Positions 1 to 35,410 of a stretch of 35,410 nucleotides of DNA are shown here, piece after piece. The DNA is from a virus. The position numbers and the translations under genes are program-made. Under the pieces are notes generated by a model that was not told where the DNA came from, ran no database searches, and saw only the letters and a program-made list of their open reading frames with translations. How positions within the stretch are numbered: the first letter of the stretch is position 1; every line of letters begins with the position of its first letter. The stretch lies in IMG/VR virus record IMGVR_UViG_3300010354_000265, positions 1 to 35,410 of that record; one strand, given 5' to 3'.

Positions 1-164
1 ACTGGCAATGCAGCAGGTGTGGCAATTGAGGAATTAGTTGTATTAGCGGTTCCGTCAAGAGATACAGCGACTGTCATTACAGCAGCACTTGCAGGTGTTG
101 CTACGATTGTTGCGGTAGTCATGGCTGCAACCATGGCTAGAGCGATTTTCTTAAATGAATTCAT
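1..164 (-). CDS. Secreted protein with signal peptide (3' end outside window)
   Basis: This gene starts at ATG 164-162, after a GGAG Shine-Dalgarno at 172-169 with four bases between, and stays open for 54 codons until it leaves the window at base 1. The N-terminus is a textbook Sec signal peptide: MNSFKK (two lysines), a hydrophobic stretch of about 16 residues rich in Ala, Met, Val and Thr, then TPASA before AVM, which fits signal peptidase I cleavage after the AxA motif near residue 27. The visible mature part is rich in Thr, Ser, Ala and Val. It lies 27 bases after the terL stop and has a promoter candidate inside the end of terL. Its function is unknown; a protein exported by the infected cell or displayed at its surface is possible. 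Confidence is high that it is coding and low for its role. Confidence 0.8.
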   Translation of the reverse strand, partial: MNSFKKIALAMVAAMTTATIVATPASAAVMTVAVSLDGTANTTNSSIATPAALP

Positions 165-191
165 TTTTCTCCTTTTATTATTCATTTTGAT

Positions 192-1976
192 TTATATTGT
201 TTTTAGTCTATCCAAATAGTCATTTATTGCTTCTATTTGACTAGGATTATATTGTATCACGTTCTCTGGGAGCGTGTCAACTCTACGTGGCTTGTCTCTA
301 AAAGTATGAATCTCTACTTCAAGGTTTTGATCTTTAGGGGTATGTGATATAGCACCAAAAACAGCACCACACACAGCGTCTGCAAGATCTTTAGATTTTT
401 TTCTTGGATGGTCAACTCTATCATTTTTCATAATCTTTAGTTCTGTTAATTCTTCAAAAAGCAGGTCAATTGATGGCATTATAAGTCTTTCTTCATATAC
501 AAGCATGGCCATATCCTCATAATGTTTTTTTGCTACTGATACCGTTTCTGTTCTCATGCCTACCGCTCTTAATTCATTTTGTATATCAAAAGATTGCCAA
601 CGGTCAAATGAGACCATTCCTATATTAAAGCCAAGCCTTCTAAGGTTTTGAATCCATTGTTTTACTTCTGACAGGTTTACTGGACCTTCTACCTTTGGCT
701 CCCACCAGGCTACTGCATCTACAATAACTATCGGAGATATTTGCTGATAGTCTTTAATTACCTGAACATTAACCCACTTATCGACATGAGCAATTGCTAC
801 GGCACACTTGTCATGCTTTTGTGCAAGATCTGCATGCACAAAGTATGTTTTATCTGGATCTGGCTTAAAACTTTCTTCAAATCTTTTAAAATTGTCGAGA
901 GGATTTCTTATGCTCATACAGTTTCTTACCTTTTCTGTTTGCTTAAAAAAAGCATCAGATGAGTAGGTTGGAACACAAGCAAATCTTTGCATTGCATCTC
1001 CAAGATCTGTTAAAAATGCAATTTTAAAATCATCAATTTTTCTAGTTGGATTAACTTCCCACGTAGGTCTTTTTAATGCAAAAACGCCAGGATACCTGTA
1101 AGATTTAATATGGTCTTCCTCCCAAGTAATTTGAAGTTGGTTATCTGGATTGTTTTCACTTTGTAATGGATCAATTATAAACGTATGACTTTTTTGTAAA
1201 ACATCTTTATCTACAACAACTTCGTCATATCTTTTTGAAATAAAGTCTCCTTGATATCTAGGAAATGATAAAAGAACTACCTTCCCAAGATCTGGAAAAC
1301 GAGAATCTACTGATGCACGAAAGGCTTTATATATATTGTCTGCAGTCTTCCCTTGATCATTTCCAGTACCGATTTCCTGAGCAAAACCAGAAATCTCATC
1401 AAGAACTGCCATCATTAAGTTTAAACCTTCGTGAGACTCTCTTTCTGAGTGTCCAGAATAAACTGTAATTGATTTATCGAATTCAATAGAATCTGCTTTA
1501 GCATTAAACTTGCCAGCAAACCAAGGAGATTTCTCAATCTTTGTTTTGAAGCCTTTAAAGAAAACATTCTTAGCCTGTTGTGCGTTAATAGCAACATTGA
1601 TAATATCTATAGCATCCCCTGGTGGCTTACCAAAATACCGTGCTGGATCTTTTAGGCACAACAACTTATAAACAACATATGCACAGGCTACTGTGGATGT
1701 ATGATCTTTTCCACTACCTTTTCCTAGTTGAAGTATGATTTCATTTTTTGTGTACTTATCATAATGTTTGGACCCATCTTGTTCACCAAAAAGATTTTGC
1801 AAATCTTCTTTTTTGTATATTTGGCTCATTGCTTCGACAATATCATATTGAATAGTTGAAAGTTTCGGCTGCCCCAAAAAATCTGCTGATTCAACGAAGG
1901 TTTTTACATCTACTGGTTTTTCAGCAAAATGATCATCTTTTAATGCTTCTAAAAAGTCATCGAACATCGTGGACAA
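192..1976 (-). CDS. terL: Terminase large subunit (DNA-packaging motor ATPase and nuclease)
   Basis: The large terminase pumps phage DNA into the prohead and cuts it. The ATPase half shows a Walker A motif GKGSGKD at residues 85-91 and a Walker B motif VLDE at 191-194. The C-terminal RNase H-like nuclease half shows acidic residues at the expected places: D383 (HADLAQ), D458 (SFDRW) and D530/D533 (KSKDLADAV). The length of 594 residues is normal for the family. The start is uncertain: TTG at 1976 has GAGG nine bases upstream, whereas the ATG at 1967 lacks a well-placed Shine-Dalgarno; both overlap the end of the small subunit gene. The gene stands at the end of the replication region, about 33 kb from the capsid gene, and is followed by the secreted protein gene. 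Confidence 0.95.
   Translation of the reverse strand: MSTMFDDFLEALKDDHFAEKPVDVKTFVESADFLGQPKLSTIQYDIVEAMSQIYKKEDLQNLFGEQDGSKHYDKYTKNEIILQLGKGSGKDHTSTVACAYVVYKLLCLKDPARYFGKPPGDAIDIINVAINAQQAKNVFFKGFKTKIEKSPWFAGKFNAKADSIEFDKSITVYSGHSERESHEGLNLMMAVLDEISGFAQEIGTGNDQGKTADNIYKAFRASVDSRFPDLGKVVLLSFPRYQGDFISKRYDEVVVDKDVLQKSHTFIIDPLQSENNPDNQLQITWEEDHIKSYRYPGVFALKRPTWEVNPTRKIDDFKIAFLTDLGDAMQRFACVPTYSSDAFFKQTEKVRNCMSIRNPLDNFKRFEESFKPDPDKTYFVHADLAQKHDKCAVAIAHVDKWVNVQVIKDYQQISPIVIVDAVAWWEPKVEGPVNLSEVKQWIQNLRRLGFNIGMVSFDRWQSFDIQNELRAVGMRTETVSVAKKHYEDMAMLVYEERLIMPSIDLLFEELTELKIMKNDRVDHPRKKSKDLADAVCGAVFGAISHTPKDQNLEVEIHTFRDKPRRVDTLPENVIQYNPSQIEAINDYLDRLKTI
251..280 (-). promoter_or_regulatory. Promoter candidate inside the 3' end of terL
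   Basis: On the minus strand a perfect -35 hexamer TTGACA (280-275) is followed after 18 bases by TACAAT (256-251), preceded by TGA, so it also has an extended -10. Transcription would start near 244, still inside terL, giving an untranslated leader of about 80 bases before the secreted protein at 164. It may give that gene expression independent of the terminase. Confidence 0.5.
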
Positions 1977-2496
1977 TTGTTATAACCTCATTGTCTTTTG
2001 CAATATCAGACAGCCTTCTCATAATTTCATCACGAATTTGTGGATATTCAGATGCTATGTCTCTAAGTATTCCCATAAGAACTTCTTGTCTTCTTTCAAT
2101 CTGAACCATTTCCTCTGCTAGTTCTTTATTTTCTAGTAGCCCAGCCTTTTGCAACATATCAATTCTCTTAGACTCAATATCCATAACTAATTTAATTGCA
2201 GCAGTTTTGGCACCAAGATTATTTGTCATCGATGCTTCATCTATAACTTCATATGATTTAGATATAAGTTTGCTGTAGTGTGTATCTGCTGCAGCAAGTG
2301 CTTCTTTAGCACGAGCACGAATAGCATCATTGGCAGATGCCATGACTTTCCATTCATTGATATAACCTACAACGGTTTGCCTTGGTATTGCTAACTCTTT
2401 GGAAATTTGTGTTGGATCATTTCCTTTTAGATATTCTCCAACAACAAGGTTTACCTGATCTAAATGTTTTACTAAATCCTCTTCAGGGCTTGTCAT
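1957..2496 (-). CDS. Probable terminase small subunit
   Basis: The 179-residue protein has a helix-turn-helix near residues 20-50 (ISKELAIPRQTVVGYINEW) followed by a long, charged, mostly helical region, the usual plan of terminase small subunits, which recognise phage DNA and regulate the large subunit. It lies directly upstream of terL and overlaps it by 20 bases, which is the strongest support. It overlaps the DUF3310 gene by 14 bases. The C-terminal part (residues about 120-165) has the heptad-like charge pattern of an oligomerisation helix. It could instead be another HTH protein, but position and architecture favour the terminase role. Confidence 0.75.
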   Translation of the reverse strand: MTSPEEDLVKHLDQVNLVVGEYLKGNDPTQISKELAIPRQTVVGYINEWKVMASANDAIRARAKEALAAADTHYSKLISKSYEVIDEASMTNNLGAKTAAIKLVMDIESKRIDMLQKAGLLENKELAEEMVQIERRQEVLMGILRDIASEYPQIRDEIMRRLSDIAKDNEVITIVHDVR

Positions 2497-2728
2497 AATT
2501 CCCCTCTAGTCTTTTAATTTCATCTTGTATATAAAAGATTGCCTTTTTTAAATCTTCAATATGGGTTTTTTCATTTTTTAGTCCTGCCCTCCATAAATAC
2601 TTAAAGGCATTTCCAATGTTAAAATTTCTATGACGAGTAATCTGTATACACTCTACACCAGACGGATCGCTTGTATAATGTTCTGGATGATTAACTTGAT
2701 CAACTGTAATATTAAATTTCTCTGTCAT
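2483..2728 (-). CDS. DUF3310 family protein
   Basis: The 81-residue protein contains VNHPEHYTS near the N-terminus, then VECIQITRHRNFNIGNAFKYLWRAG and a lysine-rich helix with DLKKAIFYIQ. This is the signature of DUF3310 (often annotated as a nucleotide kinase-like or MazG-associated protein of phages); the biochemical role is not established. The start is placed at ATG 2728 rather than ATG 2749 because GGAG lies ten bases before 2728. The gene overlaps the end of the small membrane protein by 17 bases and the start of the terminase small subunit by 14, so translation is likely coupled. Confidence 0.8.
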   Translation of the reverse strand: MTEKFNITVDQVNHPEHYTSDPSGVECIQITRHRNFNIGNAFKYLWRAGLKNEKTHIEDLKKAIFYIQDEIKRLEGNYDKP

Positions 2729-2861
2729 AGTCACGTCGCTCCATTTCATCTATATCAAACTCAAATGTATCTGGTATAGTCTTTAATGCATACAGGGCAT
2801 AAACTATTCCAAATGCACCAAAAATAGTTAGCACTGCTAATAATTTTTTTATAGTACTCAT
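2712..2861 (-). CDS. Small single-pass membrane protein
   Basis: A 49-residue protein starting at ATG 2861 behind a near-perfect Shine-Dalgarno (AAGGAGGT, five bases before the start). A longer reading frame upstream is open but is occupied by the HTH gene in another frame, so the short start is preferred. Residues about 7-26 (LLAVLTIFGAFGIVYALYAL) form one transmembrane helix; the remainder is a short acidic tail rich in Asp, Glu and Arg. Its ATG overlaps the TGA of the HTH gene (ATGA). Function is unknown. Holin or lysis-accessory roles can be imagined for a protein of this shape, but no endolysin lies nearby, so no role is assigned. Confidence 0.7.
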   Translation of the reverse strand: MSTIKKLLAVLTIFGAFGIVYALYALKTIPDTFEFDIDEMERRDYDREI

Positions 2862-3013
2862 CTTTTTGACCTCCTTAGTCCAAACTTTGCAAGATATACG
2901 TAGATGGTCTCTACACTTGCCCCGCACTCTTTGGCTATGTCTTGTGGAGACTTTTTGTCCATAAGGTACCTTTTACGGAGCCAAGCCTCGCTTGTATATA
3001 GTTTAGCACCCAT
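2858..3013 (-). CDS. Small helix-turn-helix DNA-binding protein (51 aa)
   Basis: This short frame runs from ATG 3013 to TGA 2858. The translation begins MGAKLYTSEAWLRKRYLMD and continues with a clear helix-turn-helix: SPQDIAKECGASVETIYVYL, then a basic end (KFGLRRSKR). The pattern of a YTSEAWL start, the DIAKECG helix, the TIYVYL recognition helix and a KFGL tail is familiar from small phage and mobile-element DNA-binding proteins. The stop overlaps the next ATG as ATGA, and the start lies four bases after the RuvC-like stop, so the frame fits exactly between its neighbours. No good Shine-Dalgarno is visible, and a promoter overlaps the start codon. It may be a regulator, or a remnant of a larger HTH protein. 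Confidence 0.75.
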   Translation of the reverse strand: MGAKLYTSEAWLRKRYLMDKKSPQDIAKECGASVETIYVYLAKFGLRRSKR

Positions 3014-3028
3014 AGCCCTATTTGTCAA
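3000..3028 (-). promoter_or_regulatory. Sigma70-type promoter overlapping the HTH gene start
   Basis: TTGACA at 3028-3023 and TAAACT at 3005-3000 on the minus strand are separated by exactly 17 bases, with TGC before the -10 (extended -10). The RuvC-like stop and the ATG of the HTH gene both fall inside the promoter. Transcription would start near 2993, inside the HTH gene, so this promoter would serve the membrane protein, DUF3310 and terminase genes. It shares its -35 flank (TTGACAAAT) and its -10 (TGCTAAACT) with the promoter before the SSB gene. Confidence 0.65.
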
Positions 3029-3596
3029 CCCCTATAGCCTTATTCCAGTTATGCATTGCCCAGTGGCCAATTCCACAGGCATCTGCAACATCATTATCAT
3101 CAATTTTTCTATCATAGTTTAGATTAATAAAATTGATTGTTCTTTGTTTTCTGAAAGATCTTTCGTAAGACTTATACCAAGAATCAGATTTTCCAGGATT
3201 ATGACTTCTTATTAGTAATTGCTCTTCTTTAGTCAACTTTTTATTTCCAATAAAATTTTGCCACGTTATTGGAGATACCTTGCCTATAATTTTGGTACCA
3301 GACTGACCAGCAGCACCAAGGATAGCACCTTGTACCAATGCTAGATCAGCAGCAGTTTTTGGGCTATTCATAAATACTGTATGCTCAATTACGATTGCTT
3401 CAAATCCGCCGTAGTAGTCAAAAAATGCCCTAACCTTTTGACCAGCATCCATAACTTTTTTATAAGTATCATTTCCACTAAAGTTGATTTTTCCAACAAC
3501 TCCTAATGTTTTTTCTTCGGTATCAAAAAGAGCAAAGGCAAGGCTATTTGTACTTGCATCTATAGAACAAATAATTTTTGGGCTATTGCTTTCCAT
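3018..3596 (-). CDS. RuvC-like Holliday junction resolvase
   Basis: The 192-residue protein has the RNase H-fold acidic tetrad of RuvC: D13 in SIDASTNSLAFALFD, E71 in AIVIEHTVF, and D169/D172 in DDNDVADACGIGHWA. RuvC-type enzymes cut four-way DNA junctions; in phages they resolve recombination or replication branches before packaging. A basic segment (residues about 135-155, SWYKSYERSFRKQR) may contact DNA. It lies in the recombination cluster with the Cas4-like nuclease, the RecA-like protein and a second resolvase-like nuclease, and overlaps the zinc protein gene upstream by 14 bases. Confidence 0.8.
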   Translation of the reverse strand: MESNSPKIICSIDASTNSLAFALFDTEEKTLGVVGKINFSGNDTYKKVMDAGQKVRAFFDYYGGFEAIVIEHTVFMNSPKTAADLALVQGAILGAAGQSGTKIIGKVSPITWQNFIGNKKLTKEEQLLIRSHNPGKSDSWYKSYERSFRKQRTINFINLNYDRKIDDNDVADACGIGHWAMHNWNKAIGVDK

Positions 3597-3867
3597 TCAT
3601 CCTGCCTTTAATATCTTTTAGTGCCTTGTCAACATCTCTGGGATTTACTTGGCAAAGACCACACAATAAGTCATCATTATAAATAGATAAAATCTTTTTA
3701 CAAGATTTACATCTTCTATCTTTGCCTTTTCTTTTTTGTCTTCTAGTAATCATATACCTTGTAGCAATCTTTTGTTTTGTTGCTTCATCTCTACATTTAG
3801 TAGAGCAGTATATTTGATAACTTATTGTTGTTACAAATTCATTGTCACACCAATTACAATGCTTCAT
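3583..3867 (-). CDS. Small protein with two zinc-binding sites
   Basis: The 94-residue protein has eight cysteines forming two treble-clef or ribbon-like sites: C4/C7 with C21/C25, and C53/C56 with C69/C72. A strongly basic linker (residues about 41-52, TRRQKRKGKDRR) separates them, which suggests nucleic acid binding. It overlaps the RuvC-like gene by 14 bases at its 3' end and the Cas4-like gene by 14 bases at its 5' end, so the three are probably translated together. The specific role is unknown. An HNH endonuclease was considered, but no HNH histidine and asparagine signature is present. Confidence 0.75.
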   Translation of the reverse strand: MKHCNWCDNEFVTTISYQIYCSTKCRDEATKQKIATRYMITRRQKRKGKDRRCKSCKKILSIYNDDLLCGLCQVNPRDVDKALKDIKGRMNGKQ

Positions 3868-4714
3868 CTTCTAGCAACTCCAGAGGTTTAATTTTGATTA
3901 CCCCTGTTCCTGCTTCAGCACATGCTTTTTGGATTGGACATGCTTTACAAATTCTTGAATTTGCTCTGTATGTCTTTTCTGGTAAAGTCCTGTCTTCCCA
4001 GGCCTTTCTCACAGTTCTCATCCAATCAAACGCCTGATCTACCCACCGACGATAATGATCGTTAACTAATACTGGTAATGTTAATAACTCATGATTGTTT
4101 TTATTTTCATAAATCAAAACACCCTTATCCATCTTCTTTATTTTCATATACATAAGAAGTTGCATAAGGTGACCAGATTTTGGTTTTCTACTTGCCTTTT
4201 TATACTCAAAGCCTTCGTTGGGCATTGTTTTAATTTCACCCAAGATTTTATTGTTATTATAGTCTAACATTACATCACCATATCCTGAGATTGGTGGATC
4301 GTCATATGTTATTCTAAACTCCATTGCTGGATGTTTTTGCTTTTTATATTTATTTGGCTCTTTATCAAACTCCATACTTTCATCTAATATTCCAGCATCA
4401 AGTATGGCATCTTGAATTCTATCATGGCTAAGTGTTCCAGAAGTTCTGTTTGCAACACCATAGGCGTCAGCATTATCAAACCAGTTTGCTCCGTCAAATG
4501 CTAGGTACCAAAATCTAGGACATTCTCCAGCACCATATGTAAGAGTAGATGGACTGAAGGCCTGCTTTTTTGTAAATTTTGGTTTTATTTTAATTGTATA
4601 GCCAGACTGTATTGTTTCTATAAGTCCATCAATAAAAGAATTATCTGCCTTTGTGGGCTCTGATTTCTTTTTTGTGTCCTTGATCATAACTTGCTTTAAT
4701 AAATTTTTTGTCAT
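3854..4714 (-). CDS. Cas4/RecB-like PD-(D/E)XK exonuclease with Fe-S cluster cysteines
   Basis: The 286-residue protein shows the RecB-family nuclease residues: H97 (SHDRIQ), D147 (GYGDVML), E160-x-K162 (GEIKT) and a QLLMY motif at 185-189. It also has the Cas4 and AddB cysteine arrangement: one N-terminal cysteine, C65 (GECPRFWYL), and three C-terminal ones, C256, C259 and C265 (CKACPIQKAC), which would hold a 4Fe-4S cluster. Such enzymes trim DNA ends with a defined polarity. With no CRISPR array or Cas1/Cas2 here, a role in phage recombination is more likely than spacer capture. A good Shine-Dalgarno (AAGGGA) and an extended -10 promoter precede it. Confidence 0.85.
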   Translation of the reverse strand: MTKNLLKQVMIKDTKKKSEPTKADNSFIDGLIETIQSGYTIKIKPKFTKKQAFSPSTLTYGAGECPRFWYLAFDGANWFDNADAYGVANRTSGTLSHDRIQDAILDAGILDESMEFDKEPNKYKKQKHPAMEFRITYDDPPISGYGDVMLDYNNNKILGEIKTMPNEGFEYKKASRKPKSGHLMQLLMYMKIKKMDKGVLIYENKNNHELLTLPVLVNDHYRRWVDQAFDWMRTVRKAWEDRTLPEKTYRANSRICKACPIQKACAEAGTGVIKIKPLELLEDEAL

Positions 4715-4735
4715 AAATTTCCCTTGTTCTATATA

Positions 4736-4744
4736 ATTATACCA
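4736..4744 (-). promoter_or_regulatory. Extended -10 promoter for the Cas4-like gene
   Basis: TGGTATAAT on the minus strand, 21 bases before the ATG at 4714, with the Shine-Dalgarno in between. No matching -35 is visible, as is usual for the extended -10 type. A perfect inverted repeat abuts it upstream. Confidence 0.5.
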
Positions 4745-4760
4745 TTACTCATCGAGTAAT
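4744..4760. repeat. Perfect 7-bp inverted repeat (operator or hairpin)
   Basis: ATTACTC and GAGTAAT are separated by three bases (ATC). The repeat spans the stop of the 104-residue gene and ends at the extended -10 of the next promoter. It could be a repressor site or a weak terminator; there is no U-tract on the minus strand after it, which argues against a strong terminator. Confidence 0.5.
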
Positions 4761-5063
4761 ATACTTGAGAGCAGATACAAGGTTGTTTATTGACTCTGCT
4801 GCTGTGTAATAAATATTCTTCTTTCCTCTGTCTGACTTGTCTACATTAGCCATCCATGTTGCCTTAAACGCCATCTTTGCTGCAATGGCCTGCAACCTGA
4901 CTATTTCTAGTGTGGCAACATTCATTGGTATATCTGGCTTTATGATAACCTTAGCAATAAATGTTAGGGCAGTATTTAAGTCTTCGTCCTGCATATAATC
5001 TGCTATTTCAGATAATCCATTTATCATTTCTAGCGTAGTTTTATTATTCTCTGTCTTTTCCAT
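4749..5063 (-). CDS. Hypothetical helical protein (104 aa)
   Basis: No family is recognised. The protein appears almost entirely alpha-helical with an acidic N-terminal half (TLEMINGLSEIADYMQDEDL) and a hydrophobic central helix (ATLEIVRLQAIAAKMAFKATW). It has no cysteine and no signal peptide or membrane helix. The gene overlaps the end of the upstream resolvase-like gene by 20 bases and ends at the palindrome and promoter before the Cas4-like gene. Its position within the recombination and nuclease operon suggests an accessory role in DNA metabolism, but nothing in the sequence states which. Confidence 0.65.
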   Translation of the reverse strand: MEKTENNKTTLEMINGLSEIADYMQDEDLNTALTFIAKVIIKPDIPMNVATLEIVRLQAIAAKMAFKATWMANVDKSDRGKKNIYYTAAESINNLVSALKYITR

Positions 5064-5340
5064 TATTCACCATTTCTTCTAGTATTGCAAACTCTATTAT
5101 AGCAAGCCTGACCTTTTGATTACCCTCTCCCAAAATAACAACAATTGCTGGGTCATTATTATTTTTTATAGAATCCGTAACCGCTTTGGCCCAAACATCT
5201 TTATTTAATGTAAATGATTTAGAAGATTCTTTAAAGTCTACAGTAAAATTTTCCCAAGTGGCATCGCCTTTTTTGGTATTTCTACCAGAATTTTTATGCT
5301 GTCTAGCACCTATTCTTTTACTCTCGTTCTTTTCTGTCAT
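5044..5340 (-). CDS. Probable Hjc-like Holliday junction resolvase / PD-(D/E)XK nuclease
   Basis: The 98-residue protein starts at ATG 5340 behind an AGGA Shine-Dalgarno; a longer upstream extension overlaps the zinc protein and is not needed. The N-terminal half reads RIGARQHKNSGRNTKKGD, then FTVDFKESSKSFTL. The succession of GSG-like loop, KGD (D26), an acidic-x-K motif (D35-F-K37) and a second lysine (K41) before SFTL resembles archaeal-Hjc-type and phage PD-(D/E)XK resolvases. This would be a second, unrelated junction-cutting enzyme besides the RuvC-like one. The usual glutamate of ExK is an aspartate here, which the family tolerates. Function is inferred from motif order only. Confidence 0.6.
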   Translation of the reverse strand: MTEKNESKRIGARQHKNSGRNTKKGDATWENFTVDFKESSKSFTLNKDVWAKAVTDSIKNNNDPAIVVILGEGNQKVRLAIIEFAILEEMVNNGKDRE

Positions 5341-5509
5341 AATCCTTTTTCTTTTTATATCCAACCTGAAAAACATGGACCTCAGATAGATGTTTCTTTG
5401 AGCACATCCAAGACCCCATTCCAGTTGCTGCATAAATTCTAATGCTCTTTACTTCTTCTCTACAGACTTTACATGGAAACTTGCCAGGATAAACTGAGTA
5501 CTTATTCAC
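5318..5509 (-). CDS. Small zinc-finger protein (63 aa)
   Basis: The frame begins at GTG 5509, eight bases inside the end of the RecA-like gene, and overlaps the next gene by 23 bases. It has CKVC (C13, C16) and C36 with H40 or H45 (MCSKKHLSEVH), a plausible zinc-binding set, and a basic tail (GYKKKKDYDRKERE). Small zinc proteins of this kind are common in large phages, mostly without assigned function. The non-ATG start and long overlaps make the exact ends less certain, but the conserved-looking cysteine pattern supports translation. Confidence 0.6.
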   Translation of the reverse strand: MNKYSVYPGKFPCKVCREEVKSIRIYAATGMGSWMCSKKHLSEVHVFQVGYKKKKDYDRKERE

Positions 5510-6515
5510 GTACTTTACTCTTAATCATATCTTGAAGATCAAGGTCCTCTCTTACTCTATTAATAAAACCTTCTCTTCCCTGAACCTTTGTTCCATCTGG
5601 AAGAACATACCATGCTCCAGTTCTTTCTACAATACCCATAAGTTCTGCTGTATCGACCAAATCTCCTATAGTATCTATACCAACATGATCTCCTCTAAAA
5701 TAAAAATCATATTCACCACTTTGAAACGCAGGAGATGTTTTAGAAAACTGAAGTTCCCATCTAACTTTTCTACCAATTTTTTCTTCAATCAATTTATCTG
5801 CTACATTAATTTTACCTTTAATAGCCTGATTATCTGACTCAGACGAGAATAGTTTAATCACAGTAGACGAATAAAACTTGGTGGCTTGACCACCCGTTGG
5901 TTGCTGACTTGTATACATAGCACTAATGTTATTACGAGATTGACTAATAAGTACAAGTAGTGTTGGCTTAACTTTATTATTTGCATAGTTAAGCATCTTC
6001 CAAGCATTACTAAAATCTCTAGACTCTGCACCAATTTGCTTTGTGTTTTCAAGTTGTTTTAATTCATCAGAATCTTTTTCAAAATAAATTGCAGGCAATA
6101 AGGATGTAATAGAGTCGACGACAATTAAATCTACTCCAGCCTCCATCAACTGCACCCCAACATCAACCATCTCATTGATGGTCCTTGTTTGTGTAACAAT
6201 TAACTTAGACGTATCTACTCCAAGTTTTGTTGCCCACTCTTTATCATATGACATTTCTGCGTCAATCCAAGCACAGATTTTTCCTTCTTTTTGTGCTTCT
6301 GCAATCATCTGTAAGCATAGTGAGGACTTCGCAGATGACTTAGATCCCCAAATAAGAACTTGTCTGCCATATGGAAGTCCCCCATTTAATGCACGATTTA
6401 GTCCATAACTTGGTGTTGCTGCATACTGAGTTTCTGGCACTGTGTCACCAATCATCACACCCTTACGCAATTTTGGGTTTAGTTGTGCTAATACATCTTC
6501 TACTGTTATTGTCAT
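5502..6515 (-). CDS. recA: RecA-like recombinase
   Basis: The 337-residue protein has the RecA core: GLNRALNGGLPYGRQVLIWGSKSS with Walker A at residues 57-64, a Walker B strand VDLIVVDS at 128-135, and ISQSRNN corresponding to loop 2. It would form filaments on single-stranded DNA and drive strand exchange for recombination-dependent replication or repair. The Walker A is unusual: GSKSSAKS has alanine where glycine precedes the lysine in classical P-loops (GxxxxGK[ST]). Its ATG shares a base with the MazG stop (TAATG), indicating coupled translation. It sits between the polymerase and nuclease genes. The name recA is used for the family; it may equally be called UvsX-like. Confidence 0.88.
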   Translation of the reverse strand: MTITVEDVLAQLNPKLRKGVMIGDTVPETQYAATPSYGLNRALNGGLPYGRQVLIWGSKSSAKSSLCLQMIAEAQKEGKICAWIDAEMSYDKEWATKLGVDTSKLIVTQTRTINEMVDVGVQLMEAGVDLIVVDSITSLLPAIYFEKDSDELKQLENTKQIGAESRDFSNAWKMLNYANNKVKPTLLVLISQSRNNISAMYTSQQPTGGQATKFYSSTVIKLFSSESDNQAIKGKINVADKLIEEKIGRKVRWELQFSKTSPAFQSGEYDFYFRGDHVGIDTIGDLVDTAELMGIVERTGAWYVLPDGTKVQGREGFINRVREDLDLQDMIKSKVRE

Positions 6516-6832
6516 TAGAATCTTACTCCATGCTTCTTTGGTCTATGTGAATTTCTTTCCATTTTTTCTTTAATAGCATAATCAAGAGATTTCTTTACGT
6601 ACCCTGCTTCTGCAATACCAGCATAAAGATCTAAAGTACGAATAATAATATCTGCAAACTCATCTGATATCTGATCTGGATCCATATCTTTACGAAGTGC
6701 CTCCATGGCCTCAGATACCTCTGAAACAATCATCATCATCTGTTTTGCTATAAAAATGGGATCTACGGTTCTATCCCAAAATCCTTTGTCTACTGCATTT
6801 TTATGTATTTCTTCTGCTAGGTCATCAAACAT
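6515..6832 (-). CDS. MazG-like nucleotide pyrophosphohydrolase
   Basis: The 105-residue protein has the all-alpha NTP pyrophosphatase pattern: a helix with E38 and E41 (IVSEVSEAMEALRK) and a second helix with E58 and D61 (DEFADIIIRTLDLY), the acidic residues that bind magnesium. MazG-type enzymes hydrolyse nucleoside triphosphates to monophosphates and pyrophosphate; phage versions are thought to adjust nucleotide pools or the alarmone level of the host. The gene overlaps the end of dnaE by eight bases and shares TAATG with recA, so the three form one translational unit. Confidence 0.82.
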   Translation of the reverse strand: MFDDLAEEIHKNAVDKGFWDRTVDPIFIAKQMMMIVSEVSEAMEALRKDMDPDQISDEFADIIIRTLDLYAGIAEAGYVKKSLDYAIKEKMERNSHRPKKHGVRF

Positions 6833-9800
6833 TTATATCCTCCAATATAACAGTTCCGTCTTTTGTTTTTCCAAGTGTAAATTTATAGGCATTGCCCTCT
6901 TCTATTTTCATATATGCTTTTGCAAATGCAGTAGGAAATACTGTAATAGAATGTAAATCTCTAGATGAATCCGCTACAGTAAGCGATGCCATTTTCTTTC
7001 CAGCCTTTGTTACTCTTGGTTTAAATGATACCACAAACATCTCATCATCTTTATATGGAAGCATCTTATAGTTTAAAAATTTTACTAAAGCACTTTCTGA
7101 TCCTTTTATTGAGTCTACAGGAACAGCAGACAGAATCCTGTTGTCATTAGCAAGAACTATATATGATACACCTGCTTCAATGGTTGTCTGCTCCTCGTCA
7201 AAAATGCCAACGCTTCCAGTTTTATCTAATATCTCAACTCTTGACCAGCCCTTAGCCCTTTTAATATTTTTAACCATGCCCATTAAAATAAAAGAACCCT
7301 TTTCTTCATAATCCTCTGCAGGAGTTATAAAAGCATGATAATGAGATGGAACGGTCAAATTAAATTCTGGAAGATTTAAATACTCATATAAATTATTTTT
7401 AATTTCTTCATCGTTGCGTGGATTGTCTGCAAATGTTGCTGCACCAATTATACGAAGTGCCTGTAATGCACGACTATTTACTCCGTTACCTTTTGTAAAT
7501 GTAAACTGTTCAAGTTCTGCATAAGACTTAAAAGGTCGTGCCGATATATATCGTTCTGCAATCTTATCAGAGATAAACTTGATTGCCGAGAGTCCAAACC
7601 GAATACCCTTACCCTCAATTTTAAAATCAATATCCGAATCGTTAATATGAGGTAGTTTAATGCTAATACCCATTCTTTTCGCTTCAATAAGATATTCAGT
7701 TCGTGCATCTTTATCCTTTTCATTTTTTAATAGTGAGTACATAAATTCAAGTGGGTAATGATATTTTAGCCACGCAGTCCAATAAGATAATGTTGAATAT
7801 GCTACTGCGTGGGACTTATTAAAAGAATATCCTGCGTGGGCTTCGAAATCATGCCATAGGTCACGAGCAGAGTTAGGAGAAATATAAGCAGAAGCGCCAT
7901 CAATAAACTTGTCTTTGAACACATCAAATTCTTTAGCATCTTTTTTCTTTCCAATGATCTTTCTAACTTTATCTGCTTCCGACATGGACATACCGCCAAG
8001 CGATACGCATGCTTGCATAACCTGTTCCTGGTAAAGAATACAGCCATAAGTCTCCTCTGTAAATGCTTTTAATATTTGATGCCCATAGTCTATATTTTGT
8101 CTACCATGTTTTCTATCAATATAATCTTTTCCAATTGTATTCATTGCTCCTGGTCTAACAAGAGCATTTGAAGCAGCAAGTTCTGCTAAATTCTTTACAC
8201 CCATCTTAATTAATAAGTTAGTATACGGAGTTGCTTCACATTGAAAAACACCCTTTGTATATCCTTCAGATAACATCTGGTATACATTTTTGTCATCCAT
8301 GTCTATAGACAATAGGTCAATCTTCTTGCCCTCTCTAGATTCTATAATATCTAAAGTATCTTTTAATACTGATAGTGTCTTTAATCCTAGAGCATCAATT
8401 TTAATTAAACCAATTTTTTCTGCTTCTTCCATGTCGACTGCAACAACAGGAATTCTTTCATCGCTTCCTGGAGAATTTCTTGTTTCCATTGGAGCATACT
8501 TAAAGATAGGCTCTTTACTTGTTACAACACCAGCAGCATGAATACCAGTTCCACGAATTCTGCCACGAATCATTTCTCCATAAATTTCTACTTCTGGATA
8601 TTTTTCTCTAAACCATTCTGTTGTTTTTGATGTACAAAAATCATCCCATCCATCTACAAGTTTTAATACCTTGTTAACATCTGGTAATGGTATATTTAAT
8701 ACTCGAGAAATATCTCTTACAACACCCTTATCTTTAAATGATAAAAATGTTGCAATAGAAGCAACATGCCTATACTGTCTAACTAAATAATCTTTTACCT
8801 CTTCACGACGTGAATCTTGAATATCTGTATCAATATCTGGAAAGTCATTGCGTTCTGGATTAATAAAACGGAAAAAGAGTAGACCGTGCTTAATTGGATC
8901 AATGTCGGTAATTCCAAGTGTGTAGCAAAGAAGTGAGCCAGCAGACGATCCACGACCAGGACCAACCATGATGCCTTCCTTTTTAGCCCAAGCAATCATG
9001 CTTCTAACTACAAGAAAGTATGGTGCAAACTTTTTATCTTTAATTATAGATAATTCTTCTTGAATTCTTTCTATATATCTTTCATCACCATCTAGACCCT
9101 TTTCTTTTAGTCCAGCAATTGCTAAATCTTCTAATTCTTTGTCTGGGTTTTTATATTGTACTGGTAGTAAATTTAATCCATCACGAATATCGTAGTCTTC
9201 TACCTTATTTGCAAGGTCAATGGTGTTTTGATAAATATCTTCTCTATCAATACCCTGCTTCTGCATGGCAGACTTGATTTCTTCATACGACAAAAGATGT
9301 ATTTCAAACTTATTAAACGACATTTGTCTATCGGCTCCATATAAATAATCTAGTCTAGACATCATGTCTTTATACTTTTTAGATTTTTCATAAGTCGCAT
9401 CTTTTTGTGTTTTATTGCTATAGGTATTTAAAATTAATTTAAATTCTTGAATCTCTTTTTGAGATGGATCTACATGGTGGCAGTCTGGTGTTGCAATTGC
9501 CTTAATCTTATATTGATCTGCCAATTCTAATAAAACTTTATTTATTTCTGGAGAGTTATGTGGCATAACTTCTATGTAGTAATCATCTTTAAAAACTTTC
9601 TTAAACCATTCAATATGCTTTTTTGCTATTGCCAGTTCTCCAAGTTCAATTGACTTAGCAATAATTCCACTTGGGCATGCAGAAGAAACAATGATTCCTT
9701 CAGAATACTTCTCTAAAACTTCAAAATCAATTCTTGGTTTTTTATAATAGCCTTCAGTCCAAGCAATTTCATTTAACTTATTTAGATTTTCTAAACCTTT

Positions 9801-10100
9801 TTGATTCTTGGCAAGAAGGATAATGTGGTTATAAACCATATCTAATGGCTCTTTGCGATCTTCTTTGTCTCTACGATCAAATCGATCATCGCACATATAT
9901 CCTTCTATGCCAAGTATAGGCTTAACACCTTTTTCTTTAGCAGCACGATACATCTCTCTATGGCCAGAAAGGGAGCCATGGTCTGTAATCGCTATTGCTG
10001 GCATACCCAAACTCACTGCACGATCTACATACTCTTGTGGAGTAGCGATTCCGTCAAACAGCGAGTAATGGGTATGAACGTGTAAGCCTACGTATTGCAT
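6825..10100 (-). CDS. dnaE: DNA polymerase III alpha subunit (DnaE type)
   Basis: The 1091-residue replicative polymerase begins with a PHP domain (HVHTHYSLFDG at 7-17, TDHG at 39-42, later SACPSG and TPDCHH), with the metal-binding residues apparently intact, so it may proofread by itself. The C-family palm follows: GPGRGSSAGS, the catalytic aspartates in PDIDTD near residue 421, and the third aspartate in IDALGLKTL near 567. An OB-type domain (ILMGMVKNIKRAKGWSRVEI) lies near 937-962. The length is close to bacterial DnaE. ATG 10100 is chosen over TTG 10103; neither has a Shine-Dalgarno, and the SSB stop lies three bases upstream, so coupling is likely. No intein or frameshift is seen. Confidence 0.95.
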   Translation of the reverse strand: MQYVGLHVHTHYSLFDGIATPQEYVDRAVSLGMPAIAITDHGSLSGHREMYRAAKEKGVKPILGIEGYMCDDRFDRRDKEDRKEPLDMVYNHIILLAKNQKGLENLNKLNEIAWTEGYYKKPRIDFEVLEKYSEGIIVSSACPSGIIAKSIELGELAIAKKHIEWFKKVFKDDYYIEVMPHNSPEINKVLLELADQYKIKAIATPDCHHVDPSQKEIQEFKLILNTYSNKTQKDATYEKSKKYKDMMSRLDYLYGADRQMSFNKFEIHLLSYEEIKSAMQKQGIDREDIYQNTIDLANKVEDYDIRDGLNLLPVQYKNPDKELEDLAIAGLKEKGLDGDERYIERIQEELSIIKDKKFAPYFLVVRSMIAWAKKEGIMVGPGRGSSAGSLLCYTLGITDIDPIKHGLLFFRFINPERNDFPDIDTDIQDSRREEVKDYLVRQYRHVASIATFLSFKDKGVVRDISRVLNIPLPDVNKVLKLVDGWDDFCTSKTTEWFREKYPEVEIYGEMIRGRIRGTGIHAAGVVTSKEPIFKYAPMETRNSPGSDERIPVVAVDMEEAEKIGLIKIDALGLKTLSVLKDTLDIIESREGKKIDLLSIDMDDKNVYQMLSEGYTKGVFQCEATPYTNLLIKMGVKNLAELAASNALVRPGAMNTIGKDYIDRKHGRQNIDYGHQILKAFTEETYGCILYQEQVMQACVSLGGMSMSEADKVRKIIGKKKDAKEFDVFKDKFIDGASAYISPNSARDLWHDFEAHAGYSFNKSHAVAYSTLSYWTAWLKYHYPLEFMYSLLKNEKDKDARTEYLIEAKRMGISIKLPHINDSDIDFKIEGKGIRFGLSAIKFISDKIAERYISARPFKSYAELEQFTFTKGNGVNSRALQALRIIGAATFADNPRNDEEIKNNLYEYLNLPEFNLTVPSHYHAFITPAEDYEEKGSFILMGMVKNIKRAKGWSRVEILDKTGSVGIFDEEQTTIEAGVSYIVLANDNRILSAVPVDSIKGSESALVKFLNYKMLPYKDDEMFVVSFKPRVTKAGKKMASLTVADSSRDLHSITVFPTAFAKAYMKIEEGNAYKFTLGKTKDGTVILEDINV

Positions 10101-10103
10101 CAA

Positions 10104-10757
10104 TTACCAGTCAATGTTTGTTGAGGTAACTGATGGAGTGTCAAACCCAAAGTAAAATGCTTCTTGCTCTGGATAAGGAACTTCACGAACAACCTTTTCT
10201 AGGTTGAAGTACTCTTTACCTTCCCACTTAAATGGCTCAGAGTCTGGTTTTGTTGGAAGGAGTGTGTAATTGGTTTCAGTTCCCTGTCCATTACGCTTTA
10301 ACTTCCACTCTAGATTTGAGATGCTTCCTGTTTCAAGTGCATACTCACGAATAGTGTTGAATGCTGATTGCTTGCTAATGCCTTGTGACCAAACAGCAAT
10401 ATATGGATCTTCTAACCCATCATCTGCAAGAACGTTGCAGTAAAAACGAAGACGTGCTCTCCAACCGCTTTTTGGCTCTTTACGTGCCATTTCGCAACCG
10501 AAGCAACGACCCTCTGTTTCCTGAGTACATGCTGCTTTACGCTTATAGTCCTTTGGATTTGTATGTTCTGCTACAACAACAGATAGACCACGAGATTCAT
10601 CATAGTTTGCTGAATCTGGATCCAATTCTTCCACAAATCGAATCTTTGCGGATTGTCCGTCAGCCAACTTCAACCAACGAACCTTTTGTGCGTTTCCATC
10701 ATATTTTGGTTTTTCGAGCAGGGCGTTTATATCTTTTAGTCCCTTAATTACGCTCAT
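10104..10757 (-). CDS. Single-stranded DNA-binding protein, gp32-like
   Basis: The 217-residue protein resembles T4 gp32-type SSBs: a short N-terminal arm, an OB-like core (KVRWLKLADGQSAKIRFVEEL) and an embedded zinc site made by H65 with C77, C85 and C88 (CTQETEGRCFGC). It would cover exposed single strands and organise the replisome. Unlike gp32 or bacterial SSB there is no strongly acidic C-terminal tail; it ends with aromatic and Thr/Ser-rich residues. It has a strong Shine-Dalgarno (AAGGAG) and its own promoter, and is followed at once by dnaE, consistent with a need for much more SSB than polymerase. Confidence 0.82.
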   Translation of the reverse strand: MSVIKGLKDINALLEKPKYDGNAQKVRWLKLADGQSAKIRFVEELDPDSANYDESRGLSVVVAEHTNPKDYKRKAACTQETEGRCFGCEMARKEPKSGWRARLRFYCNVLADDGLEDPYIAVWSQGISKQSAFNTIREYALETGSISNLEWKLKRNGQGTETNYTLLPTKPDSEPFKWEGKEYFNLEKVVREVPYPEQEAFYFGFDTPSVTSTNIDW

Positions 10758-10780
10758 AGTTTTTCTCCTTTGTGTATTGT

Positions 10781-11725
10781 CTAGTTTAGCATAGATAGTA
10801 TTGATTTGTCAAACTGATACTCTAAATTTTTAATTGCATCATCTGTCATATCGCCTATATCCTTATACTGATTATCTAATTGTATTACGCTAACACGTGA
10901 GCCTAATCTTTCTAAGATTCTCTCTTTCATGTTACCGCCTGCTTCATCGTTATCAGCAATAATAATTATATTATTAAAATACTTTTGAAGCAATTCTACT
11001 TGTGCATTTGATACATTAGCACCTAATGTTGCAACTGCTGGAAATCCAACCTGATCTAATCTTATAGCATCAAATGAAGATTCTACAACATAAACCCTGT
11101 CTGCAGTTTTAACTCTATTTAAATTAAACAATGTCTTTGATTTAGGTAATCCTGGAGTATTCTTAAACTCTTTACCTTCTATAGATCTTCCAACAAATCC
11201 TATAGGCATACCATCTGGACTGTGTACTGGAACAGTAACCATATCCTGTTTTTCTGAATACCCCAATGAAAATTTTACCCATGAAGACTCTACTATTTTT
11301 CTAGATAAGAAATATTGTCTTGCTCTTTCTACGCTCATTAGTGTGCCATGCAACCTTGCAAGAAGAGATTCATCAAATTGGATAAAGTCTGGTTTTACAA
11401 ATAGAGCCTGGTTAACTTCTTTTTCTAAGTTTGTCTCTGTCTGCTTACTTTTAATAAACCTAATTGCTTCGAAGTAAGTCCTGCTTGAGGTATGCATAAC
11501 TAGTTCTGTTAAATCAGCAACGTGTTGGCAAGAGAAACAAAAAAACTTACCTGTACGCTTATCAACTTCTCCAGCAGGGGTTCTTGAGTTTGAGTGAAAT
11601 GGACAAAAAATAATATAATCAGAGTCTACCTCTGACTCTACAGTTATTCCTGAACCTGAGAGTACTCGCTTGATTTGCTCTTTTGTATATATATCGGTTT
11701 GGTTTCGTCTATTCCTAGTATCCAT
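10781..11725 (-). CDS. DNA primase (CHC2 zinc finger and Toprim)
   Basis: The 314-residue protein synthesises RNA primers. It has a CHC2 zinc-binding domain (C41, H44, C63, C66 in CPFH and FFCFSC) and a Toprim catalytic domain (E215 in VVESSFDAI; D258 and D260 in IADNDEAGG). It carries no helicase domain, so it works with the separate DnaB-like helicase encoded upstream, as in DnaG systems, but is about half the length of bacterial DnaG. The annotated ATG overlaps the upstream 108-residue gene by 82 bases, which is long; a weak GGAAG lies about 13 bases before it. The zinc domain begins at residue 41, so the true start could be slightly further in. Confidence 0.9.
   Translation of the reverse strand: MDTRNRRNQTDIYTKEQIKRVLSGSGITVESEVDSDYIIFCPFHSNSRTPAGEVDKRTGKFFCFSCQHVADLTELVMHTSSRTYFEAIRFIKSKQTETNLEKEVNQALFVKPDFIQFDESLLARLHGTLMSVERARQYFLSRKIVESSWVKFSLGYSEKQDMVTVPVHSPDGMPIGFVGRSIEGKEFKNTPGLPKSKTLFNLNRVKTADRVYVVESSFDAIRLDQVGFPAVATLGANVSNAQVELLQKYFNNIIIIADNDEAGGNMKERILERLGSRVSVIQLDNQYKDIGDMTDDAIKNLEYQFDKSILSMLN
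10783..10812 (-). promoter_or_regulatory. Promoter for the SSB-dnaE-mazG-recA genes
   Basis: TTGACA (10812-10807) and TAAACT (10788-10783) on the minus strand are 18 bases apart, with TGC just before the -10. It overlaps the 3' end of the primase gene. Transcription would start near 10776, about 19 bases before the SSB start and just ahead of its AAGGAG. It closely matches the promoter at 3000-3028. Confidence 0.65.
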
Positions 11726-11970
11726 TCGCTCTGTTTTCTTCCTGTGTATACTCCATGTACTGTTAATTCAAATTCAAAGTATTTCTTTTTCTCATTATAG
11801 TCTATAGTAAAGTCTGGCTCGATGTCAAATCTTGGAACATATCCAGATAATCGCATTTCAGATACGATAAGTCTGATATATTCACCCTTAAGCCTGCCAA
11901 TAGCAGATTCATCATGGATTACTCCATCTAAACCAAACTTCTTTATGGGCTTGTGGTGAAAATTTGCCAT
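11644..11970 (-). CDS. Hypothetical protein with leaderless-type start (108 aa)
   Basis: No family is recognised. The N-terminus is basic and histidine-containing (MANFHHKPIKKFGLDG), followed by a helix (IGRLKGEYIRLIVSEMRL) and an alternating pattern typical of beta strands (FDIEPDFTIDYNEKKKYFEFELTVHGVY). It lies between helicase and primase and overlaps the primase gene, which suggests a replication-accessory role. There is no Shine-Dalgarno before the ATG; instead a consensus -10 (TATAAT) ends seven bases upstream, so the mRNA is probably leaderless. The C-terminal 27 codons are shared in another frame with the primase start. Confidence 0.65.
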   Translation of the reverse strand: MANFHHKPIKKFGLDGVIHDESAIGRLKGEYIRLIVSEMRLSGYVPRFDIEPDFTIDYNEKKKYFEFELTVHGVYTGRKQSEWILGIDETKPIYIQKSKSSEYSQVQE

Positions 11971-11977
11971 ACTGTAT

Positions 11978-11983
11978 ATTATA
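11978..11983 (-). promoter_or_regulatory. -10 element giving a leaderless transcript
   Basis: A perfect TATAAT on the minus strand in the 23-base gap after the helicase stop, ending seven bases before ATG 11970. With the usual 6-8 base distance from -10 to start site, transcription would begin at the A of the ATG or within a base of it. No -35 hexamer is evident. Confidence 0.5.
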
Positions 11984-11993
11984 ATGAATTATA

Positions 11994-13211
11994 TTAATTT
12001 TCATAGTCCTTGTATCTATAGTATCCTTTGTCAAAATCAGCCTGTACTAAAAACTCTCCCATAAAACCGTTACGATTTTTACGAAATACGCATTCAATAA
12101 TATCACTATTTGGACCACGACCAAGAGCCAATACCCAGTCTGCATCATATGCAATCTGGCGAGACCAAGCAGTTTGACCAAGTGTTGGCACGGTATCTAA
12201 CTTAGTAACGTCATCTGGAGTAGCAGAAGAAATAGCAATAATTGGAACCTCTTCTGCAATAGCCATTAACTTTAATTCTCTTGAAAGATTCTTCATTCGT
12301 ACCGTCTCGTTATCTGACTTTTGATTAGGACTCATTAATTGCAGATAATCCACAATTACAAAGTCTGGCTTATACTGATCTATCTTTCCACGAAGAACTG
12401 ATGGTGTAATTTCTCCACCGTTATCATTAGAAATAATATGGAACTCAGGCTTGCCTGCTAGGTTTTTGGCATGCCATTGTTTTAACATGTCAATCTCAAC
12501 CTGTCCAGAACTTAACTTTCTATGAGACCACAGTCCCTCTCCCATAATGGCAAAGACACGATTTCTAACCTCTGTTTCAGACATTTCTAAGGAAATTACA
12601 AGAGGGCTTCTGCCTTGTTTCCAAGCCTGAACAGCAAAATATAAAGATAGCCAAGACTTTCCAATTCCAGGATATGCTAAGAATACTCCAAGTTGACCTG
12701 GCATAATTCCTGCAGGCAGATAGTTGTCAAACCCTGGGAGACCAGTCTTAATTCCTACAGCACCCAACTCTTGCTGTTTCTTTACATTTTCAAAATATCC
12801 AATTGCAGAATCTAAATCAGTTACATCAATGTCTCTAATTGCTGCAGTATTCTTTTTTAACTCTGATGTTTTTGTAATTAATGATTCTAGCGCCTCTACA
12901 CCCAAACCACTTTGTACCTCTGATGCAGTAGATCTTAAAATATCTTTTAGACTATCATTCAAGTATTCTGTTTGTAATTCATCAAGGTGGTGCTTTGTTG
13001 CGCCAACACCCTTGACTGGAACAAAGTCTCTAAACTTTTCTACAACTAAACTTTCTGGTGGAACAGAACCGTTTGCTTCTGAATATCTTCTAATAAATTG
13101 CCAAATATCATTATGAGTTCTTAGCAAGTTTTCTACATTTGCCTGTAATAATACATGTATTTGCTTATCATTAAGGACTGCGGAAATTAGTTTTGCCTCT
13201 GTATTATTCAC
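11994..13211 (-). CDS. dnaB: Replicative DNA helicase, DnaB-like
   Basis: The 405-residue protein has the RecA-fold motor of DnaB and T4 gp41 helicases: Walker A AYPGIGKS at residues 179-186, SLEMS at 208-212, Walker B VDYLQLM at 287-293, and ISSATPDD followed by a tract ending in AYDADWVLAL. The N-terminal 120 residues form the shorter helical domain and linker, reduced compared with bacterial DnaB. It unwinds the fork ahead of the DnaE polymerase and recruits the primase. It overlaps the upstream 102-residue gene by eight bases. As in other phages, the helicase, primase, SSB and polymerase genes stand together. Confidence 0.92.
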   Translation of the reverse strand: MNNTEAKLISAVLNDKQIHVLLQANVENLLRTHNDIWQFIRRYSEANGSVPPESLVVEKFRDFVPVKGVGATKHHLDELQTEYLNDSLKDILRSTASEVQSGLGVEALESLITKTSELKKNTAAIRDIDVTDLDSAIGYFENVKKQQELGAVGIKTGLPGFDNYLPAGIMPGQLGVFLAYPGIGKSWLSLYFAVQAWKQGRSPLVISLEMSETEVRNRVFAIMGEGLWSHRKLSSGQVEIDMLKQWHAKNLAGKPEFHIISNDNGGEITPSVLRGKIDQYKPDFVIVDYLQLMSPNQKSDNETVRMKNLSRELKLMAIAEEVPIIAISSATPDDVTKLDTVPTLGQTAWSRQIAYDADWVLALGRGPNSDIIECVFRKNRNGFMGEFLVQADFDKGYYRYKDYEN

Positions 13212-13512
13212 TTAACCACTTCCTCGCCATAGCCCTTCTCTGCTCTCTTTCTTTTTTATCTTGTATCAATTGTTCCTTTTTTTCAATTATATCATCAGCA
13301 TAATTTACAAAGTACTTCCAAGAAGGAGAAGACGCTACTTCAAAATAATATGCCAGTAAATCATAGCAAGCAGCAATACCATATGATTCTATGAGTGCAT
13401 CGGCAGCCCATTGCTCTACATTAAGATTGAGAGAAGGCTTCTGCTCATATCGCTGAGTATGTAACTTGCTATAACGACTAAGCAAAGCCATTCGGTCTTT
13501 GCGTTCTGCCAT
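13204..13512 (-). CDS. Hypothetical helical protein upstream of the helicase (102 aa)
   Basis: No family is recognised with certainty. The protein is helical, with a hydrophobic middle (WAADALIESYGIAACYDLLAYYFEV) and a highly charged C-terminal helix (IIEKKEQLIQDKKEREQRRAMARKW) that could form a coiled coil. It overlaps the helicase start by eight bases and shares TAATG with the gene upstream. A helicase loader or helicase-binding partner would suit this place, but this is inferred only from position. No nucleotide-binding motif is present, so it is not a DnaC-type loader. Confidence 0.7.
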   Translation of the reverse strand: MAERKDRMALLSRYSKLHTQRYEQKPSLNLNVEQWAADALIESYGIAACYDLLAYYFEVASSPSWKYFVNYADDIIEKKEQLIQDKKEREQRRAMARKWLSE

Positions 13513-13724
13513 TACTGTTCGTCTAACTCAGACTTTGCTTCTGCGATTTTTTCTGTTAATTTGTCTTCAACAAATTTATATACTCTTTCAAAAGCCTGAT
13601 CAATATTTTCTCCATCACGCTTTGAATCAATAATTCCAAGATCCAGCCTTAAAGACTGAAAATTACCAAGATTAAGTGTATATCCAAGTGTTACATTTAC
13701 TTTTGTAGAATCGTTTTCTGTCAT
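13512..13724 (-). CDS. Hypothetical protein (70 aa)
   Basis: The small protein begins with an alternating, strand-like segment (KVNVTLGYTLNLGNFQSLRLDLGII) and ends with an amphipathic acidic helix (DQAFERVYKFVEDKLTEKIAEAKSELDE). I recall similar short proteins with an LRLD...RDGE...ERVY pattern in actinobacteriophages, all without a known function. A strong Shine-Dalgarno (CGGAGGA) precedes ATG 13724. It is the first gene after two strong promoters, so it heads the replication operon. Confidence 0.72.
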   Translation of the reverse strand: MTENDSTKVNVTLGYTLNLGNFQSLRLDLGIIDSKRDGENIDQAFERVYKFVEDKLTEKIAEAKSELDEQ

Positions 13725-13742
13725 TGTTCCTCCGTTATATCT

Positions 13743-13771
13743 ATGGTATCAAACTCTTTGATACATGTCAA
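13743..13771 (-). promoter_or_regulatory. Promoter heading the replication operon
   Basis: TTGACA (13771-13766) and TACCAT (13748-13743) on the minus strand are 17 bases apart, with TGA before the -10. The start site would lie near 13736, just before the CGGAGGA of gene 13724. A 19-base palindrome fills the spacer. Confidence 0.6.
13746..13764. promoter_or_regulatory. Palindromic operator candidate
   Basis: GTATCAAA and TTTGATAC form a perfect 8-bp inverted repeat with a 3-base centre. It occupies almost the whole spacer between the -35 and -10 hexamers and overlaps the -10. A dimeric regulator bound here would block RNA polymerase. The MerR-like protein encoded directly upstream is an obvious candidate, without proof. 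Confidence 0.55.
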
Positions 13772-13785
13772 GCCACTAAATTTAA

Positions 13786-14328
13786 TTATATACTTTCTGA
13801 CCAAACTGGTATAAATCTTCCATCTTCCGTTCTCGTATAAGTAATTATACCACCGCCCATTCTTCGTGTCAACTCTGCTTTACTAGGCGTAATATCATTT
13901 GTAACTAATTTATCTTTTCTAGGTCTACCTATATGGTATGTAGCAAGAATATCTCTAATTTCAAAAATTTGAGATTCTGAGTAATATGATCTCACCTGCC
14001 ACCCTCGTGCACCACCCTTTTGTGATCCAGTTGGAAATGGAATAATCCCACGCTTCATTAAAGATGGCATATATTTTTTATGCCTATTAACAAGATCTGC
14101 TGTTTCTCCAACTGTATATGCTCTTTCACGATGTTTTTTAAAATCACTTATCAAACAACTTTCCAGTCTATCTTGTGTTATATTATAAATAGACATAATC
14201 CCATTAGATCTATTTATATGGTGCACCCTAACTAAATCTTTATTTAAAAACCAAACTTTTTTATTTCCAGGTATTACAGGGGCGCTATTGTACTCTTCGC
14301 TAGAGACTTTTCCTTTTCTAGTAGCCAT
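13786..14328 (-). CDS. MerR-like DNA-binding protein
   Basis: The 180-residue protein contains a winged-helix segment of MerR or excisionase type at about residues 71-97 (YTVGETADLVNRHKKYMPSL, then MKRGIIPFP), followed by a likely recognition wing (GWQVRSYYSESQIFEIRDIL) and a basic RPRKDK patch. The N-terminal 60 residues form a small beta-rich domain. It would bind DNA as a regulator or an architectural factor. A strong Shine-Dalgarno (GGAGGGG) precedes ATG 14328. It lies between the tail genes and the replication operon and its 3' end carries a promoter for that operon, which suggests a control role there. Confidence 0.72.
   Translation of the reverse strand: MATRKGKVSSEEYNSAPVIPGNKKVWFLNKDLVRVHHINRSNGIMSIYNITQDRLESCLISDFKKHRERAYTVGETADLVNRHKKYMPSLMKRGIIPFPTGSQKGGARGWQVRSYYSESQIFEIRDILATYHIGRPRKDKLVTNDITPSKAELTRRMGGGIITYTRTEDGRFIPVWSESI
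13844..13872 (-). promoter_or_regulatory. Perfect consensus promoter inside the MerR-like gene
   Basis: TTGACA (13872-13867), a 17-base spacer and TATAAT (13849-13844) match the sigma70 consensus at every position, and TGG precedes the -10. It lies in the last 30 codons of the MerR-like gene and reads towards the replication genes, with a start site near 13837. The leader to ATG 13724 would be about 113 bases and would contain the downstream promoter and operator. Confidence 0.65.
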
Positions 14329-14465
14329 TGCCCCTCCAAGGATTGACTAGGTGGATGAAAAAATCTTCGTGATCCACAATACAAACAGTATACCTCAAGA
14401 TGGTCTATCTTGCTGTATTGCCTATCTACAAACATTCTTTTTTTGCATTTTTGACATACAATCAT
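14274..14465 (-). CDS. Small zinc-ribbon protein (63 aa)
   Basis: The protein starts CQKCKKRMF and has a second knuckle CLYC, so C4/C7 and C27/C30 form a zinc ribbon. A histidine, proline and serine-containing stretch and an acidic/basic helix follow. Its ATG shares one base with the stop of the preceding tail gene (TAATG), and its last 18 codons overlap the start of the MerR-like gene in another frame. Function is unknown; nucleic acid binding or a partner role for the MerR-like protein is possible. Confidence 0.65.
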   Translation of the reverse strand: MIVCQKCKKRMFVDRQYSKIDHLEVYCLYCGSRRFFHPPSQSLEGQWLLEKEKSLAKSTIAPL

Positions 14466-14908
14466 TAATTAGGTATACCAACAATTATAAGATTGACCGC
14501 AACAGATACATCACCCGTATTGTTAAATCTTATAACGCCCTCAACTTTAGAAGTTGTAATACTCTTTAGTACTACCGTGACATCTTTTCCAGCATCCGTT
14601 GCTCCCACATTTATAGGAGTTGCTGTAACTATTGGGGTATACTTAAAATCGGTTGGAAAGTCATATGAGAATGGTGACTCCTGTCCCTTTGTTCTTGTAG
14701 AACTAATTACAACATCTACGTATCCACCAATTATTCTTGCTTCAGATGCTTTTACGTTCTGCCTTCCAACGCCTGGTGCATCTACAGAAACATACTTATT
14801 TGTAGAGTAGGAAACTTGAGATGCAACATCGTTTAATGCATTTGCAAGTTCATATATATAGGCAACATCTAGTGGCTGCCCTCTTTCTGGTAAAGGTAAT
14901 TTTGCCAT
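14465..14908 (-). CDS. Tail tip protein with H-type-lectin-like C-terminal domain
   Basis: The 147-residue protein has an N-terminal helix (LDVAYIYELANALNDVASQV), suitable for trimerisation or anchoring, then a beta-rich region. The segment SYDFPTDFKYTPIVTATPIN, followed by KDVTVVLKSITTSKVEGVIRF, resembles the H-type lectin fold found at the ends of phage fibres, where it binds host surface sugars. As the last gene of the tail module it is a candidate receptor-binding component. It has no Shine-Dalgarno: an extended -10 (TGGTATAAT) ends five bases before its ATG, indicating a leaderless mRNA. Confidence 0.65.
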   Translation of the reverse strand: MAKLPLPERGQPLDVAYIYELANALNDVASQVSYSTNKYVSVDAPGVGRQNVKASEARIIGGYVDVVISSTRTKGQESPFSYDFPTDFKYTPIVTATPINVGATDAGKDVTVVLKSITTSKVEGVIRFNNTGDVSVAVNLIIVGIPN

Positions 14909-14913
14909 ATTTA

Positions 14914-14922
14914 ATTATACCA
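14914..14922 (-). promoter_or_regulatory. Extended -10 promoter giving a leaderless transcript
   Basis: TGGTATAAT on the minus strand, five bases before ATG 14908, in the 14-base gap after the previous stop. The start site would fall on the first bases of the start codon. It is the clearest leaderless arrangement in the window. Confidence 0.6.
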
Positions 14923-15357
14923 TTAAACGTTTATCTGGGTAGACTCAAATAATGTAGCCCCAGAAAAACGCTCCTTCGGAAATGTTGGAACCTGTACAGC
15001 AAGTTGAAAATGTGCTGCTCCAGATTTAATAATTGTAGAATAACTTGTTGTAAAAACAGTAGATATAAACTGCCATGGATCACTGTCCCATTTAACATAA
15101 ATATCAAATTCTGACTTTGTTGTAGAATTTGGAGTCCATACAGCATTGATCATATCGTGAGACTGCTCTACAGCAATTCTATAATCTATTGCTGTAACTG
15201 GTGCTACAGGTAATTTATAGTTTGGAGACCAATGAGAAGTCCTGTTCTTATCTTCTGTGATTATTCTATATTTAACTACATACTCTTGATCTGAACCATA
15301 AAATTGTGGCAAATCTTTTTTTAGTATAATAACTTTTTTAATATTATTATCTGCCAT
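14923..15357 (-). CDS. Tail protein with fibronectin type III-like fold
   Basis: The 144-residue protein reads as beta strands throughout. YVVKYRIITEDKNRTSHWSP and, later, the pattern IDYRIAVEQ..., AVWTPN..., FDIYVKWDSDPWQFISTVF and TSYSTII recall fibronectin type III and related Ig-like modules used on phage tails as spacers or for weak carbohydrate binding. It lies between two other baseplate or fibre genes, and its ATG shares a base with the upstream stop (TAATG). The assignment as a structural protein is fairly safe; the exact position in the virion is not known. Confidence 0.65.
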   Translation of the reverse strand: MADNNIKKVIILKKDLPQFYGSDQEYVVKYRIITEDKNRTSHWSPNYKLPVAPVTAIDYRIAVEQSHDMINAVWTPNSTTKSEFDIYVKWDSDPWQFISTVFTTSYSTIIKSGAAHFQLAVQVPTFPKERFSGATLFESTQINV

Positions 15358-16499
15358 TATTGTACATCCAAAGCAAATCTAAATTCTATATAGTTAGTAG
15401 TATTTGCTGCCTTAACAATTGTTTGAGATCCATTTGTCTTTATAACAGAGTAACCAGTCATTCCATATAATGGATTTATACTGCTATTATTTTCTAATCT
15501 AATTGCATCAAAACATACATAAAAATCTTCTGATGGCGAACCGTTTTCAGTAACACATGCATAAATTTTTACAACATCTACGCTATTCCAAGTAAACCCG
15601 TCACTCATATATAATTGTTGTAATTGCTTAGATGCTACAACGTATCTGCTTGTAGAAAAGTCATGTTGGTTAGAACCAGTACCATTGTTTAAATCTAACT
15701 CAAATCTGGCCCACTGCCCCGTATTATGAACATCCGTAGAAGAAAATTCTAAAAGAATTTTTACATTGTCTGGAACAGCAATAGAGTTGCCTGTTTTATT
15801 TATAACAGTAAATCCAAATTTAATATCGTCTGTTGGTGAGTTTTTGGTAAAGTCAACTATTGCTCCAGTTAGGTGTATGTGCTCTGATCCAGAGCCAACA
15901 TTAATGTGCCCACCTGAAGAGGTAAGAGATGATGAATTACCACGCATTACAACAATATTATTAAAAAATCTACATCTTTCGTATCTATTTACTCTATTTG
16001 AATTTGTAAAAATTCTATTATCTGCATTTGTTTGAAAAACTGAATATGGTTGATTAATAACATTATTTTCTAGGTCTCCGTCTAATGGAGAATAAACAAT
16101 TGGAATCGCTGTTGCTAAACCAGTGCCAGAAGATGGAACGTGATGCTGCCAATTTTCATCCTGAGTAAATGCATAAACTGTCTTACTGTCATATGCCCCA
16201 GCCTGAGAATTTGCTCCAGCAGAAAATACACCAACCTCAGAAATCTCATATCTTTCTTCGCTTGGAAGTTCTGCAGTTAAAACTATCTTAGAAATGCCAT
16301 CTTCTGTTACATACCCACGAGAAGTAATTGGTACACGCAGCATTTCAAAATCTAAACGTGTTTTATTTGAATAATCTCCAAAATTAGCATCTAAGGATAA
16401 TGGCTTTGCTCCACAGCCTATTGCAATATATGAGGCATACGCAGGGGCCTGTCCTATCAAATATTTTGCAAGTATGTTTTTACCAGTATTAGTTATCAT
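15357..16499 (-). CDS. Baseplate-attached tail fibre or spike protein
   Basis: The 380-residue protein opens with an anchor-like domain (MITNTGKNILAKYLIGQAPAY, then YIAIGCG) that I recall at the start of minor tail proteins of long-tailed actinobacteriophages. The region up to about residue 120 (ITSRGYVTEDGISKIVLTAELP, then YEISEVGVFSAG) resembles tail-fibre N-terminal domains that attach to the baseplate. The remainder is a Ser/Thr/Asn-rich beta region, probably a carbohydrate-binding jelly roll (WARFELDLNN, then VCFDAIRLEN). It is a candidate receptor-binding protein with the gene downstream. Confidence 0.7.
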   Translation of the reverse strand: MITNTGKNILAKYLIGQAPAYASYIAIGCGAKPLSLDANFGDYSNKTRLDFEMLRVPITSRGYVTEDGISKIVLTAELPSEERYEISEVGVFSAGANSQAGAYDSKTVYAFTQDENWQHHVPSSGTGLATAIPIVYSPLDGDLENNVINQPYSVFQTNADNRIFTNSNRVNRYERCRFFNNIVVMRGNSSSLTSSGGHINVGSGSEHIHLTGAIVDFTKNSPTDDIKFGFTVINKTGNSIAVPDNVKILLEFSSTDVHNTGQWARFELDLNNGTGSNQHDFSTSRYVVASKQLQQLYMSDGFTWNSVDVVKIYACVTENGSPSEDFYVCFDAIRLENNSSINPLYGMTGYSVIKTNGSQTIVKAANTTNYIEFRFALDVQ

Positions 16500-16501
16500 A
16501 G

Positions 16502-17107
16502 TTATTCCGCCTCATATATTGTACCATTATAAATTTTTCCATTAATAAGGATCTGAACCTCTACCTGCTCATCATCCTCAAGATTTATCACGTTTATGAT
16601 AAGGTTTCCTGTTCCATCCTCTAAATATACTGTTTTACAATCTGGCCCAGTTCCGCAGGTAGGGATTTTATCACCCAGTTTTATTGGAAATTTTTTAAAA
16701 TACTCTTCAGAGGTTTTTTGTAGGGCTAATATATTTTGTGGATTATACTTAAAATATATACTGCTTAAATTTTTAATTGGATGATAAAGAACATTTTGAC
16801 CATTTACAATATCTGTTCTTGCAATATTAATTAATTCTTGTCCACCTATATCCTCAAATATAAGGTCTGTCATTAACTCAATTGGTGTTGCTTCTTCTGT
16901 TGTAATAATAATGTCTGGCCTTGCTGCCTTAACAGAATCTGTCGTTGAAGCACTAGAAGAGGAACCAGTGTTTTGTGATCCAGAAATCCCCATAAGGCTT
17001 GCGGATACTGCCTCAACATTGGATGATGCTGCGGTAGGTGCAGAGTACCCCTTATGGTGATATATAACGTCTGGTGTTTCTGGATATCCACTATAGTCAA
17101 ATGACAT
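16502..17107 (-). CDS. Baseplate-associated protein of unknown role (201 aa)
   Basis: The start is placed at ATG 17107 (MSFDYSGYPETPD), one base after the stop of the hub gene; a start 15 bases earlier would overlap that gene. Residues about 30-65 form a Ser/Ala/Thr-rich low-complexity linker. The C-terminal half (LMTDLIFEDIGGQELINIAR to the end) is the likely folded domain, with strands ending in VEVQILINGKIYNGTIYEAE and a CGTGPDC pair that could form a disulphide. No family is named. Position after the hub implies a tail-tip component. Confidence 0.65.
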   Translation of the reverse strand: MSFDYSGYPETPDVIYHHKGYSAPTAASSNVEAVSASLMGISGSQNTGSSSSASTTDSVKAARPDIIITTEEATPIELMTDLIFEDIGGQELINIARTDIVNGQNVLYHPIKNLSSIYFKYNPQNILALQKTSEEYFKKFPIKLGDKIPTCGTGPDCKTVYLEDGTGNLIINVINLEDDEQVEVQILINGKIYNGTIYEAE

Positions 17108-17108
17108 A

Positions 17109-20100
17109 CTACACAACCTCACTTAAATATATTTTAGCCTCTGGTCCATCAGACTGCCTACTGTATTCAATATTATAAACAACAAATCTAGAATCATCTG
17201 AGCAAATCTCATTATTTCCTTCTGAGTCCTTATAGTCAATTTTTACAATATCTCCTAATTGTAATATAGGAACTCCAAAAGCCTGAACTCCTACAGACTT
17301 TCTTGGCTTCATAATTTTAGAAATAATCCAAGACATAATATTTTGTGCATCATCTTGTGTTTGTAAATATGGTGCATCAATAGAAAAGTCTTTTTTGCCG
17401 TATGTCATTCTACTTGCCTTAATATCATCATATTGCTGTTTAATTATTAATGGTGATCTAACAAGTGTATCTGCCTTAAATTGTGGATTTGAAAAATCAC
17501 TATTTCTAGAAAAATATTCATCAACCTTATAATCATGCTCTGATTCCTGTGTAAAGGTTATTCCTTGTATTCTTAAATAATTACCACTACTTGCATCTAG
17601 GTTTAATGCTGTGTCTGTGGCATTAAATATTAAAAATTCTGCACCATAAGATCCCGCCCTAAATCCAGAAACAACATACCCCTTTAGTTTGTTGAATGTT
17701 GGAGACATTTTGGCGTATAGTGCTGGATATGCCTTATCATATCTAATATTAAAATAGGAGGCCTCACGCATAATAGTTCCAAATTCTTCAAAATACATAT
17801 TATATTTTGGAGGATCGTTCGGGCTAATTCCAGAAAGGTATGTAGATTGAACAATACCACTCATAGAATATTTTCTAAATGACTCATTGACATCAATTTC
17901 AGAGTCATTGATTGCAGACATAATCGGTGTGTCTAAAGCAAACACAGTATTTTGACTATAGTTATTTGTCAATGCATATATATTCTCAAACATGCATCGT
18001 GCAGAACCACGAATAAATGGTGCCATATTATTATAAATTGGTAATGGTTCTGTATCATCAACAGTTGCCACTATTTTATTATTGATATAAAGAAAGAATC
18101 TTCTAAATGTTCCAATATCCTGATATTCAACAGCAAGATCATAAACTGTTGGGTTCTCTTCTCCAGTCATTCTATATTGACCAGTAAAGTTTCCATCATC
18201 AACAATAATGTTTGATAATCCTCCCCATAGTTTTACTGGAATTGCATCTCCCTGTTTGATTGTTGTATTTTCTACATCCTCAGAACTTCTTAAAACTTTA
18301 TAAAAAATAATGTTATGCAAATTTTCTGCAGACGAATTATAATCAGTTATGTTATTTTCAGTAAGAGCCATGATCTCAAAGTAGTATCCAACATTTGTAG
18401 ATGGATTGAGCATTACTGCTAATCCTCCAGAGCCACCACTTACGTTGATATTTTGATCTGGAGTATTTCCTGTTACAACAAAATATGTTGTTGAGCCAAT
18501 TGGAGTTTGCCCACGATTTTCATTATTTTCTATTTTTCCGATAATTCTCATTCGTGTTCCAAAGTGCTTAAATCTATTATCTAATGGCTTATTTATATAT
18601 GATATAAAATCAATACTCTTTTGAGTTGTAGGAAAGGATGGACCGTTCATAACTAATGCAGATGACTGAATTGTTCCAGATTGTGTAGATGATATTGCAT
18701 TAGAAGATGTTTCATTTGAATAAGACAAGGCAAGGAAATTTTTTATAGTTCCGTTTCTAACAGTTTGTTTTGCTAATTCATTATTTATTCCAGCAGGACC
18801 GCTATCAAGTTCTAATTCAAGGGATGCTTCTTTGGCGTCTGATGTTGGTATTAATGAAAATAAGAATTCTGACTTCATGGAGCATCCACGTACATTCGCA
18901 TTGTCTGACCAATATGAAGACAGGCCAGCATTATGAGAAAAAACAGATGTACCAAACTGCCCACGACCATGCTTTTCTACTGCTCCAGACTTTAGCCTTG
19001 TTGTTCCATTTATAATCTCATAGTATGGCTTAGTATAGATTCTTACAAGTCCTGTTGGATATATTTTGCCATTATGTCTTAATTTTGAAAAGTAGTTTTG
19101 ATAATCTCTTGTGCTCGTAATCCAAACATTTCCAAAATCTGTAATGCTATATTGAACAGCATCATACTTAATAATTTCTCCATTTGCATAAAAATATCCG
19201 TTATATCTGCTTATCCAATAAACACCTTCGCCTAAATCCATAGTATTATTAATTACAGTGTTATTTGATACTGTGGGAACTGTATTGCTTAAATCTGAGT
19301 TTAGTGGAATAGCACTAAGAACATAGTCTGACTGCTTTCCAGATTGATCATTTACAGATTTTGTATTTTCTGTTCCTTCGACCTCCCATAAAAGTACGGG
19401 TTTATAAATCCAGGTTTTTTCTCTATCAATTAAACTGGCCTGACGAATACTGCCATATGTTTTTTGAATATACCGTGTCTTATATCTAATTGACCCATCA
19501 TTAAATACATCACTATTTTGAGAAGATATTCCAATAATATTAGATAATTTATTAGAGGTAGTTTTATTTTTAATAGCGCCGTCTTGTTGTATATCCTTTG
19601 ATCCAATAAGCGTAAAATCTGTATCTCTTTGTGTCAATGTTGGCAACATGTACTCTTTACTCATACAGACTAAATTATTATATTCGTCAAAAAACATTGC
19701 AGTTTGTGTAGATCGGGCAATATCATTTAATATTTCTGCTATCGTTTTATCTGGTGGAATAAAAAAGTATGGAATAATACTTTCTTTATCTGAAGATAAT
19801 CTTTTAAATGTGTAATTAGAAAACCCTACTGAATCTAACAGCATTGATACAGCACTACTTAATGAAACATTTGTAAGCAAAATTTGTGGGGCAAGTAGCG
19901 ATTCCATATAAAAGAACATGTCTCTTAGGGTTAGAGTAACTGTTCTGGACCTGCTATCTGTTGTTGGAAATCCTTCTGTATACATCGTTTTTAATGGAAT
20001 AAAATAATCATATCCATCAACGTCAATAATTATTTCATAGAACTTAATCTGTATATTTTTTGTAATAAAGTCTTTAACTATGCTAGTTAAATTATTTGTA

Positions 20101-21473
20101 TTAAATGCTTGATCATAATCAAACAATGTTAATGAGCCATTAGATGCTAATAACTGACCAACTGGCAGGCCAGATGTTCCAACATCTGACGCTATTTTAT
20201 TTAATGAAAATGCTGTGGTTTTATCAGATAAATCTACGCATAATCTTGGCGATAATTCAATTAGTTCAAAACATGAGTCGAACTTGTTCATTGTTTCTAC
20301 AACAACCCTGAGCCCATTTATATAAGAGAATTCACGATATTTAGTTTGATTATCTTGAGCACCTTTATATGATATTGGAGATGTAAGATCTGTTACAAAA
20401 TTTGTTAATCTATCAACTGTCTCCTCTTCTAAGTACCAACCATAAACTGGGGTAAACTGTTCGTAACCGCTTGGAGTATTACCAGTCCAAATATGGTATG
20501 TACCAATATCTGTTTCAGAAGATTTGATGAGGTAGGCATACCCAACTAAACTCTCTTTTGGCAATAAAAGCGCTGTTGCAAACTCTTCAGCCTTAATAAA
20601 GGTGTCTCTATATTTATCTGGAACTATTAAACCATATGCTAACTCTACATACCCGTCAGATTTAATTACTGGAGTTCCGTCTCTTCTTTTTGAAGAGCCA
20701 TTAAATCCTATAATATCTATCCAATTATTTTTGTCGTCTAGATACTGAACTTTCCACTTAGTTGGCGTTCTCTTATTTACATCGCCATAAAATGGGTCTG
20801 AAAATGTTTTACCTAAACTAGTAAAAGTTCCAAGATCGGTTTCTCCTACGTGAGTTTGCATTTTTACAACAATTCTATTTGCTGGAACCTTTTCTTTGTA
20901 AACAACATATGGTGCTGCATCATCTATATAATTTTGACCATTTAACAATATATTTGCAATGCCATATTCATTTCCATTTTCTGTTCTATGAGATGTCCAG
21001 TATTTAAAAGAGTCATTCTTGTCTGGCATATAGTATCTTGGACGATTAAACATGTTCAAGTTTGCATGATGTAAAAATCTACCACTCATATATGAGGCTT
21101 TATTAATTCCAGATCTTGGTCTAAATCTATTAAAACAGTCTTCTAAAGAATATAGCATTTTTTGTTTTTCTTTTTTAGAAATTAAAAACATTGGTGTTGC
21201 ATTATCTTCTGGATCTAGGCCACCATCTATTTTAATATCTGCATCTGTTGCACCAGTATAAAAATTACCAGAATCATTAATATCAAATGTTCCTGCTGGT
21301 ATTCTATATTTTGCGTCTGCGCTAGAATCTGATGCAGTTGGTCTATATCTATAATTTCCTATTTGTAAAATATTATTAGGAATATTCATATTCCATTCTG
21401 CAATTACAGCAGATTGAGTTCTAATAACAGAAGATGTCTCTAAATGATTTTTTAATTCTTCATTCTGAAACAC
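17109..21473 (-). CDS. Large baseplate hub / tail-associated protein (Tal-like)
   Basis: The 1454-residue protein starts at GTG 21473, with GAGG eight bases upstream and the Dit-like stop one base away. The gene order tape measure, Dit-like, then a large protein is that of siphovirus tail tips, where the third gene encodes the central hub. Around residues 490-620 the sequence (SSAVSMLLDSVGFSNYTF, TIAEILNDIARSTQTAMFFD) resembles the hub domains of gp27/gp44-type proteins. A laminin-G or concanavalin-like region lies near residue 1130 (FFLYINNKIVATVDD), and the last 80 residues (VPILQLGDIVKIDYKD) return to a hub-like fold. No peptidase motif was recognised. Confidence 0.78.
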   Translation of the reverse strand: MFQNEELKNHLETSSVIRTQSAVIAEWNMNIPNNILQIGNYRYRPTASDSSADAKYRIPAGTFDINDSGNFYTGATDADIKIDGGLDPEDNATPMFLISKKEKQKMLYSLEDCFNRFRPRSGINKASYMSGRFLHHANLNMFNRPRYYMPDKNDSFKYWTSHRTENGNEYGIANILLNGQNYIDDAAPYVVYKEKVPANRIVVKMQTHVGETDLGTFTSLGKTFSDPFYGDVNKRTPTKWKVQYLDDKNNWIDIIGFNGSSKRRDGTPVIKSDGYVELAYGLIVPDKYRDTFIKAEEFATALLLPKESLVGYAYLIKSSETDIGTYHIWTGNTPSGYEQFTPVYGWYLEEETVDRLTNFVTDLTSPISYKGAQDNQTKYREFSYINGLRVVVETMNKFDSCFELIELSPRLCVDLSDKTTAFSLNKIASDVGTSGLPVGQLLASNGSLTLFDYDQAFNTNNLTSIVKDFITKNIQIKFYEIIIDVDGYDYFIPLKTMYTEGFPTTDSRSRTVTLTLRDMFFYMESLLAPQILLTNVSLSSAVSMLLDSVGFSNYTFKRLSSDKESIIPYFFIPPDKTIAEILNDIARSTQTAMFFDEYNNLVCMSKEYMLPTLTQRDTDFTLIGSKDIQQDGAIKNKTTSNKLSNIIGISSQNSDVFNDGSIRYKTRYIQKTYGSIRQASLIDREKTWIYKPVLLWEVEGTENTKSVNDQSGKQSDYVLSAIPLNSDLSNTVPTVSNNTVINNTMDLGEGVYWISRYNGYFYANGEIIKYDAVQYSITDFGNVWITSTRDYQNYFSKLRHNGKIYPTGLVRIYTKPYYEIINGTTRLKSGAVEKHGRGQFGTSVFSHNAGLSSYWSDNANVRGCSMKSEFLFSLIPTSDAKEASLELELDSGPAGINNELAKQTVRNGTIKNFLALSYSNETSSNAISSTQSGTIQSSALVMNGPSFPTTQKSIDFISYINKPLDNRFKHFGTRMRIIGKIENNENRGQTPIGSTTYFVVTGNTPDQNINVSGGSGGLAVMLNPSTNVGYYFEIMALTENNITDYNSSAENLHNIIFYKVLRSSEDVENTTIKQGDAIPVKLWGGLSNIIVDDGNFTGQYRMTGEENPTVYDLAVEYQDIGTFRRFFLYINNKIVATVDDTEPLPIYNNMAPFIRGSARCMFENIYALTNNYSQNTVFALDTPIMSAINDSEIDVNESFRKYSMSGIVQSTYLSGISPNDPPKYNMYFEEFGTIMREASYFNIRYDKAYPALYAKMSPTFNKLKGYVVSGFRAGSYGAEFLIFNATDTALNLDASSGNYLRIQGITFTQESEHDYKVDEYFSRNSDFSNPQFKADTLVRSPLIIKQQYDDIKASRMTYGKKDFSIDAPYLQTQDDAQNIMSWIISKIMKPRKSVGVQAFGVPILQLGDIVKIDYKDSEGNNEICSDDSRFVVYNIEYSRQSDGPEAKIYLSEVV

Positions 21474-21474
21474 T

Positions 21475-22158
21475 TTATACCTCTTCCAGAGTTACAGAAA
21501 TATTCCAAAAATCATAGTTACTTCCACCACGCTTAACAACGGTATATTGAAAGTCTGTAAAAAACATTTCAATTAATTCATTATATTGACCAAGATGCCC
21601 ATAAGCCTTTTCGTCTTTACCAAAGTTTGCATAATTGTCATATGAAAGATAAACCCAAAATGAGCCAGTATGATTTTTATACCAGTCTAATAGTTCAACT
21701 CCGCCTGCTCCACCATCTGTTGTATATTGCTCGTCTAAATAGTTTGGTCTGCCATACCCGCTAACTGATGGTAATCCAGTTGTTGAATTAAAATCTGGTC
21801 TAGTATAAAATGATCTAGATGGTAACATTTGCCATGAGACATCAATACCCATCTTATCTGCAATATGATAGGACCTCATACGGCCATTTACCATTCTTTC
21901 CCGCTTTTCGATTCTAATAGGCCTAAAATCGATTGGACTGCGATTGTCATCTGAAAGTATCAAGAACTGGTCAATCATGGCTGTATTGGTCTCTGAGCCA
22001 GGATCTGAGCCTATCTCTAGGCCTGTTGGAACATATAGGGTAAAATCTGGATCAGTTGGGGTAGGAGCAGCAACTAGGGTGCCAGCATTTTCTGACCATA
22101 GCATAGCCTGTGGTCTCTGATATTTTTTACGTCCCGTTAAATATGTTGGTGCTGCCAT
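21475..22158 (-). CDS. Distal tail protein (Dit-like)
   Basis: The 227-residue protein lies directly after the tape measure and before the hub, where siphoviruses encode Dit, the hexamer that joins the tail tube to the baseplate. The sequence is rich in beta strands and aromatic residues (SYHIADKMGIDVSWQMLPSR, FWVYLSYDNYANF, then MFFTDFQYTVVKRG and ISVTLEEV), with an internal loop rich in Gly and Tyr. Its ATG shares a base with the tape measure stop (TAATG). The family name is inferred from position; the fold is consistent. Confidence 0.65.
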   Translation of the reverse strand: MAAPTYLTGRKKYQRPQAMLWSENAGTLVAAPTPTDPDFTLYVPTGLEIGSDPGSETNTAMIDQFLILSDDNRSPIDFRPIRIEKRERMVNGRMRSYHIADKMGIDVSWQMLPSRSFYTRPDFNSTTGLPSVSGYGRPNYLDEQYTTDGGAGGVELLDWYKNHTGSFWVYLSYDNYANFGKDEKAYGHLGQYNELIEMFFTDFQYTVVKRGGSNYDFWNISVTLEEV

Positions 22159-25100
22159 TACATTCTTCCGCCTCTCAGCCTCAACGAATCAATCTGTCGT
22201 ATTTTTGCCATAACAGTATTTGCAATCTGATCTGGATTTGCGTCAGACCTTACGTTTACGCTTAAGTTATAATTATACACTGAACCAGAATCATATGTTC
22301 CGCTATTAATAGCCTTCATCTTATCTACACCAAATGACTCGACCGCATATCTGCTCATTATAAATTCACCTGGTGTCAACATTGCTGGAACAACATCTGT
22401 TCCTATAATTGGTCCACCCAAGGCAAATCTTTTAATTAATCCACCAGATGCTTTTCCACTAGGCCAATTTGCAAACTGTGATGCTGCTATTGCATTTCCA
22501 CCAAACTTTTTAATATCTGCTGCAGCCTTTTTCTTTGCTGCTTCCTCTGCTGCTTTCTTTGCTGCTGCTGCTTTTGCCTCTGCAGCGAAGGCTGCTGCTG
22601 ATGCTGCTTTTTGTGCTGGAGTGTTTGTGAGTTCGTCTAGATGTCCGTATGCAGTTGAACCCATCTTTTTTACATTAGCATTAATTATTTCTTTTGAAAA
22701 TGCATCTGCTCTAGCATTCATATTTAATAAATCATTAACATGCTGACCAGCAGTCTGTCCAGCATTTTTTGTAATATTAGCAACTGTTACAGCATTTGCC
22801 AATCTTGCTAAATCTTGTAAATGTAGTGCAGCAGTGGATCCACCAGTATTTAAACCATAATTAATGTCTGTGCCAGGTGCTGAATAAGAACCTTTATTTG
22901 TCGATCCTCCTGATGAGCCTCCCTTTGAACCATTCGTTGAACCACTTGGAGCGGTGTATCCACCACTAGGAATAAATGGATCGTCTGGCGCAGTATATGG
23001 ACCAGATGGCGGAACAAATGGTGGTGGTTCTACTGGTGGTGTCTCTGGACCTGGTCCACCAGTTCCTGATTCAAAGGTTGTTATTATTTTATGATAAGTC
23101 TTATATTCTTTATTATTTAAATCATTCCAGTATTTCTTAATTTTATCTACAATATCAAGGGCAGCCTGCATTGCAGCAAGATATTCTTTGCTCGTTACTC
23201 TTGCCAAATCAATACCGTTCTTTACCTGCTCCCATTCGGTACGTGTTTTTCCAAGAACTTCTAAAGTAGAAACAGCCTGCTCCTTTAATACTTCTGCAAG
23301 TCTATTTCTTTCTCTTGCTGGCTCAAGTTGTGCCTCTTCAATCTTTGCAATTTCATCCTGAAGATTTTTTATTTTTTCTTCTATCTGAACTCTTGTAAAG
23401 CCTTGAGAATTTCTAACATTGGCCAATGCGTTTTCTTTTGCCTGATCTAAAGCCTTCTTTTGGTCATCTATTGCGTTTTGTGCTGCTTGAGCACGTGCTT
23501 CTTGAACAGCCTTTGCTGCTGCTGCAATATCTCCTTGCGCTAAAGCATCTGCAATAGTTAACTGTGATTTATTTTGCTGAGTTATTCTAGCATTAACTTG
23601 TGCAATTGCATCTAATGCTTTATATTTAGCATCATAAGATTCATTAATTTTATTTTCTTGATCTTCAATTTCCTTTAACGAATACTCCCAGTCATCAATC
23701 TGGTATTGCATTCTTGCAACTTCATCTTCATACTTTAATATATTCTTTGCATCTGCTTCAAGATTAAAAGTTAAAATTGGTTTTCCATCTGGACCAGTAA
23801 ATACTGGGGTACCTTCATAAAGTTTGGCAAGAGCATCTGATACAGTATTTTTTCCACTAATGTTTGTTCCCAATTCAAAGTCTAGTTGAATTGATTTTTC
23901 TTGTACATCAAACCATTCCATCGCTTTATTAAATCCGTCATCAAATATTCCCTGCATAAAGTCAATGGTGCTCATTCTTGCTTCTAGTAGTTTTTTAAAT
24001 TGTTCAGAGCCCTCTTGACCAGCCTCTACCAATGCTTTAAGTACTGGGTCTGCAAATATTGCTTGGGCTTCTTCATATGAAAAATTCATTTTAATTTTTT
24101 CAGTTAAATTAAAGTCTTTGCCAAAATCTTCTAAAGCCTTATTTGCATCTGCGACAGCATCACTTGCTGCTTGCTCTTTAATAAATTTATTATAAAGGTC
24201 AATCATTGACTTAAGTTCTTTTTTATTTTTAGCGGTAGCAATCATTGCTCTAAAAGATTTATCAGCAATAAGTTCATACGCCTTTCCTACTGGAACTCCT
24301 AGTTGTGATAGTTTTTCAAATGCTTTATTTTGATCTATAATTCCTTGTCTCTGCTCTTCGATTCCTGACTGGAACTGTCCAGCAACTATTGAATTGAGTG
24401 CTTCTTGAATATTCTTAGCATCTCTTTTTAGACCAATAATATTTCCTTTATTATCAAACTTAAATAAAGATTTTTTACGTTTCTCATATTCTTTTGGATC
24501 CATACCAATGATAAGTTCAATAAGATTTTGTCCAGCACCAAGTTTTCTTAAGTCTTGCTCTATACCACTAAATGCTGTAATTGTTTTCTTTCCACCAAAC
24601 AAACTTTCTAATGCTTTACGAGAAGCGCCCCAGCCTTCAGTAACCTTAATCTGATTCTTTCTAACATCTCTTAATTTCTTTAATAGGTCGTCAAGAACGG
24701 AGGACTCTGCCTTACCTGCACTGCTTGGAGTTTTGCCAGTTGGTTTAGTTGTTGAGTCTGAAGATGTTTTTGTTACTTGGTATGTTGCTTGACCATAATA
24801 ATCTAATTCTGTTTTTCCAGGATTTGCCTTAAGCCAAGCCTGAACTGCATCTTTATTATTACCTTCCATATTAACAACAGTTGTTAGTGTTTGCAAGTAT
24901 ATCTTTTGTTGTTCTGGTGGAAGAGAGTTGAAATATTCTTGATTTGCTCTAAGAACTTCCATTTCCTTTGCACCAACAATTTTTGTTGCAATATCAAGAC
25001 TTATCTTTCCTTTTTGCTCATTAATCTTATTAATAGTTTCATCTAGTTTTTGTGCTGCTTCTGGATTATTATTATAATATGTTAGTGCAACTCCAAGATC

Positions 25101-28100
25101 TACAAGTTCAGATTGTCCGACTTTGCCAATTTGAGTAAATAGATTTAGATATTTTTCTGCTTCTGCTGGAGTCTTAGTACTAATATCTGCAATAAACTTT
25201 GTCTGTTGTTTCTTAAGTGGCTTACCATCTTTGTCGACAAACAAACTAGATATAGACATCGCTTGATTTGCAAAAGTTCCACCAAATTTTGTAACAATTT
25301 CCATTACCTTTGTAAGTGTTTGTTGATCTTTTCCAAATGAATCCATAAGATTTACAATTTGCATTGGGTCCATATTGCCAGATGCAACTTGCATCTTTAA
25401 TGTATATTGCTGCTCTTTAGATAGCCCACTATCATTAATTAAATCTTTTGCCATTGGTGCAATGTCTTCCATTGCTGTACCCTTGTATTTTTGTGTGATT
25501 GCTTTATCAACACCAGTTTCAAGTGCTCCCTTAACCGCACCTGATGCATTAGCATATGTCGTCTGTATATCCGTTACAAGTCTTCCATTTTCAGCAAGTA
25601 GTTTAGCATTTGCTGCCTCATACTCTCCTTGTAATCTTATTGCTTCAGCAGTGTCTCCTGCTGCCTTAGCATTAGCAATTCTTTGTTCGTATTCAAGTCT
25701 AAGTGAATCTTGCATTTCTTGACTTTGTTCTAATGCCATTTTTTGCATTGCAACATGTGCTCCAGAAGCACGACCAAGTTTTTCCTGCTGACCTTTTTGA
25801 GCAAAGTATCCAACACCTGCAGCAATTGTTGCACCAATCGCAGCACCAATTGCAGTTCCAACTACTGGGACTACAGATCCTGCTGTTGCACCCGCTAATG
25901 CACCTGCTGCTAAACTGCCTCCTGCTATGGCTCCTACAGCACCAAGACCAGCCATTTGGACCTTACCTTGTGTTTGTGTCAATGCTCCTGGGGCAGCAGT
26001 GTTGAGTAGTTTAGATTTTGATTGCAAATCTTTTCTTGATTCTTCTACCAATCTTACTCTAAGCGTTAATGGATCTTTCTGTAAGTTTTCTCCATTAACA
26101 CCAAGCAATTCAGTTAACTTTGCACTTACCTGTATTCCAAAACCATAATCTCCTAGTTGCTGTGATATGTTTGCTGCCATACTTCTTGCTTGTTCTACAG
26201 TGATTGCACCAGATGCAACACCAGTTGTTAATTGATTAATTAGTTGGCTCTTAGCAGCACCCTTACCACCAGTCTGCATTGTTTCTGTTATATTCTTAAG
26301 CATTGCCTTGCCTTGTTCAGACTGAACATATGCTTGTCCAAATGTAGTCTTTCCTGGTTGAACCTGGAATTGTGAAAGAGCATTTGACCTTCTCTTATCC
26401 ATAATTTCTCCAGCACGAGCAGTTCCAGCAAACTCAGATAAATCTTGAATGGCCTTTTCACCACTACCCATGGCTTCAGCCATTTTCATTGCATTATCTT
26501 GTGCTTTGTCAAATGCCATCCTTAGAGCAAGGGTTGCTGCAACAACTGCTGTTAAACCAACTGCAAATGCTCCCAATGGGCTTTGAATTAATGGAAGGAG
26601 CATTGTTAATGTCATTAATGGCATCATTAATTTTTGTGCTACCTCGCCAACTTTTCCTGGTGCCATTGATGCTGCCATCATAACCCCAGATGCTGCCATC
26701 ATTCCTGTTCCAGCACCCATTCTTCCTCTAGTAGTTCCAGGACCATCTGGATCGGCAGGTGCTGGTGCATTCTTTACTCCTGCTCCGCCTGCTACCATTC
26801 CAGCAACTGTACTTTGCTGAAGCATTCTTCTTTCTTGAATAGCACGAAGTCTTTCTTGTTTTTCTAATTGTCTTCTTATTGATTTCTGTGCAGGATCTAT
26901 TGGACCAGTTCCATAAAGTGATGTTCTTGAGGCTGCAATCTTTTGAGATTGGCTCATCACTCCTTGTGCAGCAGCGCCACCAATTTGTTGTCCTGCTGCT
27001 CTTGCATCATCTACAAACTCTTGTGCTCCAAGAATAAGACCACGACCAGAGTCTTGTCCAATTTTTTGCATTCTCTTTGAAGGAGATGCGACCTGAAGAA
27101 CTTCTTTTATTCCAGACTCAAATGCTGTTGCAGTTGTAATTGCAAATCTCTTTGCACGTTCTCTAACTCTTTTTACTACAAACTTATCTGCCTGTTCATT
27201 GTATTGAGCAATATTTTGAGACCTATAACTTCTTCCACCTAAATTAAGTCCAGCAAAACTTTGTCCTGCTGCATTTGCTGGAAGATTTACTCTTTGTATT
27301 CCACCATGTCCTGCACGTCCAGCAAATCCACCAATTTGTGCAGTTGCAAATGTATTCTTAGACTTTAATAATGCTCCCTTTGCTGCTGCATCAAGATCTC
27401 TCTTTAGTCCTTGTTCAATAATCTCTTCAAACTGACTTTCGCTAACAACAGTATTACCCATACGTTTTAAGGCTTGTCCAATAATTTTTCCAAACTCAAG
27501 TAGTCCTGGATCATTTGGACTTAAGCCATGCTGTTGTGCAATCATAGATGTAAATCTTGCTCTATTTTGTCCAACCCATTTTGCACCTTCTGCACCAGTC
27601 ATTTGTCCTTTATTAAATGATGCTGGCATTGGGAATGTCATGTTTGAAAGCATTCTTACGTTTCCAGTTGTTTGCATTAATTGACTTGCCACTGCACCTG
27701 GGGCTAGTTGTGCTCCAAGTTTATTTGCCTGAGATGCAGAAAGAACTACACCAGGAGTTCCGTGTGCAGCAACAACTCCAGCATTTCCAGCAAATCCACC
27801 TTGATAAGCCTTTGTTGTTTTGCCCATAGGAATTGCTCCGCCACCCACAGTTGCAAGTGCAGACTTAAAGTTTTTAATAGAAACTTTACCCTTTGAGTTA
27901 ATTGCGTTTACTGCTTCATTCAATGCCTGTAAAATTAAATCGTCTATATTTGAGATTACACCAGATAGTCTTTGTGCATCTTTAATTAAATTCTGAATTC
28001 CAATAACGCTGGCACTGGTAGATGCAACAAACTGCTTTCCACCAAAACCAACAGATCTGTCTCCAACAATTTTTGTGGTTCCAGTAGCATGTTGTCCAAG

Positions 28101-30245
28101 AATACCACCTGCAACCATGTATGCAATTGCTGGTTTATTGGCTGGATGTTGTGCTGGTCCTGCAGGAATTACTGCTTCACCAGGAGTTAGCATTGCTGGA
28201 ACTGTATCTGTTCCATTAGCATAATAACGTACACCAACTGTACCCTTATTAAATTTCTTTGGACCACCCTTGCCACGAACCATTCCAGCAACTGGCATAA
28301 ATGCTGCTTGTGCTGCAACTGCTCTTTGATATGCAGCAATTAAAGCAGTAAGTGCATTTCTTTCAGATGTAAATGTTTGTATTAATTTATTATGAACTTG
28401 ATCAAGCGACGACGCTACTGCAGCAGCCTGTAGTTGTTCTTGTGTCATGTATTCGGTTGTGGCACCAAGTGTTTGAGATGACTGTCCTACACGATTAAAT
28501 AAACTTTTAACACTTGTAAACAGTTTAATAATGTTTGCTAATCCGTTTGCAAGCAAACCAAATGTCATAAGTGCTACTGGACCAATACCAGCAAGAACAG
28601 TTGTTAAAATAACAACAAAGTTTTTGGCACCATCACCTAAGTTATTAAACTTATCTAATATTTTTGCAACAAATTCTACAATTGGTGTTACAGCCTTAAG
28701 GAATGCTTCTCCTACTGGCGCAAGAGTAACTTTAAGATCTTCAATAGATTTCTTAAATTTATACATTGGGGATTCTTCAACACGCTTTAATTCTCGTTCT
28801 GCTAGAATTGCTAACTCTTCAGTGGTTGCCTGTGTTAAAGATAAAACACGACTTGCCTGACTGCCTTGTGCAATAACATTTTGAAATAATGTAGACAAAC
28901 GTGAAAACTGGAACTTGCCAAATAACTGCTCAATTGCACGAGCACGATTTAGTGGATCTAGAGTATCTAATGCTTTAGCAAATTCAACAACTACTCCCTT
29001 TACGTTACCCTTGTTTGCTTCAACAATTCCTGTAATATTAATTCCCATATCAGCAAGCATTGCGCTTGCTTTTTTAGTTGGATTAATTAATGATGCAAGA
29101 CCAGACTTGAGTGCGTTGGCACCTTCTGATGCATTAATTCCACCTTCCTTCATGGCAGTTAGGAAGAATGCTAAATCCTCTACGTCTCCACCCAATTGTT
29201 GAACCACTGGTCCAGCCTTTGGAATTGCAACTGTTAAGTCTTCAATAGATACAACAGTTTGGTTTTCAACTGCGTTAAGGAAGTTAATCTTTTTAGTTAA
29301 ATCTTCTGCTGCTACACCAAAAGCATTAGTTAATGAAATTGTTGTCTCGAGTGCTTGCTCTTGCTCTACTCCACCAAGAACTGCAAGTCGTGTTGCCTGA
29401 TTTACTTGTGCAAGTAAGTCTGCTCCCATTTTACCGCTTGCTGCTGCAGTTGCAGCCATTTCCATTGTTTTTTCAACAGCAACGCCATACTTTGTAAACT
29501 CTTTTGCAAGTAACTGAACCTCTTTGAGCATCTTGTCTGTCTCTTGTCCAGTTGTAAACATTTCACCATAAACACGCTTAAATCTAATAGCCTGCTCTTC
29601 TAATTTCATAAATGTTTTAGATGCTGCAGTGCCAAGATACATCAAAGGAATTGTGAAACCAACCATTAACTGACGACCAGCCCACTGTGTATTCTTACCA
29701 AAATTTAGAAGATTTGTAGAGCCTTGCTTAAGAAGTTGATTTAGGAGTTGCTGTCTTTGTGCTGCAATTTGAGTTTTTGTAGCAAGATTTTCCATATCGA
29801 GTGCAAGAGGTCTAACAGCAATTGCCTTCATTGCACCGTTGGCATCACGGCCCATCTTTATGTATTGTGTTTGTAAAGTTTTTACTCTTTCACGAGCAAC
29901 CTTTTCAATAGTATCAAATTCGGATCTAAAAAGTCTGCCAAAGGTTTTTGTTGATGCACCAGCATAGCGGAAGTATTCCCGCATTGTAAATTTATTTTTT
30001 TCTAAAGAATTTGTAAATGATTCTGTACTTGTGCGAATTGTTCGCATCTCTGCTGCAAACTTACCAGTAGCATTAAGAGAGTTAACTAAGTTTTGTTGTA
30101 AGTTAGCGGATACTGCAGCAGCAGCAGCACCACTTTTTGCCATTGAGGTGTGAAAGGCTGATATCTGTCGTTGAAGCGCCTTTATACTTGCTAACGCTTC
30201 CGACGTATCTATATTTACTTGAATATTTGACTGAATATCAGCCAT
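22158..30245 (-). CDS. Tail tape measure protein (2695 aa)
   Basis: The longest gene of the window sets tail length and is probably passed into the cell with the DNA. A TP901-type core covers about residues 205-480 (EKTMEMAATAAASGKMGADL, GGINASEGANALKSGLASL). Hydrophobic segments occur near 540-576, 1182-1238 and 1428-1482, the last glycine-rich and suited to membrane insertion. Long helical stretches, a Pro/Gly/Ser linker (about 2392-2455) and an Ala/Lys-rich helix (about 2538-2578) follow. The motif GTDxVPAMLTPGE occurs twice, near 680 and 2618. At about 1.5 angstrom per residue the tail would be near 400 nm if no part is removed. GAGG lies nine bases before the ATG; the chaperone stop is close upstream. 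Confidence 0.95.
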   Translation of the reverse strand: MADIQSNIQVNIDTSEALASIKALQRQISAFHTSMAKSGAAAAAVSANLQQNLVNSLNATGKFAAEMRTIRTSTESFTNSLEKNKFTMREYFRYAGASTKTFGRLFRSEFDTIEKVARERVKTLQTQYIKMGRDANGAMKAIAVRPLALDMENLATKTQIAAQRQQLLNQLLKQGSTNLLNFGKNTQWAGRQLMVGFTIPLMYLGTAASKTFMKLEEQAIRFKRVYGEMFTTGQETDKMLKEVQLLAKEFTKYGVAVEKTMEMAATAAASGKMGADLLAQVNQATRLAVLGGVEQEQALETTISLTNAFGVAAEDLTKKINFLNAVENQTVVSIEDLTVAIPKAGPVVQQLGGDVEDLAFFLTAMKEGGINASEGANALKSGLASLINPTKKASAMLADMGINITGIVEANKGNVKGVVVEFAKALDTLDPLNRARAIEQLFGKFQFSRLSTLFQNVIAQGSQASRVLSLTQATTEELAILAERELKRVEESPMYKFKKSIEDLKVTLAPVGEAFLKAVTPIVEFVAKILDKFNNLGDGAKNFVVILTTVLAGIGPVALMTFGLLANGLANIIKLFTSVKSLFNRVGQSSQTLGATTEYMTQEQLQAAAVASSLDQVHNKLIQTFTSERNALTALIAAYQRAVAAQAAFMPVAGMVRGKGGPKKFNKGTVGVRYYANGTDTVPAMLTPGEAVIPAGPAQHPANKPAIAYMVAGGILGQHATGTTKIVGDRSVGFGGKQFVASTSASVIGIQNLIKDAQRLSGVISNIDDLILQALNEAVNAINSKGKVSIKNFKSALATVGGGAIPMGKTTKAYQGGFAGNAGVVAAHGTPGVVLSASQANKLGAQLAPGAVASQLMQTTGNVRMLSNMTFPMPASFNKGQMTGAEGAKWVGQNRARFTSMIAQQHGLSPNDPGLLEFGKIIGQALKRMGNTVVSESQFEEIIEQGLKRDLDAAAKGALLKSKNTFATAQIGGFAGRAGHGGIQRVNLPANAAGQSFAGLNLGGRSYRSQNIAQYNEQADKFVVKRVRERAKRFAITTATAFESGIKEVLQVASPSKRMQKIGQDSGRGLILGAQEFVDDARAAGQQIGGAAAQGVMSQSQKIAASRTSLYGTGPIDPAQKSIRRQLEKQERLRAIQERRMLQQSTVAGMVAGGAGVKNAPAPADPDGPGTTRGRMGAGTGMMAASGVMMAASMAPGKVGEVAQKLMMPLMTLTMLLPLIQSPLGAFAVGLTAVVAATLALRMAFDKAQDNAMKMAEAMGSGEKAIQDLSEFAGTARAGEIMDKRRSNALSQFQVQPGKTTFGQAYVQSEQGKAMLKNITETMQTGGKGAAKSQLINQLTTGVASGAITVEQARSMAANISQQLGDYGFGIQVSAKLTELLGVNGENLQKDPLTLRVRLVEESRKDLQSKSKLLNTAAPGALTQTQGKVQMAGLGAVGAIAGGSLAAGALAGATAGSVVPVVGTAIGAAIGATIAAGVGYFAQKGQQEKLGRASGAHVAMQKMALEQSQEMQDSLRLEYEQRIANAKAAGDTAEAIRLQGEYEAANAKLLAENGRLVTDIQTTYANASGAVKGALETGVDKAITQKYKGTAMEDIAPMAKDLINDSGLSKEQQYTLKMQVASGNMDPMQIVNLMDSFGKDQQTLTKVMEIVTKFGGTFANQAMSISSLFVDKDGKPLKKQQTKFIADISTKTPAEAEKYLNLFTQIGKVGQSELVDLGVALTYYNNNPEAAQKLDETINKINEQKGKISLDIATKIVGAKEMEVLRANQEYFNSLPPEQQKIYLQTLTTVVNMEGNNKDAVQAWLKANPGKTELDYYGQATYQVTKTSSDSTTKPTGKTPSSAGKAESSVLDDLLKKLRDVRKNQIKVTEGWGASRKALESLFGGKKTITAFSGIEQDLRKLGAGQNLIELIIGMDPKEYEKRKKSLFKFDNKGNIIGLKRDAKNIQEALNSIVAGQFQSGIEEQRQGIIDQNKAFEKLSQLGVPVGKAYELIADKSFRAMIATAKNKKELKSMIDLYNKFIKEQAASDAVADANKALEDFGKDFNLTEKIKMNFSYEEAQAIFADPVLKALVEAGQEGSEQFKKLLEARMSTIDFMQGIFDDGFNKAMEWFDVQEKSIQLDFELGTNISGKNTVSDALAKLYEGTPVFTGPDGKPILTFNLEADAKNILKYEDEVARMQYQIDDWEYSLKEIEDQENKINESYDAKYKALDAIAQVNARITQQNKSQLTIADALAQGDIAAAAKAVQEARAQAAQNAIDDQKKALDQAKENALANVRNSQGFTRVQIEEKIKNLQDEIAKIEEAQLEPARERNRLAEVLKEQAVSTLEVLGKTRTEWEQVKNGIDLARVTSKEYLAAMQAALDIVDKIKKYWNDLNNKEYKTYHKIITTFESGTGGPGPETPPVEPPPFVPPSGPYTAPDDPFIPSGGYTAPSGSTNGSKGGSSGGSTNKGSYSAPGTDINYGLNTGGSTAALHLQDLARLANAVTVANITKNAGQTAGQHVNDLLNMNARADAFSKEIINANVKKMGSTAYGHLDELTNTPAQKAASAAAFAAEAKAAAAKKAAEEAAKKKAAADIKKFGGNAIAASQFANWPSGKASGGLIKRFALGGPIIGTDVVPAMLTPGEFIMSRYAVESFGVDKMKAINSGTYDSGSVYNYNLSVNVRSDANPDQIANTVMAKIRQIDSLRLRGGRM

Positions 30246-30260
30246 TCACTTGCACCTCTA

Positions 30261-30590
30261 TTAACTGTTTGTTACAAAACTGCCTACTAGCGATGCATCA
30301 GTTAATTTGATTCCAGATGCTTCTTCGACAATCTTGTATACAGTTGGAAGATCTAGATTTTCTTCTAGAGCCTCCATGTCTTCTGCTAACTCAGGCTTGT
30401 ATTGCTTCATTGCAATAGCAACACACTCCATAAGTAGATTCATTGATTTTTCATTATCTTCCGCCACAGCAGCGATACCCTCAAACTTAGACATAAACTG
30501 ACGAAGTAGAGAGATCTTCAAAGGGCGTACCTTTATTGTTGTTCCATCGATTAATGTTACCGTTTTTTCTTCATGTACGGTAGTAGCCAT
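30261..30590 (-). CDS. Tail assembly chaperone, short paralogue
   Basis: The 109-residue protein aligns along its whole length with the first 100 residues of the next gene upstream: TLIDGTTIKVRPLKISLLRQ matches SLVDGEEITLTPLKIKYLRE, and NLDLPTVYKIVEEASGIKL matches NLDLPSIYKILDIAAGIKV. It lies directly before the tape measure, the position of the lambda gpG-type chaperones that coat the tape measure during tail assembly. It contains only the N-terminal domain and so corresponds to gpG without the T extension. It has a strong Shine-Dalgarno (AAGGAGG) and its own extended -10 promoter, which would allow higher expression than the long form. Confidence 0.78.
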   Translation of the reverse strand: MATTVHEEKTVTLIDGTTIKVRPLKISLLRQFMSKFEGIAAVAEDNEKSMNLLMECVAIAMKQYKPELAEDMEALEENLDLPTVYKIVEEASGIKLTDASLVGSFVTNS

Positions 30591-30617
30591 TTATTGCCTC
30601 CTTATAAGGTTGAATTA

Positions 30618-30626
30618 ATTATACCA
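30618..30626 (-). promoter_or_regulatory. Extended -10 promoter for the short chaperone and tape measure
   Basis: TGGTATAAT on the minus strand in the 45-base gap between the two chaperone genes, 27 bases before ATG 30590. No -35 match is visible. Confidence 0.55.
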
Positions 30627-30635
30627 TAGTGCACT

Positions 30636-31322
30636 TTATTTTTTGGTGAGATCCTCATAGTCTAATCCCAAACCAATACCAAATCCAGCCTGTTGTGCAT
30701 TAACACCTTGTAGGGCCACAATATCATTTGCATCTTTAGCCTTGCCCTTGCTGAATACTCTAGCCTTCATATCTTCCCAAGCATTAGATTTATTTGACTG
30801 CTTGTCTAGATCTACCCCTTGAATTGCAGCCAAGAACTTCTTTTCAGAGTAGTCTAGTTCTCTTTTTATTTCTAGTGTAGCAAGCATTTCTGGCATAGAA
30901 AGAGATGTTTCCAATTCTTCATAGTCTTTCCAAATTCCTAATAAAAATGTTTCTGATTCTAGTTTAGCCAAATCTAGTGTTTCCCATGTAGAGCCACTTT
31001 CGGTTGCCTGATTTTTGACAGATTTATCAGATTTGTCACTTACCTTAATACCTGCTGCAATATCTAATATTTTATAAATTGATGGCAAATCTAAATTATC
31101 TTCTAAATCTTCAATTGTTTTTATTCTAGGACAATACTGTTGCATAGTTATTCTAGCGCATTCAGATAGTTTAGTTATTGCATCATCGTCATCTTTTGCA
31201 TCTTTAACTAATTCAAATGCTGACATAAACTCACGGAGGTATTTTATTTTTAATGGAGTTAAGGTTATTTCTTCTCCATCTACCAGTGATATTTTTGCTG
31301 TATCATATATTTTTGTTGCCAT
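30636..31322 (-). CDS. Tail assembly chaperone, long paralogue
   Basis: The 228-residue protein has the chaperone N-domain (residues 1-100, shared with the short paralogue), a Ser/Thr/Lys linker (about 97-112), and a C-terminal extension (LESETFLLGIWKDYEELETS, EIKRELDYSEKKFLAAIQGV) that would correspond to the T part of lambda gpGT, the part that recruits major tail protein. The frame is continuous, so no ribosomal frameshift is required. ATG 31322 is preferred over an ATG 33 bases earlier, because that one lies inside the terminator and promoter. No Shine-Dalgarno is present; a TATACT -10 ends eight bases upstream, so the message is probably leaderless or nearly so. Confidence 0.78.
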   Translation of the reverse strand: MATKIYDTAKISLVDGEEITLTPLKIKYLREFMSAFELVKDAKDDDDAITKLSECARITMQQYCPRIKTIEDLEDNLDLPSIYKILDIAAGIKVSDKSDKSVKNQATESGSTWETLDLAKLESETFLLGIWKDYEELETSLSMPEMLATLEIKRELDYSEKKFLAAIQGVDLDKQSNKSNAWEDMKARVFSKGKAKDANDIVALQGVNAQQAGFGIGLGLDYEDLTKK

Positions 31323-31330
31323 TACATATA

Positions 31331-31339
31331 AGTATACCA
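31331..31339 (-). promoter_or_regulatory. Extended -10 promoter for the long chaperone
   Basis: TGGTATACT on the minus strand, eight bases before ATG 31322 and directly after the U-tract of the terminator. The start site would be within about two bases of the start codon. Confidence 0.5.
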
Positions 31340-31371
31340 AAACAGAAAAGCCCAACCTTGTGGGCTGGGCT
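31340..31371 (-). terminator. Rho-independent terminator after the major tail protein gene
   Basis: On the minus strand AGCCCAGCC pairs with GGTTGGGCT (one G-U pair) around a five-base loop (31371-31349), followed by TTTCTGTTTT. This strong stem with its U-rich tail ends transcription about 20 bases after the major tail protein stop, which would keep that abundant message separate from the chaperone genes. Confidence 0.85.
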
Positions 31372-31391
31372 ATCTGTATTATTAAATTGTA

Positions 31392-32006
31392 TTATGCTAC
31401 GTCGACTGTACGATCAACGATCTTACCATAAGATCCATTGTCATTAGGGAGTAGGCGGAATGAAACTTCAAACATTGTTGCCTCATCACGCTTTGCAGAT
31501 ACCGTTACGCTCTCAATTGAAAGTGCACGATACGCAACATAGACTCGTTCCAAGTTTGAACCTGCTTCACAGTCACCTGTTCCTGGTCCAACCGCTACAA
31601 TACCACGCTCAATAGGACATTCACCAAGGGTTCCTGCCTTAAGATTGAGTGTTGGGTTTCCTGATACAGTGCTAAGATCTGAGTCAGATCCTGCAGTTGC
31701 AACAAGAAGATTTTCTAATGTTGATTCAGCAAATGTGGTATTTAGGTTTACCTGCATACCTTGCTTGAACAACTTGGCAACGTCAAGAACCTGATCTACT
31801 GCGACTTCACCAAAATCTGGCTGGAACTGTAGTTCCAAACCATTCATGGTGTAACCAACATTGCGGAAGTCAGCATCTGCATCAAGTGTTGTTCCGTATT
31901 TTACGGCATCAACATATGCTGGCAGAGCGGCGTCCGTAAGTAGTCCGTCATGTACCCAGACCTGCGCTGCACCTACGATAATATTACTGCTATTACCTAG
32001 AGCCAT
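31392..32006 (-). CDS. Major tail protein (tail tube)
   Basis: The 204-residue protein lies between the tail-completion gene and the tail chaperones, the fixed position of the siphovirus tube protein. Its composition (short strands, many Gly, Asp, Val and Thr; LELQFQPDFGEVAVDQVLDV, KAGTLGECPIERGIVAVGPG, ATMFEVSFRLLPND) agrees with tail-tube folds. ATG 32006 with GAGGTG six bases upstream is preferred to the in-frame GTG 32015, which is part of that Shine-Dalgarno. Flanking by its own -10 element upstream and a strong terminator downstream fits a highly expressed, single-gene transcript. Confidence 0.82.
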   Translation of the reverse strand: MALGNSSNIIVGAAQVWVHDGLLTDAALPAYVDAVKYGTTLDADADFRNVGYTMNGLELQFQPDFGEVAVDQVLDVAKLFKQGMQVNLNTTFAESTLENLLVATAGSDSDLSTVSGNPTLNLKAGTLGECPIERGIVAVGPGTGDCEAGSNLERVYVAYRALSIESVTVSAKRDEATMFEVSFRLLPNDNGSYGKIVDRTVDVA

Positions 32007-32033
32007 TAATTTCACCTCTTTTTTTCTATAGAA

Positions 32034-32077
32034 ATAAAAGGCGTGTTTCCTCGTTTATTATTATACAGGCCTTTTAT
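32034..32077. repeat. Perfect 9-bp inverted repeat around the major tail promoter
   Basis: ATAAAAGGC (32034-32042) and GCCTTTTAT (32069-32077) are perfect complements separated by 26 bases. On the minus strand the first arm overlaps the stop of the previous gene, and the second is followed by a T-rich tract. It could be a long-loop terminator or an operator; the -10 of the next gene is in the loop. Confidence 0.5.
32060..32065 (-). promoter_or_regulatory. -10 element for the major tail protein gene
   Basis: Perfect TATAAT on the minus strand, directly preceded by TG, about 54 bases before ATG 32006. The start site would be near 32053. No clear -35 was found. Confidence 0.45.
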
Positions 32078-32640
32078 GAAATTATTGTACCGTTATATTG
32101 GTCTGAATTTAGGGTATCTGAATTTGGAACATTATGCCCCATAGGGTGATAGTCATAATCTATGATTAATTTATTGCCAGCAAAGGTTCTTGCTGTTCCA
32201 AAATCTATTATATCCCTAGTTTCTTCTAGTTGGTATATTTTAATGTTATGAAAATATACTGGTAAAAACTCCTTGCCAGCCACAGTAAAAATACCATTAA
32301 CTAGTTTTGACCCTATCCAAGCATTAAGTTCTTGAGCAGATTCGTCTGCACGATCAAGCAAATCTTGAACTCTTTGTGTATGCTCTATCAGTAACTCTGG
32401 ATCACCATCTACTTTATAAAAATAATAAAGAAGTTGCTCGCACTTTATGTGTGGGAATGGTCCTCTTCGCATTTTAAACATTCTGTCAAATACTGCAAAC
32501 ATCCCGTCTGGAAAATATTCTGTTAATGAATGCAGGTCTGTTGGCATTGTTGGAAAAAATGGCATAGATTCTCTTCCTGTCATTGGAAGTTTTTCTTTTA
32601 AGTATTCGTTTATAAATATTGGTGGATATGAAATGGCCAT
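32074..32640 (-). CDS. Tail terminator / tail completion protein (probable)
   Basis: The 188-residue protein lies last before the major tail gene, where siphoviruses encode the tail terminator that caps the tube and joins it to the head. It begins with a proline-rich arm (MAISYPPIFINEYLKEKLPM), then FPDGMFAVFDRMFKMRRGPF and a helix rich in charged residues (IEHTQRVQDLLDRADESAQEL), and ends with strands (HNIKIYQLEETRDIIDFGTA). That mixture resembles neck proteins of this kind. Its ATG shares TAATG with the gene upstream. Role inferred from order and general pattern. Confidence 0.6.
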   Translation of the reverse strand: MAISYPPIFINEYLKEKLPMTGRESMPFFPTMPTDLHSLTEYFPDGMFAVFDRMFKMRRGPFPHIKCEQLLYYFYKVDGDPELLIEHTQRVQDLLDRADESAQELNAWIGSKLVNGIFTVAGKEFLPVYFHNIKIYQLEETRDIIDFGTARTFAGNKLIIDYDYHPMGHNVPNSDTLNSDQYNGTIIS

Positions 32641-33314
32641 TATGCACTTACTCCTGCGTTTGCTATCCAGCGATATCCTGTTTCGATACCCTTTGATCTT
32701 CCAGCCCTTTTACCTGCAGGAAGATTTTTCTTATATGCTATTGGATTTTCTAAATATTTTGCAACACCGCTTACTCTTAAAAATGCCTGAGTAAAGTATC
32801 TATTAAAAAATTCATCAAACGTTCTCTCAAATCCTCCAGCAACAGCATCGCCACCAGGATTACTTACGTTAACTGGTCCCTTAGTAAAAACCTCTTCACC
32901 ATTATCAGTAAATGCTAAAACCTGAGCCTGCTTTGGTTTTATTGTTACAGAAATTCCTTGCTCCATAATTCTTGCTTTGTCATAAAATGGAACACGAGAT
33001 CCGTTTTTAATCGATGTAGATTGTGTAAATGTAGATCTAAAAGAAAGTCCAAGCCCACTAACCGTATAATTAATATCAAACAATCTTGCATTTGGACTTC
33101 CAGCCTGATTCCACTCATATACGTGATGAAGAACTGCTGGATTTGTTCTTGCACTTGAGTCAATGTATTGCTTCATTAATTCTACTGTTTCTAAACCTAC
33201 TGCCTGTAAGAATGGGGTCTTGCCCTTTTTTACACCATCTAAAAAGCCAATAGAATAATCAATTATGTTTTTCATATCTTTTTTAAACATTGCATTATTA
33301 AATTTAACTATCAT
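32640..33314 (-). CDS. Head-tail joining / tail completion protein (HK97 gp10-like, probable)
   Basis: The 224-residue protein follows the head closure gene and precedes the tail terminator, the slot of the HK97 gp10-like neck proteins. It starts with a helix-rich segment (KDMKNIIDYSIGFLDGVKKG, LQAVGLETVELMKQYIDSSA), then strands around YTVSGLGLSFRSTF and PFYDKARIMEQGISVTIKP, a pattern seen in that family, and ends with an extended basic tail (KNLPAGKRAGRSKG). It overlaps the previous gene by four bases (ATGA). The family is inferred from order and secondary-structure pattern. Confidence 0.6.
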   Translation of the reverse strand: MIVKFNNAMFKKDMKNIIDYSIGFLDGVKKGKTPFLQAVGLETVELMKQYIDSSARTNPAVLHHVYEWNQAGSPNARLFDINYTVSGLGLSFRSTFTQSTSIKNGSRVPFYDKARIMEQGISVTIKPKQAQVLAFTDNGEEVFTKGPVNVSNPGGDAVAGGFERTFDEFFNRYFTQAFLRVSGVAKYLENPIAYKKNLPAGKRAGRSKGIETGYRWIANAGVSA

Positions 33315-33760
33315 ACGTCTACCGCCTGATTTTCTGATCTACGTATAACTAATTTATAATATTCAACATTTCCAAACGGACCAGTAAATGGGTCTTGAGT
33401 TGCGATCTCAAAAATTGTAGACTTGCCTGCACGTGGCCCTGATGTTTCTGTATATATTTCATTACAATTTTTATCACGAATATTTGTAATAATAACATTA
33501 GTTATAGAGTTACGAGCCTCTAAACTTGACATTCTTATATCATTCTTTGTCCTACCAAGAAGTAGTTTGTCTTGTGTTATATTTATGTTTGGTGTGACCT
33601 CTTCTTTAAATGCAGTTCCTGCTGCATTAAATGAACATGCTATTGTTCTATCTAAAACCCAAGTTTTTTTAACATTTCCATAAGCGCCTTGCTCTACAAT
33701 TGGATGATATACGTCAGCAAGCATTGGGAAGGCGAAGTCTGGTGTTTCGCATATTACCAT
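33311..33760 (-). CDS. Head closure protein (stopper, probable)
   Basis: The 149-residue protein is predominantly beta (ADVYHPIVEQGAYGNVKKTW, ITNVIITNIRDKNCNEIYTE, STIFEIATQDPFTGPFGNVE, then YYKLVIRR), like the small beta-barrel stopper proteins (SPP1 gp16, HK97 gp7 types) that bind under the connector and hold DNA in the head. Its position between the adaptor and the gp10-like gene agrees. It shares TAATG with the gene upstream and ATGA with the gene downstream. Assignment is by synteny and fold pattern, not by catalytic motif. Confidence 0.6.
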   Translation of the reverse strand: MVICETPDFAFPMLADVYHPIVEQGAYGNVKKTWVLDRTIACSFNAAGTAFKEEVTPNINITQDKLLLGRTKNDIRMSSLEARNSITNVIITNIRDKNCNEIYTETSGPRAGKSTIFEIATQDPFTGPFGNVEYYKLVIRRSENQAVDV

Positions 33761-34635
33761 TACAACACCCCGATATATTTAATAGACTTTTCATACTTAG
33801 ATAGTATTTTGTCTACGATTAGGTTCCCTGTTCCACTAAAAACCGATTTGTCAAACTGAATTCTAAATTGATCCGTATTGTATGCAGCAATATATCTTTT
33901 ATAATAATCTAACTTGCCACACTCAATATCATGAATCAAAATCTCTGCTGCTCTAGTAATGTCAGATGGCAATGATGGATATCCTGTTGCAACAATTATT
34001 TTATAATCCCAGCCTTTTGGAAATCCTCGTGGAGCATAATGAAAATCAACTACATCTGTAGGAGATGCTGGTAATAATATTCTTGCAGACTCATCTCTAT
34101 TTACTGGTTCAGACGAGGCCATAGTTATAGCGGTCTTGTCATCTGTTAATACATATTCAACTGAATAATCGTCTGGATTATCTGCATCCCAAACCAAAAC
34201 ATTGTTTTCATAGACTTTAAGTACTTTGTGAACTTCTTTCCAAACAGGAATATAGTCTAAGCCTAGACCTGTTGTTTCTATTACTTCTTTTTTATAATAA
34301 AATTCTTCGCTATCTGCATCTATAATTGCTCTTGCTAATTCTTCATTAAGTTTGTATGCGTTAATCTCTGACGCAGTTGTTCCATAATTTTCTGGATTTG
34401 AATAAGGCCTTCTTAATTCATAGAAGTGTGAGTTTCCTTCGACAACAACTTCATAATCATTATCGTATATTGATGGTAGCGTAACTAATATTTTTGATGA
34501 TGTATTTGATGTAACGGTTTCATTAATTTCTGATGAGTCCGCCAAATCAATAACCTTATACTCGTACTCAGTTGATGCACTTGGTACATCAATAAGTACA
34601 GTTATTGGAAGTGGCGGAACTCTCAAAATTTCCAT
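33760..34635 (-). CDS. Head-tail adaptor / connector protein (probable)
   Basis: The 291-residue protein has an N-terminal Ig-like or beta region (residues about 1-80: EYEYKVIDLADSSEI, KILVTLPSIYDNDYEVVVEG) followed by a helical part that recalls the adaptor proteins (SPP1 gp15, HK97 gp6): ASEINAYKLNEELARAIIDA, then PVWKEVHKVLKVYENNVLVW and the helix ITRAAEILIHDIECGKLDYY. Such proteins form the ring under the portal. The N-terminal beta domain is an addition to the usual adaptor of about 110-150 residues. Its ATG follows the Pro/Ala-repeat gene stop by two bases. Confidence 0.6.
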   Translation of the reverse strand: MEILRVPPLPITVLIDVPSASTEYEYKVIDLADSSEINETVTSNTSSKILVTLPSIYDNDYEVVVEGNSHFYELRRPYSNPENYGTTASEINAYKLNEELARAIIDADSEEFYYKKEVIETTGLGLDYIPVWKEVHKVLKVYENNVLVWDADNPDDYSVEYVLTDDKTAITMASSEPVNRDESARILLPASPTDVVDFHYAPRGFPKGWDYKIIVATGYPSLPSDITRAAEILIHDIECGKLDYYKRYIAAYNTDQFRIQFDKSVFSGTGNLIVDKILSKYEKSIKYIGVL

Positions 34636-34637
34636 TA

Positions 34638-35168
34638 CTACTTACCAAATTCCTTTTTTACTTCTTCTGGTGTAGCAATACGGCAATGATCACGGGTAAG
34701 CCATTTATCTGCAGCATCTTTTTCTACAATATTGTAGCCACGATAAACTTTTCCAACACCGTTCCATGTTACATTTTTGGTTGAATAAATTGCAACAGTT
34801 TCTGCCTTCTTTGAAGCAGGCTTTTTACCAGTCTTTTTAGGTTCTGGCTTTAATACGGTTGCTCCAATTACACCATTTTCAACAACTCCCATTGCTGGAA
34901 CTTCTGACCTAGCAAATGCTGGTGCTGTAATTACATTGTCTGATGGTGCTACTGGTGCCTCATACGCTGCAGGAACTTCTACTGGAGCAACTGGTGCTTC
35001 ATATGCTGGGGCTGGAGTTTCTTCTGGTGCTCCTGGAGCCTCATAAGTAGCAGGTGCTGCTGGGCTACCCCAAATTGAATCTACAGAATTTTCTGGAGCC
35101 ATATATGGTGCAAACTGTACTTCTGGTGCTGTATATTCTACTGAACCATTGTTGTTTTCTTCTGACAT
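34638..35168 (-). CDS. Pro/Ala-repeat head protein with small C-terminal domain
   Basis: The 176-residue protein has a disordered N-terminal half with three copies of YEAPxAP (about residues 42-75) among further Pro, Ala, Glu and Val. A Lys-rich linker (KPEPKKTGKKPASKKAE) leads to a compact domain of about 50 residues (VAIYSTKNVTWNGVGKVYRG, YNIVEKDAADKWLTRDHCRI, then TPEEVKKEFGK). I recall similar C-terminal domains in a gene just after the capsid gene of related actinobacteriophages, without defined function. The strong AGGAGGT before ATG 35168, the extended -10 upstream and the terminator before it suggest independent expression. A virion decoration or neck role is likely but unproved. Confidence 0.68.
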   Translation of the reverse strand: MSEENNNGSVEYTAPEVQFAPYMAPENSVDSIWGSPAAPATYEAPGAPEETPAPAYEAPVAPVEVPAAYEAPVAPSDNVITAPAFARSEVPAMGVVENGVIGATVLKPEPKKTGKKPASKKAETVAIYSTKNVTWNGVGKVYRGYNIVEKDAADKWLTRDHCRIATPEEVKKEFGK

Positions 35169-35189
35169 TTTTATACCTCCTGTGTGTCT

Positions 35190-35198
35190 ATTATAACA
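35190..35198 (-). promoter_or_regulatory. Extended -10 promoter after the capsid gene
   Basis: TGTTATAAT on the minus strand, 21 bases before ATG 35168, with the Shine-Dalgarno between. It lies directly after the terminator hairpin and would restart transcription for the neck and tail genes. Confidence 0.5.
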
Positions 35199-35213
35199 GA
35201 ATACTAAAGATTA

Positions 35214-35246
35214 AGAGGGGGAGGAGATATAACCCCTGCCCCCTCT
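35214..35246 (-). terminator. Terminator-like hairpin after the major capsid gene
   Basis: On the minus strand AGAGGGGG pairs with CCCCCTCT, with two more G-C pairs further in, around an AT-rich loop. The following bases (TAATCTTTAG) have only a modest U-tract, so termination may be partial and allow read-through into the neck genes. Confidence 0.6.
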
Positions 35247-35266
35247 CAAAAGGTACTGATCACAGA

Positions 35267-35410
35267 TTATGCATCTGCTGCAGCATCTGCCCACGCAATT
35301 GCGTCTTCTTCTTCCCATTGAATACCGAAGCGAACGAATACAGTATATTCAATTGTATCCTTCTTCGCAACATATTCACGGTTGACGACGATATCACGCT
35401 GGAAGCCCCA
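35267..35410 (-). CDS. C-terminus of the probable major capsid protein (5' end outside window)
   Basis: From the right edge the minus strand is open for 47 codons to a TAA at 35269-35267. The fragment reads WGFQRDIVVNREYVAKKDTI, then EYTVFVRFGIQWEEEDAIAW and an ADAAADA end. A C-terminal strand with RDIVVNREYVAKKD and a hydrophobic TVFVRFGIQW is typical of HK97-fold capsid proteins, in which the P-domain ends near the C-terminus. A hairpin terminator follows the stop and the neck genes come next, the expected order. The identity rests on a short fragment, so it is probable rather than certain. Confidence 0.65.
   Translation of the reverse strand, partial: WGFQRDIVVNREYVAKKDTIEYTVFVRFGIQWEEEDAIAWADAAADA

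What the first reader, a model, noticed from the sequence alone, without database searches (positions are those of the whole stretch)
1..164. Secreted protein next to the terminase
A Sec signal peptide with an AxA cleavage site, a Shine-Dalgarno and a separate promoter inside terL identify a gene whose product leaves the cytoplasm. Phage proteins exported in late infection and not part of lysis are uncommon; possibilities include a surface-exclusion factor, an adhesin-like decoration or a modifier of the host envelope. The gene is cut by the window edge and no lysis gene is seen near it.
Basis: partly seen in the sequence, partly recalled or inferred. Interest (0 to 1): 0.6.

Follow-up and report, generated by a model that had tools for sequence, protein, structure and literature searches.

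The report
Swappable exported phage surface protein
The cut gene at the window edge encodes a protein that lake phages of Actinobacteria very probably export from the infected cell; its promoter and export signal stay put while the outer part is traded between phages, which suggests that it re-dresses the host's surface.

Summary
On the minus strand, 164..3 is the 5' end of a gene with a Shine-Dalgarno, a Sec signal peptide (AxA, no lipobox) and its own promoter inside terL; the promoter is fixed at synonymous sites across relatives. Relatives give the whole protein: mostly 350-480 aa, modelled as signal peptide, two Ig-like domains, a 112-residue helix and a basic tail. It starts 12-48 nt behind terL in clade I relatives. 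Pfam, NCBIfam, PHROGs, PADLOC and cultured phages show no relative.

New point: the exported part is a recombination cassette. Its similarity does not follow the adjacent terL (rho 0.08), while genes 4.5 kb apart across it stay linked (0.42). At least seven ectodomains follow similar signal peptides, and the gene occurs at 85-93% DNA identity in phages whose TerL is only 56-59% identical. The window probably ends here because assemblies break at this gene.

'Late' is unsupported, and 'no lysis gene near' is an edge effect: a CHAP endolysin lies about 4 kb downstream in the identical relative. Best explanation (0.42): an infected-cell surface protein for superinfection exclusion or receptor masking. 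Function and host origin are untested.

The parts
3..164 (-). 5' part of the exported-protein gene (54 codons); the rest lies beyond the contig edge
   Evidence: open frame; homologues complete in relatives
84..164 (-). signal peptide MNSFKKIALAMVAAMTTATIVATPASA, probable cleavage ASA|A
   Evidence: kept in relatives across exchanged ectodomains; rule
1..62 (-). start of the exchangeable exported part: 12 differences in 62 nt from a contig that is otherwise identical over 8,914 nt
169..174 (-). Shine-Dalgarno AAGGAG
   Evidence: sequence; similar sites in relatives
251..280 (-). promoter TTGACA-18-TACAAT with extended -10, inside terL
   Evidence: codon fixation in 109 relatives; recurrence
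192..1976 (-). terL, directly upstream of the gene; end of the replication/recombination block
   Evidence: PHROGs terminase; relatives
1957..2496 (-). gene upstream of terL (phrog_9507; by position probably small terminase), used as linkage control

Best explanation
The gene encodes a protein that the phage-infected actinobacterium exports through its own Sec machinery. SHOWN BY SEQUENCE: conserved signal peptide, promoter and SD; in the main type two Ig-like domains, a long Ala-rich helix and a basic tail (model); one copy in each of 19 contigs searched; position directly behind terL in one phage clade and 15-20 kb from it in another; a cassette in which the exported part is replaced by recombination while promoter, start of the gene and flanking genes stay. 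INFERRED: the helix and basic tail (other C-termini in other types) hold the protein at the cell wall and the Ig-like part stands out from the surface. There it masks or alters host surface structures, so that competing phages are kept out of the infected cell (superinfection exclusion) and progeny are not lost on its debris. Exchange of the ectodomain is driven by which competitors or host surface types are common, comparable to the types of CwpV in C. difficile. The host-type promoter fits production from early or middle infection on.
For: Export signal kept across all ectodomain types. Ig-like fold model (pLDDT 82), best Z to invasin and FdeC; the second type matches S-layer protein SbsC and adhesins best. 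Ectodomain decoupled from terL 20 nt away (rho 0.08) while flanks stay linked across it (0.42); identity falls at the gene and recovers behind it. Shared at 85-93% DNA identity between clades with TerL 56-59% and distant tails, as expected for a tool aimed at a shared host and not for a virion part. Purifying selection within classes (pN/pS about 0.25). Dedicated conserved promoter. Precedents: CwpV (PMC4737114), T5 Llp (PMC9586334).
Against: No experiment on any member. No known wall anchor or lipobox; retention at the surface is assumed. In 13 genomes ectodomain type did not follow five tail-tip proteins, so no match to the phage's own receptor-binding proteins is seen. Neighbours include lysis genes, which fits a lysis role as well. 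Host relatives could not be tested.
Confidence: 0.42

Rival explanations
1. Envelope-opening helper: exported together with the PA14-type protein behind it, and next to holin-like proteins and a CHAP endolysin, it loosens or displaces the host's outer layer so that lysis and release work. It varies because host surface layers vary.
For: Exported PA14/coiled-coil protein, small membrane proteins and CHAP endolysin within about 2-6 kb downstream; in the second clade a subtilase and, in L032, a CHAP-like gene lie a few kb upstream of it.
Against: No enzymatic domain; own host-type promoter; the gene is decoupled from the CHAP endolysin in similarity (rho 0.16).
Confidence: 0.2
2. Released adhesin or decoy: the protein leaves the cell, or is freed at lysis, and acts outside, for example by coating free virions or neighbouring cells.
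For: No recognised anchor; Ig-like domains and a long helix are common in adhesins.
Against: Nothing specific supports release; the common basic C-terminus kept across otherwise unrelated ectodomains suggests attachment.
Confidence: 0.14
3. Virion protein: a tail or head decoration with a hydrophobic N-terminus that is not used for export.
For: Many phage Ig-like proteins are structural, and the viral fold search returns several.
Against: Canonical signal peptide kept while the rest changes; not in the structural block; shared by clades with distant tails; no coupling to tail-tip proteins.
Confidence: 0.1
4. Captured host surface protein kept for host physiology or protection from grazers, not for phage competition.
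For: S-layer and adhesin-like folds; several C-terminal types resemble, from memory only, surface proteins of lake Actinobacteria (a lead, not a test).
Against: Two genome scans found no host relative, though with narrow patterns.
Confidence: 0.07
5. The apparent swapping is an assembly artefact: assemblers jump between phages at the conserved start of the gene.
For: Contigs end here in excess: 14 of 79 within 300 nt behind terL, about 3.6 expected, P about 2e-5; the window's own difference lies in the last 62 nt of a contig.
Against: Genes on both sides stay correlated across the gene and identity recovers behind it; swaps lie inside long contigs of different metagenomes; ectodomain types form whole intact genes.
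Confidence: 0.07

Closest known systems
CwpV of Clostridioides difficile (PMC4737114)
   Same: Exported surface protein with a constant export part and exchangeable ectodomain types; paper reports phage protection that resembles superinfection exclusion.
   Different: Host-encoded and phase-variable there; phage-encoded here, no such switch looked for; no cell-wall-binding family recognised here by Pfam.
Llp of phage T5 (PMC9586334)
   Same: Phage-encoded exported protein of a lytic phage that acts at the surface of the infected cell (proposed here, shown there).
   Different: Llp is a small lipoprotein that jams one receptor; this is a 350-480 aa Ig-like protein without lipobox and not next to a receptor-binding gene.
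Bacterial Ig-like surface proteins and S-layer proteins (invasin, FdeC, SbsC)
   Same: Tandem Ig-like domains by model comparison.
   Different: No sequence family match above cut-off; no beta-barrel or SLH anchor recognised; a shared fold shows no function.
Stanwilliamsviridae phages of Streptomyces (e.g. Genie2, MK359332.1)
   Same: TerL about 54% identical; same order DnaE, MazG, RecA, Cas4-like, RuvC, TerL.
   Different: There TerL is followed by an HNH endonuclease and tRNAs, not by an exported protein; no relative of this protein in cultured phages.

Membership tests
T5 Llp-type superinfection-exclusion lipoproteins | lipobox with cysteine at the cleavage site | tested here: not met
   ASA|A site; no cysteine in the ectodomain of the L008 homologue
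T5 Llp-type superinfection-exclusion lipoproteins | blocks a phage receptor and excludes superinfection | not testable with these tools
   needs experiment
CwpV | CWB2 cell-wall-binding modules | tested here: not met
   no Pfam match above cut-off in any type scanned
CwpV | constant export part with exchangeable ectodomain types | tested here: met
CwpV | antiphage activity | not testable with these tools
   needs experiment
Big_1 / invasin-intimin adhesins | Ig-like domains of this fold | tested here: met
   model, Z 11.8 to invasin over 176 residues at rmsd 7.3, Z 10.7 to FdeC over 179 at rmsd 3.9
Big_1 / invasin-intimin adhesins | Pfam Big_1 above its cut-off | tested here: not met
   only a sub-threshold Big_1 match in the L141 type (21.9 bits, cut-off 34.9)
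S-layer proteins | SLH or other recognised wall-anchoring domain | tested here: not met
   Pfam and NCBIfam scans
S-layer proteins | self-assembly into a lattice on cells | not testable with these tools
   needs experiment
Virion structural Ig-like proteins | encoded in the structural block and inherited with the tail genes | tested here: not met
   behind terL, after the replication block; no correlation with five tail-tip proteins in 13 genomes
Virion structural Ig-like proteins | present in virions | not testable with these tools
   needs proteomics
Phage lysis proteins | lytic enzyme or holin features | tested here: not met
   no enzymatic domain match; a single N-terminal hydrophobic segment, in the signal peptide
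Targets of diversity-generating retroelements | variation confined to template adenines | tested here: not met
   the window allele difference is not adenine-specific and whole domains are replaced
Targets of diversity-generating retroelements | reverse transcriptase and template repeat nearby | not tested
   no dedicated search was made

The most novel reading that the evidence does not exclude
Abundant, apparently lytic phages of freshwater Actinobacteria carry a dedicated locus, promoter plus signal peptide plus interchangeable Ig-like ectodomain, with which they re-coat their host cell. The ectodomains circulate as a shared pool among distantly related phages of the same hosts, an analogue of antigenic or S-layer cassette variation that belongs to the virus and shields the infected cell against competitors.
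Probability: 0.3. Interest if true: 0.82.

Novelty: new variant of a known kind. Interest (0 to 1): 0.62.

Why it matters
Proteins that a phage exports are seldom studied outside lysis. Here one is kept next to a core gene in one phage clade and present in a second, has a conserved promoter, and is exchanged far more freely than its neighbours, which suggests strong selection at the surface of infected cells. If it excludes competitors, phage-phage competition in lakes could be tested gene by gene. The locus also offers a reason why many assemblies of these phages break at this point.

Tried and rejected
Two scans of bacterial and archaeal genomes for host relatives found nothing, but the tool used only two narrow patterns each time, so a host origin stays open. 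Host genomes could not be drawn by kinship for a virus record or by name. INPHARED phages: no relative of the 54 residues or of the full L008 homologue. Pfam, NCBIfam, PHROGs, PADLOC: nothing above cut-off for the protein. PDB by sequence: nothing convincing. Foldseek of the main type ranks complement C3/C5 highest with low TM-scores: taken as generic Ig-like similarity. A simple periodicity test of the long helix showed no clear heptad signal, so oligomerisation is not claimed. My first promoter patterns had the wrong spacing and were repeated (then 66, 67). The second structure model is poor in its first 250 residues and is used only for its C-terminal half. Papers: whiB-bearing freshwater actinophages and two cultured Nanopelagicales phages of another family are described; the terms I searched in them gave no secreted protein of this kind.

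Full report
What the window shows. The window is a complete IMG/VR record of 35,410 bases, so the gene is cut by the end of the contig. On the minus strand a reading frame starts at 164 and runs to the edge: MNSFKKIALAMVAAMTTATIVATPASA|AVMTVAVSLDG.... Shine-Dalgarno AAGGAG lies at 174-169. A consensus promoter, TTGACA-18-TACAAT with TG before the -10, lies at 280-251 inside the 3' end of terL. Such sites as a class are not enriched here, so conservation had to decide: among 109 distinct terL ends the codons that make up the -35 and -10 boxes are fixed (57/57 GTT, 93/93 GAC, 90/90 GTG, 93/93 ATA, 65/65 CAA, 88/88 TAT, each among sequences that keep the residue) while most neighbouring codons vary. 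The exact motif TTGAC-N13..17-TGnTAnnAT ends 68-93 nt upstream of the gene in 67 of 104 relatives, with variants in many of the rest. In the window the motif occurs three times (0.25 expected): here and twice at 13.74-13.87 kb, upstream of the helicase/primase/polymerase block (which genes these two serve is by position only). This points to host RNA polymerase and gives no support to late-only expression.

The whole gene. Of 599 candidate stretches in viral contigs, 481 encode a relative of the 54 residues; none is found in 50,697 cultured phage records. Complete ones are mostly 350-480 aa, and longer types of about 536-587 aa stand in the same place. In the clade I loci whose contig runs far enough to show it, the gene starts 12-48 nt behind the terL stop and opens with M[NK]S[FL]KK; a few loci end before or within the start, and one (L159) has a disrupted frame. 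Nineteen viral contigs that were searched whole hold one copy each. A model of the close relative from contig IMGVR_UViG_3300047457_000298 (mean pLDDT 82) shows signal peptide, two Ig-like domains, a single helix of 112 residues and a basic tail. The Ig part matches invasin (Z 11.8) and FdeC (Z 10.7) best among many Ig-like chains, a similarity of fold only. Pfam, NCBIfam, PHROGs and PADLOC have no family for it.

The surroundings. The contig just named shares 8,914 nt without one difference with the window and shows the missing side. Behind the gene follow a protein with its own signal-peptide-like start and PA14/coiled-coil features, small proteins, and a homologue of the CHAP-type endolysin about 4.2 kb from terL. 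In 24 loci a relative of that endolysin lies 2.0-6.3 kb downstream. The statement that no lysis gene is near is therefore an edge effect. TerL is about 54% identical to Stanwilliamsviridae Streptomyces phages with the same gene order, but there TerL is followed by an HNH endonuclease and tRNAs. A WhiB gene in five of six relatives searched marks an actinobacterial host; WhiB as an actinophage marker is from PMC6802176 and PMC10202952.

The exported part is a recombination cassette. Window and the otherwise identical contig part company inside this gene, right behind the signal peptide: 12 differences in the last 62 nt. Over 80 distinct loci, pairwise identity of the ectodomain hardly correlates with that of TerL next to it (rho 0.08), whereas TerS-TerL gives 0.85, Cas4-RuvC 0.82, and TerL with an Ntn-hydrolase gene about 4.5 kb behind terL 0.42. 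Loci with TerL 97-99% identical can carry ectodomains at 19-47%, and loci with TerL 75-86% identical can share ectodomains at 93-99%. In L040/L103 and L141/L156 DNA identity falls at the gene and recovers behind it. At least seven ectodomain types follow similar signal peptides; the 587-aa L141 type has an unrelated ectodomain but the common C-terminus, and the 563-aa L089 type has another C-terminus. Within classes the sequence is under purifying selection (median pN/pS about 0.25 for the Ig domains, 0.09 for TerL). A second phage clade with TerL at only 56-59% identity carries the gene 15-20 kb from terL; its DNA is 85-93% identical to clade I copies, although its main tail protein matches the window's at only 25-37%. 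In 13 genomes the ectodomain does not follow five tail-tip proteins (rho -0.18 to 0.15). Contigs end within 300 nt behind terL about four times more often than expected (14 of 79, P about 2e-5), so the window's edge is probably a consequence of this locus.

Mechanism. The transferable unit behaves as something aimed at a shared host rather than at a particular virion, and it is exported. The best-supported explanation is an infected-cell surface protein that masks or alters host surface structures and keeps competing phages out, with exchange of the exposed part under selection by the common competitors or host types. Shown: gene, promoter, signal peptide, fold model, exchange, presence in two clades. 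Inferred: cleavage, wall attachment, orientation, timing and function. Rivals are an envelope-opening helper for lysis, a released adhesin or decoy, a virion protein, a host gene kept for other reasons, and assembly error; the last is contradicted by linkage of the flanks across the gene.

Comparison with the known. It resembles CwpV of C. difficile in plan (constant export part, exchangeable exposed part; PMC4737114) and T5 Llp in proposed role (PMC9586334), but tested defining features of both are not met: no CWB2 anchor, no lipobox. It is filed as a new variant of phage-encoded exported surface proteins, of an undescribed family.

Limits. No host genome could be examined with adequate sensitivity, no SignalP was available, relatives come from metagenome assemblies capped at 80 per scan, and pairs of loci are not independent, so the correlations are descriptive. 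The linkage to tail-tip genes rests on 13 genomes.

Noticed in passing
L008:7162-9333; L022:7277-9406; L006:7489-9231: Directly behind the exported-protein gene lies a second probably exported protein with a coiled coil and a PA14 domain (PA14 above cut-off in L022 and L006); in L008 the frame opens with a signal-peptide-like stretch upstream of the listed start.
   Followed up: partly
L028:3628-4755; L032:3990-4964: In the second phage clade a probably exported subtilase (Peptidase_S8, weak mycosin-like match) and a thioredoxin-like gene lie just upstream of the exported-protein gene.
   Followed up: partly
L094:14210-14734: A small protein with the N-terminal half of a proteasome-type Ntn hydrolase follows the endolysin in many of these phages (54 loci).
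   Followed up: partly
window 13743-13771 and 13844-13872, minus strand: Two further extended -10 promoters of the same type as the one in terL (three exact matches in the window, 0.25 expected by shuffling), upstream of the replication genes.
   Followed up: no
window 30261-30590 and 30636-31355, minus strand: Two neighbouring genes before the tape measure gene both match phrog_10504: tandem paralogues, possibly tail assembly chaperones.
   Followed up: no
window 2712-2858, minus strand: Small protein with an N-terminal hydrophobic segment (MSTIKKLLAVLTIFGAFGIVYALYAL...) between the RuvC and terminase genes.
   Followed up: no
IMG/VR contigs, 0-300 nt behind terL: Assembly-break hotspot: 14 of 79 contigs chosen by TerL end here; long genomes of this phage group are probably under-recovered for this reason.
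   Followed up: yes
L164:5090-5189 and relatives: Some ectodomain types end in a different C-terminus with two cysteines (TITCVKGKLTKKVTAVAPVCPTGYKKK), others in KQI-ALQKL amphipathic ends; these may be alternative anchors.
   Followed up: partly
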